Source: Campylobacter showae CSUNSWCD
GTDB lineage: Bacteria > Campylobacterota > Campylobacteria > Campylobacterales > Campylobacteraceae
DNA: 64,000 nucleotides
NCBI RefSeq assembly: GCF_000313615.1
Contig: NZ_AMZQ01000001.1
Span: 248,001-312,000, forward strand
Direction of reading: 5' to 3'
Under the pieces are notes generated by a model. The model was not told the origin of the DNA. It saw nothing but the letters and a program-made list of their open reading frames with translations, and ran no database searches. The position numbers and the translations under genes are program-made. This document shows, one piece after another, positions 1 through 64,000 of the stretch (positions are counted from its first letter, which is position 1; each line of letters opens with the position of its first letter).

Positions 1-35
1 TCGTTATAATGGGCGTTTAAAATTTAAGGAAAAAA

Positions 36-1379
36 ATGACGAAACTGCAAAACCGCCTGCAAAACGCCGCTTTATACCTCGTTTGCGTTTTTGTCGCTTG
101 TGAGCATATGCCGCGTATGACGGCGGCGAAAAACGTCTCGCTTTATCTCGCGCTTGTCTGCGCGATCTGGCTTTATTTCACGGATAGGACGCGATTTGCC
201 GCAAGGGTCGGCGTAAATTTTAGCCTTTCGCGCGCGCCTGCGTTTTGCCTTATCACATTTACTTTTTACGCGTTTTTGATCTCGGCCTTTCCCTACGCGC
301 CGCAGTTTGACTCTCTGGGCAATGCGGCAGGGGAGTTTGGGCGCGGATTTGCTTTTTTGCTCATCGTCTATGTCGCGGCAAACGGCGAGGCTGCTCAGTC
401 AAAATCATTTTTTTACGCGCTGATAGCGGCCTTTGCGGTTATTAGCATCTACTACGCTGCACCGCTTTTTAGCGAGTTTGAGAGGCTAGGCAGTGCGGGC
501 GAATTTGACGTGCGGGTTGTGCGCCGAGCGTATGCGGACTATGTGGATAGATTTTTGCCTTTTGCGCTAGCGGGAGTTTTTATTTTTAGGCGGGTATGGG
601 CGCGGATTTTGGTAGCTTTGCTTTGCCTTGCGGCCGTGGGACTTGATGTTTTGAGCGGCGTTAGGGGCAGCTGGGGAGCGATGCTGGTTTGTTTTATTAT
701 GTTTGGTTTTTGTTTGTATATCTTAGGCGGCGAGGCGAAGCGTAAATTTAAACTCTTTGCCGTTATTTTTGCCGTTTGCGTAGCGGGTGCATCGGTGGCA
801 GTTTTGAGCTCGCCTACTGCGATGTATAAATTTTTCCAGATCGGGATAGTGAGCGAGGCAAATCTCGAAAACGAGAGCATGAGAGAGCGCCTTGCGGAGC
901 TTAGCTTTAGCTCGGGGCGCGACCTAATCTTAAAGGAGCGCTTGCCGCTACTGTTTGCGAGTCCGCGCGCGATAGCTGGGCTTGGATACGGCAAGGAGCA
1001 GTACGACGCCTTTTTGCGTGACGAGGCGGACAAAGGCGCGCATATCTCGATGATGCAGACGAGGCCAAACGGCGAGCGGTATTGGTTTAACGACGAGCCG
1101 TTTTTTATCGGACACTACTACTACTACGGCGCGGTCGGTACGGCGCTGATGTTTGGCGGTTTTATCTCGCTTTTGGCGTATTCGTTTAGGCATTTTTTAC
1201 GCTCGCGCGAGCTGCTTTTTGCGGCGATTTTTATCTCGCTAGCGTGTTATTTTGGCGTGCGCGGGCTGTTTGAAGCGATAAATTTACGCATACTTTATAT
1301 GTTTTATATGCTTGGATTTTTCGTCTTGCTGGCGGCAAATTCGAAAGCTGGAGCTAAAGGAGGCGGAGTTGAGCGTTAG
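36..1379 (+). CDS. O-antigen ligase-like (WaaL/Wzy family) membrane protein
   Basis: The 447-residue product is almost entirely hydrophobic helices, about ten or more, with one larger hydrophilic loop at roughly residues 270-350. This is the architecture of O-antigen ligases and polymerases (Wzy_C type). An Arg-rich segment with RGSWGA near residue 210 and the polar stretch GHYYYYGAVG near 360 match the conserved Arg/His loop style of that family. In the family such proteins join undecaprenyl-linked glycan to lipid A-core in the periplasmic face of the inner membrane. The ATG at 36 has TAAGGA 8 bases upstream. The next gene overlaps its 3' end, so the two are translationally coupled. The LOS genes on the opposite strand downstream support a surface-glycan role. 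Ligase versus polymerase cannot be separated by sequence alone. Confidence 0.7.
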   Translation: MTKLQNRLQNAALYLVCVFVACEHMPRMTAAKNVSLYLALVCAIWLYFTDRTRFAARVGVNFSLSRAPAFCLITFTFYAFLISAFPYAPQFDSLGNAAGEFGRGFAFLLIVYVAANGEAAQSKSFFYALIAAFAVISIYYAAPLFSEFERLGSAGEFDVRVVRRAYADYVDRFLPFALAGVFIFRRVWARILVALLCLAAVGLDVLSGVRGSWGAMLVCFIMFGFCLYILGGEAKRKFKLFAVIFAVCVAGASVAVLSSPTAMYKFFQIGIVSEANLENESMRERLAELSFSSGRDLILKERLPLLFASPRAIAGLGYGKEQYDAFLRDEADKGAHISMMQTRPNGERYWFNDEPFFIGHYYYYGAVGTALMFGGFISLLAYSFRHFLRSRELLFAAIFISLACYFGVRGLFEAINLRILYMFYMLGFFVLLAANSKAGAKGGGVER

Positions 1380-2127
1380 CGTTTTGATGTATCATCATGT
1401 TTTAAAAAAGAGTGGATTTATCGCCTCTAGCGCAGAGGATTTTGCCTCGCAGATGAGATTTCTCGCCGAGGCGGGCTATAAAACGCTTACGATGAGCCAA
1501 TTTATCGCCTATAAAAAGGGCGAGCTAGCCGTGCCTAAAAAAAGCGTCCTCATCACCTTTGACGACGGCTGGAAGGACAACTACGTCTACGCCTACCAGG
1601 TCTTGCGCGAGTTTGGCTTGCGAGCGACGATATTTTTAGTGACGCAGTGGATCGAGCGCGCGAGCGAGCGGCGGGGCGAGTTTATAGAGCTAACTCACTC
1701 TGAATACAAAAAAGCAGCCTCCCAGCGCCCGCAGGACGTGTTTTTGAGTCTTGACGAGATAGCAGCGATGCGGGACGTTTTTGACTTTCACTCTCACACG
1801 CATACGCATTTTGACGAGTATTTCGGCGCGCTCCCACCTGAGGAAAATTTCACTCGGTGCCGCGAGTTTATGCGCGAAAATTTGGGCATCGAGGATAGGC
1901 TTTTATGCTGGCCTCGCGGCAAATACGACGAAAATTTGATCCGTCTAGCTAGGCAGGCGGGTTATGAGGCATTTTTCACGACGCAGCGAGGCATAAATAG
2001 GCCTGACGGCGATTTGTCCGCTATCAAGCGCATCGCTGCCAAAAAGGACGCCACATGGCTAAAACGCACGCTTTTTATCTATCAAAACGACATTTTGGGC
2101 GGGATATACTCGAAGATAAAGAAGTAA
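1369..2127 (+). CDS. Polysaccharide deacetylase (NodB/CE4 family)
   Basis: A 252-residue protein with the CE4 signature: the metal-binding TFDDGW motif near residue 63 and the HSHTHTHF histidine motif near residue 145, followed by a CWPRGKYDE strand typical of the barrel. Family members remove N- or O-acetyl groups from sugars of surface glycans. I place the start at TTG 1369, because AAAGGAGG lies at 1356-1363 with five-base spacing and the product then begins MSVSVLMYHHV, the usual start of this subfamily. A longer frame from 1312 would run through the previous gene. It overlaps the upstream ligase-like gene by 11 bases, so the pair is probably one operon. No signal peptide is visible, so cytoplasmic action on a lipid-linked precursor is possible. 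The substrate is unknown. Confidence 0.8.
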   Translation: MSVSVLMYHHVLKKSGFIASSAEDFASQMRFLAEAGYKTLTMSQFIAYKKGELAVPKKSVLITFDDGWKDNYVYAYQVLREFGLRATIFLVTQWIERASERRGEFIELTHSEYKKAASQRPQDVFLSLDEIAAMRDVFDFHSHTHTHFDEYFGALPPEENFTRCREFMRENLGIEDRLLCWPRGKYDENLIRLARQAGYEAFFTTQRGINRPDGDLSAIKRIAAKKDATWLKRTLFIYQNDILGGIYSKIKK

Positions 2128-2292
2128 AATTTGCTCTAAATTTAAGGCAAATTCGGGCGTCGTTTTTGCGAGATTCGCATAAAATTTAGCTCAAATTTGG
2201 AAGAATTGATGTGGTGAATGCGGAGCGAAGGTAGAATTTAACGGGGCGGGGAGATATGCGTTTGTTTTACTAGCGACATTTAAAAGGTCATT

Positions 2293-3051
2293 ATGAAATT
2301 TCGCAAACTTAAATTTAAAATCTTAGCCGCAGCGCTACTTCTGGCGGTAATACTTGGCGCCACATTTATCCGTATAATCCCCGATTATTCCACCTCGCGA
2401 GGCTTTGCTGTCGTTTCTCTTTCCAACTATAACAAATACAAGCAAGGATACTGCCTCAAAGAGGATAGAATTTTACCCAAAGAGGAGCTGTATAAAAAAG
2501 TGGGAGGAGCATATTTAGATAATAATGTAAAATTATACCAAATGATCGATGCTTATAGGTTGAAAACCTACGGTAGTCTTTGGTCTAGCAAATACGAAAT
2601 TGCGTACTATGAACTAGAAAATATAAATTTATCGAATTGTTTTGAAGTATTAGAAAAATATTACCAAGAGGGAAAAACGACCGAGCAGATACTGATTAAA
2701 GAGTTAAAGGCTAAAAAAACCGATCCAAAGAAATATTTAAAAACAAATTTGAAAGATACGAGTGTTGGATTTGATAGACCGATAGTTATGGTTAACGGCG
2801 GCGATAAAGCTGTTACAGGCACTTTGTTTCTTGATAAATTTGCTATATTTAACGGCAATTATATGCAATTTAACCATTCGGAGTATATTTATGACACGAG
2901 AGAAAATTTTATTATCGTGAAGAAATACTATAAAGAGAGAAAAAATGCCGTAGTCGGTATTGGAAAAGGGTTTAAATTTGATAACTGCGGCAATATAAAT
3001 TATCCGCTGGAAGAAAATTATTTGGGCGGTAGAGATATAGAGATGCGCTAA
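2293..3051 (+). CDS. Hypothetical membrane-anchored protein
   Basis: A 252-residue protein that I do not recognise. It has a basic N-terminus followed by one strong hydrophobic helix at about residues 10-28, then a charged, Lys- and Tyr-rich body, which suggests a membrane-anchored or exported protein facing the periplasm. It contains three Cys in the mature part (near 53, 118 and 236). Base composition is clearly more AT-rich than the flanking LOS genes (many ATA, TTA, AAA codons), which suggests later acquisition. A weak AAGGTCATTATG context precedes the start. It is followed by a frameshifted small membrane-protein gene of ordinary composition. No domain assignment is offered. Confidence 0.6.
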   Translation: MKFRKLKFKILAAALLLAVILGATFIRIIPDYSTSRGFAVVSLSNYNKYKQGYCLKEDRILPKEELYKKVGGAYLDNNVKLYQMIDAYRLKTYGSLWSSKYEIAYYELENINLSNCFEVLEKYYQEGKTTEQILIKELKAKKTDPKKYLKTNLKDTSVGFDRPIVMVNGGDKAVTGTLFLDKFAIFNGNYMQFNHSEYIYDTRENFIIVKKYYKERKNAVVGIGKGFKFDNCGNINYPLEENYLGGRDIEMR

Positions 3052-3098
3052 ATTCTCTAATATGAATTTTGTTAAAAAATTTAAGGGAATTAAGACCG

Positions 3099-3528
3099 AT
3101 GGACGCGAAGCAAAGGTATAAATTTCATAGGGCGGCGAGATATTTGCTGGTGGTGCCGATAGTTTTCTTGCTTGATTGGTGGCGGCGGCCTTGATTTTGG
3201 CGGTTCTGCCTTTTGAGGGCGCGCTAAGAATCGCCGTTTTTGCGGCAATATTTGCGATTTTGGCTTGCGCGCTGTTTTGGTATTTGTTCAAAAGGTATAA
3301 AAATTTTAAGCCAAGCAAGCTGTTTGTAAAAATCCAAATCTTAGTTTGCTGCTTTTTACGGTAGAAAATTTATCGCTCAGCGCTTTTTACGGCGGGTTTT
3401 TGGCGTGCCTTGTGGCGGGGTATTTTTGGGGCGAGCAGGCTGCCGGCTGGAGCGTGGCGTTTGCGTTCGCGCCTATTTGTCTGATCGTTTTCGTGATCTC
3501 GTATATGTTTAATGAAAAGAAGGCCTAG
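3099..3528 (+). pseudogene. Frameshifted small multi-spanning membrane protein
   Basis: Three reading frames join into one plausible protein of about 145 residues with four hydrophobic helices. Frame A starts at ATG 3099 (MDAKQRYKFHRAARYLLVV) and hits TGA at 3192. Frame B is open from about 3176 to 3364, and frame C from about 3346 to 3528. One extra T near 3177 (GATTGG) and one extra T in the T5 run near 3353-3357 would restore a single continuous frame. The gene is therefore either a decayed pseudogene or carries two homopolymer sequencing errors. TTTAAGGGAA upstream of 3099 is a credible ribosome binding site. I do not recognise the family. Confidence 0.55.
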
Positions 3529-3727
3529 GCGCCAAATTTAAGTGCCCAAATTTATAAAATCAAGAAGGTCAAATTTGACAGCCAGCGTTCATATCAAATT
3601 TGACTTTATGACAAACCCGGCCGATAAATTTGATCGCCAAATTTAACAAAAGCGGCCAAATTTACCGCTCGCGGCTCAAATTTGCTCGTAAAATTTAGCT
3701 AAAACGGCTGCATTTTGCAAAGCGCGC

Positions 3728-4816
3728 TTAGTTTTGGCTCAAATTTTCCCTGATTTTGCTTTTTATCGCCTCTAGCTCCTCGCCCTCAAATCTCATCAGC
3801 GTCCGCTCCACGCCATGCTTTATCATCCCCTCTTTGTCGCACGGCACGAAGTCCCAGTCCTTTTGAAACACCGCGTGCTTGCCCATGGTTTGATTGCCGT
3901 TGCGCTGCGTGTAGCCGTTTGCGTCCAGATCGTTATCCCACGGTCCCCACTCAAACGCCCCGCTAGGCCCAAACAGCGCGATCACGGGCACGTCGTTGGC
4001 CGCGGCTAGGTGCATGATTGCCGTATCTACGCCGATAAACATCGCGGAGCGCTTTGATAGCGCAGCGGTTTGCTTTAGGGTGAGTTTGCCACCTAGATTT
4101 ACGGGACTAGAGGAGCACAGCGCCAGCACGTCGGCTAGCTTTTTTAGCTCGGCGTCGTTGTTATCGGCTGTTAGCACTACTCGCGCGCCAAGCCCCTCGC
4201 AAAAGTCGATTATCGCGGCCATAGTTTCGTCGTCCGCGCACTTAAACATCCAGCGGCTAGTTAGGTGCACGTGGATAAATTTAGGCGGCAAATTTAGATG
4301 ATTGATGCAGTCTGGATCAAAATACACGCTCACTCGCTTGCCACTAGGCTCAAATCCGAGCGCGGCTAAGGCGTCTAGATTGCGATCCACGGTGTGGCGC
4401 AGACCGCCTATTTTGGGGGCTTTGTGCGTGATTATTTTATTTACGGCTTTGTTTTTGCCCTCAAAGCCCACGATGGTTTTTATCTTGGCGTATTTGGCGA
4501 CTATGATGCCGCGGTCGCCCGTCGTGGTCTGCACGGCGATGTCGTATTTTTGCTTTTTGATAGCGCGGATAAACTTTAGCTCGCGCCAAAGCCGTTTAAA
4601 AAAGCCGACCTCTTTTATATTCGCGCGGTCGTAAACGTGGATGTTTTGGACGTTCGGGTTGCCCTCGATCATCGCTTCGGTGCCCTTGTTTAGCGCGAAA
4701 TCTATCTGCGCATCAGGGTAGATGCGGCGCAGGTTTTCGACGAGCGGAGTCGTGAGCAGCACGTCGCCGATGTTTCTAAATTTCATAACTAGGATTTTGA
4801 TTTTTTTATCTTTCAT
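3728..4816 (-). CDS. Glycosyltransferase family 9, LPS heptosyltransferase III-like (WaaQ type)
   Basis: The 362-residue protein begins KILVMKFRNIGDVLLTTPLV, the N-terminal nucleotide-sugar fold of ADP-heptose:LPS heptosyltransferases, with the wording typical of the heptosyltransferase III/RfaQ branch. The C-terminal donor-site motif GVDTAIMHLAAANDVPVIAL is present. It is expected to transfer heptose to the inner core of LOS on the cytoplasmic membrane face. I start it at ATG 4816 rather than a TTG at 4831, because the ATG overlaps the TGA of the upstream glycosyltransferase (ATGA). It is the last gene of the minus-strand operon waaC, acyltransferase, GT2, this gene. Assignment to family 9 is firm; the acceptor position is inferred. 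Confidence 0.85.
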   Translation of the reverse strand: MKDKKIKILVMKFRNIGDVLLTTPLVENLRRIYPDAQIDFALNKGTEAMIEGNPNVQNIHVYDRANIKEVGFFKRLWRELKFIRAIKKQKYDIAVQTTTGDRGIIVAKYAKIKTIVGFEGKNKAVNKIITHKAPKIGGLRHTVDRNLDALAALGFEPSGKRVSVYFDPDCINHLNLPPKFIHVHLTSRWMFKCADDETMAAIIDFCEGLGARVVLTADNNDAELKKLADVLALCSSSPVNLGGKLTLKQTAALSKRSAMFIGVDTAIMHLAAANDVPVIALFGPSGAFEWGPWDNDLDANGYTQRNGNQTMGKHAVFQKDWDFVPCDKEGMIKHGVERTLMRFEGEELEAIKSKIRENLSQN

Positions 4817-5586
4817 TTTACGTACTTCCAAAATGTGTATTGCGCATAAAGCCTTGCTATCACGTAGCCGCGCCAGCCCTCGCGCCAGCCGCCTTTTAGG
4901 AAAAATAGCTTAAAAAACGTCCACGCGGGATTTAAAACTGCCTTAAATTTGCTTGATTTTGCGCCCTTTGCGCCAAGGCTCGAGTAGCGATTTTGCTTAG
5001 CGATAAACTGCTCGATGCTATCGTAGGCGTAGTGTTTGAAGTGGTTTTTTAGTCTGCCGATTTCATTTTTTGGGGCGGTTAAATTTGCGCCATTTGCGGT
5101 GCCCGTCGAGATTTGTTCGTCCGTTTTTGCCGTGCTTTTTAAAATGACCTTTTCGTGTATCTCGCGCCCGTCAAACTTCGCCAGCGTCTTGTCAAAAAGC
5201 CTAACAGTACAGTCTGGGTAAAGCCCCATCGTGCGCACTTCTTTGCCAAAAAATATATTTGCGCGCGCCACCTCGTATGCGCAAAACTCTGGACGCTGTA
5301 AAACCTGCAAAATTTCCGCCCGCAAAGGTTCTAAAATCACCTCGTCGCTATCTAGCACAAAAATCCAGCGATTGCGCGCTAGATCCACTCCCAGCTGCTT
5401 TTGCGCGCTAAATCCCAGCCATTTTTGCTTGTGAAATTTGACGTTTTTAAACCCAGAGCAAATTTGCTCCGTCGAGTCGGTAGAGCCGCTATCGACCACG
5501 ACGACTTCGTCTGCGAATTCGCAGCTTTTTAGCACCTCGGCGAGGTATTTATCGCTGTTAAGCGTGAGGATTACGACGCTTAGCAT
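4813..5586 (-). CDS. Glycosyltransferase family 2, LOS core (WaaE/KdtX-like)
   Basis: A 257-residue GT-A enzyme beginning MLSVVILTLNSDKYL, with VVVDSGSTDST near residue 35 and the DSDE metal/donor motif near residue 80. These are hallmarks of the small GT2 enzymes of the WaaE/KdtX group that add a beta-hexose to the inner core. A cluster of hydrophobic and basic residues near the C-terminus (FKLFFLKGGWREGWRGY) would bind the membrane. It overlaps the acyltransferase stop upstream and the GT9 start downstream, so the operon is translationally coupled. The sugar added is not readable from sequence. Confidence 0.85.
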   Translation of the reverse strand: MLSVVILTLNSDKYLAEVLKSCEFADEVVVVDSGSTDSTEQICSGFKNVKFHKQKWLGFSAQKQLGVDLARNRWIFVLDSDEVILEPLRAEILQVLQRPEFCAYEVARANIFFGKEVRTMGLYPDCTVRLFDKTLAKFDGREIHEKVILKSTAKTDEQISTGTANGANLTAPKNEIGRLKNHFKHYAYDSIEQFIAKQNRYSSLGAKGAKSSKFKAVLNPAWTFFKLFFLKGGWREGWRGYVIARLYAQYTFWKYVK

Positions 5587-6473
5587 TTATAAATTTCCTC
5601 GTTAAAATGCTTAAAGCGTTTATGAAACCAAAAGTACTCGCTAGGCTTCTCGCGTACGGCGGCCTCGGTGGCGTCTGATTGAGCTTGCGTGGCCTTTAGC
5701 ACGGCTTCATCTTTGTCAAAATCCCTAACGTCAATCGGCGGAAAAAAGCAAATTTCGCTAAGGTTTGTCCCTTTTTCGCGGATAAAAGCGGGCACGATGA
5801 GCGCGTCCGTTTTTTGCGCGAAAATGCTAACCGCAGGCGTATGCAGGACTTTTCGTCCGAAAAATTTAACCTCTACGCCCTCGTCTTTGGCGGTGTTTTG
5901 ATCGACTAGGATGCCGACTAATCGGCGCGCCTTAACCGCTTTTAAAATTTGCTTTGCGCCGCCCATTTTATCGATTAGCTCGATATCAAAGCGGGTGCGG
6001 TTGGCTGCTAAAATGCGCTGCATGACCGCGCTATCAAGAGCGCGTCCGACGATGCTAACGCCGCCGAATTTCGCCGCCATCGCCAGCGAAAATAGCTCCC
6101 ACTGTCCGTAGTGCGCCGTTTGCACGATGATAGGACGACCCGATGCGAGCGCGTTTTTCAGGATTTGCTCGTTTTTAAATTCGACTTTTTCTAGGATTTT
6201 TTCCTTACTCGCGTTTTGATTTTTTATAAAATTTACCGCAAATTTGGCGTAGTTGCGGTACGTGTCTTTTGCGATCTGCTCTTTTTGCGCGGCCGTGAGC
6301 TCGTCCGCGTAGGCAAAATTTAGATTTGCTCTGATGATTTTGGTGTGCTTGGCGTCAAATTTATAAAACAAAAACGCGATGAAATTTAAAAATGGATCCA
6401 GCAAAAACGCAGGTGTAACGGTAAAGATAAATTTAAAAAATCTATAAAGCCAAAGGTAAAATAAATCACGCAT
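5580..6473 (-). CDS. htrB: Lipid A biosynthesis acyltransferase (LpxL/HtrB family)
   Basis: A protein of about 297 residues, the usual family length, with an N-terminal hydrophobic helix and the catalytic HX4E box (HYGQWE) near residue 120. Further LPLAT features such as GRALDS and GILVDQN follow. The family transfers a secondary acyl chain to Kdo2-lipid A at the inner membrane. I start it at ATG 6473 (MRDLFYLWLYRFFKF), which overlaps the waaC stop as ATGCGTGA. The longer TTG form to 6515 would add a non-hydrophobic tail lying inside waaC. The order waaC then htrB is common in Campylobacter LOS loci. The specific acyl chain is unknown. Confidence 0.9.
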   Translation of the reverse strand: MRDLFYLWLYRFFKFIFTVTPAFLLDPFLNFIAFLFYKFDAKHTKIIRANLNFAYADELTAAQKEQIAKDTYRNYAKFAVNFIKNQNASKEKILEKVEFKNEQILKNALASGRPIIVQTAHYGQWELFSLAMAAKFGGVSIVGRALDSAVMQRILAANRTRFDIELIDKMGGAKQILKAVKARRLVGILVDQNTAKDEGVEVKFFGRKVLHTPAVSIFAQKTDALIVPAFIREKGTNLSEICFFPPIDVRDFDKDEAVLKATQAQSDATEAAVREKPSEYFWFHKRFKHFNEEIYKC

Positions 6474-7452
6474 CAAGTAGCCTTTTTGCCGCGTTTGCGA
6501 TAGTCTGCGGCGCAATATCTCGCACGCAAAAGTCGCTTTTATCTATCTTTTTCGCGTCTATTTTTTTGCCTGCGTCTATGGTTAAATTTACGGGCGTTGC
6601 GTAGGCATTTCGCTCTGCGGGTCGGTTACCAAAAAGCGTGATAGAGGGGCGATTTTGCGCCCAGGCGATATGCGTCACGCCGCTATCGTTGCCGATAACA
6701 AGATCGCAGCTTGAGATGAAGCTTACAAGCTCTTTTAGGCTCAAATTTAGAGTTTTCGCGTTTGAGTTTTTTATCAAATTTAGAGCCTTTTTTTCCTCTT
6801 TTTCGCCGTTATAGCAGACGAAAATTTCATTTTGTGGATCGCCAAGCAGCGCGACAACATCGCTAAATTTATCGTAAATTTTACTCGGTTCGCTAGCAAA
6901 AGGAGCGATCAAAATTTTCTTTTTCGAGCTTTCAAATTTACTTTGCTGGGCGCTAAAACAAGGCTGTTTGGCTAAAATCTCATCCTCGCTAACGTTAAAT
7001 CCCAAAGCAAAAGCCGTAAGGCCCAAATTTCGCAAGATGATGTTTTGGGCGTAGTCGCAGCTAAATTTATGCCCGTAAAACAGTGCCGCAAGCGGTTCTT
7101 TCACGCTAAATTTATCAAATCCGTAACTGTTTTTGCCAAGAAGCTTCGCAACTGCGGCGGATTTGAGAAGTCCTTGCAGGTCGATGACGTAGTCAAATTT
7201 GACCTCTTGCTTAGCAGACGCGATCAGCTCCAAGCTTTTTTTGTATTCGCCGTTTTTTAGCGGTAGCGATACGACGCGCGAAATTTGCGGACAAAGGAAC
7301 AAAATCTCGCTAAATTTGGCGTCGGCAAACCACGTTATTTTCGCTTTTGGCAGGTGCTTTTTGATAAACTGCAAAATAACTACCGCATGGACGATGTCGC
7401 CCAGGGCGGAGAGTTTGATAACGGCGATGTTTGGGGCTGGGTTTTTATTCAT
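6466..7452 (-). CDS. waaC: Lipopolysaccharide heptosyltransferase I
   Basis: A 328-residue GT9 enzyme with N-terminal IAVIKLSALGDIVHAVVILQF and the C-terminal donor-binding motif GNDSGVTHIAWAQNRPSITLFG, both diagnostic of WaaC. It transfers the first heptose onto Kdo of the LOS inner core, acting on the cytoplasmic side of the inner membrane. It is the first gene of the minus-strand LOS operon that ends at 3728. The intergenic stretch up to the divergent exonuclease gene at 7516 must hold promoters for both directions. Length and motifs are normal. Confidence 0.93.
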   Translation of the reverse strand: MNKNPAPNIAVIKLSALGDIVHAVVILQFIKKHLPKAKITWFADAKFSEILFLCPQISRVVSLPLKNGEYKKSLELIASAKQEVKFDYVIDLQGLLKSAAVAKLLGKNSYGFDKFSVKEPLAALFYGHKFSCDYAQNIILRNLGLTAFALGFNVSEDEILAKQPCFSAQQSKFESSKKKILIAPFASEPSKIYDKFSDVVALLGDPQNEIFVCYNGEKEEKKALNLIKNSNAKTLNLSLKELVSFISSCDLVIGNDSGVTHIAWAQNRPSITLFGNRPAERNAYATPVNLTIDAGKKIDAKKIDKSDFCVRDIAPQTIANAAKRLLDA

Positions 7453-7515
7453 TTATCGCTTTTATAAAGATTTTTAGCTATCATTTTAGGCAAAAATAGC
7501 TAAAAAAGGTTTGAA

Positions 7516-8433
7516 ATGGCTAAAAATTATATCTGCGTTTTTGACTGCGAGACGGTGCCAGACACCGCGCTTTTACGTAAAATTTACGGCTTTGAGGGAA
7601 GCGACGCGGAGGTGGCGAGGCAGGCGTTTGCCACGCAAAAGGCAGCAAGCGGAAGCGAGTTTTTGCCCGTGATGTTTCACCGCGTCGTGGCGATTTCAGC
7701 TGTGATGGCGGACGAGTACGGTAAATTTTTGCGTGTAAGCACGATGAAAGGCGCAAACGAGCGCGAAATCTTAAATAAATTTATCGGTTTCGTAAACTCG
7801 CATAATCCGCGCCTAGTTAGCTTTAACGGACGGGGCTTTGACTTGCCGATGATTTTAACTCGCGCGATGAGGTACAACGTCTCGTTTCCGAGCTTTTACG
7901 AGGTCGAAAACAAGGAGCTTGGCAAGGGTAAATGGGACGGCAACTACCGCGACCGGTACAGCGGCAAATTTCACTTTGATCTGCTTGACCACGTGAGCGA
8001 GTTTGGCTCCGTGCGCGGGCTAAAGCTCGATACGCTCTGCGCGAGCTTAAATTTACCCGGCAAATACGACGTGCACGGCGATCAGGTGATGGAGCTGTTT
8101 TTTGACGGCAAGATAGATAAGATCAACGAATACTGCGAAAGCGACGTGCTAAACACCTACTGGCTTTTCCTAAAATACGAGCTTTTACGCGGAAATTTGA
8201 CGCTGGATGACTACGCCGACGACATCTCAGTGATGAGCGAGTGGCTAGCGGCAAACTGCGCCCAGATGGGCTATACGCCGGTTTTTTGCGAGGCAGTCGA
8301 GCGCGAACTCGTGCGCCTTGAAACGCAAAACTACGAGGATGAGCCAGAATTTGACGAAGAGGGCGAGCAGATCGGGACAGAGGAGTACTACACCGAAGAA
8401 AATATGCCCGAGATAAATTTGGACGAGCAGTGA
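7516..8433 (+). CDS. 3'-5' exonuclease related to the PolB exonuclease domain
   Basis: A 305-residue DEDD-type nuclease. Exo I is FDCETVPD at residues 9-16, Exo II is SFNGRGFDLPMI near residue 100, and Exo III falls around YCESDVLNTYWLF near residue 205. This matches the stand-alone PolB-like exonucleases found across Proteobacteria, whose physiological role is undefined. The acidic C-terminal tail (about residues 275-305) is low complexity. It diverges from waaC and is followed after 50 bases by an epimerase gene of different composition, so there is no obvious operon partner. Confidence 0.85.
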   Translation: MAKNYICVFDCETVPDTALLRKIYGFEGSDAEVARQAFATQKAASGSEFLPVMFHRVVAISAVMADEYGKFLRVSTMKGANEREILNKFIGFVNSHNPRLVSFNGRGFDLPMILTRAMRYNVSFPSFYEVENKELGKGKWDGNYRDRYSGKFHFDLLDHVSEFGSVRGLKLDTLCASLNLPGKYDVHGDQVMELFFDGKIDKINEYCESDVLNTYWLFLKYELLRGNLTLDDYADDISVMSEWLAANCAQMGYTPVFCEAVERELVRLETQNYEDEPEFDEEGEQIGTEEYYTEENMPEINLDEQ

Positions 8434-8484
8434 TAACGGGCGCAAAAATACGCTAAAATAACATCAAATCGTAAAGGAAAAAAC

Positions 8485-9543
8485 ATGAAAATTTTAGTAA
8501 CTGGAACAGCTGGATTTATAGGATTTCACCTTGCAAATGCCCTTGTGGCACGTGGAGATGAGGTCGTTGGATATGACGTGATAAATGACTATTACGACGT
8601 AAATTTAAAGCTTGCTCGCCTAAAAACGGCTGGTTTTGACGTGAGCGAGATAGACTACGGCAAGCTTATCACCTCAAAAACGCATGCAAATTTAAAATTT
8701 ATAAAAGCAGACCTTGCCGATGAAAAGACGATGAAAGAGCTTTTTGCTAAAGAGAAATTTGACGTAGTGGTAAATTTAGCCGCACAAGCCGGCGTTCGCT
8801 ACTCGCTCATAAACCCAAAAGCCTACATCGATAGCAACATTACGGGATTTATGAATATCCTAGAGTGCTGCCGCCACAATGAGATCAAAAACCTAGTCTA
8901 TGCAAGCTCAAGCTCGGTTTACGGCCTAAATGAAAACATGCCATTTTCTACGCACGAAGCGGTCAATCACCCTATAAGCCTCTACGCAGCGACTAAAAAG
9001 AGCAACGAGATGATGGCGCACACGTACTCGCATCTATTTAATGTGCCAACGACTGGACTTCGCTTTTTTACGGTTTATGGACCATGGGGACGCCCTGATA
9101 TGGCGCTATTTTTGTTTGTTGATGCAGCGCTTAAAGATAAAACCATCGACGTTTTCAACTACGGCAAGATGAAGCGCGACTTTACTTATGTGGACGACAT
9201 CGTAAAGGGCATAATTAAATGCATAGATAACCCTGCCAAGCCAAACCCAGCTTGGGACGCAAAGCACCCAGACCCTGCCACTTCAAAAGCGCCATTTAAA
9301 GTCTATAATATCGGCAACAACAGCCCAGTCGAGCTCATGGACTACATCAAGGCAGTTGAGATAAAGATCGGCCGTGAGATCAAGAAAAATTTCCTCCCAC
9401 TTCAAGCAGGCGACGTGCCAGCGACATTTGCAGACGTGAGTGATTTGGTGGCTGACTTTGACTACAAGCCAAATACAAAAGTAAACGACGGCGTGGCTAA
9501 ATTTGTCGAGTGGTATAGCGAGTTTTACGGGGTTAAAATTTGA
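8485..9543 (+). CDS. UDP-glucuronate 4-epimerase-like NAD-dependent epimerase
   Basis: A 352-residue short-chain dehydrogenase/reductase. The NAD-binding motif [12 protein letters not shown] is at the N-terminus; the catalytic serine region SSSSVYG lies near residue 149 and YAATKKSNE near residue 173. The [18 protein letters not shown] segment and the overall wording match UDP-glucuronate epimerases (LspL/Cap1J type), which make UDP-galacturonate for surface glycans. TAAAGGA precedes the ATG. Codon use is more AT-rich than the exonuclease before and the ligase after it, suggesting recombination. Together with ugd at 11627 (UDP-Glc to UDP-GlcA) it could form a two-step supply of UDP-GalA. The next gene starts inside its stop codon. 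Confidence 0.85.
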
Positions 9544-10451
9544 GATTTTTCGCGCTCTTGATCGCCGCCTTTTTAAATTTTGCTTTGGCCGCTCAGAGCG
9601 AAAATCTAAACAATGCAGCAAGCGCAGATACTGCTAAAAAAGATAAATTTGAGCTTTTAAAGCTTAGCGAATACAAAGGTCAAAACGTCAGCGGCTGGCT
9701 AGCCAGCGAGAAGCTAGACGGCGTGCGCGCCTACTGGGACGGGCGAAATTTGCTATCTAGAAACGGCAAAATTCTAGCCGTGCCTGAGGGCTGGAGCACG
9801 TATTTTCCGCCGTTTGCAATTGACGGCGAGCTCTACACCGCGCGGGGCGAATTTGAAAAAATACAATCGATAGTGATGGATAAAACACCAAATGAGGTAG
9901 CGTGGAGCGAGATCAAATTTTATGTTTTTGACGTACCAGAAGCTAGCGGCGGGCTTTTAGAGCGCCTTAGCGAGCTTGAAAAATTTATCTTGCAAAATCC
10001 GCAGGCAGGGCAAAATTTAAATATAATCAAACAAGTAAAAGTAAAAGATAACGCCGAATTTGAGGCGTTTGCGGAGGCTGTCATCGCAAAGGGCGGCGAG
10101 GGTGCCGTCGTGCGCGAGCCAAACGCGCCATACGAGCGAAAACGAAGCAAAAATGCGCTGAAATATAAAAAATTTAAAGACGCCGAGTGCGAAGTAGCGG
10201 CGATAAATGCCGGCACAGGCAAATACACCGGGCTCATGGGCTCAGTGACTTGCAAATCGCTCGGCGCGGCCGGCTCAAACCCAGGCGAGCAAATCCCGTA
10301 CGGAGTCAAATTTAAGGTAGGCTCCGGTTTTAGCGACGAAGAGCGCGCAAACCCGCCTAAAATCGGCTCCGTAATAACATACAAATATCAAAATTTAACC
10401 GCAAAAGGATTGCCTAGGTTTCCGATATTTTTGCGAGTTAGAGAGGATTAA
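9540..10451 (+). CDS. Exported small ATP-dependent DNA ligase
   Basis: A 303-residue protein with the nucleotidyltransferase motif [12 protein letters not shown] (Lys near residue 57 takes AMP), motif IV around [10 protein letters not shown] near 188, motif V LKYKKFKD near 205 and a C-terminal OB-fold with the [11 protein letters not shown] end. This is the minimal two-domain ligase of epsilonproteobacteria. The N-terminus [19 protein letters not shown] is a good signal peptide, so the enzyme is predicted to be periplasmic, where it could act on incoming DNA. The start is TTG 9540, overlapping the epimerase TGA. No ATG occurs before the signal peptide. Confidence 0.85.
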
Positions 10452-10593
10452 ATTTGGCTGTTTCGGTCAAATTTGCCCGCTTGTTTGCTTTGAGAAGGGT
10501 GCTGTAAATTTACGCTAAGCGCGTGATAGGACGGCTAAATTTGGCATGCGAGCTTGGCGACGCCTCATTTTTTTATTTTACCTTTTTATCTTT

Positions 10594-10599
10594 TATGAT
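10594..10599 (+). promoter_or_regulatory. Sigma70 -10 box upstream of galE
   Basis: TATGAT sits 35 bases before the galE start, after a T-rich run (10568-10593). This fits Campylobacter promoters, which rely on the -10 box and periodic T tracts rather than a -35 box. It would drive the coupled operon galE to GT25. Confidence 0.5.
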
Positions 10600-10634
10600 A
10601 AAATCGGAAAATCTAAATTTCAAAAGGTAAATTT

Positions 10635-11618
10635 ATGAAAATTTTAATAACAGGCGGAGCGGGCTACATCGGCTCTCACGTAGTAAAAGCACTTTTAAAG
10701 CAAGGTAAAGATGAGATAACCATCATCGACAATCTCTGCAAGGGCTCACAAAAAGCACTTGAGGCACTTCAAAAGATAGGAAATTTTAAATTTATAAACG
10801 CAAATTTAGAGGATGATTTGAGCCAAATTTTTGCAAATGGCAAATTTGATGCGATCATTCATTTTGCAGCGTTTATCGAGGTCTTTGAGAGTATGAGCGA
10901 GCCGCTAAAATACTATCTAAACAACACTGCAAACGTCGCAAGAGTGCTAAAATACGCAAAAACTTACAATGTAAATAAATTTATATTTAGCTCAACTGCC
11001 GCAGTTTATGGCGAGCCAGACGTGGCGGAGGTTAGCGAAACAACGCCTACAAACCCGATAAATCCATACGGCAGAAGCAAGCTAATGAGCGAGCAGATCA
11101 TCAAAGACTACGCTGCGTCAAATGAAAATTTCAAATTTGCGATACTTCGCTACTTCAACGTCGCAGGCGCAGACGAAGAGGGGCTTATCGGTCAAAACTA
11201 TCCAAACGCCACGCACCTTATCAAAGTAGCCGTGCAAACAGCACTTGGCAAGCGCGAGAGTATGGGTATCTTTGGCGATGACTACGCAACGAAAGATGGC
11301 ACTTGTGTTAGAGACTACATCCACGTTAGCGACCTAGCAGACGCTCATATAAGCGCGCTAGAGTACATCAGCCAAAACGGCAGCGAAACCTTTAACGTGG
11401 GATACGGCAGAGGATTTAGCGTAAAAGAGGTGATAGAAACCGCAAAAGAGGTAAGTGGAGTAAATTTCAAGGTGCTAAATGCGCCAAGAAGGGACGGCGA
11501 CCCAGCTATCCTTATCTCAAACGCAAACAAACTGCGCTCGCTAACAAGCTGGAAGCCAAAAAGAGACGATCTAGCGCTCATCATAAAAACCGCCCTTGAG
11601 TGGGAAAAGAGAATTTAA
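10635..11618 (+). CDS. galE: UDP-GlcNAc/UDP-Glc 4-epimerase (Gne/GalE)
   Basis: A 327-residue SDR epimerase: GGAGYIGSHV at the N-terminus, SSTAAVYGEP near residue 121, YGRSK (catalytic Tyr-Lys pair) near residue 146 and RYFNVAGAD near 175. The sequence runs very close to Campylobacter Gne, including AFIEVFESMSEPLKYY. In C. jejuni that enzyme supplies UDP-GalNAc and UDP-Gal for N-glycan, LOS and capsule and heads the pgl locus. Here it heads the operon running to 16881, just before pglH. AAAAGG lies 8 bases before the ATG. Codon use is AT-richer than in the pgl genes downstream. Confidence 0.93.
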   Translation: MKILITGGAGYIGSHVVKALLKQGKDEITIIDNLCKGSQKALEALQKIGNFKFINANLEDDLSQIFANGKFDAIIHFAAFIEVFESMSEPLKYYLNNTANVARVLKYAKTYNVNKFIFSSTAAVYGEPDVAEVSETTPTNPINPYGRSKLMSEQIIKDYAASNENFKFAILRYFNVAGADEEGLIGQNYPNATHLIKVAVQTALGKRESMGIFGDDYATKDGTCVRDYIHVSDLADAHISALEYISQNGSETFNVGYGRGFSVKEVIETAKEVSGVNFKVLNAPRRDGDPAILISNANKLRSLTSWKPKRDDLALIIKTALEWEKRI

Positions 11619-11626
11619 GGGGAAAC

Positions 11627-12949
11627 ATGAAAATAGCAGTAATTGGAACTGGATATGTTGGGCTAGTAGGTGGTGTGTGTTTTGCTAAGATGGGCAATAG
11701 CGTCATCTGCGTCGATGTCGATAGCAAAAAGATCGAGGCGCTAAAAAACGGCGTCTTGCCTATATATGAGCCAGGACTTGCTGATATCGTGAGTGAGTGC
11801 TACAAAAATGGCTCGCTTAAATTTAGCACGCAGATAACTGAGGCGCTAGAGCACGCAGATGTGCTATTTATCGCAGTTGGCACGCCTATGGGCGCTGATG
11901 GACAGGCGGACTTAAAATATGTCCTATCAGTTGCAAAATCTATCGGAGAAAATTTAAGTAAACCACTAATAGTTGTCGATAAATCAACCGTTCCAGTTGG
12001 CACTGGAGCTAAGGTGCATGAGGTGATCGAGGCTGAGCTTAAAAAGAGAAATGTAGAGGTTAAATTTGAAGTAGTCTCAAACCCAGAATTTTTAAAAGAG
12101 GGTGCGGCGGTTGAGGACTTTTTAAAGCCAGACCGCGTAGTTATCGGAGCTAGTAGCGAATGGGGCTTTAGCGTGATGAGAGAGCTTTATGAGCCATTTA
12201 TGAAAAATCACGACAGGCTTATCTGCATGGACGTAAAGTCAGCCGAGATGACAAAATACGCTGCAAATTCGATGCTAGCAACCAAAATAAGCTTTATAAA
12301 CGAGATAGCAAATATCTGCGAGCGTGTGGGAGCTGATGTAAATTTAGTAAGAAAAGGTATCGGTAGTGACTCAAGGATCGGATATAGCTTTATCTATCCA
12401 GGCTGCGGATATGGCGGCAGCTGCTTTCCAAAGGATGTCGAGGCGCTCATCTATACAGCTAGACAAAATGGCTTTGAGCCAGAGCTTTTAAATGCGGTCG
12501 AGTCAAGAAATAAGGCTCAAAAAAGAGTGCTATTTGAGAAAATTTATAACTTCTTTGGTGGCGATTTGAAGGGCAAGACGATCGCACTTTGGGGTCTTGC
12601 GTTTAAGCCAAATACCGATGATATGAGAGAGGCTAGCTCGCTAACTTTGATAAAGCTTTTAGACGAGGCTGGCGCAAAAGTGGTGGCTTATGATCCAAAA
12701 GCAAGCGAAGAAGCTAAAAAATATATGCCAAATTTAGATGTGAAATATGCTAAAAATAAATATGACGCTCTTGATAACGCCGATGCTTTGGTGCTTGTGA
12801 CAGAGTGGAGTGAGTTTAGATCGCCTGATTTTATGGAGATCAAAGAGAGGCTAAAAAATGCCGTCATTTTTGATGGACGCAACCAGTATAATGCTAAGTC
12901 TTTAGCCGAGCATGGCTTTAAATACTTCCAAATAGGCGTCAAAGCGTGA
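11627..12949 (+). CDS. ugd: UDP-glucose 6-dehydrogenase
   Basis: A 440-residue NAD-dependent dehydrogenase: GTGYVGLVGGVCFA at the N-terminus, DKSTVPVGTG near 117, NPEFLKEGAAVEDFLKPDR near 150, and the catalytic Cys in GCGYGGSCFPKD near 258. The C-terminal domain contains LAFKPNTDDMREASS. It oxidises UDP-glucose to UDP-glucuronate in the cytoplasm. ATG 11627 is preceded by AAGGGGAAAC, 8 bases after the galE stop. A longer frame from GTG 11600 would lie within galE and lacks a binding site. It overlaps the ecotin-like gene by 4 bases. Confidence 0.93.
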   Translation: MKIAVIGTGYVGLVGGVCFAKMGNSVICVDVDSKKIEALKNGVLPIYEPGLADIVSECYKNGSLKFSTQITEALEHADVLFIAVGTPMGADGQADLKYVLSVAKSIGENLSKPLIVVDKSTVPVGTGAKVHEVIEAELKKRNVEVKFEVVSNPEFLKEGAAVEDFLKPDRVVIGASSEWGFSVMRELYEPFMKNHDRLICMDVKSAEMTKYAANSMLATKISFINEIANICERVGADVNLVRKGIGSDSRIGYSFIYPGCGYGGSCFPKDVEALIYTARQNGFEPELLNAVESRNKAQKRVLFEKIYNFFGGDLKGKTIALWGLAFKPNTDDMREASSLTLIKLLDEAGAKVVAYDPKASEEAKKYMPNLDVKYAKNKYDALDNADALVLVTEWSEFRSPDFMEIKERLKNAVIFDGRNQYNAKSLAEHGFKYFQIGVKA

Positions 12950-13386
12950 AGCAAATTTTATCTCTCATAGTTTTTTTGCTACCTGTTATGCTTTTAGCTA
13001 GTGAAGCTTCAGACAAAAGCGAAGCAAAGACGCAAGAGCAGGTTTTTGAGCTGCCTATCTCAAAGATGCCACATGATTATTTTAAATATGAAGTTGCATT
13101 TTTTAAAGAGGTGCAAACGGATTGCGAATTTGCTATGCTAGAGGGCGGACGTTTAGATAAAAAAGAGGATAAAAGCGGGATTTATTATGAATTTAGCGCA
13201 GATGATGAGCCACTTAAGCCTTGCAACGGCAAAAAGAAAAAGAGGCAGGTTTATTATGAGTTTAAGCAAATTTTACCCGGCATTAGCCCCATAAGGATCG
13301 TAACTCCACAGGGCGTGCAGGCTGAGATAAGAGTTTTTGAGCTCTCAAAGACATTAGAATCAAAAAAAGAAAGGAAAAATAGATGA
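12946..13386 (+). CDS. eco: Ecotin-family serine protease inhibitor (exported)
   Basis: A 146-residue protein with signal peptide [18 protein letters not shown] and a mature part that follows E. coli ecotin throughout: TDCEF...EGGRLDKK aligns with the VDCNLHRLGGKLENK strand, [11 protein letters not shown] with ACPDGKKEKKFV, and [19 protein letters not shown] with LPIVVYTPDNVDVKYRVWK. The two Cys that form the ecotin disulfide (Cys50 and Cys87) are both kept. The reactive loop is about three residues shorter, and Leu-Lys replaces Met84-Met85, so P1 would be Leu. Ecotins inhibit trypsin-, chymotrypsin- and elastase-like proteases in the periplasm. It starts at GTG 12946 inside the ugd stop and overlaps the next dehydrogenase as ATGA, so it is coupled on both sides. 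The family call is from memory of ecotin and should be confirmed with a profile search. Confidence 0.82.
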
Positions 13387-14615
13387 AAATAGCAGTAGTA
13401 GGACTAGGATATGTGGGACTTCCATTAGCAGCAGCTTTTAGCGAGAAGTACGAAGTAGTCGGCTTTGACGTAAATGCAAAACGTATAGAAGAGCTTAAAA
13501 GTGGCTATGATAGAACGCTTGAGCTTAGCAACGAGCAGATGAAAAAAGCTATCGATAATGGCATGAAATTTAGCCTAAATTTAGATGAGATCAGAAGTTG
13601 CAACTTCTTCATCGTAACCGTTCCAACTCCGATAGATAAGAACAAACGCCCTGATCTAACCCCAGTGGTAAAAGCGACTCAGAGCGTGGCAAAAGTGCTT
13701 AAAAAAGGTGACATCGTTGTCTATGAGAGCACTGTTTATCCAGGCGTTACAGAAGAAATTTGTGTGCCACTTCTTGAAGAGAGCGGGCTTAAATTTAATA
13801 AAGACTTCTTCTGTGGCTACTCTCCAGAGCGCATAAATCCAGGGGATAAAGAGCACACTGTTACAAAGATCAAAAAGATCACCAGCGGCTCGACGCCCGA
13901 GGTAGCCGAAAAGGTCGATGAGGTCTACCGCTCGATCATCACAGCCGGCACGCACAAAGCGCCTACTATCAAGGTCGCCGAGGCTGCCAAAGTCATCGAA
14001 AACACGCAGCGCGATATAAATATCGCTTTTATGAACGAGCTTGCGATGATATTTAACAAGATGAACATCGACACAAACGCCGTTTTGCAGGCGGCGGGTA
14101 CGAAGTGGAATTTCTTAAATTTCCGTCCTGGACTAGTAGGCGGCCACTGCATCGGCGTAGATCCGTACTATCTCACGCATAAGGCGCAGGAGCTTGGCTT
14201 TCATCCCGAGATGATCCTAGCAGGTCGCCGCATCAATGATAATATGGGCAAATACGCCGCCGATCAAGTCGTAAAACTGATGATAAAAAGGGGCGTTTTG
14301 ATAAATTCGGCTCGCGTTTTGGTGCTTGGCCTTACGTTTAAGGAAAACTGCCCGGATATCCGCAACTCGCGCGTGATAGACGTGATCGAGGAGCTTAGGG
14401 ATTTTGGTTGTAGCGTGGACGTATACGATCCGTGGGCGGACGAAGCCGAGGTGAAGCGCGAATACGGTATCACGCCTCTAAAAAGCTTTGACGAGGCGGA
14501 CTACGACTGCGTCGTGATCGCCGTCGCACACGATAAATTTAAAGGGTTAAAATTTAGCAAAGCGCTCGTTTACGATATCAAAAACGTTTACGAAAACGCC
14601 GACGCAAGGCTGTAA
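13383..14615 (+). CDS. UDP-N-acetylhexosamine dehydrogenase (WbpO/TviB type)
   Basis: A 410-residue nucleotide-sugar dehydrogenase: [29 protein letters not shown] near residue 115, [12 protein letters not shown] near 148, and the catalytic Cys in [15 protein letters not shown] near 256. The PERINPGD wording distinguishes the UDP-GlcNAc/GalNAc dehydrogenase branch (WbpO, TviB, Vi-type) from Ugd. It would make a UDP-HexNAc uronate for a surface or N-linked glycan. Composition changes sharply inside the gene near 13880: by hand count, 1 of 8 Ala codons before and 18 of 24 after end in G or C. The gene therefore looks like a recombinant. Its stop TAA overlaps the flippase ATG. Confidence 0.88.
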
Positions 14616-16129
14616 TGCTCGTAAATTTGATCAGCTCCATCGTCGTTTTTATCGTCTCGATGGGGATAAATTTTTTCCTCACGCCCTACATCCTAAAAAG
14701 CCTGGGCAACGAAGCCTACGGCTTTGTCGGGCTGTCTAACGCTATCGTGGCCTATGCTTTAGTCGTAACCGCGGCGATAAACTCGGTTAGCGGCCGCTTC
14801 GTCGCATACGAGTGGCATAGAGACGATACCCGCGCGGCAAACGCCTACTACTCGTCGGTTCTGGTCGTAAATATCTTTTTTTGCGTTCTTATTTTGCTGG
14901 GCGCGGGCGTTTTTATCTTAAATTTACAAAGCGTGCTAAACGTGAGCGGCGCGCTGCTGGGCGACGTGCGGCTTACTTTTGCGTTTTATTTTATAAATTT
15001 TTGCGTCGGGCTTTTTAACGGCGTCATCAGCGTCTCGATGTTTATCAAAAACAAGCTCTACATCATCTCCGTTCGCAACGCCGCGTCTAGCGCTATTTTG
15101 GCCGCTCTCATCGTCGCGCTTTTTTATTTTTTCAGACCGATGATCGCCTATATCGCGATCTCCGCTCTAGTCGCGTCGCTCTTTGTGTTTTTTACGAGCG
15201 TTTGGGTTTCGCGCCGTATCACGCCCGAGCTTAAATTTAACCCGCGCGAATTTGACTTTGCGCGGATAAAAGAGCTACTAAAATCAGGCGTCTATAATAG
15301 CTTTAACGCCCTAAACCGCGTGCTTATGAGCGGTATGGATCTGTTTATCTGCAACATATTTTTAAGCGCTAACGCGACGGGAATTTTAGCCGTTTCAAAG
15401 GCGGCTCCGATCATTTTGGAGAGCTTTGTGGCACAACTTAGTGCGATATTTGCGCCAAAATTCGTCGAGCACTACTCTAAATCAAATTTGATCGCGCTTG
15501 TTGCGGAAGCTAAATTTTCGATGCGAGTTACGGCGTTTGTTGTGAGCGTGCCGGCGGCTATTTTCGTGGCTTTTGGGTGCGAATTTTACATGCTTTGGCT
15601 GCCGTTTAAAAGCGCGGACGAGATAAATCTAATCTATAATCTATCGATGATAACTCTAGTGCCGATTATATTTATCAGCTACGTTTTTTCGCTTTTTAAT
15701 CTCGACAGCGCGACCAATAAACTAAAACGCCCTGCGATAGCAAACACCATTTTGGGTGCTGGCACGATTTTGGCGCAGATTGCCGTGCTTAAATTTACGG
15801 ACTACGGCATTTACGGTATGGCGATTGTCGGCGCCGCACTTTATTCGGTGCGTATTTTGGGGTTTGACCTTATAAACGCTGCGTTAAATTTGAGCTTGCC
15901 GCTTACGACTTTTTACGGCGTTTATTTTAAAAATTTAGCCGTTTTCGCAGCAGTTTGCGGGCTGTTTTTTTGGCTGCGAAATTTCGTGCAGATTTCAAGC
16001 TGGAGCGAATTTGCCGCGTATTCGGCGGTTTTGCTTGTGCTCGGATACGCCGCGAGCTTGTTTTTGATATTTGACAAAATAGAGCAGCTAATCGTGACAA
16101 ATAAAATCAAATCGAAGTTTAAAAGATGA
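14615..16129 (+). CDS. Wzx-type polysaccharide flippase (MOP superfamily)
   Basis: A 504-residue protein with about 14 hydrophobic helices and the N-terminal FFLTPYILKSLGNEAYGFVGLSNAI segment typical of Wzx/O-antigen flippases (MATE/MOP fold). It would move undecaprenyl-linked oligosaccharide across the inner membrane. It is coupled to the UDP-HexNAc dehydrogenase (TAATG) and to the GT25 gene (ATGA), directly before pglH. C. jejuni has the ABC transporter PglK at this place; no ATP-binding-cassette gene is seen anywhere in the window. It may therefore serve the N-glycan pathway or a separate glycan assembled by the same operon. Confidence 0.85.
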   Translation: MLVNLISSIVVFIVSMGINFFLTPYILKSLGNEAYGFVGLSNAIVAYALVVTAAINSVSGRFVAYEWHRDDTRAANAYYSSVLVVNIFFCVLILLGAGVFILNLQSVLNVSGALLGDVRLTFAFYFINFCVGLFNGVISVSMFIKNKLYIISVRNAASSAILAALIVALFYFFRPMIAYIAISALVASLFVFFTSVWVSRRITPELKFNPREFDFARIKELLKSGVYNSFNALNRVLMSGMDLFICNIFLSANATGILAVSKAAPIILESFVAQLSAIFAPKFVEHYSKSNLIALVAEAKFSMRVTAFVVSVPAAIFVAFGCEFYMLWLPFKSADEINLIYNLSMITLVPIIFISYVFSLFNLDSATNKLKRPAIANTILGAGTILAQIAVLKFTDYGIYGMAIVGAALYSVRILGFDLINAALNLSLPLTTFYGVYFKNLAVFAAVCGLFFWLRNFVQISSWSEFAAYSAVLLVLGYAASLFLIFDKIEQLIVTNKIKSKFKR

Positions 16130-16881
16130 AAAATTTAGTATTCGTTATTTCGTTAAAAGGCGACGAGGCGCGCCGTGAAAAGTTAAAAGAGCGGTTTAAA
16201 AACTACGGCGAATTTAAGCTCGTCGAGGCGACCGACGGCAGGGCTATGAGCGCAAAGGAGTACTACGGATATGCGCTAGCTAGCCTCGAGGCTTACGGCA
16301 GGCTGTTAAGCCCGTCCGAGGTCGGCTGCTCGCTATCTCACGTGCGCGCTTACGAGGAGTTTTTAAAAAGCGACGCCAAATTTGCGCTCATTTTAGAAGA
16401 CGACGTTATCGGAGACGAGGACGGCGTGAAAAAGGCGTTTGAAACGGCTACCAAGATGGACGAGGGTTCGGCTCTCATCTGCGGCGCGCAGGACGGGTTA
16501 GATGGGCGATTTAGCGCATTTGGTAAAAAACTAGAGGAGGATTTTTGGCTAGTCTCAAAGCGCTCTTACGGCACGATTTACCGAGCGGCCGCTTACGTGC
16601 TTGATAGGCGCGCGGCGGAAACGGTTTTGCAAACGCACAAAAAGGCGCTTTGCGTGGCTGATTTTTGGCGGATTTTGCTTTTGCAAAATGGCTTAAAGAT
16701 GTATTTTAGCGATATTTTTGCGCATCCAACCGATCTAACAGACTCAAATATCCAAGCCGAGCGAGTGCAAAGAGCGCAGGTAAAAGTCTCCCCGCTAGCT
16801 CGCCTAAACAGCTTAAAATATGTCGCCGCAACGCGCTTTGAAGCGGCAATTTTAGGCTATGAGCGGATATTTAAAAGATAG
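16126..16881 (+). CDS. Glycosyltransferase family 25 (LOS biosynthesis type)
   Basis: A 251-residue protein with the GT25 signature VFVISLKGDEARREKLKERF at the N-terminus, GCSLSHVRAYEEFL near residue 66 and the LILEDDV metal/donor motif near residue 87. Family members are LOS beta-galactosyl or related transferases. ATG 16126 overlaps the flippase stop. It ends the operon that begins with galE; 93 bases then separate it from pglH. Donor and acceptor are unknown. It may decorate the same glycan that the flippase exports. Confidence 0.85.
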   Translation: MKNLVFVISLKGDEARREKLKERFKNYGEFKLVEATDGRAMSAKEYYGYALASLEAYGRLLSPSEVGCSLSHVRAYEEFLKSDAKFALILEDDVIGDEDGVKKAFETATKMDEGSALICGAQDGLDGRFSAFGKKLEEDFWLVSKRSYGTIYRAAAYVLDRRAAETVLQTHKKALCVADFWRILLLQNGLKMYFSDIFAHPTDLTDSNIQAERVQRAQVKVSPLARLNSLKYVAATRFEAAILGYERIFKR

Positions 16882-16974
16882 GAAACTAAGCGATTATAAA
16901 GCTCAAAATTTATAAAATCAATAATTTTGAAGATTTATTAAATTTTCACGCACCGATTAAAATTTGGAGAGAGA

Positions 16975-18039
16975 ATGAAGGTTTTATTTATAATTTCGAC
17001 ACTGCAAGCAGGTGGCGCTGAGCGCGTGATGAGCTTGCTAGCGAGCTATTTTGCGAAATTTCACGACGTAACGCTTTTAAAATTTGACACCAAACCGCCG
17101 TTTTACGAGCTAGACGAGAGGATAAAGCTGATCGATCTGCCTTTTCCGATGGTAAAAAAAGGGTTTTTTGCAAATTTAATCAGGCGCGTGAAAAAGTTTT
17201 TTTATCAGCGAAATTTGATCAAAAACGGCGGTTTTGACGTCGTTATCTCCTCTATGGACAGCACGAATATCAACGTGATTTTGTCGAATTTGTTTATAAA
17301 CAAGCCGCTTTTTATCAGCGAGCATTCAAGCGCCGATTTTTTCAAAGGGCGCGGCTGGCTGTTTTTGCGCCGTTTGCTCTATCCGCTAGCTAGCGGCCTA
17401 ACGGTGCTTACAAAAGAGGACTACGAATACTATAGCTTCGTAAAAAATAAAACCGTGATGTATAATCCTATGTTTGAAGCCAAAAAGCAGGGCTTGCCGA
17501 AGGAAAATATCATCCTTTTCGTCGGCCGTCTCATCTCGATTAAAGGTTGCGACGTATTTTTAAAGGCTATGAGCTTAGTCGATAAAGAGCTTTTAAAAGA
17601 GTGGAAAATCGTGATAGCGGGCGCTGGCGAGGAAAGGCAAAGGCTAGAGCTCATCGCGCATGAGCAGCTTCATCTGGATGCCGAGTTTATCGGGCAAATA
17701 AGCGACGTAGCTTCGCTTTATGAAAGGGCTAAAATTCTAGTTTCAAGTTCCAAAACCGAGGGCTTGCCAAACGTTCTAATCGAGAGCGTTTTTTTTAACT
17801 GCGCTAGGGTGGCGACTGCTACAAGCGGCGCAAAGGAGCTCATTGAAGATGGAAAGGATGGATTTTTAGTGCCGATAGACGATGCAAAAGCGCTCGGAAG
17901 CAAAATCGAACTTTTGATGCGCGACGAGGAACTGAGACAAGGGCTAGTTAGAAACGCTAAAGAGCGTGAAAATAGCTTTAAAACCGATCAAATTTATCAA
18001 AAGTGGATGGATTTTATCACTCAAAATATAAAGGGCTAA
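16975..18039 (+). CDS. pglH: N-glycan glycosyltransferase PglH (GalNAc polymerase type)
   Basis: A 354-residue GT4 enzyme: GGAERVMSLLASYF at the N-terminus, ISEHSSADF near residue 112, LFVGRLISIKGCDVFLKA near 182 and the EX7E region SKTEGLPNVLIESVF near 265. The sequence follows C. jejuni PglH closely, including the tandem Arg stretch around residue 65 and the YNP motif. PglH adds consecutive GalNAc residues to undecaprenyl-PP-linked glycan on the cytoplasmic face. GGAGAGAG precedes the ATG. It is the first gene of the run pglH-I-J-B-A-C-D, which is packed with 0-30 base gaps or overlaps. The number of residues it adds here is not predictable. Confidence 0.88.
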   Translation: MKVLFIISTLQAGGAERVMSLLASYFAKFHDVTLLKFDTKPPFYELDERIKLIDLPFPMVKKGFFANLIRRVKKFFYQRNLIKNGGFDVVISSMDSTNINVILSNLFINKPLFISEHSSADFFKGRGWLFLRRLLYPLASGLTVLTKEDYEYYSFVKNKTVMYNPMFEAKKQGLPKENIILFVGRLISIKGCDVFLKAMSLVDKELLKEWKIVIAGAGEERQRLELIAHEQLHLDAEFIGQISDVASLYERAKILVSSSKTEGLPNVLIESVFFNCARVATATSGAKELIEDGKDGFLVPIDDAKALGSKIELLMRDEELRQGLVRNAKERENSFKTDQIYQKWMDFITQNIKG

Positions 18040-18040
18040 A

Positions 18041-19018
18041 ATGCTAAAAGTAAGCATAATAATCCCAACTTACAACCGCAAAGAGCTTTTTGAAGCCGCC
18101 CTAAAAAGCGCGCTGGCTCAGGACTACGAAAACAAAGAAATCATAATCAGCGATGACAACTCAAACGACGGCACGCGCGAGCTTGCGCAAAGTTACGTCG
18201 CTAAATTTGACAACGTAAAATACGTCTTAAATCAAACTTACGACCGCGGCCCAAACGGCAATAAAAACAACGGCTTTGACCACGCTAGCGGCGATGCTTT
18301 CGTGATTTTAGACGACGATGACCTTCTGATAGAAGGCGCTATAAGCAAGATGGCGGCCGTATTAGAGCAGGGGTATGCTAGCGTCTGGGCGAACTGTTAT
18401 TTTGAGCTTGACGGCGAGCCGACGACGAAATTTTCGGGATTTGGACTAAATAAAAGCGGGGAAATTTCGCCGCAGGACTACTACGACGGCAAGATAACGG
18501 GCGAGTTTTTGATAATGTTTCGCCGAGATGCGATCGGGCAGAGGCGTTTTGAAAAGGGGCTTTACGGTAGCGAAAATACGCTTTGGATCTACCTTTTCGA
18601 CCTTCCTGCTTATTACCTGCACGACGCCGTGCGTATTTACCGCTTTCACCGTAGCGACAGCGTCACGATAAACTCGTTTAAACGCCCGCTTTGCATAATG
18701 AAAGGCTACGCGATGACTGCGGAGCTTATTTTGCAAAAGATCGCCGAAAAAAACGAGCAAGCAAGCAACGCAAATTCGGCCGAGCCGAAATTTCGCGTAA
18801 ACGATGCTCATATCGCGATCCTATATAAAATGGCGGCGTATTATGCGAAATTTGGCGGCGAATACAAAAAAATGTACGAATATCTTTTTAAGAGCCTCAA
18901 ATTTAAATTTACCAAAGAAGCGCTGGCGATGCTGATTTTAAGCCCGTTTCCAAAGTCTATGATTTTGTTTTTAACTAAAATTCGCGTTTGGATATACAAA
19001 AAAACGCACGGCGAATGA
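18041..19018 (+). CDS. pglI: N-glycan branching glycosyltransferase PglI
   Basis: A 325-residue GT2 enzyme with VSIIIPTYNRKELFEAAL, SDDNSNDGT near 38, NGNKNNGFDHASGDAFVILDDDDLL near 72 and a conserved C-terminal MAAYYAKFGG region. These match C. jejuni PglI, which adds the single branching glucose to the lipid-linked heptasaccharide in the cytoplasm. The start lies one base after the pglH stop. The insert at about residues 250-262 (EQASNANSAEPKF) is longer than in C. jejuni. Its presence implies a branched glycan is possible here, although the sugar is not certain in this species. Confidence 0.87.
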   Translation: MLKVSIIIPTYNRKELFEAALKSALAQDYENKEIIISDDNSNDGTRELAQSYVAKFDNVKYVLNQTYDRGPNGNKNNGFDHASGDAFVILDDDDLLIEGAISKMAAVLEQGYASVWANCYFELDGEPTTKFSGFGLNKSGEISPQDYYDGKITGEFLIMFRRDAIGQRRFEKGLYGSENTLWIYLFDLPAYYLHDAVRIYRFHRSDSVTINSFKRPLCIMKGYAMTAELILQKIAEKNEQASNANSAEPKFRVNDAHIAILYKMAAYYAKFGGEYKKMYEYLFKSLKFKFTKEALAMLILSPFPKSMILFLTKIRVWIYKKTHGE

Positions 19019-20142
19019 AAAAATTAGCCGTTTTTCTCTACTCGATGGGGCCGGGCGGCGCGGAGCGCGTGGTTTCAAATTTGCTCCCCGCTCTGTGCGA
19101 AAAATACGAAGTTCATCTCGTTTTGATGAGCGAGGTCGTGGCCTACGAGATACCGCGTGCGGTAAAAATTCACTTTCTCGAGCGCTCAGACCCCTATGAG
19201 AGCGGCGTAAAAAAGCTTTTTCGACTAGCTTTTGCGCTACCCTCCTTGGCTCTAAAATATAAAAAACTTTGCGAAAATTTAGGTATCGACGCGCATTTTG
19301 TCTTGATGAATCGTCCTTGCTACGTGGCTCTTGCGGCTAAAATTTTAGGCCTAAAAGGACGGATGGTGATAAGCGAGCGTAGCTGTCCATCGGTCATCTA
19401 TAAAAGCGGCCTTAGCGGGTTTGCCAATAGAATTTTCGTTAAGGCGCTCTATCCTAGAGCCGATCTGATTTTGGCCAACGCGCAGGGAAATGCCGATGAT
19501 CTCGTGCGAAATTTCGGCTGCGACAGGGAAAAGACGAAAGTGCTATATAATGCGGTCGATTTAGCGGCGATAAAAACTCTCGCAAACGAGCCGCTAGAGG
19601 GAAAATTTAAGCCGTTTTTTCTAAATATCGGACGGCTTGATAGCGGTAAAAATCAAGCGATGCTAATAAAAATAATCGCAAATTTAAACAACGAGCGCGC
19701 GACGCTTGGGATACTTGGCAAGGGGCCTTTACACGGCGAGCTTCAAAATTTGATCGACGAGCTTGGAGTTGGCGAGCGAGTAAAGCTACTAGGCACGGAC
19801 AAAAATCCGTTTAAATTTATTAAAAACGCCGAGTGTTTCCTCTGCGCTTCGAGGTTTGAGGGCTTTTCAAACGTGCTTTTAGAGGCGCTTGCTTGCGAGA
19901 GATTTATCATCTCCACCGATCATAAAAGCGGCGCTAGGGAGCTTCTTGGCGACGATGAGTACGGCATTTTAACGCCCGTGGATGACGAAAAAGCTATGGA
20001 GGCGGCGATGAGGCGAGCTCTTGAGGATGAAAATTTAAGGCAAGATTATGAAAAAAGAGCTTATGGCCGCGTAGTAAAATTTGATAAAAACGCCGTTGCG
20101 GCGCAGCTCATAGGATATTTAGAGGGTGAAAATGGCGAGTAA
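19015..20142 (+). CDS. pglJ: N-glycan glycosyltransferase PglJ
   Basis: A 375-residue GT4 enzyme: LAVFLYSMGPGGAERVVSNLL, NRPCYVALAAK near 99, NIGRLDSGKNQAM near 200, and the donor-site EX7E region FEGFSNVLLEALAC near 278 followed by DHKSGARELLGDDE. This matches PglJ of C. jejuni, which adds the second GalNAc. I start it at ATG 19015, which overlaps the pglI stop (ATGA). An upstream TTG would add nine residues within pglI. Its stop overlaps the pglB start, keeping the pgl run translationally coupled. Confidence 0.88.
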   Translation: MKKLAVFLYSMGPGGAERVVSNLLPALCEKYEVHLVLMSEVVAYEIPRAVKIHFLERSDPYESGVKKLFRLAFALPSLALKYKKLCENLGIDAHFVLMNRPCYVALAAKILGLKGRMVISERSCPSVIYKSGLSGFANRIFVKALYPRADLILANAQGNADDLVRNFGCDREKTKVLYNAVDLAAIKTLANEPLEGKFKPFFLNIGRLDSGKNQAMLIKIIANLNNERATLGILGKGPLHGELQNLIDELGVGERVKLLGTDKNPFKFIKNAECFLCASRFEGFSNVLLEALACERFIISTDHKSGARELLGDDEYGILTPVDDEKAMEAAMRRALEDENLRQDYEKRAYGRVVKFDKNAVAAQLIGYLEGENGE

Positions 20143-22492
20143 AATTTCGGGACTCTTGGATAAATTTAAATTTTCAAAACAGACTTTCTTGTTGATACTT
20201 GCGGCGTTTGTTTTTAGTGTGGTTTGCAGGCTGTACTGGGTGTATTGGGCGGGCGAGTATCAGCACTTTTTCTGGAACGATCAGCTCATGATCAGCACAA
20301 ACGACGGCTACGCCTTCGCCGAGGGCGCGCGCGACATGATAGCGGGCTTTCATCAGCCAAACGACCTTAGCTACTACGGGCGCTCGATGCCGACGCTTAC
20401 GTACTTTTTGTATCAAATTTTACCTTTTAGCTTCGAGAGTATCTTGCTTTATATGAGCGTATTTTTTAGCTCGCTTATCGTTATTCCCGTGATTTTGATA
20501 GCTAAAGAGTACGAGATGCCGGGCATGGGCTTTGCGGCGGCGCTGCTAGCTAGTATCGCAAACAGCTACTATAACCGCACGATGGCTGGCTACTACGACA
20601 CCGATATGCTCACTATCGTGCTGCCCGTGTTTAGCGTCTGGGCGATGATACGCCTCGCGCAGAAAAAAAACGTAAACGATCTCATTTTTATCCCGATTTT
20701 TATCCTGATAAACGACTGGTGGTATCCGAGCTCTTACTCGCTAAATTTTGCGATGTTGGGCGCATTTTTGCTCTATACTTTGGTTTTTGATAGGAAAAAC
20801 GCGCTAAATTACGAGGCTGTCATTTTGATGATAGTCGCGCTTACGTATATCGATTTTTACGCTAAAAGCGCGCTTGCCGTCGCGCTTTATCTAGCGATGA
20901 GATTTCGTCCGCAGATCTGGGATAAGCGCGTAGTAGCCGCGTGCCTAGCTCTTGCCGTAGGTTTACTTGGCTTTAGCGGCGGGCTAAATCAAATTTTATT
21001 CCAGCTTAAATTTTACATATTTCGCGGGGTTTCGGAGAGTAGCGAGCCGGTTTTTCATTTTTACAACGTAAATAAAACGATAATGGAAATGAGCGATTAT
21101 TCGTTTGAGTTTGAGTCGATAAACGCCTTTGCTAAGCGTATCAGCGGGCATGTTGTTACTTTTGCCTTATCGCTCGTAGGAGTCGCGGCGCTTTGTCTTA
21201 AATTTCGCTCCTTTTTACTTGCGCTTCCGATGCTATTGCTTGGATTTTTGGCACTAAAAGGCGGGCTTAGATTTACGATCTACTCCGTGCCCGTGATGGC
21301 GATAGGATTTGGGTATTTTGCGGCGCTTTGCGTGAATTTTTTCAAAAAAGATAAAATTTTAGACAAATTTTGTACCGTTTGTTTAGCGGTGTTTTTTGCG
21401 TTTTTCTTTTTATATTTTGATAAATATTACAGCCTCTTGCATGGCAAATCTCCAGTTTTTGCGCCAAATTTTGACGGCGAGGCGAGCTTTGGCGTATATC
21501 TAGCCACGTTTGCGGCGGCGGCGCTTATTTGTGGGGCGGCTTATTTTATGGTCTCAGGCCTAAGCTCGCTCAAAAAGCACGCGCTTTTAGAAAAAATTTG
21601 CGTCTTTTGTATCGCTTCGATATCCTTGATGCCGTGTCTTGAGCACATTTACGGCTACAAAGTCGGCACGGTCTTTGCCAAAAGCGAGGTAGAGAGCCTG
21701 GATAAGCTACACAAGATCGCGGGGCGCGAGGACTACGTGCTGGCGTGGTGGGACTACGGCTATCCGATCCGCTACTACGCAGATGTCAAGACCCTCATAG
21801 ACGGCGGCAAGCACCTAGGCAGGGATAACTTCGCCGTGAGCTTTGCGCTAGCTAGCAATCAGCGCATGTCGGCAAATATGGCACGCCTAGAAGTCGAGTA
21901 CACCGAGCGAAATTTTAGCGAGAGATTTGGGCTAAATTTGAATCAAATGATGAAAGACTACAACGCAACGAGCGTAAATTCGTTTTTGTATTCGCTAAAT
22001 AGCAAGGATTTCCGCCCGCCGCAAAAAACGCGCGAGATTTATTATTATCTGCCTGACTCAATGATCGATATCTTTAGCGCCGTTTTGCGCTTTTCAAACC
22101 TCGATCTAAACAGCGGCGAGGAGTATGGAGCGATATTTTATCCGGGCAAACCTTACTCGGTGGACGGCGATACGATAAATATCGGCGGAGGGTTTAGCGT
22201 ATCTGGCGACGCGTCAAAAGTCTATATCGGCGAGCGCGAAATATCCGTAAATACGTACTTTGAAACAAGCTACGACGAAAAGGATAAGCTGGTTGTCAAA
22301 AAGCATGAGATGGACGCGGACGGTAAAATTTATCTCATTTTTATGAAGGATTACAGGCGGTTTTTGGTGCTTGACGAAGCGGTGCTAAACTCGGCCTACA
22401 TACAGCTTTTCGTGCTCGAAAACTACGATAAAGAGCTCTTTGAGCCGGTCATTTTAAACGGCGCGGTTAAAATTTATAGGTTGCTAAGATGA
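20132..22492 (+). CDS. pglB: Oligosaccharyltransferase PglB (STT3)
   Basis: A 786-residue STT3-type enzyme that transfers the lipid-linked glycan to Asn in D/E-X-N-X-S/T sequons in the periplasm. Catalytic features are intact: Asp58 in STNDGY, the Asp156/Asp158 pair in YYDTD, the TIXE loop as TIME with Glu319, and WWDYG at 539-543. C. jejuni PglB is about 713 residues with WWDYG near 457, so roughly 80 extra residues lie before WWDYG. They include further hydrophobic segments around residues 440-520. I chose ATG 20132 over GTG 20126, since GAGGGTG then serves as binding site. It overlaps pglJ by 11 bases. Confidence 0.95.
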   Translation: MASKISGLLDKFKFSKQTFLLILAAFVFSVVCRLYWVYWAGEYQHFFWNDQLMISTNDGYAFAEGARDMIAGFHQPNDLSYYGRSMPTLTYFLYQILPFSFESILLYMSVFFSSLIVIPVILIAKEYEMPGMGFAAALLASIANSYYNRTMAGYYDTDMLTIVLPVFSVWAMIRLAQKKNVNDLIFIPIFILINDWWYPSSYSLNFAMLGAFLLYTLVFDRKNALNYEAVILMIVALTYIDFYAKSALAVALYLAMRFRPQIWDKRVVAACLALAVGLLGFSGGLNQILFQLKFYIFRGVSESSEPVFHFYNVNKTIMEMSDYSFEFESINAFAKRISGHVVTFALSLVGVAALCLKFRSFLLALPMLLLGFLALKGGLRFTIYSVPVMAIGFGYFAALCVNFFKKDKILDKFCTVCLAVFFAFFFLYFDKYYSLLHGKSPVFAPNFDGEASFGVYLATFAAAALICGAAYFMVSGLSSLKKHALLEKICVFCIASISLMPCLEHIYGYKVGTVFAKSEVESLDKLHKIAGREDYVLAWWDYGYPIRYYADVKTLIDGGKHLGRDNFAVSFALASNQRMSANMARLEVEYTERNFSERFGLNLNQMMKDYNATSVNSFLYSLNSKDFRPPQKTREIYYYLPDSMIDIFSAVLRFSNLDLNSGEEYGAIFYPGKPYSVDGDTINIGGGFSVSGDASKVYIGEREISVNTYFETSYDEKDKLVVKKHEMDADGKIYLIFMKDYRRFLVLDEAVLNSAYIQLFVLENYDKELFEPVILNGAVKIYRLLR

Positions 22493-22522
22493 GGGTGCAA
22501 AATTTAAAGGATATTTTTAAAA

Positions 22523-23650
22523 ATGGCTAAATTTGGATTTTTATCTCACGCCGATATGAGCATTTACTTTTTCCGCGCGCCGATCATGCGCGAGCTAAAG
22601 CGGCTAGGTCACGAGGTGTTCGCTATCGCGCCAAAGGGCGACTACACGGATAGGCTAAAAAGCGAGTTTAACTGCGTGACGTACGAGCTTGACCGCGCGA
22701 GCCTAAATCCTCTAACCGTGCTTGAAAACTCAAGAAAGCTCGCCGATATCTTGCGCGGGTTAAATTTAGACCTGCTGCAAACCTCGGCGCATAAATCAAA
22801 CGTGTTTGGCACCTTTGCGGCTAAAAAGGCAGGCATAAAGCGCGTAATAAATTTGGTCGAGGGGCTTGGTAGCTTTTATATCGATAACGACTTAAAAACC
22901 CGTCTAGTTCGCGCCGCGATCGAAACACTTTATAAAAAAGCGCTAAATATGAGCGACGGCTGCGTGTTCGTAAATGAGGCTGATCCGGCGTATTTTTTGA
23001 GCCGCGATTTGATAGCCGAGGAGAAAATTTTTAAGATAAAAAGCGTGGGCGTGGATACGCTCAAATTTGACGAAAACAGCGTGCCGGCCGCAAATTTGGG
23101 TGAGGATCTGCGCGCTAAAAAGATAGTGCTGATGATAGCGCGTGCGATGTGGCACAAGGGTGTGCGCGAGTTTTACGAAGCGGCCGAGCTTTTACGCGGG
23201 CGCGAGGATTGTGCGTTCGTATTTGCGGGCGAAGGGTTTGAGGGTAACAAAAGTACGGCGGATGCTAAGTTTTTAAAAGGCGGCGCCGTGCGGTATCTGG
23301 GTGCTAGAGACGACGTGCCGGAGCTTTTAAAGGCTAGCTATCTGCTTGCACTTCCAAGCTACAAAGAGGGCTTTCCGCGCACGGTTTTAGAGGCGATGAG
23401 TATGGGTAGGCCGGTCGTTGCTAGTGACGTGGCGGGATGTAACGAGGCCGTGACGAACGGCTTTAACGGCCTGCTTTGCGAAGTAAAAAGCTCAGCCGAT
23501 CTAGCCGCAAAGATAGAAATTTTACTAAACGACGAAAATTTGGCCGCGCAAATGGGCCGAAACGGGCGAGAGCTCGCCCTGCGCGAGTTTGACGAGCGAG
23601 CGGTCGCTAGGAAATATATAGAAATTTATAGGAAATTTATCGATGTATAG
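22523..23650 (+). CDS. pglA: N-glycan GalNAc transferase PglA
   Basis: A 375-residue GT4 enzyme beginning [20 protein letters not shown], with [16 protein letters not shown] near 90, [10 protein letters not shown] near 112, [21 protein letters not shown] near 205 and the donor motif [17 protein letters not shown] near 275. This is the PglA pattern: addition of the first GalNAc to undecaprenyl-PP-diNAcBac. TTTAAAGGA lies upstream of the ATG, which follows the pglB stop by 30 bases. Its stop overlaps the pglC start by 8 bases. Confidence 0.92.
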
Positions 23651-24248
23651 GGCGTTTTTTAAGAGATTACTGGATATTTGCGGTGCGATTTTTTTGATCG
23701 TGCTTACGCTGCCGATTATGGCGGTCGTCGCGGTTTTGATATATTTTAAGGTTAGCCGTGACGTCATTTTTACGCAGGCGCGCCCAGGCTTGCACGCTAA
23801 AATTTTTAAAATTTACAAATTTAAAACGATGAGCGACGAGCGCGGCGCGGACGGAGAGCTACTGCCTGACGAGATGCGTCTAAGCGGCATCGGCAAGACC
23901 ATCAGAAGCCTTAGCCTAGATGAGTTGCCGCAGCTTTTTAACGTGCTAAAGGGCGATATGAGCTTCATCGGGCCACGTCCGCTTTTGGTTGAGTATCTGC
24001 CTCTTTACGACGCAGAGCAGGCTACCCGCCACGACGTGAGACCCGGTATCACGGGTCTAGCGCAGGTAAACGGTCGCAATGCGATCAGCTGGGCGGAAAA
24101 GTTTAAATTTGACGCGAGATACGTTCGCGAGCTTAGCTTTGCGTTGGACGTGAAAATCGCGATTTTAACCGTGCAAAAGGTCTTAAAACGAAGCGGCGTG
24201 AGTAAAGAAGGCATGGCTACGACGGAGAAATTTAATGGCCGCAACTAA
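23643..24248 (+). CDS. pglC: Undecaprenyl-phosphate phospho-diNAcBac transferase PglC
   Basis: A 201-residue monotopic phosphoglycosyl transferase with one N-terminal re-entrant helix (about residues 8-32), the [22 protein letters not shown] segment, the catalytic Asp-Glu dyad in LSLDELPQL near 94, and [15 protein letters not shown] near 115. It loads phospho-diNAc-bacillosamine from UDP onto undecaprenyl phosphate, the first membrane step of N-glycan assembly. Length equals the C. jejuni enzyme. It overlaps pglD by 14 bases. Confidence 0.94.
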
Positions 24249-24840
24249 AATTTACGTTTACGGCTTTAGCGGACACGGAGCAGTCGTAGCAGATGTAGCT
24301 AGGGCGTGCGGATATGGCGAGGTCGTGTTTTTGGACGATGCTAAATTTGACGGCAAAAACGTGCTTAAATTTGACCCGAGTCTCGAAAAAGCGGACGTGA
24401 TCGTGGCTATCGGAGATAATAAAATCAGACGCATCCTGCAAGAAAGAGTAAAAAATGCGGGCTTTGTCTTAGTAAAATTGATCCATCCAAGCGCGGTGGT
24501 AAGCGCTAGCGCGCAAATAGGCGAGGGTGCGGTCGTGATGCCAAATGCCGTCATAAACGCACGCGCGCAAATAGGCGAGGGCGCAATAATAAACACGGGC
24601 GCGATCATAGAACACGACTGCGAGATCGGCGATTTTGCGCATATTAGTCCAAACGCGGCGCTAGCAGGCGGCGTGATAGTGGGGCAAAATACCCACGTAG
24701 GCATAGGTTCATGCGTCATCCAGTGCGTAAAAATCGGCGCAAACTGCATAATCGGAGCGGGCAGCGTCGTCGTGAGAGATATCGCGGACGGTAGCGTCGC
24801 CTACGGCAATCCGGCTAAAGCTAGGCGAAATTTAAGCTAA
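24235..24840 (+). CDS. pglD: UDP-4-amino-sugar acetyltransferase PglD
   Basis: A 201-residue protein: an N-terminal Rossmann-like part ([18 protein letters not shown]) and a C-terminal left-handed beta-helix of hexapeptide repeats (residues 85-195) with the catalytic His in [18 protein letters not shown]. PglD acetylates UDP-4-amino-4,6-dideoxy-GlcNAc to give UDP-diNAc-bacillosamine. The start overlaps pglC. The 234 bases after it contain no gene but carry the promoter for pglE. Length and motifs are normal. Confidence 0.93.
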
Positions 24841-25040
24841 ATTTGAGCGCTAAATGCCGCTCGTCAAATTTGCGTCCGTAGCCACAAAAGACGGTGCAGG
24901 CAAAATAGATAAAGTATCACGCTAGGCGTCAAATTTGCAGTTTCAAAATGCGTTTTGACGCAAAATTTAATAAAATCCCCATTTTCTACGGCCTAAAAGC
25001 AAATTTAAACGAGTTTTTATAAAAATATTTAGATTTTAAG

Positions 25041-25049
25041 TGCTACAAT
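25041..25049 (+). promoter_or_regulatory. Extended -10 promoter of pglE
   Basis: TGCTACAAT forms an extended -10 box 26 bases before the pglE start, preceded by a T/A-rich stretch (25014-25037) as Campylobacter promoters prefer. TTTAAGGAA lies next to the start. This implies that pglE, pglF and pglG can be transcribed independently of the pglH-D run. Confidence 0.55.
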
Positions 25050-25065
25050 GCGTAAATTTCTTTAA

Positions 25066-26163
<1,098 letters not shown>

Positions 26164-27942
26164 ATGTTTAAAGCGACGAAGCTAAAGCGGCTTGCGTTTT
26201 TTCTAACCTTTGACATCGCGATATTTGCAGCGTCGTTTTATCTGGCGTATCTGCTTAGATTTAGCGGCGTGCTGCCTGATTATTTTAGAGGCGGACTGGT
26301 CGCAGGCTGCGCTACGATGGTGGTTTTAAAGCTATTTTTTATGTGGCTTTTTAAAATTTACAAGGTGCCGTGGAGATTTTTCGGACTAAACGAAGCGAGG
26401 AAAATTTTCCTCGTTCATCTTTGCGCGATAGTTTGCTTTTGGATCGTTTATTTTGCGATGCCCGCGGTTTTCAACCCGTTTCCGCGAAGCGTAGTTTTTA
26501 TAGACTTTATCATCTCGTGTCTGCTAATAGGAAATTTAAGGATCGCCAAGCGTATGTTTTTGGACTTTTCTAAAAAGCCGCATACGGGCGAGCCATGCGT
26601 CGTTATCGGCGCTACCTCAAAGGCGCTTCACGTTTTAAAGGGACTTAGGCAGGGCTACATCGACCTTTATGCGGTTGGCGTGGTAGACGGCAGGAGCGAT
26701 CTAGTCGGCACTTATTGCGATGGATTTTTGGTGCAACCAAAGAGTGAAATCGCAAATTTGATCAAAGAATATAATGCAAAAACCGCCATCATCGCGCTTG
26801 CACTCGGACAAGACGAGCTAGCCGAGCTTTTTGACGAGCTTACGGCTTACGGTATCCGCGATATCAAGATTTTTTCTATGTTTGGCACCGGCAAGGATGC
26901 GATCAAGGATATCTCGATCGAAGATCTGCTAGCTAGAAAGCCAAAAGACCTAGATAGTAGCGCTGTGGAGAAGTTTTTAGGCGGCAAGGTCGTTTTGGTT
27001 ACGGGAGCCGGCGGTAGTATAGGTAGCGAAATTTGCAAGCAATGCCTCAAATTTGGCGTCAGCAAGCTAATCATGATTGATCACAGCGAGTTTAATCTCT
27101 ACAAGATCGGCGAGATAACTCACAGCGACAAAACCGTAAGCAAGATGATAAATATCGTAAACGAGGATGATCTACGCGCAGTATTTGAGGAGTTTAGGCC
27201 GCAGATCACGATCCATGCCGCAGCTTATAAGCACGTGCCGCTTTGCGAAGCAAACCCTAAAGCCGCAGTCGTAAATAACATAATCGGCACTAAAATTTTG
27301 ATCGATTTATCTATCGAATACGGCGTTAGCAAGGTCGTGATGATATCCTCCGATAAGGCTGTGCGCCCGACAAACATCATGGGCGCGACTAAGCGCGTGT
27401 GCGAGCTTTACGCGCTAAACTCAAATTTACCTGCTAAAACCGAGATCGTCGCAGTGCGATTTGGTAACGTGCTAGGCTCAAGCGGTAGCGTAATACCGAA
27501 ATTTAAAGAGCAAATCGAAAATAATAAACCGCTAACCGTCACGCACCCTGATATCACGAGGTACTTTATGCTAGTTTCCGAGGCCTGTCAGCTCGTGCTT
27601 CAGGCGGCCTCGATAGCAAAGGGCGGAGAGCTTTTCGTGCTTGATATGGGCGAGCCGATAAAGATCGCCGATCTAGCTAAAAAGATGCTGATTTTATCAA
27701 ACAAAGAGCACCTGGGCGTCGAATTTGTCGGCCTTCGTCCGGGCGAGAAGCTTTACGAGGAGCTTTTAATTAATAAAGACGACGTAAAAACCGAGTTTCA
27801 GTCTATTTTCGTGACGCACTCTAGCAAATACGACGTAGCTAAACTAAATGAACAAATCAAAAATTTAACGCACGCGGACGATGTTGCGGCGGGGCTAAAA
27901 GAGATCGTGCCTGAGTTTAATCACGCTCTAAATAAGGAATAA
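26164..27942 (+). CDS. pglF: UDP-GlcNAc 4,6-dehydratase PglF
   Basis: A 592-residue membrane-bound dehydratase: four N-terminal transmembrane helices (residues 10-125), a CoA-binding-like domain ([13 protein letters not shown]), and a C-terminal SDR domain with [15 protein letters not shown] near 279. The catalytic area [17 protein letters not shown] near 395 has Met in place of the usual active-site Tyr and an Asp-Lys pair, as in PglF. It converts UDP-GlcNAc to the 4-keto-6-deoxy sugar, the first step of bacillosamine synthesis. C. jejuni PglF is 590 residues long. Confidence 0.95.
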
Positions 27943-27944
27943 AT

Positions 27945-28841
27945 TTGACGTTACAAGATATACAGAGGTTTTCAGAGTTAAGATACAAGGCTAGAGCCTA
28001 TATATGCTATCTTTTTAGTAAAAATTTGCCAAACAGGCTGCCGGGGGTAAACGCCGAGTCGATAAAAAGCGGCTTTGATAAAATGGCGCACGAGATAGAG
28101 GGCTTTGACGCGTTTTACGTGCTTGACGCAAGCGGCGTGCAAATAGGCGACGCCGTGAGCTTAAACGAAAAATATAAAGCCGGCGGCGGCGAAAACTGCA
28201 GCAATAAGTCTTATTATTACACCGCGGTGCGCGAGAAGCGCTGCGTGCTAAGCGACCCGTATCCGTCCTCGCTAACGGGCGAGCTGTGCGTGACAGCGTC
28301 CACTCCGATATATGACGACAAAGGGGAGTTAAAATTCGTCGCTTGTATCGACGTTTCGCTAGAAAACATCCTAGCCATCGTCTCTCACGGCAAGTTAGAG
28401 AGCTACTTCGGCAAATTTTTAAAAACTGTTTATGCCGCGTTTGCGGTCGCGCTTTTTATCATAGCCTTGTTTTTGTTTGCCGACGCGCTCAAAGGGCTTT
28501 TGGCTAAAGATTTTTTAAATATCGAAGTCGAAAAGATGTTTGAGCACACGATCGTGCTTACGCTAGCGCTTGCGATCTTTGACTTGGTTAAAGCGATATT
28601 TGAGGAAGAGGTGCTAGGCAAAAGCAAGCGCGGCGAGGACATGGAAAACAAGACGATGATTAGATTTATCGGCTCGATCATCATCGCGCTTGCGATCGAG
28701 GCGCTGATGCTCGTGTTTAAATTTGCCATCACGGCGCCAGATCACATCATAAATGCGATCTATCTCATCGGCGGCGTTGCGATGCTGATGGTCGCGCTTA
28801 GCATTTATTTTTTTGCTACAAAGCAAAGGAGCTCGCATTGA
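27945..28841 (+). CDS. pglG: PglG, membrane protein with a PDC-like sensor domain
   Basis: A 298-residue protein at the PglG position. Residues 1-160 resemble a PAS/PDC (single Cache) sensor fold with DAFYVLDASGVQIGD and the ligand-loop-like NKSYYYTAVREKRCVLSDPYPSS. Then come a transmembrane helix near 165-183 and two or three more hydrophobic segments near 205-290. PglG is in every C. jejuni pgl locus but has no established enzymatic step. The TTG start at 27945 has AAGGAA five bases upstream. It lacks an N-terminal helix before the Cache part, so sensor topology is unclear. Its stop overlaps hisH. Confidence 0.85.
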   Translation: MTLQDIQRFSELRYKARAYICYLFSKNLPNRLPGVNAESIKSGFDKMAHEIEGFDAFYVLDASGVQIGDAVSLNEKYKAGGGENCSNKSYYYTAVREKRCVLSDPYPSSLTGELCVTASTPIYDDKGELKFVACIDVSLENILAIVSHGKLESYFGKFLKTVYAAFAVALFIIALFLFADALKGLLAKDFLNIEVEKMFEHTIVLTLALAIFDLVKAIFEEEVLGKSKRGEDMENKTMIRFIGSIIIALAIEALMLVFKFAITAPDHIINAIYLIGGVAMLMVALSIYFFATKQRSSH

Positions 28842-29449
28842 TCGGCATCATCGACTACGGAGCTGGAAATTTAAGGAGCGTTTTAAACGCGTTTGAGAGT
28901 TTAAATTTAAAGGCGAAACTCGTCGGTCGCGGCGAGGAATTAGGTAAATTTGACAAGATTATTTTGCCTGGAGTCGGAGCTTTTGGCGAAGCGATGCAAA
29001 AGCTAAAAGATAGAGATTTTATCCCTGTGATAAAAGAGGCTGTAGCCGGCGGAAAGCCGTTTTTGGGCATTTGTCTGGGTATGCAGCTACTTTTTGAGCA
29101 AAGCGAGGAGTTTGGTGTAAACGAGGGACTTGGGCTCGTAAAAGGGCGAGTTGTTAAATTTGACCCGTCTAAATTTGACGCGCCGTTAAAGGTGCCGCAC
29201 ACGGGGTGGAATACCATAAATTTTACCAAGCAAACACCGATAAATAAAGATTTAGCGGCTAGCGAGTATTTGTATTTCGTACACTCTTATCACGTAGTTT
29301 GCGAGGATGATGCGGCGCTTGGCTTTACCGAGTACGGCTATAAATTCGTGAGCGCGGTGCATAAAGATAACATTTTCGGTTTTCAGCCGCACCCCGAAAA
29401 GAGTCACGAAACGGGGCTAAAAATTTTACGAAATTTCGGAGAGATGTGA
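28838..29449 (+). CDS. hisH: Imidazole glycerol phosphate synthase glutaminase subunit HisH
   Basis: A 203-residue class I glutamine amidotransferase: [11 protein letters not shown] at the N-terminus, nucleophile Cys in [13 protein letters not shown] near 80, oxyanion region PHTGWN, and the His-Glu pair in FQPHPEKS near 186. It supplies ammonia to HisF in histidine synthesis. TTG 28838 overlaps the pglG stop. It is followed by hisA, coupled as TGATG. HisF, its partner, is not in the window. This pair separates pglG from cheY, which are closer in C. jejuni. Confidence 0.93.
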
Positions 29450-30159
29450 TGGAAATTTTCCCTGCGATAGATTTAAAAGAGGGTAAGGCGGTTCGGCTTT
29501 TTAAAGGCGAAATGAGTAGCGCGAAAATCTACTCGGACGCGCCGTGGGAGCTAGCCAAAAGGTTTGAAGATATGGGCGCAAAGTGGCTTCACGTCGTCGA
29601 TCTTGACGGAGCGTTTGCGGGTGAAGCGGTAAATCTAAAAACCGTAGAAAAGATCGCAAAAGCCGCAAATTTGCAAATCCAAATCGGCGGCGGGATACGC
29701 GATGAAGCGCGAATAAAAAGCTACCTTGATAGCGGTATAACGCGCGTTATCTTGGGCTCAGTAGCGCTAAAAGATCCAAATTTTACTAAAGAAATGGCGC
29801 AAAAATACCGCGTCGCCGTCGGCATAGACGCCAAAGAGGGCTTCGTCGCCGTGCAGGGCTGGGCGGAGGTATCGCAGATGAGGGCAACTGAGCTAGCGAC
29901 TAAATTTGCCGGGGCCGGAGTCGAAGCGATAATCTGTACCGACATCTCAAAAGATGGCACCCTTAGCGGCGTGAACGTTGAGTTTACTTCGCAAATCGCA
30001 AAAGCTAGCGGCATAAATACGATCGCAAGCGGCGGCGTAAAAGATATCTCGGATATCGAGGCGCTAAAACGCGCGGGAGACGTTTACGGCGCGATCGTGG
30101 GCAAGGCGTACTACGAAGGGACGCTCGATCTAAAAGAGGCCTTTAAGCTGGGCCGCTAA
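29449..30159 (+). CDS. hisA: Phosphoribosylformimino-AICAR ribotide isomerase HisA
   Basis: A 236-residue TIM barrel with the catalytic Asp in [27 protein letters not shown] near 47, [12 protein letters not shown] near 77, and the second catalytic Asp in [15 protein letters not shown] near 128-170. It isomerises ProFAR in histidine biosynthesis. The ATG at 29449 overlaps the hisH stop (TGATG); a GTG three bases earlier is less likely. It ends 66 bases before cheY. Confidence 0.93.
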
Positions 30160-30225
30160 AATTTTAAAGTAAATTTAAATATAAAATTTGCTAGAATTGG
30201 ACATTTTTTAAAAAAGGATACGATT

Positions 30226-30591
30226 GTGAAAATACTAGTAGTCGACGACAGCTCTACTATGAGAAGAATCATAAAAAACACCCTGCAAAGGCTCGGGCAT
30301 CAAGAAATTTTAGAGGCTGAGCACGGAGTAGAAGCGTGGCAAATTTTGGGTCAGCACAGCGATATAAACGTGCTTATCACCGACTGGAATATGCCTGAGA
30401 TGAACGGCCTTGAGCTCGTAAAAAAGGTACGCGCCGAGGCAAAATACGTCGATATGCCTATCATCATGGTAACGACTGAGGGCGGTAAAGCTGAGGTCAT
30501 CACCGCGCTAAAAGCAGGCGTCAATAACTACATCGTAAAGCCGTTTACGCCGCAAGTTTTAAAAGAAAAACTTGAAGACGTCTTGGGCTAA
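30226..30591 (+). CDS. cheY: Chemotaxis response regulator CheY
   Basis: A 121-residue stand-alone receiver domain: acidic pocket VDDSS (residues 6-8), phospho-acceptor Asp in ITDWNMPEMNG near 53, switch Thr in MVTTEGG near 83 and Lys in NYIVKPFTP near 104. Phospho-CheY binds the flagellar switch. The start is GTG 30226 with AAAAGGA upstream, and TAGAAT at 30192-30197 is a likely -10 box, so the gene has its own promoter. The order cheY, prmA, ftsH is the C. jejuni order. Confidence 0.93.
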   Translation: MKILVVDDSSTMRRIIKNTLQRLGHQEILEAEHGVEAWQILGQHSDINVLITDWNMPEMNGLELVKKVRAEAKYVDMPIIMVTTEGGKAEVITALKAGVNNYIVKPFTPQVLKEKLEDVLG

Positions 30592-30603
30592 AAGAGTGCA
30601 AAT

Positions 30604-31434
30604 TTGAAAGATAAATTTTACGAGCTTGAAGTTCTTTGTTCGCAGGAGCTTCGCGAGCTTTTCGAAGATCTCGTTTTTTCTTTGGGCGTTACTTGTACGC
30701 AAGAGACTGCCGGCGGGTTTATCATCCGAGATGAAGACGAGCTAGACGAAGTGGAATTTGGCCTGCAAGAGTACGCAAAATCTCTACAAGATGCGCTTGG
30801 CCGCGAGATCGAATTTAAGACAACAAAAAGCCAAAAAGAAAATAAAGACTGGCTAAACGAATACAAAAAAAACGTAAGACCGATAGAGATCGGTAAATTT
30901 TACATCCACCCAAGCTGGGAAGAGTCTAAAGACGGGTTTGAAAACATCATCATCGATCCCGCTCTCGCCTTTGGCTCTGGTCATCACGAGAGTACGAGCG
31001 CTTGTATAGAGTATCTGCAAAAATATGCTACAATCGGCAAGAGTGCGCTTGACGTTGGCTGCGGAAGCGGGATACTAAGCATCGCTCTAGCAAAGCTAGG
31101 CTGCGTCGTTGATGCCTGCGATACGGATGAGCAAGCAGTGCAAAGCTCGCAGAAAAATGCCGAGCTAAACGGGGTTAAATTTAATCAAATTTGGACCGGT
31201 TCGGTGGCGAATTTGGATAAAAAATACGATATCGTCGTCGCAAACATAATCGCCGATGTGATACTAATGCTAAAAAATGATTTGATAAATTTGCTAAAAG
31301 AGAGCTCATGTCTCGTTTTAGCAGGCGTTTTGGATAAATACGAAACGCGAATTTTAGAAGCTTTTTCGTCGCTAAAACTAGTGGAAAGTCAAACCAAAAA
31401 CGAGTGGAAAAGCTTCGTATTTCAAAAAGCTTAA
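30604..31434 (+). CDS. prmA: Ribosomal protein L11 methyltransferase
   Basis: A 276-residue SAM-dependent methyltransferase with the PrmA-type N-terminal ferredoxin-like part, FGSGHHESTSACIEYL near 124, the SAM loop DVGCGSGILSIALAKLG near 149 and the NIIADVIL motif near 215. It trimethylates ribosomal protein L11. The start is TTG 30604, 12 bases after cheY; no ATG fits the conserved N-terminus. ftsH follows after 18 bases. Confidence 0.92.
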   Translation: MKDKFYELEVLCSQELRELFEDLVFSLGVTCTQETAGGFIIRDEDELDEVEFGLQEYAKSLQDALGREIEFKTTKSQKENKDWLNEYKKNVRPIEIGKFYIHPSWEESKDGFENIIIDPALAFGSGHHESTSACIEYLQKYATIGKSALDVGCGSGILSIALAKLGCVVDACDTDEQAVQSSQKNAELNGVKFNQIWTGSVANLDKKYDIVVANIIADVILMLKNDLINLLKESSCLVLAGVLDKYETRILEAFSSLKLVESQTKNEWKSFVFQKA

Positions 31435-31452
31435 AATAATTTAAGGAAGATA

Positions 31453-33381
31453 ATGGACAACAGAAAAAACGATGATAAAAATTTAAATAATGGCGGAAAT
31501 AATTTTTTTAATAAAAATCCGATTTTGATTTTCGCCATTTTTGCTATCGTGATAGTGATAGCATTTCGCGGGCTTGGAGGCGGCGAGATGGACGGCACGC
31601 TACTAGGGCAAAGTTCGGCCGGCTCGAAAAGCACATCGTATTCCGAGATAAAAGAGATGATAAAAAACAAGCAAGTAGCGCAAGTGGGCATCTCGGAAAC
31701 CTCGATAAAAGCCGTAGATAACGGCGGTAGAACATACTTTGCCAAAAGGGTAAACGATCCGACGCTAGTGCCGATCTTGGAGGAGCAAAAGATCCCTTAT
31801 GGAGCGTATAGCGAGACGAACTGGTTTACCGAAATGCTCTTTTCGTGGGTGCTCCCTATTTTTATTTTCTTTGGTATTTGGATGTTTTTGGCCAGCCGCA
31901 TGCAACGAAATATGGGCGGCGGTATCCTTGGAATGGGAAGCTCTAAAAAGCTTGTAAACTCGGAAAAACCGAAGGTTAAATTTGCCGACGTAGCGGGGGT
32001 GCAAGAGGCAAAAGAAGAAGTTAAAGAGATCGTGGATTTCTTAAAGCATCCGGATAGATATATAAATTTAGGAGCCAAAATCCCAAAAGGCGTACTTTTG
32101 GTAGGACCTCCAGGCACGGGTAAAACCCTGCTCGCAAAGGCCGTCGCTGGCGAAGCGGACGTACCGTTTTTCTCGGTTTCGGGATCAAGCTTTATCGAGA
32201 TGTTTGTCGGCGTGGGTGCTAGCCGCGTGAGAGATCTTTTTGAAAATGCGAAAAAAGAAGCTCCGGCGATCGTTTTTATAGATGAGATCGACGCCATCGG
32301 CAAAAGCCGTGCGGCTAGCGGAATGATCGGCGGAAATGACGAACGCGAACAAACACTAAATCAGCTTTTGGCTGAGATGGACGGCTTTAGTTCGGATGCA
32401 TCGCCGGTTATCGTGCTTGCTGCGACGAACCGTCCTGAGGTGCTTGACGCAGCGCTTTTAAGGCCGGGCAGATTTGACAGACAGGTGCTTGTCGATAAGC
32501 CTGATTTTAAAGGCAGGATCGAAATTTTACGTGTTCATATAAAAGATATTAAGCTCGATCATAGTGTCAGCATCGAAGATATCGCACGTATGACAGCCGG
32601 TCTTGCGGGAGCTGATCTAGCCAACATCATAAACGAAGCCGCCTTGCTAGCAGGCAGAAAAGAAAAAGGCAAAGTCGAGCAGGTTGATTTGCTAGAGGCC
32701 GTTGAGCGAGCGATCGCGGGTCTTGAGAAAAAATCTCGCCGCATAAATCCGAAAGAAAAACGCATCGTTGCCTATCATGAGAGCGGACACGCGCTTATCG
32801 CCGAGACGACGAAGGGCGCAAACAGAGTCACCAAGGTGTCGATCATACCGCGCGGACTTGCGGCGCTTGGCTACACGCTTCATACTCCTGAAGAGAATAA
32901 ATTTATGATGCAGCGCCACGAGCTGATGGCTGAAGTGGACGTGCTTTTAGCGGGGCGTGCAGCAGAAGAGGTCTTTATAAAAGAGATTTCGACCGGTGCT
33001 GGCAACGACCTAGAGCGTGCGACCGATATACTTCGCTCGATTATCTCGATATACGGCATGAGCGATATCGCGGGACTTATGGTGCTTGAAAAACGCCGTA
33101 GTACTTTCCTTGCCGGCGGTCAAGCCGATAGGGATTACAGCGACAAAACGGCGGAAAAAGTGGATGAATTTATCAAAAACACGCTTGATGAGCGCTATAA
33201 ACACGTGCTTGAGACGCTGAGAACTTACGGCGACGCGATAGAAAAGATGGTAGAGGCGCTTTATGAAGAGGAAACTATCGAGGGCGTGAAGGTTAGAGAG
33301 ATCATCGCAAACTATGAAAAAGAGCATGGCATGCCTAGCAGGCTAGTAAATTTGGAAGAAAATAAAGAGGAACAAGTGTAA
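31453..33381 (+). CDS. ftsH: ATP-dependent zinc metalloprotease FtsH
   Basis: A 642-residue AAA+ protease: a transmembrane helix at about residues 25-40, a periplasmic domain, a second transmembrane helix near 125-145, Walker A GPPGTGKT near 218, Walker [12 protein letters not shown] near 274, the second region of homology with RPGRFDRQV near 336, and the zinc motif HESGH near 442. It degrades membrane and short-lived proteins at the inner membrane. TTTAAGGAAGA precedes the ATG. Length and motifs are normal. Confidence 0.96.
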
Positions 33382-33385
33382 AGAT

Positions 33386-34030
33386 ATGCAAAACATCGGG
33401 CTAATCGCAAAACAGGGCTACAAATACGTTTTTGCTTTAGGGCTTTTGTTTTTGCTTGCGCTGATTTTGGGCGCGTGTCAAATTTTATTTTTCGCGCTTT
33501 TTGTGCTCTGCGTTTTTTGGTTTAGAAACCCAGAGCGAGCGCTAGGCAGTGACGATGCTTATGCCGTGCTTAGCCCGATCGACGGCAAGATAAAAAGCAT
33601 AGATAAAATTTACTATTTTGATACTCAGTGTGTAGCCATAACTATCCGTAAGGGCGTGTTTGACGCAGGTGCGCTCAGAGCTCCTTGCGATATGGAGCTT
33701 TTGGAAGTCAGGCAGAGGCACGGCCTGTTTTTGTGCAACGCTATGGAAGCTTCTAAAAATTTAAACGAGCGAGCATTGTTTGTATGTAAAAATTTAGACA
33801 ACAAATTTGCGATCCGCGTCATCGCCGGACCTCTTAGTAAGGGTATTTCTTTTGAAAATTTTAGCCGTCTAAAAGCGGGCAGGAGATTTGGCTTTTTAAG
33901 TAGCGGCGAGGTGGTTTTGATACTGCCTGCAAATGCAAGAATAAGCGTTAGCGTTGGCGAAAAAGTGGCAAGCGCAGGCATTTTAGGTTTTTTTAGCTAC
34001 GAGGAAAAAGATGCAAGACAATCAGCATAA
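33386..34030 (+). CDS. Phosphatidylserine decarboxylase-related membrane protein
   Basis: A 214-residue protein with two hydrophobic helices at residues 15-47 and a Psd-like body: FRNPER near 50, SPIDGKIKSIDKI near 68, and a C-terminal NARISVSVGEKVASAGILGFF strand. In pyruvoyl decarboxylases the Gly-Ser-Thr motif precedes VILLF or VDLYLP; here the aligned segment reads FLSSGEVVLILP. The cleaved Ser appears replaced by Glu, or the motif is shifted to Ser-Ser. It may therefore not self-process. It lies directly before pssA, with which it overlaps, as in the C. jejuni cluster. A lipid role is inferred only from context and fold. Confidence 0.7.
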   Translation: MQNIGLIAKQGYKYVFALGLLFLLALILGACQILFFALFVLCVFWFRNPERALGSDDAYAVLSPIDGKIKSIDKIYYFDTQCVAITIRKGVFDAGALRAPCDMELLEVRQRHGLFLCNAMEASKNLNERALFVCKNLDNKFAIRVIAGPLSKGISFENFSRLKAGRRFGFLSSGEVVLILPANARISVSVGEKVASAGILGFFSYEEKDARQSA

Positions 34031-34790
34031 ACTTCAGTTAATGTATATTTTACCGAATTTATTCACGGCGGCTTCGGCATTTTTAGGTATCATCAGTATC
34101 ATTGCCTCCGTTCGTGGCTACATCGCGGTCGGCGCAGGGCTGACCCAGGAGGCTAACGGCTATTTTTTCAAGGCTATTATTTACATCGTTTTGTCTCTTT
34201 TTTTGGACGGACTTGACGGACGAGTGGCGAGACTAACTAAAACTACGTCCAAATTTGGCGTGGAGTTTGACAGTCTTGCCGATATTATAGCTTTTGGCGT
34301 CGCGCCTGCGATGCTTTTTTATTTTACGGTCGGGCATAGCTTTGGACGTTTGGGTTCGCTAGTCGCTGCACTGTTTGTAGTTTTTGGTGCTATTAGACTT
34401 GCTCGGTTTAACGTAATGACCGGCACCTACGAGCCGTCTGTTTTTATCGGCCTTCCGATACCTACGGCTGCCATAGTGTCGGCATTTTGGGTTGGGTTGA
34501 GCTTGGAATACGACTTCACCAGGAGCGCCGAGTGGTTTTTACTATTTTTGCAAATTTTGCTTTCCGTTTTGATGGTGAGCAATATCCGCTACCCTAGCTT
34601 TAAAAAAATAGATCTAAAAAAAGCCCATTTTTTACGCATATTAGTCGGTCTTACGGTTGCGTTTTCGGCTATTTATGTTTGCCCCATCGAAGCGGTTACG
34701 ACTTTAATGAGCGTTTATGTTTCTTACGGTATAATCCGCTATATTTTTATGAGATGTAAAAACAAAAAAATCCAAAAGGAGAGCGAATGA
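34011..34790 (+). CDS. pssA: CDP-diacylglycerol-serine O-phosphatidyltransferase
   Basis: A 259-residue CDP-alcohol phosphatidyltransferase with the signature DGLDGRVARLTKTTSKFGVEF...SLAD near residues 70-95 (DGxxAR...G...D...D) and about seven hydrophobic helices. It makes phosphatidylserine from CDP-DAG and serine in the inner membrane. ATG 34011 overlaps the end of the Psd-like gene; AGGAAAAAG lies upstream. Its stop TGA at 34788-34790 overlaps the start of a leucine-rich leader peptide, and a TATAAT box within its 3' end probably serves leuA. Confidence 0.94.
   Translation: MQDNQHKLQLMYILPNLFTAASAFLGIISIIASVRGYIAVGAGLTQEANGYFFKAIIYIVLSLFLDGLDGRVARLTKTTSKFGVEFDSLADIIAFGVAPAMLFYFTVGHSFGRLGSLVAALFVVFGAIRLARFNVMTGTYEPSVFIGLPIPTAAIVSAFWVGLSLEYDFTRSAEWFLLFLQILLSVLMVSNIRYPSFKKIDLKKAHFLRILVGLTVAFSAIYVCPIEAVTTLMSVYVSYGIIRYIFMRCKNKKIQKESE
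34730..34735 (+). promoter_or_regulatory. Sigma70 -10 box for the leuA leader transcript, inside pssA
   Basis: A perfect TATAAT within the 3' end of pssA. Transcription would begin about 34742, giving a 45-base 5' UTR before the leucine leader peptide and about 175 bases before leuA. Confidence 0.5.
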
Positions 34791-34843
34791 ACGGCAACGT
34801 CAAATTTAACGCATTTTTCTCTCTACTTTTGCTGCTGCGTTAG
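34787..34843 (+). CDS. Leucine-rich leader peptide upstream of leuA
   Basis: An 18-codon frame, MNGNVKFNAFFSLLLLLR, ending with five consecutive Leu codons (CTA CTT TTG CTG CTG) before Arg and TAG. The start has an excellent ribosome binding site, AAAAGGAG at 34774-34781 with five-base spacing, and overlaps the pssA stop as ATGA. It lies 74 bases before leuA, the first enzyme of leucine synthesis, which is the hallmark of a ribosome-stalling attenuator. A hairpin GCTGC-GTTAG-GCAGC (34834-34848) overlaps the last Leu codons and the stop. No U-run follows, so the exact mechanism is unclear. Confidence 0.72.
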   Translation: MNGNVKFNAFFSLLLLLR

Positions 34844-34917
34844 GCAGCGACTCTTTCACACCCTAATAATCAAATTTATACCATACAAACTAAAAACTCC
34901 AAAAAAAAGGATAAAAA

Positions 34918-36435
34918 ATGAACAATGATAAAATTATAATATTTGATACGACTTTACGAGACGGCGAGCAAAGCCCTGGCGCCTCGATGAATACCGAGGA
35001 GAAAATCCGCATCGCACGCCAGCTAGAGCGCCTAAACGTGGACGTCATGGAGGTCGGTTTTGCTGCGGCTAGTAGGGGTGATTTTGACGCGATACATCAG
35101 ATTGCCAAGCAAGCCTCAAACGCCTCTATCTGTTCGCTCGCCCGCGCCGTGGACGGCGATATAAAGGCTGCGGGAGAGGCTATCGCTCCGGCAAAAAATA
35201 GGCGCATCCACACCTTTATCGCCACAAGCCCGATCCATATGGAGTTTAAGCTAAAAATGTCTCCCGACGAAGTGATCAGACGCGCAGTAAAAGCCGTGGA
35301 ATACGCTAAAACCTTCTGCGAGGATGTTGAGTTTAGCTGCGAGGACGCATGCAGGAGCGAGATGAGCTTTTTAAAAGAAATTTGCGACGCCGCTATAAAC
35401 GCCGGAGCAAAAACGATCAACATCCCTGACACCGTGGGGTATCTATATCCCGAGGAGATTACCGCTCGCATAGGAGAAATGGTTAAATTTATAAACGGTC
35501 GCGCAGTCGTCTCCGTGCATAATCACAACGACCTAGGCCTAGCTACGGCAAACTCGCTAGCCGCGATAAAAGCGGGCGCAAGGCAGGTTGAGTGTACGCT
35601 AAATGGTATAGGCGAGCGTGCGGGAAATGCCGCGCTTGAAGAGATCGTTATGGCGATAAAGACGCGCAGCGACGTATTCGCGCCGCTTTATACGGACATA
35701 GTTTATAAAGAAATTTATCCTAGCTCGCGCCTGCTAGCGGGTATCATCGGTATCGAGCCGCAGCCAAACAAAGCCATCGTCGGCAAAAACGCCTTCGCTC
35801 ACGAAAGCGGCATCCACCAAGACGGCGTGTTAAAACATAAAGAAACCTATGAAATCATCAGCGCCGAGAGTATTGGGCTGGACAAAAACTCGCTGATACT
35901 AGGCAAGCACTCGGGTCGCCACGCCTTTAAAGATAAGCTAATAAGCCTTGGTTTTGAGCTAGAAGATAGCGCGCTAAACGAGGCGTTTGAGAAATTTAAG
36001 GCGCTTGCCGATAAGAAAAAAGAGATCTTTGACGATGATTTACGCGCGTTAGTTACGAACGAGATCATCAAGATCCCTGAGACTTTCGAGTTCTTGACGC
36101 TTACGCAAAGTAGCTGCAACAAAGGCCTAAGCAGCGCGGCGATCACGCTTCGTCACGCCGACGAGATCAAGAGCGACGCGGCGCTAGGTAACGGTACGGT
36201 GGACGCGATATTTAAGGTCATCGACCGTCTAAGCGGCATAAACGGCGTACTAAAAGACTATAAGGTAAACGCCGTTTCGCAGGGCAAGGATGCGCTGGCA
36301 AACGTCGTCGTCAAGGTCGAATTTGACGGCAAGACCATCATCGGTCACGGACTTGATATCGACACGATGACGGCGAGCGCTAGAGCGTATATAGGTGCGT
36401 TAAACAGCTACGTAAAAATCACTGCGACAAAGTAA
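34918..36435 (+). CDS. leuA: 2-isopropylmalate synthase
   Basis: A 505-residue enzyme: [17 protein letters not shown] at the N-terminus, metal-binding HNHNDLGLA near 200, [14 protein letters not shown] near 232, and a C-terminal regulatory domain after residue 390 that ends with the [21 protein letters not shown] segment of the Leu-binding fold. It condenses acetyl-CoA and 2-oxoisovalerate. Besides probable feedback control through that domain, the leucine leader upstream suggests control by translation of leucine codons. AAAAGGATAAAAAATG gives the start. No other leu genes follow in the window. Confidence 0.95.
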
Positions 36436-36641
36436 AATTTGAGCGGTTTGACCGCACCGTTTGGCAAATTTAAGGCTCGGATTCGGGCCTTAAATTTTAA
36501 AATTTGACCTTTAAATTTGGCTGTAAATTTACCATAGTTTAAGGCAAATAAAAATCAAAACTCAAATTTAAACCTCCTCGCATTTACCGACGAGCCGTTA
36601 AGTTTTGCTATAATCAAACCAAATTTTTCAAAGGAGAAAAT

Positions 36642-37340
36642 ATGAAAAAAATCGCATTTTTGTTGATGATTATCGGGGCGTTTGCGTTTGCTAAAAGCGA
36701 GGAAGCGCCGCAAAAATCAGAGCCAAAGCAGCTTGAGATGGTGCTTATCTTAGATAAATCAGGCTCGATGAGCGGGCTTGAGAGCGATACTATCGGCGGC
36801 TTTAACTCGATGATCGACAAGCAAAAAGAAGCGGGCGTGGACGCCAAGGTAACGACGGTGCTTTTTGATACGAATTTTAAGACGCTGCATGATAGGGTGG
36901 ATATCAAAAAGGTCGAGAAGCTAACGAGTAAGGACTATGTCGCAGGTGGCAACACCGCGCTACTAGACGCTGTGGGCGATACGATAAACAAAATCTCAAA
37001 AGTCGAGGATATCTACGCCAAAAACAGAGCCGTACTTTTCGTGATCATCACCGACGGGCAGGAGAACTCGAGCAGGGAGTACTCAAAGGCGCAGATCAAA
37101 AAGATGATAAGCGATAAGCAGGAAAAATACGACTGGGAGTTTATATTTTTGGGAGCAAACATCGACGCGGTTAGCGAAGCGCAAAGCCTAGGCATAAAGG
37201 GCACGAACGCTGTGAAATACAAAAACAGCAGCGAAGGCGTGCAGAAAAACTTTGAGGCCGCTGCAGAGATGTCCAAAGATATGGCGATGGATAAAAAATC
37301 AAGCTCGAAGTGGCGCGAAAAGGTGCTTGAGGATAAGTAA
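36642..37340 (+). CDS. Exported von Willebrand factor A domain protein
   Basis: A 232-residue protein with signal peptide MKKIAFLLMIIGAFAFA and one VWA domain (residues 30-215). The MIDAS residues are present: DKSGSMSG near 41, Thr in GGNTALLDAVG near 104, and Asp in ITDGQENSS near 136. VWA domains bind metal and protein partners; a periplasmic or secreted location is predicted. CAAAGGAGAA lies before the ATG, and the 206 bases upstream hold only AAATTT-rich sequence. A hairpin terminator follows. It has no visible functional partner. Confidence 0.85.
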   Translation: MKKIAFLLMIIGAFAFAKSEEAPQKSEPKQLEMVLILDKSGSMSGLESDTIGGFNSMIDKQKEAGVDAKVTTVLFDTNFKTLHDRVDIKKVEKLTSKDYVAGGNTALLDAVGDTINKISKVEDIYAKNRAVLFVIITDGQENSSREYSKAQIKKMISDKQEKYDWEFIFLGANIDAVSEAQSLGIKGTNAVKYKNSSEGVQKNFEAAAEMSKDMAMDKKSSSKWREKVLEDK

Positions 37341-37351
37341 AATTTGAGTTG

Positions 37352-37375
37352 AAGTACGGCTTTTCGCCGTGCTTT
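37352..37375 (+). terminator. Hairpin terminator after the VWA gene
   Basis: AAGTACGGC and GCCGTGCTT pair across the loop TTTTC, with one G-T wobble, 12 bases after the stop codon. The U-run is short (CTTTGG), so strength is uncertain. Confidence 0.5.
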
Positions 37376-37524
37376 GGTTAAATTTGCGGTTTTTTTAACC
37401 CGCGAGTTATAGAGCAGGACGAAGTAGGGCGTTAAATTTGACGAGGCGAGTTGTTTTTGCTTTTGTCAAATTTAACAAAACTGCTTTGATGCTGTAAATA
37501 TACAAGAATTATTAAAAATTATTC

Positions 37525-37560
37525 GGGCGACTTCGCGATAAATTTTTCGCCGTATCGCCC
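37525..37560 (-). terminator. Possible terminator of the pflB transcript
   Basis: GGGCGA (37525-37530) pairs with TCGCCC (37555-37560), with further partial pairing inside. On the minus strand it is followed by GAATAATTTTT. It lies 8 bases past the pflB stop. Confidence 0.4.
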
Positions 37561-37568
37561 AAATAAAA

Positions 37569-39965
37569 CTACTTTTTAAGTTTCTCGTAATCAATCATAA
37601 AATCCACGAATTTGCTTTTAAAATTTGGATCTTTTATTAGTCCGTATTGTATCGTTGCGGCTTCGATGTTATCGATCTCTTGATATAGGTGCCCCAGTGC
37701 CACGCGGCTTTCCATCGCGTTTGGATCGGTGAGCTTTGATAGCTCTAAAAGCGCGGTGGCGTTTTGTGGGTGGTTTGAGCCGATGGCGGCCACGGCAGCT
37801 AGAAACAGCGTACCTGCGTCGTTTATCTTAAATTCGTCGATTATGCGGTTGTAGATCTGATAGCTCTCCTCAAAATCGTTCGTAAAAATGTCGATGTAGG
37901 CTAGCGTCTGGAGCAAGTCGGCGTTATTAGCGTCTTGTTTTAGCAGCGCCTTTATCTTCTCGCGTTCGTAGTTTAGCAGGCCCGAGATTTGCAAAAGCTT
38001 GATGTATTGCTCTTTGATGATGTTTGCGCCGTGGTAAAACGCAGCGTCGTTTAGCCGTTTGTCGTGGAAGTAAATTTGTATCTGCTCGACGTATTTTTTG
38101 ATGCCCTCATCCTTGTAGTTTGCGATAAAATCAAGAATATTTGCTACTATATCTTCGGGTAGCTTAGCCTTTAAAATTTGCGTCTTTTTGGCAAACTCCT
38201 CACTCTTGTCGGTCATCTTTGCGATTATCGCGTCAAAGGCCAAATTTAGCGCAGTCTCTTCCTTTTCTTGCTCTAGCCAGCGCATTAAAGCACCGCTATT
38301 GTTTGCGATGAGCGCCATTAGAGCTTGGCTTACGGGTGCGTCTTTTGAGCTTGCGTCGTGGTCGAGATTTTCAGAAATTTCTTGTAGTAGTTTGGCGTTA
38401 TCTACGGCATTTATGTCGTTTGCGATAGCGCCTAGCACGCCTGCTAGATGATTTGTAGGGTCTAGGTGGTAGCTCATGATAAAGTGCTTTGCCGCCATGC
38501 TAAAGTTGCCTAGCTGCGCGTAGCTAAGCGCTAGGTCGTAGTGTAAAACCGAGTGCTCGGGATAGAGCGAGATGAGCGAGGCAAACTGTGCGTTGGCCTG
38601 CTTTAGCTTGTAGTTTAGGGCGTTTGCGATGGCTGAGGATAGCTCTAAATTTACCTTTGAGAGCGCGCCGCTAGCGTTTAGGTAGTTGCCCGCCGCGCTT
38701 GCGTCGTCCAAAAACAGGCTCACTCCGCCCTTTCTTATGTAGTTTATCGTTTGGTTCGGGTCAAAAACCTTATAAGGCGCGAAGTAAAATAGCGTCTCGT
38801 AGCGTTTGGTTTTATCAAAAAACAGGTCGTTTCTAAAGTGCGCCTGAGCTAAATTTACGTCAAAAAGCTCTGGTTTTAGGATCGTTTTGATCGGGAAATT
38901 CGCATTTAAAAATAACGGATCTTCGTGAAAAACAGCTTTTATTTCATTGGCCGCAGCTTCAAAATTGCCGTCTTTTAGGTTGATGATGGCTATCATCGAG
39001 TTTATTTTATTTGAGTCGCCGCCTTTGTTGAGTGCTAAATTTAGCCTATTTCTGGCCTTTTCATATTGCCCGAGCCTTGCGTAAAGCATACCAAGAGCTA
39101 GATCTGCGTCAAATTCTTTTTGGGCTTCTAGCTTTTTTATCGCTTCGGCGTCGTCGCCGATAAAGCTTAAAATTTTAGCCGCGAGGTAGTCGTAGCGGTC
39201 TTTGTAGTAGCCGTTTTCAGCGTGCGATAGGGCCGCTAGAGCCTCGACGTATTGGCCTTTATAGTAGTTTATGAGCGCGTAGTAGTAGTTGTATAGCGGG
39301 GAGTCTGCTTCTTTATATAAAAACGAGCTTGCGAGATTTATGTAGTAGTTAAAATTTTGCTCGTTTTTTAGCTCCAGTGAGCTAACTGCGGCGTTTATGG
39401 CGCTAACGGCGACGTTTTCGTTATTGTCGATAGCTTTTTTAAAGCTTTTTAGCGCGTCTTCAAATTTGCCCTGTCTCATCTGTGAAACGCCGAGATTATA
39501 GTTTGAGAGGCTTTGGTTGTAAACTGCGATGTTTTCGTAGATTTTCAGAGCCTCAAATTTATTGCCCTTTTCGTAGAGTAAATTTGCCTTAGCGATCATA
39601 TCATCGATCTTGGAGCTACCGAATTTTTGCGACTCGTAGTGCTCTTCGATATCTTTTACGATCTGTTTTTCGTCTATCGGCGGCTTTTTCTCGCCTCTAA
39701 AAACGAAAAACAAAACTACTGCCAAGATGATGACGAGCGCGCCCGCCGATCCTGCGATGATAAAAAGCTTTTTCTTGCTTTTTTTATCGTCTTCTTTTGC
39801 ATCTGCCGGCTGTTCCGGGGTTACCGGCTCTAGTTCATCAAGCGAAACTAGATCGTCGCCTTCATTGCTTTCTTGCTCTTCTTGTTGCGGCGCTTTGTCG
39901 CTTAGCTCGGTATTGGCTTCAGACTCTTCGAGGATTACTACGTTTTCATCGTCGTTTTGCGCCAC
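37569..39965 (-). CDS. pflB: Flagellar disk protein PflB-like, TPR repeat protein
   Basis: A 798-residue protein: an acidic cytoplasmic N-terminus (residues 1-65), one transmembrane helix (KKLFIIAGSAGALVIILAVVLFFVF, about 67-90) and a long run of TPR-like helices (for example YNLGVSQMRQGKFEDALKSFKKAI near 155 and VLHYDLALSYAQLGNFSMAAKHF near 480). The layout and its place directly after serS match C. jejuni Cj0390 (PflB), a proximal/medial disk component of the flagellar motor scaffold needed for stator placement. The GTG start at 39965 overlaps the serS stop. Identity rests on synteny plus architecture rather than a signature motif. Confidence 0.8.
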   Translation of the reverse strand: MAQNDDENVVILEESEANTELSDKAPQQEEQESNEGDDLVSLDELEPVTPEQPADAKEDDKKSKKKLFIIAGSAGALVIILAVVLFFVFRGEKKPPIDEKQIVKDIEEHYESQKFGSSKIDDMIAKANLLYEKGNKFEALKIYENIAVYNQSLSNYNLGVSQMRQGKFEDALKSFKKAIDNNENVAVSAINAAVSSLELKNEQNFNYYINLASSFLYKEADSPLYNYYYALINYYKGQYVEALAALSHAENGYYKDRYDYLAAKILSFIGDDAEAIKKLEAQKEFDADLALGMLYARLGQYEKARNRLNLALNKGGDSNKINSMIAIINLKDGNFEAAANEIKAVFHEDPLFLNANFPIKTILKPELFDVNLAQAHFRNDLFFDKTKRYETLFYFAPYKVFDPNQTINYIRKGGVSLFLDDASAAGNYLNASGALSKVNLELSSAIANALNYKLKQANAQFASLISLYPEHSVLHYDLALSYAQLGNFSMAAKHFIMSYHLDPTNHLAGVLGAIANDINAVDNAKLLQEISENLDHDASSKDAPVSQALMALIANNSGALMRWLEQEKEETALNLAFDAIIAKMTDKSEEFAKKTQILKAKLPEDIVANILDFIANYKDEGIKKYVEQIQIYFHDKRLNDAAFYHGANIIKEQYIKLLQISGLLNYEREKIKALLKQDANNADLLQTLAYIDIFTNDFEESYQIYNRIIDEFKINDAGTLFLAAVAAIGSNHPQNATALLELSKLTDPNAMESRVALGHLYQEIDNIEAATIQYGLIKDPNFKSKFVDFMIDYEKLKK

Positions 39966-41209
39966 TACATATACCTTTTAAGAACTTCTGGAATTTCGAT
40001 AGTGCCGTCAGCTTTTTGGTAGTTTTCCATTATCGCTATTAGCGTCCTACCAACAGCCAAGCTCGAGCCATTTAGCGTGTTTGCAAGTGTATTTTTCTTG
40101 CCGTCTTTAAAACGAATTTTTGCGCGTCTTGCTTGAAAATCACGAGTATTAGAGATAGAGCTGATCTCTCTATATTTGCCTTGACCTGGTAGCCAAACCT
40201 CAAGATCTATCGTCTTTGCTGCGCTAAAGCCTAGATCGCCACTGCAAAGTAGCATATGGCGGTGAGGCAGCCCAAGGCTAGTTAGTAGGTCGCTCGCGCA
40301 CGCTACCATTTCAGCAAGCACGCCCTCGCTTTGATCAGGCGTTGTGATACTTACAAGCTCGACCTTTTCAAACTGGTGCTGGCGTATCATGCCCCTCGTG
40401 TCACGTCCTGCTGAGCCTGCCTCTTGGCGGAAGCATGCTGAGTAGCAAGTCATCTTTATAGGCAGCTCGCTGGCATCGATGATGGTGTCGTTGTATAAAT
40501 TTGTCACAGGCACTTCGCTAGTTGGGATAAGATAGAGGTCCTCGTCACGCACTTTATAAAGATCCTCTTCAAATTTAGGCAGCTGACCTGTGCCAAAAAG
40601 CGTGTTTGAGCTTACTAGATAAGGGACGTTTACAAGCTCAAAGCCGCGTGCGCTGTTAAAGTCGATCATGTAATTAACAAGCGCTCTACTAAGCCTTGCT
40701 CCTATGCCACGAAGGACGGTAAAGCGAGATCCTGAGAGCTTTGCGCCCCTTTCAAAGTCAAGCCAGCCAAGGCTCTCGCCAAGCTCCCAGTGCTCTTTTG
40801 GTGTGAAGTCAAATTTAGTTGGCTCAAGCACCGTTTTTAGGCAGACGTTATCGTCCTCGTCCTTGCCAAATGGCACGTCATCGTCGGTGATATTTGGCAC
40901 GTTAAATGAAATTTGCTCAAGCTTTTCTTCGCATTTTTTAACGATCTCGTCAGCCTCAGCAAGGGCAGTTTTGTTTAAATTTAGCTCACTCTTAAGCTCA
41001 CTCACGTCCTCGCCAGCTCTTGCTTTTACGCCTAGCTCCTTGCTCTTTGCATTTTGGATAGCTTGGAAATTTTCAAGCTCTTTGCGTTTTTGCTTTAGCT
41101 CGTTAAAAGTCTGCAAAAGCTCGTCTAGCAAGCTAGCTTTAACATTTTTGCCCTCTAGTTTTTTTACGAATTCATCGTAGTTTGTCTCAAGTAGTTTTAA
41201 ATTTATCAT
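39965..41209 (-). CDS. serS: Seryl-tRNA synthetase
   Basis: A 414-residue class II synthetase: an N-terminal coiled-coil arm (residues 20-100), [10 protein letters not shown] near 233, motif 2 [26 protein letters not shown] near 265 and motif 3 [18 protein letters not shown] near 383. It charges tRNA-Ser; a tRNA-Ser gene lies at 52015. Third positions are less GC-rich than in neighbouring pflB and aroK, suggesting that the segment serS to trpS came by recombination. GGAGAG precedes the ATG. Confidence 0.96.
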
Positions 41210-41218
41210 CTTCTCTCC

Positions 41219-41659
41219 TTAAACCATAAACATAACTTTTGCAAGCAGGACGATCGCCACCGCAAGCGTAAGTGCGATAGGGTGGATGTCGCCAAGTGGG
41301 CTAGGGCGCTTAAATATAAATTTGCAGCTCAAATTTACTATAACCGCAGCCACGATCACCATTGCTAAGCAAAATTTGATCATAAAAGCGATCTGTAAAT
41401 TTGTCTTAAAGTAGCCTCCAGCCTTGCTGCCAACCCAGTTACTCATCATCATGCCGCCAGTTAAAACTAAAAGTAGCACGCAAATAGGCATGATCCTAAC
41501 AGCTACTGAGCCGATGGCTTGCTTTGCCTTTTGAGCAAGCTCTGGTGGCAGTTTTTTGCTCGCCGCTCTTAATATGATCACATCAAAAAATAGATAACCA
41601 ACAAATATGATCGCACAAAAAAGATGGACTATCTGTGCGTATGGGTATAAATTTTGCAT
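41219..41659 (-). CDS. CopD-like small membrane protein
   Basis: A 146-residue protein with four hydrophobic helices and a His in the first (YAQIVHLFCAIIFVGYLFFD), then GGYFKTNLQIAFMIKFCLA and GDIHPIALTLAVAIVL. This is the four-helix His-bearing pattern of CopD/HemJ-like membrane proteins, which often bind heme or copper. It lies between trpS and serS, 8 bases after trpS, where C. jejuni has no gene to my knowledge. Function is uncertain. Confidence 0.6.
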   Translation of the reverse strand: MQNLYPYAQIVHLFCAIIFVGYLFFDVIILRAASKKLPPELAQKAKQAIGSVAVRIMPICVLLLVLTGGMMMSNWVGSKAGGYFKTNLQIAFMIKFCLAMVIVAAVIVNLSCKFIFKRPSPLGDIHPIALTLAVAIVLLAKVMFMV

Positions 41660-41667
41660 TTTTTTCC

Positions 41668-42633
41668 TTATCTGTAAATTCCAACTGCTTCATGCACTTT
41701 TTCTATCGTTTCGTGAGCTACATTTTGAGCTTTTTTAGCACCTATATCTAAAATTTTAGCCACCTCGTCAGGATTATTTTGACAGTGCTCAAATTTCTCT
41801 CTCGCCTCTTTGAAATAGTCCCAAACAAGCTCGTTTAGATAGGCTTTAAAGTGTCCGTGTCCCTCGCCGCCACGCTCATATCTAGCTTGCAAGTCGCGCT
41901 GTCCGCTCTCGTCTAAGAAAAGCTTTGCGATATTATAGACGTTGCAGTTTTGCCACTGCTTTGGCTCTTCAAGCGGCGTGCCATCAGTCACGATGCTTGA
42001 AATTTGCTTTTTAAGCGTTTTGGCATCGGCAAAGATATCGATCGTGTTGCCATAGCTTTTGCTCATCTTTTCGCCGTTTGTGCCAGGCACTGTGGCTACG
42101 TTTTCATCGATCTTTGCCTCAGGCAGAGTGAAAATTTCGCCATGTTCGTTGTTAAATTTGATCGCAATATCACGTGCGATCTCGACATGTTGGATCTGGT
42201 CCTTGCCCACAGGCACGACCTGTGCGTTATAAAGCAAGATATCAGCCGCCATCAAAACTGGATAGCTAAAGAGTCCGTGGTGCGAGCTAAGGCCCTTTGC
42301 GACCTTGTCTTTGTAGCTGTGCGCGCGCTCAAGTAGGCCCATCGGCGTGTGCTGGCTTAGCACCCAGTAAAGCTCAAGCACGTCTTTGACGTCGCTTTGT
42401 ACCCAAAAAATGCTCTTATTTGGGTCGATCCCAAGCGCCAAAAAGGCACACGCAGCGTCAAAAGTGTTTTGCTTTAGCGCCTTTGCCTCGCTAAGACTGG
42501 TCATCGCGTGGTAGTTTGCTATAAACATAAACATTTCGTTTTTTTCTTGCATATCAACCATCTGCTTTATCGAGGCAAAATAGTTGCCTAAATGCAGCTT
42601 TCCGCTTGGTTGGAGGCCGGTTAATACTCTCAT
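41668..42633 (-). CDS. trpS: Tryptophanyl-tRNA synthetase
   Basis: A 321-residue class I synthetase with the HIGH-type motif PSGKLHLGNYFAS at the N-terminus, VPVGKDQIQHVEIARDIA near 145, and KMSKS in NGEKMSKSYGN near 195. It charges tRNA-Trp. It precedes the CopD-like gene and serS on the same strand. About 617 bases without a gene separate it from aroK. Composition is slightly AT-richer than aroK and der. Confidence 0.96.
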   Translation of the reverse strand: MRVLTGLQPSGKLHLGNYFASIKQMVDMQEKNEMFMFIANYHAMTSLSEAKALKQNTFDAACAFLALGIDPNKSIFWVQSDVKDVLELYWVLSQHTPMGLLERAHSYKDKVAKGLSSHHGLFSYPVLMAADILLYNAQVVPVGKDQIQHVEIARDIAIKFNNEHGEIFTLPEAKIDENVATVPGTNGEKMSKSYGNTIDIFADAKTLKKQISSIVTDGTPLEEPKQWQNCNVYNIAKLFLDESGQRDLQARYERGGEGHGHFKAYLNELVWDYFKEAREKFEHCQNNPDEVAKILDIGAKKAQNVAHETIEKVHEAVGIYR

Positions 42634-42680
42634 CTTATCCTTTCAAATTTTGGCTTTGACTTTTTCGCTTATGCTTCGTT

Positions 42681-42741
42681 GAAATTTTGTTTTCAAGCTC
42701 GGCAGACTATGTGTCTAGCTCTCACTTAAAAACAAAATTTC
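42681..42741. repeat. 17-base inverted repeat between trpS and aroK
   Basis: GAAATTTTGTTTTCAAG at 42681-42697 and CTTAAAAACAAAATTTC at 42725-42741 are reverse complements with one mismatch, separated by 27 bases. The loop carries a small AGAC-TATGT-GTCT hairpin. The sequence could form a cruciform or an RNA stem. Confidence 0.7.
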
Positions 42742-42872
42742 GTCTCGCCTAAACAAAAAACTCTTCGCCAAAACGTTTAAATTTTTAACATCACGTCAGA
42801 CTTTTTAGTCTAGCTTGATCTTAAAATTTAACTTGCAGGCTAAATGCCTAGTCTTGATTAAAATTTAGCTGC
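42701..42872. repeat. Three degenerate hairpin repeats in the trpS-aroK gap
   Basis: Three related units share the pattern CAG-R-C, five A/T-rich bases, G-Y-CTAG, then a TTAAAATTTA-like tail: around 42703-42740, 42797-42830 and 42836-42868. Their stems are AGAC/GTCT, AGACT/AGTCT and AGGC/GCCT, so loop-closing bases change in compensating pairs. The whole 617-base gap (42634-43250) otherwise holds only AAATTT-rich sequence with no coding frame. Confidence 0.5.
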
Positions 42873-43250
42873 ACAACATTTAAATTCATCTCAAAAGACT
42901 TCGCCGCACTACCTTTGCTTTTAAAAATTTATAAAACTTTGACTTGCGTTACTTCCGCTTATCAAAATTTGCGTCAAATTTTAAAATCAGCCGAATTTTA
43001 AAAATTCGCTTATTTTTTATGCCAGAAATTTGTAATCCTTCAAATTTGAACGCAAATTTTCGCTTTTGCAAAATTTTTACGTTTCTGACTTAAATTTCAG
43101 GCGATACAAAATAGGCCGAGATTTTTGCGGCAACGTAATGGGCTCTATATTAATTTAAATTTAAAATGTTAAATTTAAAACGCCCAAATTTAAAAAATAG
43201 AAATTTAAAGTCGCAAATTTTAAAATTACGGTCAAATTTCAACCCAAATT

Positions 43251-43778
43251 TTACTTAGTCCTTTTTCTCGATTTTAGTTCCGTCTCGATCTCTTTCGCGA
43301 CTTGCTCCAGCTCTTTGCCTTCGACGTCGATTATGAGATCGGCGACGCTTTTATACATCTTTTTTCTCTCGTCAAAAAGCTTTTTTGCTGCGTTTAAATC
43401 CTTTAAAAGCGGGCGCTTAGCATAGTGCATCTGTGCTTCGCCGCTCTCGTCTATGCGCTTTAAAATCGCCTCAAAGCTTGATTTTAGATAGATGATTTTG
43501 CCGATTTTTTTAAGGCCTTTGACCTTTGCAAAGCCGCCGCCAGCTGCGATCACCGAGGATTTGACGTTTTTGGCTAGCTTTTTAGCGAGTTTTGCCTCGC
43601 ATTTTCTAAAATACTCCTCGCCTTTTTTCTCAAAAATTTCTTTAACTTTTAAATTTTGCTCGCTTTCGATCAGCTCATCGGTGTCTAAAAACAGCTTGCC
43701 CGTTTTTTTTGCGATATGCCTTGCTACCGTGCCTTTGCCAACGCCCATAAAGCCGATGAAAACTAAATTTTTACTCAC
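43251..43778 (-). CDS. aroK: Shikimate kinase
   Basis: A 175-residue P-loop kinase: Walker [18 protein letters not shown], substrate-binding DTDELIE near 34, [11 protein letters not shown] near 58, the GGG motif [10 protein letters not shown] near 78 and the lid region YAKRPLLKD near 122. It phosphorylates shikimate in the chorismate pathway. It overlaps der by 8 bases on the same strand, and the order der, aroK matches C. jejuni. Confidence 0.93.
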
Positions 43779-45174
43779 TTTTACCCTCGTTTTCTTCGTC
43801 CGAGCCGCTGCGATTTTTCGGGATCAGCACGATTGGAGTGCCAGATAGATCAAATTTTTCGCGTAGCTTGTTCGTTAGATAACGCTTGTAGCTAAAGTGC
43901 AGGGCGCGCGGACGGTTCATCACGAGCGCGATTTTTGGTGGCGCGAAACCAAACTGCACCGCGTAGTAAATTTTCACGCTCTTGCCCTTTTCGCGCGGTA
44001 TAGGATGCGCTTTTACCGCCTCTTCGATGGCTTCGTTTAGCCTTGCGGTTTGGATTTTTTGCGTGTAGTTTTTATAAACTTCTAAAATTAGCGGGTAAAT
44101 TTTATGCACTCTTTTGCCGCCCAGAGCCGATACGCTGATTATAGGCGCGTAGGCGAGAAATTTAAATTTATCCCTGATCTCGCGGCTAAATTTATCAAAA
44201 TCTTCCTCGCTTTTGTCCCATTTGTTTAGCACGATTATGACGCCGAGCTCAAATTTAGCCGCAAGGCCTGCTATACGCTCGTCAAGTTCGGTTAGCGGCT
44301 CGGAGCTATCAAGCACCAAAAGCGCGATGTCGGCGAGCTCTAGCGCAGACTCCGTGCGGTTTAGCGCGTATCTTTCGATGCCTTCTATCTTGCCGCGTTT
44401 TCTGATGCCAGCCGTATCGACGAACTCAAAAATCCTATCCTCATAAACGAAAGTCTCGTTTACCGGGTCTATCGTCGTGCCGGCTATGTCGCTCACGACC
44501 GCGCGGGACTCTTTTACTAGCGCATTTAGCAGTGAGCTTTTGCCGACATTCACGCGTCCGATGATGCCTACTTGGATATTTTTGCGCTCGTAGTCCTCGC
44601 GGGCTGATATCTCCCTAACCACCTCGCCGTCGTCGCCGAAATTTTCTAAAAACTCGTCCAGATCCTCGCCTACGTCTGGGCGGATCTCGTCTTTTAGCTG
44701 TTTGTAGATCCAGTCTGCTAGCTCGTCGATGCCAGCGTTGTGGCTAACTGAGATAGCAAAGCTCGTTTTTGCGCCGAAATTTGCAAACTCGTAGCTTCGC
44801 AGCTCGTCTTTTTTGCTATCTACTTTGTTGATCACGAGCGCTGTCGGCAAATTTAGCTTTAAAAGCGCGTAGTATAGGGCTTTATCCTCATCGCTAGGCA
44901 TCATTTTGCCGTCGACCATAAAGATTATGGCGTCCGAGCTTCTAGCTTCGGCTAGGGTTTTTGCCTTGACGTTTTTAAAGAGCTCGCTACTATCGTCCAG
45001 TCCGCCGCTGTCGATCAAAACGCAGCTTCTGTCATAAATTTCTATAATCGTTTTGTTCGTATCTCGCGTCGTACCGCTAACGTCGCTGGTGATGGCTATA
45101 CGTCTGCCGGCTAGGCGGTTAAAGAGCGAGCTTTTGCCGACGTTTGGCTTGCCGACTAAAATTATCTTTTGCAA
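43771..45174 (-). CDS. der: Ribosome biogenesis GTPase Der (EngA)
   Basis: A 467-residue protein with two tandem GTPase domains: P-loops [12 protein letters not shown] near residue 6 and [12 protein letters not shown] near 208, G3 motifs DSGGLDD and DTAGIRK, G4 motifs NKVD and NKWD, and a C-terminal KH-like domain ending with [13 protein letters not shown]. It assists 50S ribosome assembly. Its start faces the divergent DMT permease, with about 100 bases between that must hold both promoters. Confidence 0.96.
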
Positions 45175-45282
45175 AATTTTCCCTTAAAAATCCCGTTAAA
45201 TTTACGGCGAAGTTCGCCGCGTTAAATCCCAATTATACAAATTTTTTGCTTACATTGTTTATAAATTTAAGCCGTTTTGCAT

Positions 45283-45288
45283 TACAAT
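45283..45288 (+). promoter_or_regulatory. -10 box of the DMT permease gene
   Basis: TACAAT lies 30 bases before the TTG start at 45313, with a TTTATAAATTT stretch upstream and AAAGGAAA (45301-45308) between. Confidence 0.45.
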
Positions 45289-45312
45289 ACGCCTAAATTT
45301 AAAGGAAAAATT

Positions 45313-46206
45313 TTGTTTCGTAGATACGTTTTGCACCATTTGGGCGCTTATTATATGATCATCGCGTGTATGTTTTTTGCTGCCGTGGGAGGCTTTGCGA
45401 AGGTTTTGAGCGAGCAGATGTCTAGTATCGAGGTCGTATTTTTTAGAAACGCCGTCGGGCTTGCCATCGTGCTTTACGCGATTTACAAAAGGCCGCCGAC
45501 GCACCAAAAAGGCGGGCAGCTTTTAGTGCTGATGTTTCGTGGATTTATCGGCACGATCGCGCTTTTTGCTCTTTTTTACAACATCGCTCACATAAATTTA
45601 GGCGCGGCTTATACTTTTCAAAAAACCAGCCCCATTTTCACGGCGATTTTTGCGGCGGTTTTTTTAAAAGAAGCTCTTAGCAAAAAGGGCTGGGGTGCGA
45701 TATTTCTGGGCTTTATCGGCATACTTTTTATCATCCAGCCAAATTTAGGCATCAGCAAAACCGACTGGCTGGGTCTTTGGAGCGGCGTAGGGGCGGCGCT
45801 TGCGATGCTTAGCGTCAGAACCCTACGCAAAAGCTACGACACGAGCGTCATCGTGCTTAGCTTTATGGCGTGGGGAACGGCTCTGCCGATGCTTTTGATG
45901 GGGGTTGCCGAGTGGGTCAAATTTGAGCCTCTAGATTTTTTGCTTTCGCCGTTTGTGGCGCCGAATTTTAAAGGCGTAATCCTAATCGTGCTAATGGGGC
46001 TTGCGGGCTATTTTTTCCAGTTTTATATGACGAAGGCGTATGCGGCGAGCAAAAAGGCTGGCTCGGTCGCCGCGATAAGCTATATGGACGTCGTATTTTC
46101 GCTCGTAGTGGGCTTTTTTATGGGCGATACGCTACCTAATGCGGCGGCGTTTTTTGGTATAATGCTGGTTGTTATCAGCGGAATAATCGTAGCAAGGGAG
46201 AGATAG
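45313..46206 (+). CDS. EamA/DMT family permease
   Basis: A 297-residue protein with ten hydrophobic helices in two EamA repeats; the first contains EVVFFRNAVGLAIVLYAIYKR and QKTSPIFTAIFAAVFLKEALSKKGW, typical of RhaT/EamA drug-metabolite exporters. Substrate is unknown. I start it at TTG 45313, because AAAGGAAA lies at 45301-45308; the frame is open to a TTG at 45277, but this would include the promoter. It is the C. jejuni Cj0385c position, divergent from der. Confidence 0.85.
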   Translation: MFRRYVLHHLGAYYMIIACMFFAAVGGFAKVLSEQMSSIEVVFFRNAVGLAIVLYAIYKRPPTHQKGGQLLVLMFRGFIGTIALFALFYNIAHINLGAAYTFQKTSPIFTAIFAAVFLKEALSKKGWGAIFLGFIGILFIIQPNLGISKTDWLGLWSGVGAALAMLSVRTLRKSYDTSVIVLSFMAWGTALPMLLMGVAEWVKFEPLDFLLSPFVAPNFKGVILIVLMGLAGYFFQFYMTKAYAASKKAGSVAAISYMDVVFSLVVGFFMGDTLPNAAAFFGIMLVVISGIIVARER

Positions 46207-46211
46207 GTTTT

Positions 46212-47258
46212 ATGAAAATCGAGATGGGCGAATCTTTATTTTACTCCTGGCTTCGTCACGTAAAAGAATGCCAAATAGTGCAAATTAACTGGAAAATTTC
46301 GCCAAAATGGGAGCTAAAATTTTCAGATGAGTTAGACAATATAATGTCAAAAACAGATGAACTTTTTTCTAGCAAATACGGATATAAAATTTATAAACAA
46401 AACACCTCATTAAAACAACTTTTGCAACAAGCAGAGTGTGATGCACTTGGCGTTTGCGTGAGTGATGGAGTTAGTGAAATTTATGCAGTTGATGTTGCTT
46501 TTCATGAGTCTGGGCTAAATTATGGTGGGCTTGATGAAACAGTGGCTAGAGTTGTAAAAAAATGCACAAGAGCAGCTATGTGTATTTATGGATATTTTGG
46601 TGTTAAAAAAGCCAATATTATTTTTGCGTCTCCAAAAATAAACAAACAAATTTTATATGCCCTGCAACCTTGCTTTATTGATCTAAATGAGATGATGCTT
46701 GAAATGGGGTTTGAATTTGATTTTAGAATAATTGCTAATGATGACTTTTTAATTTCCGTCTTAAGACCTATTTTGGAAGTAAGTGGCAATATAGCCGACA
46801 CAGCAGAGCTTTTTATGCGTTCTTATCAGATGCTAACTTTGTTTGATAAAAATTTGAAGTATATGGGAAAATCTGAAAAGCAAAAGTCTAAAATAGCCTT
46901 GCATAACTATCAGCTTTCCGAAGATTATATTAATAGTAAAAATAATCAAGATGAATACGCAGAGCTAAAAGTTGGACAAATAGCGCGTATCATAATGAGA
47001 GAAATTTTAGAAAGTGGTAGAGTGGGCGCGGAAGAGATAAGCAGGCTACAAAGTGAAAAATATAGCAAAGATTATCTTGGGCTAAACTATGCTGCATTAG
47101 TTAAAGCAGATAGTGAATACGAAAAAGTTCGCTACTATGCGGTCCCAATACTAATAAATGGCATATACTATAAACTTTGTAATGATTGGTATGAAGGTGC
47201 GACAAACGACGATAGACCGCTTTTGATAGATTGGATTAGAAAATTTAGAGAAAAATAA
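46212..47258 (+). CDS. Uncharacterised orphan protein, possible PD-(D/E)XK-like fold
   Basis: A 348-residue protein inserted between the DMT gene and kdsA, which are neighbours in C. jejuni. Codon use is strongly AT-rich (ATA, AGA, TTA), unlike both flanks, so it looks acquired. The N-terminus [20 protein letters not shown] and the [17 protein letters not shown] stretch near 94 recall a widespread family of unknown function. The pattern CDALGVCV...[10 protein letters not shown] resembles the Asp and Glu strands of a PD-(D/E)XK nuclease core, but a clear catalytic Lys is not obvious. The C-terminal 100 residues ([16 protein letters not shown] onward) could be a separate helical domain. No partner gene is seen. 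Confidence 0.6.
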
Positions 47259-47268
47259 AGGAGAAAAA

Positions 47269-48075
47269 ATGATACTAATAGCAGGGCCTTGCGTCATCGA
47301 GAGCGAGCAGCTCGTATTTGACGTGGCAAAAAGGCTAGTTAAATTTAACGAAGATAAGCGGATAGATTTTTATTTCAAATCAAGCTTTGATAAGGCAAAT
47401 CGCACGAGTATAAGCTCGTTTCGCGGGCCCGGACTTGAAAAAGGGTGTGAAATTTTAGCCAAGGTAAAAAAGGAATTCGGTTTTAAAATTTTAACCGATA
47501 TCCACGAGAGCTATCAGGCCGGTCCTGTTGGCGAAGTGGCCGACGTGCTGCAAATACCTGCATTTTTATGCCGCCAAACCGATCTGCTCGTGGCTGCGGC
47601 TAAGACAAAAGCGGTCGTAAATATCAAAAAAGGGCAGTTTTTGGCAGCGTCTGCGATGAAGCACTCGGTTAAAAAGGTGCTAGAAACGCGCGGCGTGAGT
47701 GGCGATGGATACGAGGTTGCAAAGAAAAACGGAGTGTGGCTAACCGAGCGTGGAAGCACCTTTGGATATGGAAATTTAGTCGTTGATATGAGAAATTTGG
47801 TGATGATGAGAGAGTTTGCGCCCGTGATTTTTGACGCGACTCACAGCGTGCAGATGCCTAGCGCTCTAGGCGAAAAAAGCGGCGGCGACTCTAGGTTTGT
47901 GCCGTATCTTGCAAGAGCAGCAGCTAGCGTTGGGGTAGATGGATTTTTCTATGAGACGCATATAAATCCTTGCGAAGCGCTATGTGACGGACCAAATATG
48001 CTAAATTTAGACGAGCTGGATGCAAATATCGCTCAAATTTTTAAGATAAAAGACGCCCTAGGCGATGCAAACTAA
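47269..48075 (+). CDS. kdsA: 3-deoxy-8-phosphooctulonate synthase (KDO-8-P synthase)
   Basis: A 268-residue TIM barrel: [13 protein letters not shown] at the N-terminus, [20 protein letters not shown] near 37, LTDIHE near 80 and [10 protein letters not shown] near 190. It joins PEP and arabinose 5-phosphate to make the KDO precursor of LOS. AAAGGAGAAAAA precedes the ATG. Its 3' end overlaps the first SMR gene. In C. jejuni kdsA runs straight into ribH. Confidence 0.95.
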
Positions 48076-48394
48076 GGGCTTTTTGTGGGTTTTAGGCGGC
48101 GCGGTGGCTGAGTGCGGCTGGGCGTATGGGCTAAAGCATGCATCAAGCGCGCCAGAGATCGCGCTCACTGCGATGCTCGTTTGCGTTAGTTTTACATCCT
48201 TTATTATGGCGATGAAATACCTGCCCATTAGTATCACATACACCGTGTTTGTGGGGCTTGGGGCGTTTTTCGTCGTGATCGCCGAGATCGTGAGCGAATT
48301 TCGCGCAAGCGGCCAGACGCCAGATTTATTGCGGCTATTTTTTATAGCGACGCTGATCGCGGGCGTGCTGGGGTTAAAAAGGCTAAAATCTTGA
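48065..48394 (+). CDS. Small multidrug resistance protein, subunit 1 (SugE/Gdx-like)
   Basis: A 109-residue protein with four helices and the SMR core: [17 protein letters not shown] with the essential membrane Glu near residue 16, and [17 protein letters not shown] near 58. The wording is closest to the SugE/Gdx (guanidinium exporter) branch. With its partner at 48391 it should form a heteromeric dual-topology pair. ATG 48065 overlaps the kdsA end, so it depends on the kdsA transcript. No guanidine riboswitch is visible upstream. The substrate is inferred only. Confidence 0.8.
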
Positions 48395-48714
48395 CGCATG
48401 TTTTGGCTCTTTTGACGGCCGGGTTCTGCGAGGTCTCGGGCGTGTTTTTTCTAACCAAATTTCAAAAAAGCTTCGGCGTGAAAAAGGTGGCAAATTTTTT
48501 GATTTTGGTCGCAAATTTTGCCATTTCGCTCTGGCTTTTGAGCTACGCGATGCAGGCTATGCCTATGTCGGTGGCGTACGCGATTTGGACGGGCATCGGA
48601 GCGGTCGGTGCAGTGCTAGTTGGTCTGGTTTTTAATAAGGAAAAGATAAATTTAGAAAAGGCTCTTTATTTATCACTCATCATCTTTAGCGTAGTGATGT
48701 TAAAGATCGTTTAA
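48391..48714 (+). CDS. Small multidrug resistance protein, subunit 2
   Basis: A 107-residue four-helix SMR protein with the essential Glu in TAGFCEVSGVFFL near residue 13 and AMPMSVAYAIWTGIGAVGAVLVG near 55, followed by NKEKINLEKALYL. The start is TTG 48391, overlapping the stop of the first subunit (TTGA). The two form a paired exporter as in YkkCD-type systems. Six bases separate its TAA at 48712-48714 from AAGGAGC-type sequence and the CDF gene at 48724. Confidence 0.8.
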   Translation: MTHVLALLTAGFCEVSGVFFLTKFQKSFGVKKVANFLILVANFAISLWLLSYAMQAMPMSVAYAIWTGIGAVGAVLVGLVFNKEKINLEKALYLSLIIFSVVMLKIV

Positions 48715-48723
48715 GGAGCAAAT

Positions 48724-49842
48724 TTGGAAGTAGTAGAGCAGGTCACGTCGCGAGATAAGAGTATTGTAAAAACAGGTATCATAGGCATAGTGGCAAATGC
48801 CATTTTAGCGGCGATCAAAGCAGTTGTGGGCTTTGCAAGTGGCTCGATCGCTATCATCTTAGACGCGGTAAATAACCTAAGCGATGCGCTTTCGTCTGTT
48901 ATAACTATCGTTGGCATAAAAATAGCCGGCAAAAATCCGGACAAAGAGCACCCATTTGGCTACGGCAGAGTGGAGTATCTAACGGCTATCGTGATAGGCG
49001 TGATCATACTTTATACAGGCGGTACCTCTGTGGTCGAGTCGGCTAAAAAGATCATCTATCCAAGTGCTCCAAGCTACGATCTCATCTCACTCGTGCTAAT
49101 CGCCATTTTGGTGGTGGTCAAATTTGCACTTGGGATCTACACGCAAAAGGTCGGCGAGAGGGTAAATTCTGACTCGCTCATAGCAAGCGGCGTGGATGCG
49201 AAATTTGACGCTCTCATCTCTCTTGGTACGCTTTTGGCGGCTTTGGTATTTGTGTTTTTTGGCGTTAGCCTTGAGGCATATCTTGGTGTGATCATATCGC
49301 TGCTTCTTATCAAGGCAGCACTTGAAATTTTGCGTGACGCGATAGATAAAATTTTGGGCGCAAGGATGCCTAGTGGCGATAGCTCGGAAATTTATGAGTG
49401 TGTACGCTCGTTTGACGGCGTGCTAGGAGCTTATGACCTTATCTTTAACGACTACGGTCCAGACAAGAAGCTAGGTAGCGTGCATATAGAGGTGGCGCAC
49501 GATATGAACGCCGCGCAGATAGACGCACTTACTAGACGCATACAAAATGAAATTTTTGCGAAATTTAACATTGTTTTAGATACCATTGGCATCTATGCGT
49601 TTGATAAAGAGGACAATGAAACAAGGCTAAACATTGAGAAGATAGTTTTTGGGCATAAATTTATCAAACAAATGCATGGATTTTACATAAACAAAGAGAC
49701 AAGCACGATCACGTTTGATATCGTCATAGACTTTAACGCACCAGATAGCTCGGCACTCTACCGCGAAATTTTATCGCAAGTAAGCAGCGCCTATCCTAGC
49801 TACAAGGTCATCATCACGCGTGACACGGACTACAACGGATAG
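48724..49842 (+). CDS. Cation diffusion facilitator family transporter
   Basis: A 372-residue protein with six transmembrane helices, the metal-site segment DAVNNLSDALSSVITIVG near 46, the HPFGYGRVEYLTA signature near 76 and a second Asp site in SDSLIASGVDAKFDALIS near 155. A cytoplasmic C-terminal domain follows and is longer than in ZitB/FieF. It exports divalent metals (Zn, Fe or Mn). The start is TTG 48724 with AAGGAGC upstream. It is inserted between the SMR pair and ribH, and its composition is AT-richer than nusB and pyrF. Confidence 0.88.
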   Translation: MEVVEQVTSRDKSIVKTGIIGIVANAILAAIKAVVGFASGSIAIILDAVNNLSDALSSVITIVGIKIAGKNPDKEHPFGYGRVEYLTAIVIGVIILYTGGTSVVESAKKIIYPSAPSYDLISLVLIAILVVVKFALGIYTQKVGERVNSDSLIASGVDAKFDALISLGTLLAALVFVFFGVSLEAYLGVIISLLLIKAALEILRDAIDKILGARMPSGDSSEIYECVRSFDGVLGAYDLIFNDYGPDKKLGSVHIEVAHDMNAAQIDALTRRIQNEIFAKFNIVLDTIGIYAFDKEDNETRLNIEKIVFGHKFIKQMHGFYINKETSTITFDIVIDFNAPDSSALYREILSQVSSAYPSYKVIITRDTDYNG

Positions 49843-49859
49843 AAATTTAAGGAGCAGAC

Positions 49860-50330
49860 ATGAAAATAATCGAAGGAAATTTAGCTTTAAAAGGCGATGA
49901 GAAGATAGCGATCATCAACGCAAGGTTTAACCACATCATCACAGACCGCTTGGTAGAGGGCGCAAAAGACGCATTTTTACGCCACGGTGGCGATGAGAAA
50001 AATTTAACATTAGTGCTAGTTCCTGGGGCATTTGAGATACCTATGGCACTTGAAAAGGTGCTTGCAAGCGGTAAATTTGATGCGGTTTGCTGCGTGGGAG
50101 CGGTGATACGCGGCTCTACGCCTCACTTTGACTACGTGAGTGCCGAGACGACCAAAGGTATCGCAAACGTCACGCTAAAATACGGCAAACCTGTGACCTT
50201 TGGCGTGCTAACGGTAGATAGCATCGAGCAGGCCATCGAGCGAGCGGGCTCAAAGGCCGGAAATAAGGGCTTTGAGGCGATGACAGGCGTGATCGAGATG
50301 CTAAGCTTATATAAAAATTTGGAGGCGTAA
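49860..50330 (+). CDS. ribH: 6,7-dimethyl-8-ribityllumazine synthase
   Basis: A 156-residue enzyme with [15 protein letters not shown] near 20, [13 protein letters not shown] near 54, and [21 protein letters not shown] near 80, which carries the catalytic His. It performs the penultimate step of riboflavin synthesis. TTTAAGGAGCAGAC precedes the ATG. It is followed by nusB after one base, a conserved pairing in this group. Confidence 0.95.
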
Positions 50331-50331
50331 A

Positions 50332-50727
50332 ATGGCGACTCGTCATCAGGTCAGGCAGGCTGTCGTTTCACTGCTCTACGCGCGCGAAATGGGTAGCTGC
50401 AGCGAGGAGTTCGTTGAGGAGTTTTTAGAGGAAAAAAAGATCCGAAATGATCAGCGAAGCCTCGCGCTATCGCTTTTTCACGGTATTTTGGAGCATGCAG
50501 ATGAGCTTGACGGGCTACTAAATGCGCGCCTAAAAGAGTGGAAGATAAACGAGATCGGCAGTATCGAGCGCGCCGTGCTTAGGCTAGGGGCGTACGAGAT
50601 GAAATTTACCCCGACCGATAAGGCCGTCATCATAAACGAGGGCATCGAGCTTGGCAAGGAGCTGGGCGGCGACTCGGCACCGAAATTTATAAACGGCGTA
50701 CTAGACGCGCTAAAGGCCGATCTGTGA
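50332..50727 (+). CDS. nusB: Transcription antitermination protein NusB
   Basis: A 131-residue all-helical protein with [18 protein letters not shown] at the N-terminus and the conserved [20 protein letters not shown] and [14 protein letters not shown] segments. It binds boxA RNA with ribosomal S10 to support rRNA transcription. The ATG is preceded by TTGGAGGCG within the ribH 3' end. It overlaps pyrF by 4 bases. Confidence 0.93.
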
Positions 50728-51410
50728 AGCTCTGCGTCGCGCTTGATCTGGGCTCGAAACGGGAGTGCTTGCAGCTAGCGGAGGGGCTTGCTGGTTTATC
50801 CGATAAAATTTGGCTAAAAGTGGGCTTGCGAGCCTATTTGCGCGATGGGGCGGGATTTATCGAGGAGCTAAAAAAGCTCGGAAATTTTAAAATTTTCCTC
50901 GATCTAAAGCTCTACGACATCCCAAACACCATGGCTGACGCCGCCGAGGAGATCGCTAAAATCGGTGTCGATATGATAAATGTGCATGCAAGTAGCGGCA
51001 AGCGCGCGATGGCTACGGTGATGGAGCGGCTGGACAGACTAGCTTCGCGCCCACTGGTGCTTGCGGTTTCTGCGCTAACGAGCTTTGACGAAACCGAATT
51101 TAGCGCGGTTTACGAGCAAAATTTAAGCGACGCCGTGCGCAAATTTGGCGTGATGAGCTACGAGGCAGGGCTTGACGGCATGGTCTGCTCGGCATTCGAG
51201 AGTCGCCTGATAAAGGACGCTACGAACGCAAATTTTATCACGCTCTGCCCGGGTGTGAGGCCGTTTGGCGAGAGCGCGGGGGATCAAAAGCGAGTGGCGG
51301 ATCTGGGCGTCGCGCGCGAGGCGGGGGCTGATTTTATCGTGGTAGGTCGCCCGATCTATCAGGCGCAAAACCCGCACGAAATTTGCGAGCGGATTTTGGG
51401 GCAAATTTAA
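50724..51410 (+). CDS. pyrF: Orotidine 5'-phosphate decarboxylase
   Basis: A 228-residue TIM barrel: [13 protein letters not shown] at the N-terminus, the catalytic [10 protein letters not shown] (Asp-Lys-x-x-Asp) near 61, CPGVRPFG near 180 and VVGRPIYQA near 210. It makes UMP. The start is GTG 50724, overlapping the nusB stop (GTGA). It ends the ribH-nusB-pyrF run; the 217 bases after it hold a palindrome but no gene. Confidence 0.94.
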
Positions 51411-51560
51411 CGCTCGAGCTTGCGTAAAATTTGACGCGAAATCATTTTAACCAGGGTTTTTTCCGCGCGAGAATTTTAATTAACTCATCGCGCAAGGACA
51501 GCTCGGGCGGCGACTGAGCGCAGTAGCGAGATAAAATTTAGCAAGCTTTGCAGCGCATAA

Positions 51561-51583
51561 GAATGAAATTTAAAATTTCATTC
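51561..51583. repeat. Perfect 11-base inverted repeat upstream of the Cdd1-like gene
   Basis: GAATGAAATTT (51561-51571) and AAATTTCATTC (51573-51583) are exact reverse complements around a single A. It lies 45 bases before the next start codon and could be an operator for a dimeric repressor or a short cruciform. No T-run follows, so a terminator for pyrF is unlikely. Confidence 0.6.
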
Positions 51584-51627
51584 AAAACGGCGAGCTTGGC
51601 GGAGCTTAAAAGAAATTTGAGGTAAAT

Positions 51628-51870
51628 TTGAGCGATTTTAAGAAAATCCCCTATGTCGGAGAGGCGACCGAGGCCGATCTGCTCGCACTCGGCTACGAGG
51701 ATATCGCTTCGCTAAAGGGCGCGGATCCGGACGAGATGTATGAGCGCACAAGGGCGCTCGGGCGCGGCAGCGACAGGTGTATCCTTTACGTTTACCGCAT
51801 GGTTTGCTACTACGCAAATACTCCGCACCCAGACAAAGCCAAGCTGAAATGGTGGATTTGGAAGGACTAA
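51628..51870 (+). CDS. Cdd1-like helix-hairpin-helix protein
   Basis: An 80-residue protein with an N-terminal helix-hairpin-helix (KIPYVGEATEADLLALGYEDIASLKG) and the Cdd1 (pathogenicity locus) tail PDEMYERTRALG...DRCILYVYRMVCYYAN. Function is unknown; the HhH suggests DNA binding. The start is TTG 51628, in the context GAGGTAAATTTG. It stands alone, with a perfect palindrome 45 bases upstream and a tRNA gene 145 bases downstream. Confidence 0.8.
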   Translation: MSDFKKIPYVGEATEADLLALGYEDIASLKGADPDEMYERTRALGRGSDRCILYVYRMVCYYANTPHPDKAKLKWWIWKD

Positions 51871-52014
51871 ATTTTCAAATTTGACCCGCGCCGAGTCGTT
51901 TAAATTTGATCAAATTTTACTCGATTATCTTTCTGCGCAAGAGCACCAGGTGCGAAAATGCAAATTTAAGCAAGATATCAGCGGTATTTAATTATAATGC
52001 GGTTTCTTTTTTGT

Positions 52015-52105
52015 GGACAGATGGGTGAGTGGCCGAAACCACACCCCTGCTAAGGGTGCAGCTTCTAATCGGGGCTCGAGGGTTCAAATCCCTCTCTGTC
52101 CGCCA
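52015..52105 (+). tRNA. tRNA-Ser (anticodon GCT)
   Basis: A 91-base class II tRNA. The acceptor stem GGACAGA pairs with TCTGTCC. The anticodon arm CACCC-CTGCTAA-GGGTG shows GCT at the centre. There is a long variable arm, the T-arm GAGGGTTCAAATCCCTC, discriminator G and an encoded CCA. It reads AGC and AGU serine codons. TATAAT-like ATTATAATGC about 20 bases upstream is a suitable -10 box. Confidence 0.95.
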
Positions 52106-52885
52106 CCACTTCAAGAAACACACAGAAAACCCCCGCAAGTTACGGCAACAAAAAGAAACTACCAGCAGTGTTTTTTGCTGATATTTTCTCTGACTATCCA
52201 ATAAAAACAGTCAAAATTTACACATCCAATCAGCCAAAATGATATACAATGCCCAAATTATTAGCACGGATCAGTAATCCAAGTTAAAGATAAACTGTAT
52301 TTTTGTAAGCGGTAGCGACAATCTACCATTAAAATAATGTCTAATGGCAGTCAATTTTATCTACGAGTTTCGCAGTAAAGTAGTGAATAAGCCCAAAAGA
52401 ATTATTATAGCAAAGTAGGCGAAATAAGCCTAGCTAAAGCTACGGAGAGGCGCGACGAGCTAAAGCGATACTTTGAATTTCAGACGACGGATCTTGTGAT
52501 ATGTATAAAATATTGCAAGCTATTTGAGTCCGTAAAATCAAGCTAAATTTAAATTTGTAGATACTTTTTATTCTATGCCATTTTGGGCGGTTTTGCGCGT
52601 AAATTTAGATTTTAAAAATATTAAAAAATAAAATTTGCACTAGAGGCGAAATGAAAATAAGCTAGTTTTATCTTATCCAAATTTAGCCTTGCAAGGGTAC
52701 TGCAAGTTAAATTTCTAAAATCGGACCGCATTTCAAATAAATAGATTGATATTAAAAAAGCCAAAACCGTTATTTTGCTACTTTTGTTTTTGTCGATATG
52801 AAAATTTAACGAGCGGCTTACTCTCTCGCATCTATAAACTTGTGCCTACGCGATAAAAATTACCACAAAAGTAAGCCGCCCGTTT
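52106..52885. other. Region without intact genes downstream of tRNA-Ser
   Basis: About 780 bases of AT-rich sequence with no intact gene. It contains a weak hairpin after the tRNA (CAGCA...TGCTG near 52161), a hairpin ACCATTA...TAATGG (52325-52347), and a short open stretch of about 50 codons on the plus strand ending near 52545 (reading LAKATERRDELKRYFEFQ). That stretch has no start codon and may be a gene remnant. It also holds a large inverted repeat at its end. Such debris beside a tRNA-Ser gene is what a decayed integration site would leave, but no direct repeat of the tRNA end or integrase was found. Confidence 0.45.
52809..52883. terminator. Long-loop inverted repeat with T-run, between tRNA-Ser region and pncB
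   Basis: ACGAGCGGCTTACT (52809-52822) pairs with AGTAAGCCGCCCGT (52870-52883) with one mismatch. The 47-base loop itself contains a TCGC/GCGA pair. TTTTATTTATTTTTT follows on the plus strand, so a plus-strand transcript would end here. In the other direction it could terminate pncB. Confidence 0.5.
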
Positions 52886-54331
52886 TTATTTATTTTTTGT
52901 GCTACGTAAAAGCTCCATCTTCATCTCGTAGTAGTCCACGCTCATATCGACGTAGTGCTTGTGCGGGTTTTCAAAGCGCTGCTCCTCCTGCCAAATTTCA
53001 TTTTCGAGCTGCTCTTTTACGTACTCTCTGATTTTTGCTAAATTTACATTTTCACCAACGCGTTTGCCATCTTTTACGACTAGATTTTGTAGCTGCCGCG
53101 CCGTGCAGCCCTCAAAATACAGCTCCTTCCACGGTTTTTCGGGATCTATGTAGCGGTAGGGTTTGGAGAGATTGGGCGTTTCGTCCGCGTTCGTGATTAA
53201 ATCGGCGACGGCTTGACCGCCTTTATATATGCGCCAAACTTTTTTTAGACCCGGGTTAGTCATCTTTTCTACGGCCTCTGAGACTTTTATGCGCGGGCTA
53301 AAAATGCCTTTATTTTCGACTGCAACTAGTTTATAGACTCCGCTAAAAACCGGATCGCTTTTTGACGTTATCAGGCGCTCGCCTACGCCAAAGCCGTCTA
53401 TGCGTCCGCCTTGGGTTAAAATCGAGGCGATGGTGTATTCATCCAGACTGTTTGAGACGATGATTTTACAGTCTTGTAGCCCTGCGGCATCCAGCATCGC
53501 GCGCGTTTTTTTAGATAGATACGCCAGGTCGCCGGAGTCTAGCCTGACTGCTTTTAGGCGTTTGCCCAGTGGCTCAAGCACTTCTTTTGCCGTTTTTATC
53601 GCATTTGGCACGCCGCTATGCAGCACGTCGTAGGTATCTACGAGCAGCGAAGCGGAGTCTGGATAGAGCAGGGCGTAGCGCTTAAAGGCTTCAAATTCGT
53701 CGCCGAAATACATCACCCAGCTGTGCGCCATCGTACCGGTCGTCGGTATGCCAAAGGCCTTGGCCGCTAGCACCGTCGCCGTACCGTCCGCGCCGCCGAT
53801 GTAGGCCGCTCTGGCGCCGTAGATCGCGGCGTCTAGGTTGTGCGCGCGCCTAGCGCCGAAGTCAAACACGCTCCTGCCGTCCGCGGCCTTTACGATGCGC
53901 CTAGCCTTGGTCGCGATGAGGCTTTGGTGGTTTATCTGCGATAGGATCGCGGTTTCTATGAGCTGCGCGTCGATAGGCGAGGCTACGACGGTCATAAAAG
54001 GCTCTTGCGGATAGATGATCGTACCCTCGGCAAATGCGTATATATCGCCTCTAAAGCGAAATTTGCGCAGATAATCTAAAAAATCCTCGCTAAATAAATT
54101 TAACGAGCGCAGATAGCCAACGTCGCTCTCGTCAAAGCGTAAATTTTCTACATACTCTATGATCTGCTCAAGTCCCGCAAATATCGCAAAACCGCCGCCG
54201 TCGGGCACCTTGCGGTAAAAAACGTCAAATGCCACGCGCGGCTGATCTCCGCTTTTAAAATACCCCTCCGCCATCGTAAGTTCGTAAAGATCCATCACCA
54301 TGCTGACATTTCTCGCGTCAAACTGCGTCAT
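52886..54331 (-). CDS. pncB: Nicotinate phosphoribosyltransferase
   Basis: A 481-residue enzyme: VMDLYELTMAEGYFKSG at the N-terminus, the phosphorylated-His region GTMAHSWVMYFG near 200, VRLDSGDLAYLSKKTR near 265 and GFGVGERLITSKSDPVFSGVYKLV near 315. It makes nicotinate mononucleotide for NAD salvage. It is monocistronic; a long-loop inverted repeat lies just past its stop. Length matches the longer bacterial NAPRTase type. Confidence 0.92.
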   Translation of the reverse strand: MTQFDARNVSMVMDLYELTMAEGYFKSGDQPRVAFDVFYRKVPDGGGFAIFAGLEQIIEYVENLRFDESDVGYLRSLNLFSEDFLDYLRKFRFRGDIYAFAEGTIIYPQEPFMTVVASPIDAQLIETAILSQINHQSLIATKARRIVKAADGRSVFDFGARRAHNLDAAIYGARAAYIGGADGTATVLAAKAFGIPTTGTMAHSWVMYFGDEFEAFKRYALLYPDSASLLVDTYDVLHSGVPNAIKTAKEVLEPLGKRLKAVRLDSGDLAYLSKKTRAMLDAAGLQDCKIIVSNSLDEYTIASILTQGGRIDGFGVGERLITSKSDPVFSGVYKLVAVENKGIFSPRIKVSEAVEKMTNPGLKKVWRIYKGGQAVADLITNADETPNLSKPYRYIDPEKPWKELYFEGCTARQLQNLVVKDGKRVGENVNLAKIREYVKEQLENEIWQEEQRFENPHKHYVDMSVDYYEMKMELLRSTKNK

Positions 54332-54584
54332 TTTTGCCCTTTCTCGTTAAAATTTGATAATGATATAACCCCGCGGCTTGCGAGACGCTGAAATTTGGCG
54401 GAATGATTTTAAACAAATATATTATTTAATCTCATAATATTATCACTTTTTATCGGTTTTTAAGCTCGTTTAGCATATAGTTTTAAATATTTTATTTAAA
54501 GAAAATTTTTTATATTATCTTTATATTTTAAATTACGTTTTTTGATTTTGAGGGAAATAAAATTTGAAAATTTAGGAGGATTTT

Positions 54585-55295
54585 ATGAAACAAGCCTTGC
54601 TACTAAGCAGCTCAAGCTACAAAGATACGGGCTATCTTAGGCATTGTAAAAACTGGATACACGAGTTTTTAAAAGAGTGCGGAGTTTGGGACGAGCAGGT
54701 GCTTTTCATCCCGTATGCCGGAGTTCGCCGCACAAACGACGAATACGAGCAAAAAGTCATCGACTGCCTGGAGTACAAAAATATCGCATCCATCCATAAA
54801 TTTAGCGATCCAAAACGCGCCGTAGCCGAAGCTAAAGCCATCTGCATCGGCGGCGGAAACACCTTTGCGCTACTTTACTATCTTTATAAATTTGATTTAG
54901 TCGAAGCCATCAGACAAAGAGTGGAGGCGGGAGTGCCGTATTTTGGCTGGAGTGCGGGCGCAAACGTCGCTGGAAGCACGATGATGACGACAAACGACAT
55001 GCCTATCATCATGCCAAAGAGCTTTGACGCGTTAAATATCTTCCCGCATCAGATAAATCCGCATTTTATCAGCGGTAAGATCGCCGGACACAACGGCGAA
55101 AGCAGGGAGGAGAGGCTGGAGGAGTTTTTGATAGTAAATCAAAAAAGCCTGATCTACGCGCTGCCCGAAGGTACGGCCCTAAGGTTAAAGGGCGAAAACG
55201 CAACCGTGATGGGCATGGAAAATAGTCCCGTCTTAAAAATGGCGTATCAAAAAGAAACCGAGTTCATAAAAGTCGGCGATAGCTTTAAATTTTAG
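54585..55295 (+). CDS. pepE: Alpha-aspartyl dipeptidase (peptidase E, S51)
   Basis: A 236-residue S51 peptidase with IGGGNTFALLYYLY near 85, the nucleophile Ser in FGWSAGANVAGSTMMTTNDMP near 122 and the catalytic His in NPHFISGK near 158. It cleaves N-terminal aspartyl dipeptides in the cytoplasm. AGGAGGATTTT gives a very strong binding site, and the 250 bases upstream are extremely AT-rich. It is followed by a DcuC-type carrier, so Asp from peptides could be linked to C4-dicarboxylate metabolism. Confidence 0.92.
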   Translation: MKQALLLSSSSYKDTGYLRHCKNWIHEFLKECGVWDEQVLFIPYAGVRRTNDEYEQKVIDCLEYKNIASIHKFSDPKRAVAEAKAICIGGGNTFALLYYLYKFDLVEAIRQRVEAGVPYFGWSAGANVAGSTMMTTNDMPIIMPKSFDALNIFPHQINPHFISGKIAGHNGESREERLEEFLIVNQKSLIYALPEGTALRLKGENATVMGMENSPVLKMAYQKETEFIKVGDSFKF

Positions 55296-55525
55296 TCGTT
55301 TGAGCCCATGCTCAAATTTAACGAGCCTTGCTAAAACTCGGCAAATTTGACGAAAATTTCAAATTTGAAACGGTTTTAGAAAAGCTTTCAAATTTGGATT
55401 TGACATCGGTCGGCGACAAAAATAAAAAGATTAAATTTGACTCAAATTTAGCGCGCAAAACCCAAGCGGCGTAAATTTGAGCCAAATTTGAAATAAGTAT
55501 AAAACACAAAACGAAAGGGGACAAA

Positions 55526-56833
55526 ATGGCTACTGCTAAGCTAATCTGTGCGGTCATAGGCTTGATCGCCGTCGTGTTTTTATTGGTCAAAAAAAGAGAG
55601 ACCAAAACTGTGCTCATCGGCGTGGGACTCGTACTCTGCGTCATCTGTCTAAACCCGCTCGGAGCGCTTGAGAGCTTTACGAAGTCGATGACCTCTGCGG
55701 GGCTTATCAAGGCGATCTGCGCCAGTATGGGCTTTGCCTACGTTATGAAGGTGACTAAGTGCGACCAGCACCTGGTTTTGCTACTTACTAAGCCGATGAA
55801 AAATATCGGATTTTTGCTGATTCCGGCTACATTCGTGCTGACTTATTTTATCAATATCGCGATACCGTCGGCTGCGGGCTGCTCGGCTGCGGTGGGAGCT
55901 ACGATGATACCGCTTTTGATGGCCTCTGGCGTACGTCCTGCGATGGCGGGAGCTGCGGTGTTTGCGGGTACCTTTGGCGGCGTGCTAAGCCCCGGCTCTG
56001 CGCACAATATCTTCGTAACCGACATGGTTAAAAAGACAAACGAAGCCTACACCGTCCAAGACGTAATCGGCGTGCAGTTTCCAAACGCCGTAGCCGCTGG
56101 TATCGTCGTTTTGATCGTGATTAGTATGACGGCGATTATCTTTAAGGATTATCAAAAAGGACAGGATTTTTCGCCTAAATCGGCAAGTAACGCCGGTGAA
56201 GCGACGCAGACGAAGGTAAATTTACTCTTTGCTCTAGCGCCTCTCATCCCGCTAGTTATTCTCGTCGTCGGCGGTACTGGTCTAAATAAAATTTCGTGGC
56301 TAGCATGGACGAAGATGGGCGTGGCCGAGGCTATGATCCTTGGCGCTATCATCGCGGTTTTCATCACGTGGACGAGCCCGGAAAAGATCACTAAAGAGTT
56401 TTTTAACGGTATGGGTAGCGCCTACGCCGAGGTTATGGGTATCATCATCGCTGCCGGCGTTTTCGTAGCGGGTTTAAAGGCGTGCGGAGCGATCGACGCG
56501 GTCACCGAGTGGCTAAAACACTCTCAGGAGTTCGTGCGCTACGGCGGTACTTTCGTGCCGTATCTCATGGGTACGGTTACGGGCTCTGGCGACGCCGCTA
56601 CTATGGCGTTCAACCAAGCTATCACCGTTCACGCCGCGGATCTGGGCTTCGCGCAGGATAAGCTAGGCATGGCTGCTGCGATATCTGGCGCGCTAGGCCG
56701 CTCGTCGTCTCCTATCGCGGGTGCAGCGATCGTGTGCGCGGGTCTAGCTATGGTTAGCCCGGTCGAGATAGCCAAGCGAACGGCCCCAGCGATGGCGATA
56801 GCCGTGTGTGTTATAGCGTTTTTTATGCTCTAA
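55526..56833 (+). CDS. DcuC-family anaerobic C4-dicarboxylate carrier
   Basis: A 435-residue protein with 11-12 hydrophobic helices. The DcuC/YfcC-type segments are IPSAAGCSAAVGATMIPLLMASGVRPAMAGAAVFAGTFGGVLSPGSAHN near 115 and GSGDAATMAFNQAI near 355. Family members exchange fumarate, succinate, malate or aspartate across the inner membrane. GAAAGGGGAC precedes the ATG, and a perfect hairpin terminator follows the stop. Specificity is inferred. Confidence 0.87.
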   Translation: MATAKLICAVIGLIAVVFLLVKKRETKTVLIGVGLVLCVICLNPLGALESFTKSMTSAGLIKAICASMGFAYVMKVTKCDQHLVLLLTKPMKNIGFLLIPATFVLTYFINIAIPSAAGCSAAVGATMIPLLMASGVRPAMAGAAVFAGTFGGVLSPGSAHNIFVTDMVKKTNEAYTVQDVIGVQFPNAVAAGIVVLIVISMTAIIFKDYQKGQDFSPKSASNAGEATQTKVNLLFALAPLIPLVILVVGGTGLNKISWLAWTKMGVAEAMILGAIIAVFITWTSPEKITKEFFNGMGSAYAEVMGIIIAAGVFVAGLKACGAIDAVTEWLKHSQEFVRYGGTFVPYLMGTVTGSGDAATMAFNQAITVHAADLGFAQDKLGMAAAISGALGRSSSPIAGAAIVCAGLAMVSPVEIAKRTAPAMAIAVCVIAFFML

Positions 56834-56852
56834 ATTTAGAGTTAAATTTGAT

Positions 56853-56877
56853 AAAGTCGGCGCCTTGCCGACTTTTT
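56853..56877 (+). terminator. Rho-independent terminator after the DcuC-family gene
   Basis: A perfect 9-base stem AAAGTCGGC/GCCGACTTT with loop GCCTT, followed by further T residues, 20 bases past the stop codon. Confidence 0.85.
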
Positions 56878-57012
56878 GCATGGACGGCGTTTGTCGTCCT
56901 TTAAATTTTAGAAAATTAGTTAAATTTAATCCTTGCGCGCGTCGTATCTCACAGGCAGGTACTTTTTCTATCAAATTTACCGAGTCAAATTTGCCGCGCA
57001 AAGGCAGCCGTG

Positions 57013-57307
57013 CTATCTTTGGATAAACTCTTTATATCGGTCGCAGGCAAGCTCGGGCTCCATATCGCAGGCTTTTTTGAGGTAAGTAGCATCCGCCGCC
57101 GTTACCTAGCTCGCAGGCTTTTGAGTAGAGCTCTGCCGCTTTTTGATAGTCTTGCGCGGCTCCGTTTAGCGCGTTATCGTATAAAACTCCAAGCTCGTAG
57201 TAGCTTGCGCCGTTTCCATCGTCGCACTCCTTTTGTAGCGCGTTTATGTAGGCACCGACTGCTAAAACCGAAGTTTCGATTAACGGTAAAATTAATTTCG
57301 CTCCTAT
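57013..57307 (-). pseudogene. Remnant of a Sel1-repeat (Hcp-like, Cys-rich) protein gene
   Basis: On the minus strand an open frame from 57307 to 57032 reads KECDDGNGASYYELGVLYDN, then a repeat ending KACELGNGGGCYL, the Cys-paired Sel1 pattern of Helicobacter/Campylobacter Hcp proteins. It has no start codon or signal peptide. The expected C-terminal repeat (LKKACDMEPELACDRYKEF, stop at 57013) continues in another frame. A piece of the last repeat is missing, so the gene is truncated at both ends. The rest of the 663-base gap between the DcuC gene and pepT holds only the terminator and AAATTT-rich sequence. Confidence 0.7.
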
Positions 57308-57496
57308 TTAAATTTGCTTTCGCATTTTACGCAAAGCGAGCTTAAATTCGGGCGACTCGGTCAAATTTACGGTTCAAATTTGACGTAAATTTGGGTTAGC
57401 GCCGTAAAGGAGCGGGTCTTGGCGGCGTAAAAATAGTGATATGAGAGCTGCAACACGCAAATTTGAGAGCGAATTCGCCCTCAAATTTGACCGAAT

Positions 57497-58732
57497 TTAT
57501 TTCTCGGCTATGATTTTAATTATCTCGCAGATGACGTTGCTGGCTGCGCGTAGCGATTTTACCGGCAGGTACTCGTAGATGGAGTGAAAGTTGTGCGCGC
57601 CGGTAAAGAGATTCGGACACGGTACGCCCTTTTCCGAGATGACCGCGCCGTCGTAGCCGCCTCGCATCGGGATGACTTTTGGCTCTATGTTTAGCCGAGC
57701 GTAGGCCTGCTTTGCCGCGACGACGGGTAGGCTGTTTTCGCCACCTTCAAGGTAGTTAAATACGTTTTTGTAGCGATCTTTTAGGCTGATTTGAATTCTG
57801 TGCGCGCCGTAAATTTTAGCAAACGAGTCGGCTAGATCTTGTAAAAACGCCATGCGCTGCGCATATTTTGCCTCGTTAAATTCGCGAACGTCGAGCTTTA
57901 GCACGGTCTTTGCGCTGTTGCCCGATAGCTCCTTGACCCAGTAGTAGCCCTCGACGCCGTCGGTGTATTCGGGTGCTTCGCCGCCCGGTAGCATCGAGAT
58001 AAATTTATGCGCGAGTAGCAAGGAATTTACTAGCTTGCCCTTGGCGTTCATCGGGTGCGCGGACTGCCCGACGAAGGTCACGACCGCGTCGCCGGCGTTC
58101 CAGTTTTGGTAAATCAGCTCGCCTATACCGCAGCAATCAAGACAGTAGGCAAAGTCGGCCTTTATCTCCGAGACGTCAAGCGCCTTGGCCCCGCGCAGGC
58201 CTTGCTCCTCGTCGGGTAAAAAGCCAAACGTCACGTCGCCGTGCTCGATTTGTGGGTTTTGTATGAAAAACTGCGCGGCGTTTACGATGGCGGCGATCGC
58301 GGCCTTGTCGTCCGCGCCTAGCAGGCTGGTGCCGTCGGTTACGATGAGATCGTCTCCGACGTAGTTAGCAAGCTCTGGAAATTCGCTAAGTTTGAGCGTT
58401 ATGCCTAGCTCTTTGTTTAGCGTGACGTCGCCGCCCTCGTAGCGCACGATTTGCGCTTTCGTGTCGTTTTTTTGCTCCGCGCTAGTATCAAGGTGCGCGA
58501 AAAACGCCACGGACGGCAGCTTCTTGGCGGAGTTTGACGGCAAAACGGCCGTAGTTATGGCGTTTTCTCGTCTTTTTATATTTTGTAGTCCAAGCTCCTT
58601 TAGCTCGCTTTCTATCAGCTTTGCTAGATCGTGCTCGGTTGGGTTTGACGGCATGATGCCTGCCGCGCCCGCTTCGCGGTTTGTCGTTGTGTTGATCTTT
58701 GTATAGCGTAAAAATCTCTCGACTATATCCAT
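57497..58732 (-). CDS. pepT: Peptidase T (tripeptide aminopeptidase)
   Basis: A 411-residue M20 metallopeptidase: FFAHLDTSAE near 80 (metal His-x-Asp), LLGADDKAAIAAI near 140, the catalytic Glu in FGFLPDEEQGLRGAK near 172, and FTGAHNFHSIYEYLPV near 382. It removes the N-terminal residue of tripeptides in the cytoplasm. Its start faces the divergent DUF6882-like gene across 136 bases. With pepE nearby, it fits a peptide-using lifestyle. Confidence 0.93.
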   Translation of the reverse strand: MDIVERFLRYTKINTTTNREAGAAGIMPSNPTEHDLAKLIESELKELGLQNIKRRENAITTAVLPSNSAKKLPSVAFFAHLDTSAEQKNDTKAQIVRYEGGDVTLNKELGITLKLSEFPELANYVGDDLIVTDGTSLLGADDKAAIAAIVNAAQFFIQNPQIEHGDVTFGFLPDEEQGLRGAKALDVSEIKADFAYCLDCCGIGELIYQNWNAGDAVVTFVGQSAHPMNAKGKLVNSLLLAHKFISMLPGGEAPEYTDGVEGYYWVKELSGNSAKTVLKLDVREFNEAKYAQRMAFLQDLADSFAKIYGAHRIQISLKDRYKNVFNYLEGGENSLPVVAAKQAYARLNIEPKVIPMRGGYDGAVISEKGVPCPNLFTGAHNFHSIYEYLPVKSLRAASNVICEIIKIIAEK

Positions 58733-58868
58733 GTTTGCTCCTAAATTTGAGATAAAATTTATGAAATTATACTATCTTTTAATTAAGCTTAAAATAAAAT
58801 TTTAATATTTTAGGGCAAGTTTAAAATTTAATCGGTATAATTCGCAAACTAAATTTAAAGGAGCAAAA

Positions 58869-59579
58869 ATGCGAAATTTACGCTACGTAAGCGACCTTTC
58901 GGACTTTCATCAGGTTTTTTCGGCGACGCTGGGAAAGATGGCGACCGTACAAAATAGATTTGCGGATATCGTCGGCAACCTCGACTGGAACGTGGATTTT
59001 GACAGCTGCGAGATAGCTTTCGGCGATCAAATTTATAAGATACAGTTTATCGGCAGCGAGTCAAACGTGAGCGACACTTGGCTGTGGGGGCACGCGAACG
59101 TAAATAATTTCGGCGAGGAGGCGACGCGGTTTTCGGCGGAGGTGTTGCGCGCTGGAGCGGAGTGGGGCTTGCAGGCTTTTAGCGAACCGAGTTTTGAGCT
59201 AGATGAAACCTTTAACGGCCATACGCTTTGTATAGCCGCGTGCGGAGCGGTGGGCGAAAATTTATGCTACTACGGCTGCAGGCACGACAAGGGCTGTGCG
59301 TTTGTGGCTATCACAGATGCGCCGGATTTGCTTTTTGGGCCTCTTAGCGCGCACGAGTTTGTCAAAACAGCAAGCGGCTGCATACAAAATCACGACGTAG
59401 ATCATAAAATTTTCATCAAAAGCTTTTTGGAATTCAACGGAGTCAAATTTGATGAAAACGTCGAAAAGGGCGGATTTTTTAAGAAAGCCAAAGACGAAAT
59501 CGTAGCTAAATTTGACAAAGAGCTTTTGATCAAATTTGACGATAAGGGTAGGATATCGGAATTTAAATATGAATTTTAA
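58869..59579 (+). CDS. DUF6882-like protein of unknown function
   Basis: A 236-residue soluble protein with SESNVSDTWLWGHANVNNFGEE near 62, a Trp-rich core segment recalling the DUF6882 family (from memory, not searched), and a Cys-rich middle (CIAACGAVGENLCYYGCRHDKGC near 121-140). The Cys spacing could bind metal. The last 40 residues are Lys/Phe-rich and partly encoded by AAATTT repeats. TTTAAAGGAGC gives the start. A shared hairpin with the convergent symporter gene follows. No role can be assigned. Confidence 0.6.
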   Translation: MRNLRYVSDLSDFHQVFSATLGKMATVQNRFADIVGNLDWNVDFDSCEIAFGDQIYKIQFIGSESNVSDTWLWGHANVNNFGEEATRFSAEVLRAGAEWGLQAFSEPSFELDETFNGHTLCIAACGAVGENLCYYGCRHDKGCAFVAITDAPDLLFGPLSAHEFVKTASGCIQNHDVDHKIFIKSFLEFNGVKFDENVEKGGFFKKAKDEIVAKFDKELLIKFDDKGRISEFKYEF

Positions 59580-59595
59580 TTTGGGTAGTTTGAGC

Positions 59596-59624
59596 AAGGC
59601 GATGGGTTAAAAGCCCACCGCCTT
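59596..59624. terminator. Convergent hairpin between the DUF6882-like gene and the symporter
   Basis: AAGGCG-A-TGGG pairs with CCCA-C-CGCCTT around the loop TTAAAAG, with one mismatch. It lies between two converging stop codons and could serve both strands; the flanking T-runs are weak. Confidence 0.6.
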
Positions 59625-59628
59625 AAAT

Positions 59629-60999
59629 TTACGAATGGAAGTGAAACTCGTCCGGGTGATCTAGCGCGTAGCGGAATTTCTCCATATCTACTTTTTTATC
59701 CCAGATCGAGATGATTAGGCAGCCCACGGCGTTGCCGCAGAGGTTTCCGACCGCGCGCATCTCGGACATAAACTTATCAACACCAAGTAGCACCGCAACC
59801 GTAACCACCGGGATACCTGCGCTAGGAAGCGCGGCAAGCGTACCGGCAAGTATGATAAATCCAGAGCCTGTGACGCCGACAGCGCCCTTGCTAGTTACCA
59901 TCAAGATGACGAGAATTTGTATCAAATGCTCGATGCTTAGCGGGATGCCGAAGGCTTGAGCAAGGAAAATAACGCTAAGCGATAGGTAGATGTTTGTACA
60001 GTCTAGGTTAAACGAATATCCCGTCGGTATGATGAGTCCGACCGCGCCTCTATGGATGCCCGCAGCCTCTAGCTTTTGCATGAGCGGAGCTAGCGCGGTC
60101 TCTGAGGAGCTCGTTGCAAACACGATCAAGACCTCTTTTGCGATGAAGCGCATAAATTTAAAGATATTGACTTTTGCAAAATAGCAAATAATACCCAGAA
60201 CGACGAATATAAAAAATAAGCTTGCAATCGCCATAACGAAAAGTAGCTCAAGCATACCCAAAAGCGAGTTGATGCCAAATTTGCCGATCAAAAACGCCAT
60301 CGCGGAAAATGCTGCAACCGGGCTAAATAGCATCAAAATCGTAAGCAGTTTTAGCACCCAGTGCTGAACGATTTCAAGTGGTCTTAGGATCTTCTTTTTA
60401 TAGTCGTGCTTTAAAAACGAGATCGCAACAGCCGTAACGATCGCCAAAAATAGCACTTGAAGTGTGTTTGATTTGATAAACGGATCAAGCAAATGCACAT
60501 AAGGGAAAATGCCGTCTACGGGCACAGCGCCGCGTAAAATGTGAAGCGTATGCGCTAAAATTCCGCTATTTGCGTCTATATTTGAGGCTTGGCTCGTAAA
60601 TTTCTCTACGCTAGAGGCGTCAAGCTGCGTGTAGTCAAGGTGCATATCGTGACCCGGTTTTAGCGTCTCGCCAAAGATTATTCCCACGGCAAGAGCTATG
60701 GTGCTCACAACCTCAAAGTAGATAAATCCTTTAAGTCCGATAGAGCCCAGTTCCTTCATGCTCTCAAGTCCGATTATGCCTGAGACGATCGTGAGGAAAA
60801 TAATCGGTCCGATGAGCGCTTTTAGGGCTTTGATAAAGTAGTCGATGCCCGGCTTGCTCGCGATGCCTAGATCCGGGAAGATCATGCCGACCGCGATACC
60901 GGCGACGATGCCGAAAACCACCCAAAACGCTAGGTTGGTAAACATTCTAATAAGAAAAGGTTTTTGCGGCTTGGCCGCGTTTGAAACGCTTGGGTTCAA
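59629..60999 (-). CDS. Dicarboxylate/amino acid:cation symporter (DAACS, DctA/GltP-like)
   Basis: A 456-residue protein with eight helices and two re-entrant loops. The DAACS signatures are present: the serine-rich loop ATSSSETALAPLMQKLE near 305, TGYSFNLDCTNIYLSLSVIFLAQ near 335, and the second re-entrant loop TSKGAVGVTGSGFIILAGTLAALP near 377. It imports C4-dicarboxylates or glutamate/aspartate with cations. The start is TTG 60999 with AAAGGA 6 bases upstream. It is the second dicarboxylate-type carrier in this region. Confidence 0.88.
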   Translation of the reverse strand: MNPSVSNAAKPQKPFLIRMFTNLAFWVVFGIVAGIAVGMIFPDLGIASKPGIDYFIKALKALIGPIIFLTIVSGIIGLESMKELGSIGLKGFIYFEVVSTIALAVGIIFGETLKPGHDMHLDYTQLDASSVEKFTSQASNIDANSGILAHTLHILRGAVPVDGIFPYVHLLDPFIKSNTLQVLFLAIVTAVAISFLKHDYKKKILRPLEIVQHWVLKLLTILMLFSPVAAFSAMAFLIGKFGINSLLGMLELLFVMAIASLFFIFVVLGIICYFAKVNIFKFMRFIAKEVLIVFATSSSETALAPLMQKLEAAGIHRGAVGLIIPTGYSFNLDCTNIYLSLSVIFLAQAFGIPLSIEHLIQILVILMVTSKGAVGVTGSGFIILAGTLAALPSAGIPVVTVAVLLGVDKFMSEMRAVGNLCGNAVGCLIISIWDKKVDMEKFRYALDHPDEFHFHS

Positions 61000-61114
61000 G
61001 AGGTGTCCTTTAAAAATTATTAAAAAGCTATTTTAACAAATAAATTTATATAAAAAGATAAAATCGCGGCGATTTTGGTCAAATTTTACCGACCGCCGCA
61101 AATTTTATCAAATT

Positions 61115-61609
61115 TTACAAACTCTCTAAAATTTCGATTGAATTTATCTTATCGCCTTGCCTGACGCTATCTAGAGTCTTTAGGCTAGGCTCGTCCACGA
61201 TCTGGCCAAACACCGTATGCACGCCGTCAAGGTGCGGCTGCGCGCTGTGGCAGACGAAAAACTGACTGCCGCCCGTATCGCGTCCGGCGTGCGCCATGGA
61301 TAAGGTTCCGCGTTTGTGCTTGTGTTTTTGGCCTACGCACTCGCATTTTATGCGCCAGCCCGGCCCTCCTGTGCCCGTACCGTGCGGGCAGCCGCCCTGG
61401 ATCACGAAATTTGGGATCACGCGGTGGAAATTTAATCCGTCGTAAAAGCCGCTTTTGGCTAGCTGAGCGAAATTCGTCACTGCTTGTGGCGCTTCCTCAC
61501 CGTAGAGTTCGAGCTTCATATCGCCTTTTTCGGTGTGGATCACGGCAAATTTGAGCTTAGCAAGCTCGGCCGCGTCGATGTCGTAGATTTTTAGTTCGTC
61601 GTTTCTCAT
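61115..61609 (-). CDS. Cyclophilin-type peptidyl-prolyl cis-trans isomerase
   Basis: A 164-residue cytoplasmic cyclophilin (no signal peptide) with [25 protein letters not shown] near 57 (catalytic Arg), [12 protein letters not shown] near 107 and [13 protein letters not shown] near 127. It speeds proline isomerisation in folding proteins. AAGGAAAAAA precedes its ATG, 14 bases after the YebC-family gene, so the two share a transcript. Confidence 0.93.
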
Positions 61610-61623
61610 TTTTTTCCTTAAAT

Positions 61624-62331
61624 TTATTCGATATTTGTATAAACCGCTTGCACGTCGTCGTCGTCTTCGAGCTTATCGAGTAGTTTTTCTAGTTCGTTCA
61701 TCTGCTCTTCGTCTAGGCTTATCGGCGAGTTTGCGATGTACTGCAGGCTAGCTTTTTTAGCCTCGAGTCCTAGCTTTTCGATACCTTCGCTTAGCGTGCC
61801 AAAGCTTGCGTAATCGCCGTAGATATAAAGCACGCCGTCTTCTTCCTCGATCTCGGTTAGACCAAAGTCGATGAGCTCTAGCTCAATCTCGTCAAGCTCT
61901 TTTGCGGGCATATCGAGCTCAAAAACGCTCTTTCTCGTAAACATAAAATTTAAGCTTCCGCTAGGCAGGATTTCGCCGCCGTTTTTGCTAAATATCGCCT
62001 TGACGTTAGCAACCGTGCGAGTTGGGTTATCGGTAGCGCACTCGACGATGATCTGCACGCCGTGAGCGCCCTTGCCGTCGTAAAAGATGGTCTTGATATC
62101 CGCGCTATCCTTGCCGCTAGCGCGTTTTATCGCTGCATCGATGTTGTCTTTTGGCATATTTTGCGCCTTGGCCGCTGCTATTGCGGCGCGGAGTTTTGGG
62201 TTCATATCAGGCTCCGTGCCGCCCTCTTTAGCCGCTACGGTTATGGCTTTTGCGAGTTTTGGAAAAACTTTGCTCATCTTGTCCCAGCGCGCTTCTTTCG
62301 CGGCGCGCCTATATTCAAACGCTCGTCCCAT
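61624..62331 (-). CDS. YebC/PmpR family transcriptional/translational regulator
   Basis: A 235-residue protein of the usual YebC length: [71 protein letters not shown] near 40, then [19 protein letters not shown] near 95. Family members bind DNA and affect translation of proline-rich stretches. AAAGGAATG forms the start context. It is followed on the same strand by cyclophilin. Confidence 0.92.
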
Positions 62332-62436
62332 TTCATTCCTTTAAAAATTTTTGCCCAATTATATCTAAAAAAATTTTGCATTTTTTTAAAAACGCGAGGT
62401 TTTGAGCGTATTAGTAAAAAATTTAGCTTTAAGTCC

Positions 62437-62442
62437 TATAAT
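62437..62442 (+). promoter_or_regulatory. -10 box directly before the GNAT gene
   Basis: A perfect TATAAT ends 6 bases before ATG 62449, so transcription would begin at or next to the start codon and the message may be leaderless. No ribosome binding site is present in this interval. Confidence 0.5.
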
Positions 62443-62448
62443 CCGAAT

Positions 62449-63003
62449 ATGATTTTAAATGCCCGAAAAGACGACGCCGCGCGCTGCATAGAGTTGTTAA
62501 ATTTAGCCATGGAGGACATCGCATTTACGCTTAGCGGCGTGAGCGATCCCGCTAAGAGCGATGAAATTTTGCATAAATTTTTTAGAAGCGAGATAAACCG
62601 CCTAAGCTACAACAATGTTTTTGTTTTCAAATTTGACGGCGAGATCGCGGGAGCGATTTGCGCTTACGACGGAGGAGAGATCGAGGTATTGGATGAGCCT
62701 ATTAGGGCGCATTTGCGTATGCTTGGCTCAAACGAAGTTCCGCAGACGGAGTGCTTTGCAGACGAGCTATATATCGATAGTCTTGCCGTGGACGAGAGGT
62801 TTCGCGGACGAGGCATCGCAAAAGAGCTGATCAAATTTATCTTTACCCTCGCGCCAAAACGAAATATCAAAAAAGTAGCCCTCATCGTCGATGAAAAAAA
62901 GCCAAAAACTATGGCTTTTTACGAGCGTTTAGGTTTTAAAACCGACTGCGAAATGATCATAAATTCTCACAAATACTACCATATGATAAAGGAGATAAAA
63001 TGA
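62449..63003 (+). CDS. GNAT family N-acetyltransferase
   Basis: A 184-residue acetyltransferase: MILNARKDDAARCIELLNLAMEDIAF at the N-terminus, ELYIDSLAVDERFRGRGIAKELIKF near 112 (acetyl-CoA loop RGRGIA), and KPKTMAFYERLGFKTDCEM near 155. The substrate is unknown. I start it at ATG 62449, since the conserved fold begins there; a longer frame to 62062 would run through the divergent YebC-family gene. A TATAAT 6 bases upstream suggests leaderless translation. The stop overlaps the copper-chaperone start (ATGA). Confidence 0.82.
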   Translation: MILNARKDDAARCIELLNLAMEDIAFTLSGVSDPAKSDEILHKFFRSEINRLSYNNVFVFKFDGEIAGAICAYDGGEIEVLDEPIRAHLRMLGSNEVPQTECFADELYIDSLAVDERFRGRGIAKELIKFIFTLAPKRNIKKVALIVDEKKPKTMAFYERLGFKTDCEMIINSHKYYHMIKEIK

Positions 63004-63203
63004 CTAAATTTAAGGTTGCTAATATCCACTGCGAAAACTGCGCAAACACCATAAAAAACGCTCTTGGCGATGAATACGGCGAGATAAAAGTAGATATGAG
63101 CGCCGAGCCAAAGATCGTGAGCGTAAATTTAGACGGCAAGGACGAGGCGAAATTTAAAGAGGAGCTGGATGATTTGGGATTTAGCGTCATAGAGAAAATT
63201 TGA
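63000..63203 (+). CDS. copZ: Heavy-metal-associated (CopZ-like) metallochaperone
   Basis: A 67-residue HMA domain with the metal-binding pair in VANIHCENCANTIKNAL (Cys-x-x-Cys at about residues 11-14, with His before it). It carries Cu(I) to the P-type ATPase encoded directly downstream. Its ATG overlaps the GNAT stop and its TGA overlaps the ATPase ATG (TGATG), so the three genes are coupled. GATAAAGGAG is the binding site. Confidence 0.88.
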   Translation: MTKFKVANIHCENCANTIKNALGDEYGEIKVDMSAEPKIVSVNLDGKDEAKFKEELDDLGFSVIEKI

Positions 63204-64000
63204 TGCAAAATATCAAACTAAACATCGCAGGCATGACCTGCGTAAACTGTTCAAACGCCATCGAGCGCGTGACGAAAAAGATCGCGGGCGTGCTAGACGC
63301 GAAAGTTAGCTTCGCAAACGGCTCGGGCGAATTTATCATAGAAAGCGCCGAAGTACAAGCCGCGATAGAAGAAAAGATAAAAAAACTAGGCTACGGCGTG
63401 GCAAAGGATTTGGCGGAATTTGAAGCCAAACGCGAGAAGCATATCTTAAATTTACGCCGAAATTTCCTAGCCGCCGCAGCTTTTAGCGCGGTGATTATGG
63501 CGCTTGAGATGAGCGAGCAGCCAAGCGTAGCAAAATCAGCCATCATGCTAGCGCTTGCCTTTATCACGATAGCTACGTGCGGGCGGGACTTTTTCATCCA
63601 CGCTTACGGCGCGCTAAAAAATAAAAATTTCGACATGAACGTACTCGTAGCACTGGGCACTAGCACGGCGTTTGCGTATTCGCTGGGCGTTTTTATCGCG
63701 GGCGAGCGCCTGCCTGAAAATATGCGCCACCTTTACGTTTCAGGCGCAGCCATGATAACGGCTTTCGTGCTGCTGGGTAAATTTTTAGAAGAGCGTTCAA
63801 AAGCCCGCGCTGGCGACTACATAAAATCGCTAATGGATATGTCGCCCAAAACCGCTCTTGTGCTACAAAAAGACGGTAGTGCGCTGGAAGCGGGTGTTGC
63901 GAGCCTAAAAATAGGCGACATCGCGGTCGTAAAGAGCGGCTATGCGGTGCCTTGCGACGGAGTCGTGATAAACGGCGGCGCGGAGATCGACACCTCGATG
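63203..64000 (+). CDS. copA: Heavy-metal (copper) translocating P-type ATPase, 3' part beyond the window
   Basis: The frame runs open from ATG 63203 to the window end (266 codons). It has an N-terminal HMA domain with GMTCVNCSNAIERV (Cys-x-x-Cys near 13-16), then hydrophobic helices from about residue 90, the NFDMNVLVALGTSTAFAYSLGV segment typical of P1B ATPases near 145, and KIGDIAVVKSGYAVPCDGVVI of the actuator domain near 230. The phosphorylation and CPC motifs lie outside the window, so copper specificity is inferred from the chaperone and the HMA type. Confidence 0.9.
   Translation, partial: MQNIKLNIAGMTCVNCSNAIERVTKKIAGVLDAKVSFANGSGEFIIESAEVQAAIEEKIKKLGYGVAKDLAEFEAKREKHILNLRRNFLAAAAFSAVIMALEMSEQPSVAKSAIMLALAFITIATCGRDFFIHAYGALKNKNFDMNVLVALGTSTAFAYSLGVFIAGERLPENMRHLYVSGAAMITAFVLLGKFLEERSKARAGDYIKSLMDMSPKTALVLQKDGSALEAGVASLKIGDIAVVKSGYAVPCDGVVINGGAEIDTSM

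Follow-up and report, generated by a model that had tools for sequence, protein, structure and literature searches.

We find that a leucine leader peptide is encoded directly before leuA in the window, the 64,000-nucleotide stretch of Campylobacter showae CSUNSWCD DNA analysed here, and that it carries its own ribosome binding site. On balance, we lean towards the view that this peptide, LeuL, attenuates leuA in response to leucine by way of the translating ribosome, and that the stop is non-canonical and possibly Rho-dependent; both Leu-tRNA sensing and Rho are inferred from sequence. Textbook amino-acid attenuation requires an intrinsic terminator, and the other residues of the leader are irrelevant to it. 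Across the bacterial order, few leuA leaders have a recognisable terminator, and the peptide is kept over a 19-residue stretch in six families. This terminator scarcity and peptide conservation together make a testable case of Rho-dependent attenuation by tRNA charging and of an undescribed arrest-like peptide.

Features of the leuL-leuA region, in positions of the window
Feature	Position	Strand	Basis or detail
pssA (presumed), gene 5' of leuL; its end contains the leader Shine-Dalgarno and the candidate promoter	34011-34790	+	ORF
TATAAT, candidate -10 box, inside the pssA end	34730-34735	+	sequence
leuL Shine-Dalgarno AAGGAGAG (also read as AAAAGGAGAG)	34776-34783	+	GGAG at 34778-34781
leuL leader ORF MNGNVKFNAFFSLLLLLR, 18 codons, stop TAG	34787-34843	+	read from sequence
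Five successive Leu codons CTA CTT TTG CTG CTG, control codons	34823-34837	+	sequence
Hairpin GCTGC-GTTAG-GCAGC, last Leu codons and stop	34834-34848	+	sequence, comparison
G-free, C-containing stretch, candidate Rho-loading region (putative)	34850-34908	+	59 nt without G
leuA Shine-Dalgarno region AGGAT, A-run before	34908-34912	+	sequence
leuA (presumed), proposed regulated gene	34918-36435	+	ORF

The leader frame reads ATGAACGGC...CTACTTTTGCTGCTGCGTTAG. Its ATG (34787-34789) overlaps the TGA (34788-34790) of the upstream gene, which we take to be pssA, and a 74-nt spacer separates its stop from the start of the downstream gene, presumably leuA for 2-isopropylmalate synthase, whose protein is 98% identical to its counterpart in Campylobacter showae CC57C. 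Direct reading thus agrees with an earlier first-pass annotation of this DNA, which had described a near-perfect ribosome binding site, a start within the pssA stop, an end 74 nt before leuA and five Leu codons in the frame. The C-terminus, LLLLLR, has the several leucines by which a LeuL is recognised, and AAGGAG-type Shine-Dalgarno sequences stand ahead of many leuA leaders across relatives. Among ORFs of 8-45 codons with at least five Leu in their last 8 residues, of which the 64 kb hold five on both strands, leuL is the sole one to bear a Shine-Dalgarno, and it is therefore above chance. A TATAAT box at 34730, also noted earlier, is present, but as a sign of a promoter it is weak by itself because the same bases encode Gly-Ile-Ile of pssA. 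This box is kept in the window and four close relatives; many genus members of the C. concisus type have instead a TATAAT or ATAAT about 15 nt closer to the Shine-Dalgarno.

The leader is retained widely among relatives, as the first-pass annotation would predict. Of 48 genus genomes searched, 47 gave a leuA match, and one of these genes (G037) is decayed, leaving 46 upstream regions; a Leu-rich-ending leader precedes intact leuA in 45 of these 46, the exception being G033. In the four nearest genomes the leuL peptide is identical, and the DNA differs by synonymous changes and a TAG/TAA stop swap only. In a wider set gathered by leuA similarity alone, a leader was picked in 51 of 77 loci, which makes leaders frequent without being universal; the picking rule combined Shine-Dalgarno, start codon and Leu count, and some of the 26 loci without a leader were perhaps missed. 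The G033 locus (L120) and that of Campylobacter gastrosuis (L008) are both without a leader, with leuA directly after pssA and no TATAAT at the place it occupies in the window. At the decayed G037 locus (L127, around 1148-1240 of the reverse complement), a Shine-Dalgarno and a short ORF ending FPLLLLK remain before leuA, and the stop-codon hairpin described below is still able to form there with one G-U pair.

Leucine codon usage in these leaders is biased. Among distinct leaders from 211 loci, TTA and TTG make up 23 of 651 Leu codons in the last nine positions and 99 of 129 at earlier ones, while across the window's open frames of 250 codons or more, on either strand, they account for 484 of 1668. 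In the Leu run of the window, 3 of the 5 codons (CTA, CTG, CTG) belong to the set CUA/CUC/CUG given as rare for C. jejuni in the available portion of PMC3847290.

The kind of leader found here is already known, from a 2013 prediction and a 2025 translation signal in C. jejuni. Porcelli et al. 2013 (PMC3847290), in the portion available to us, predicted LeuL in Epsilonproteobacteria and described a 28-residue LeuL before leuABCD of C. jejuni with five rare Leu codons (CUA, CUC, CUG), together with orthologs of 20-35 residues in most Epsilonproteobacteria having leucine genes. The same text reports that C. jejuni leuL RNAs end soon after the stop codon and proposes attenuation by stalling (PMC3847290). 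A 2025 Ribo-seq census reports, in its accessible part, initiation-profiling peaks for C. jejuni leuL, with leuL detection generally limited to C. jejuni or related Campylobacter (PMC11955535); in the portions at hand of these two papers we found no test of the LeuL mechanism. The window leader shares with Campylobacterota LeuL a short, RBS-bearing ORF directly before leuA and a Leu-run end, and differs in length (18 residues against 28 in C. jejuni and 20-35 in orthologs, by the same partial source), a matter of size range and not an essential trait. Its stop-codon hairpin and C-over-G spacer are absent from presumed C. jejuni-type loci (genus g2, L228-L237), where spacers are U-rich, not C-rich. 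The first-pass account of a Leu leader stands, but it missed that LeuL had already been described, as well as the genus-wide hairpin and a peptide core in relatives. What is new is the absence of a U-run terminator in the window and its rarity outside the genus, the G-poor spacer, the genus hairpin and the amino-acid-selected core in six families. A literature search by titles and abstract starts found neither a conserved LeuL core nor Rho at leuL beyond the two LeuL papers, though either may have been noticed earlier.

The hairpin that the first-pass annotation placed over the last Leu codons and the stop proved to be a genus-wide element. In the window, arms GCTGC (34834-34838) and GCAGC (34844-34848) enclose the loop GTTAG (34839-34843), which holds the TAG stop; since GCTGCTGC is repeated, the arms could also pair in another register. 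Folding of the 41-nt hairpin segment by itself yields 8 pairs with an energy of -11.5 kcal/mol. Every one of the 45 genus genomes with a leader, representing 20 distinct segments, has a stem at its last Leu codons and stop. If the stem is required to have 5 or more pairs, including 3 G-C pairs, and to touch the stop codon, it is present in 20 of 21 distinct regions of the genus as against 2 of 118 outside (shuffles 0.6 and 0.2); in the genus exception, L118, the stem lies immediately before the stop codon. When the 20 distinct genus segments are aligned, 96.7% of cells pair. Of the six pairs, one changes on both sides (A-U in 12 and G-C in 8 of 20 rows), four are invariant and one varies one-sidedly; covariation is modest support by itself, since it concerns one pair shared by related rows. 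The two cases outside the genus are both in Helicobacteraceae: L079, a MAG, has a hairpin nearly the same as that of the window, and in L066 the hairpin is followed by the T-run ATTTTTTAAA. Convergence, transfer or a binning error may account for them.

We then consider how transcription would be stopped. Consistent with the first-pass remark that no U-run terminator is seen, a + strand scan of 33800-40000 found no terminator-like site from the leader to leuA (34787-34960). Outside the genus, 3 of 111 distinct regions contain such a site, defined loosely as a hairpin and, after it, 5 or more T in 8; within the genus, 24 of 37 do. Requiring at least 6 T of 8 leaves 1 outside and 21 inside, and 7 T leaves none and 2; about 1 of 148 shuffled regions passes. 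Convergent gaps served as a positive control, and 12 of 33 pass; either the rule therefore overlooks many real ends, or canonical terminators are few in these genomes, which may use U-poor ones. The in-genus matches are mostly the stop-codon hairpin with a AATTTCTCTTTA-like tail, chiefly in C. concisus types. Because 24 of 37 genus regions pass, those members of the genus may have a weak intrinsic terminator, but the window fails the test. The whole 189-nt leader region does not stand out from its shuffles in folding (z -0.9; 38 of 200 shuffles do as well), and no antiterminator hairpin is apparent in its MFE or centroid fold. The leuL attenuator of E. coli and Salmonella also has consecutive Leu codons before leuA, and Rfam has a Leu leader family. 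A control-codon run is thus common to both systems, but the terminator/antiterminator pair is not seen in the window. At the gathering score, Rfam gives no leader family in the window, its sole match being one tRNA elsewhere.

These data bear on a simple intrinsic attenuator, in which the hairpin at the Leu codons and stop would itself be a U-poor terminator, opened by the stalled ribosome with neither a separate antiterminator nor Rho. The presence of the stem in every leader-bearing genus genome, and its position over the stop in nearly all distinct genus regions, argue for this alternative, and the 24 of 37 regions that satisfy the hairpin-plus-T test favour it for C. concisus types. Moreover, the stem of the window belongs to the stronger class (-11.5 kcal/mol, compared with -8.5 in the C. 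concisus type), and the Helicobacter hairpin of L066 continues into ATTTTTTAAA. However, the tail in the window, GACTCTTTCACACC, fails even the loose test, and L066 and L079 are the only loci outside the genus with a hairpin of this kind, though Leu leaders are widespread in the order. We regard this explanation as possible, with perhaps a one-in-four standing.

The leuL-leuA spacer is poor in G while its C content is not reduced, a pattern shared with Rho-binding sites. According to the accessible parts of two reports (PMC12121999, PMC7815308), rut sites are marked by YC dimers, a high C:G ratio and lack of structure. Without its last 12 nt, the window spacer has 4.8% G, 27.4% C and 12.9% YC; distinct spacers have 4.8%, 17.6% and 8.4%, as against 13.3%, 14.4% and 6.8% in 78 control 5' regions, none of which has as little G plus as much C as the window spacer. 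More C than G is present in 134 of 147 distinct spacers and in 38 of the 78 controls, and Mann-Whitney tests of spacers against controls give p values of 8e-16 (G), 6e-4 (C) and 4e-3 (YC dimers), which are too small because the sequences are related. Among loci with 35-120 nt spacers, C exceeds G in 119 of 119 from eight lineages, repeats kept in, and in a smaller control this holds for 98% of 100 core leaders, 71% of 55 coreless leaders and 49% of 53 control gaps. The signal is not unique: the best 78-nt C-rich/G-poor segment (34823-34900) is equalled by 524 of 127846 such segments of the 64 kb, which form 30 equally extreme clusters, the leuL one included, with 4 on the + strand.

A rho gene is present (TIGR00767, 674.7 bits). 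Together with the spacer composition, it makes the earlier suggestion of an unusual, for example Rho-dependent, stop more plausible, although the use of Rho itself is our reading of the sequence. We therefore favour Rho as the putative stop mechanism across the order, with the U-poor hairpin as a fair rival within the genus; an unstructured spacer acting without Rho may also be an explanation. Several points weigh against the reading of LeuL as an attenuator with a Rho-type stop: a ribosome on the Leu codons would shield the first part of the spacer only, and to this are added the 30 clusters, the 24 of 37 terminator-like genus sites, the 12 of 33 convergent gaps, the U-rich presumed C. jejuni-type spacers and the restriction of leaders to 51 of 77 loci.

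Rho-linked regulation by a short uORF has precedents, among them tnaC. The available portions of PMC12121999 and PMC7815308 describe speFL, mdtU and toiL as short uORFs whose ribosome status decides Rho termination, and MdtU as conserved mainly toward its C-terminal end. The systems named here sense ornithine/polyamines, free tryptophan or ribosome-targeting antibiotics; in the window, the signal would instead be charged Leu-tRNA, with Rho as the presumed effector.

The attenuator reading with a Rho-type stop rests on the 45 of 46 leaders, the codon bias, the stop-codon hairpin, the G-poor spacer, the rho gene and the few terminators outside the genus, as well as on the C. jejuni leuL RNA that ends soon after the stop codon in the portion at hand of PMC3847290. 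The Leu leader with the attenuation logic of the first-pass annotation is supported, and leucine is likely to be sensed through codon stalling, with Leu-tRNA as the presumed signal. When Leu-tRNA is plentiful, the ribosome would pass the five Leu codons, terminate at TAG and depart. Upon its release, the hairpin at the Leu codons and stop would form, the G-free RNA behind it would be left bare, and transcription would end before or early in leuA, most likely via Rho; the hairpin perhaps marks or protects the RNA 3' end. When Leu-tRNA is short, the ribosome would stall on the Leu codons, keep the hairpin open and cover the start of the bare stretch. Staying near RNA polymerase, the stalled ribosome would allow leuA to be transcribed. 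In related families, a conserved peptide core that precedes these codons probably aids in holding the ribosome; the lineage of the window is without this core and has a plain codon run with the hairpin.

The first-pass annotation also raised control of leuA translation through alternative pairing, in which LeuL stalling would free the leuA ribosome-binding site. The MFE fold does pair the Leu codons with the leader Shine-Dalgarno, and the GGA of the leuA Shine-Dalgarno lies in a 3-pair stem. However, in 100 distinct core-bearing leaders, a set to which the window's own leader does not belong, pairing of the Leu tail with the leuA Shine-Dalgarno averages -4.1 kcal/mol versus -4.6 for random synonymous CTN codons (mean percentile 0.58), and with the leader Shine-Dalgarno -9.5 versus -9.0 kcal/mol (percentile 0.46). 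The Leu codons thus pair with either site no better than random CTN codons, and the G-poor spacer before leuA offers little scope for pairing. Translational control of leuA, less likely because both pairings lie within the synonymous null, was accordingly left unsupported, and we consider it improbable.

In relatives, the peptide itself is conserved. A search of the order with a composite leader as query found a LeuL core, G..K..K.LPKIEIKN.LL, in 93 of 398 genomes (E <2e-3, one such match per genome) from six families (f1, f4, f10, f18, f20, f22). Of these loci 90 were fetched, and all 90 have a leuA signature downstream on the same strand. When the whole phylum was searched, 71 of 397 genomes matched at E up to 0.05; every one belongs to the same order, and one match is weak (E 0.018). 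Core scores of leuA-upstream regions (243 loci, some genomes repeated) fall into two groups, 88 below 30 and 155 at 60 or above with none between, and the antisense strand reaches a maximum of 24. The core is not universal, as in the set chosen by leuA similarity alone it occurs in 21 of 77 loci and is absent from 56. In 53 distinct core windows, tallied from the 90 loci with no motif filter, though the loci were found with a query already containing the core residues, the N-terminal half has G 51, K 50, K 52, L 52, P 51 and K 53 of 53, and the C-terminal half I 52, E 52, I 47, K 46, N 52, L 52 and L 53. Among 82 distinct core DNAs, third codon positions differ in 45% of pairwise comparisons, first in 17% and second in 10%, indicating selection on the peptide; RNA-level constraint as the main cause of the core was ruled out on the same figures. 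Conservation drops past the first two Leu behind the core N, where some core leaders have two Leu only (NTLLS, NYLLR); the regular expression behind the codon-position and fall-off tallies, unlike the 53-window tally, itself requires K, L, I, N and LL. With three core-bearing leaders as queries, Pfam and NCBIfam returned no family, only one chance Pfam match (E 0.2).

Within the genus, 34 of 45 leaders have the core, and the leader of the window and its clade are without it. The trait of an arrest peptide, conserved nascent-chain residues near the stall codons, is thus not found in the window leader. In a leuA tree whose bootstrap is not settled, the 11 coreless genus leaders form a nine-row clade including the window and two single rows, both long branches, so that three changes are needed. 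A trade-off between Leu number and the core was considered and dropped, as coreless leaders were chosen partly by Leu count and the comparison is biased. The natural absences of the core would serve as controls in testing for an arrest-like peptide.

A tentative further possibility, to which we give less than an even chance, is that LeuL of Campylobacterota is a nascent-chain-assisted leucine sensor in which arrest driven by the core blocks Rho and no intrinsic terminator is opened. The core G..K..K.LPKIEIKN would occupy the exit tunnel as the ribosome reaches the first two Leu codons, and low leucine or Leu-tRNA would lead to arrest. The lineage of the window would then show how peptide-assisted arrest gave way to plain stalling at codons together with a hairpin. 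Amino-acid-level selection on the core in six families would also suit a small functional peptide acting in trans, without codon-based regulation. Such a role is very unlikely: conservation fades after the first two Leu behind the core, the window clade is without the core yet keeps its Leu codons, those codons are biased, and all 90 fetched core copies of the 93 lie upstream of leuA.

Other leader types occur in the order as well. Sulfurovum-like leaders (L018, L025, L026, L028, L029, L030, L060-L062) have a different segment before the Leu run, TIF.Q..TLLLLSL or KII..DSTLLLL. In six loci (L013, L239, L240, L243, L246 and L247), the leader before leuA has another core, particular to that lineage and close to KIYIFIYKLSLLNLL, which suggests that the leader sequence may matter in that group too.
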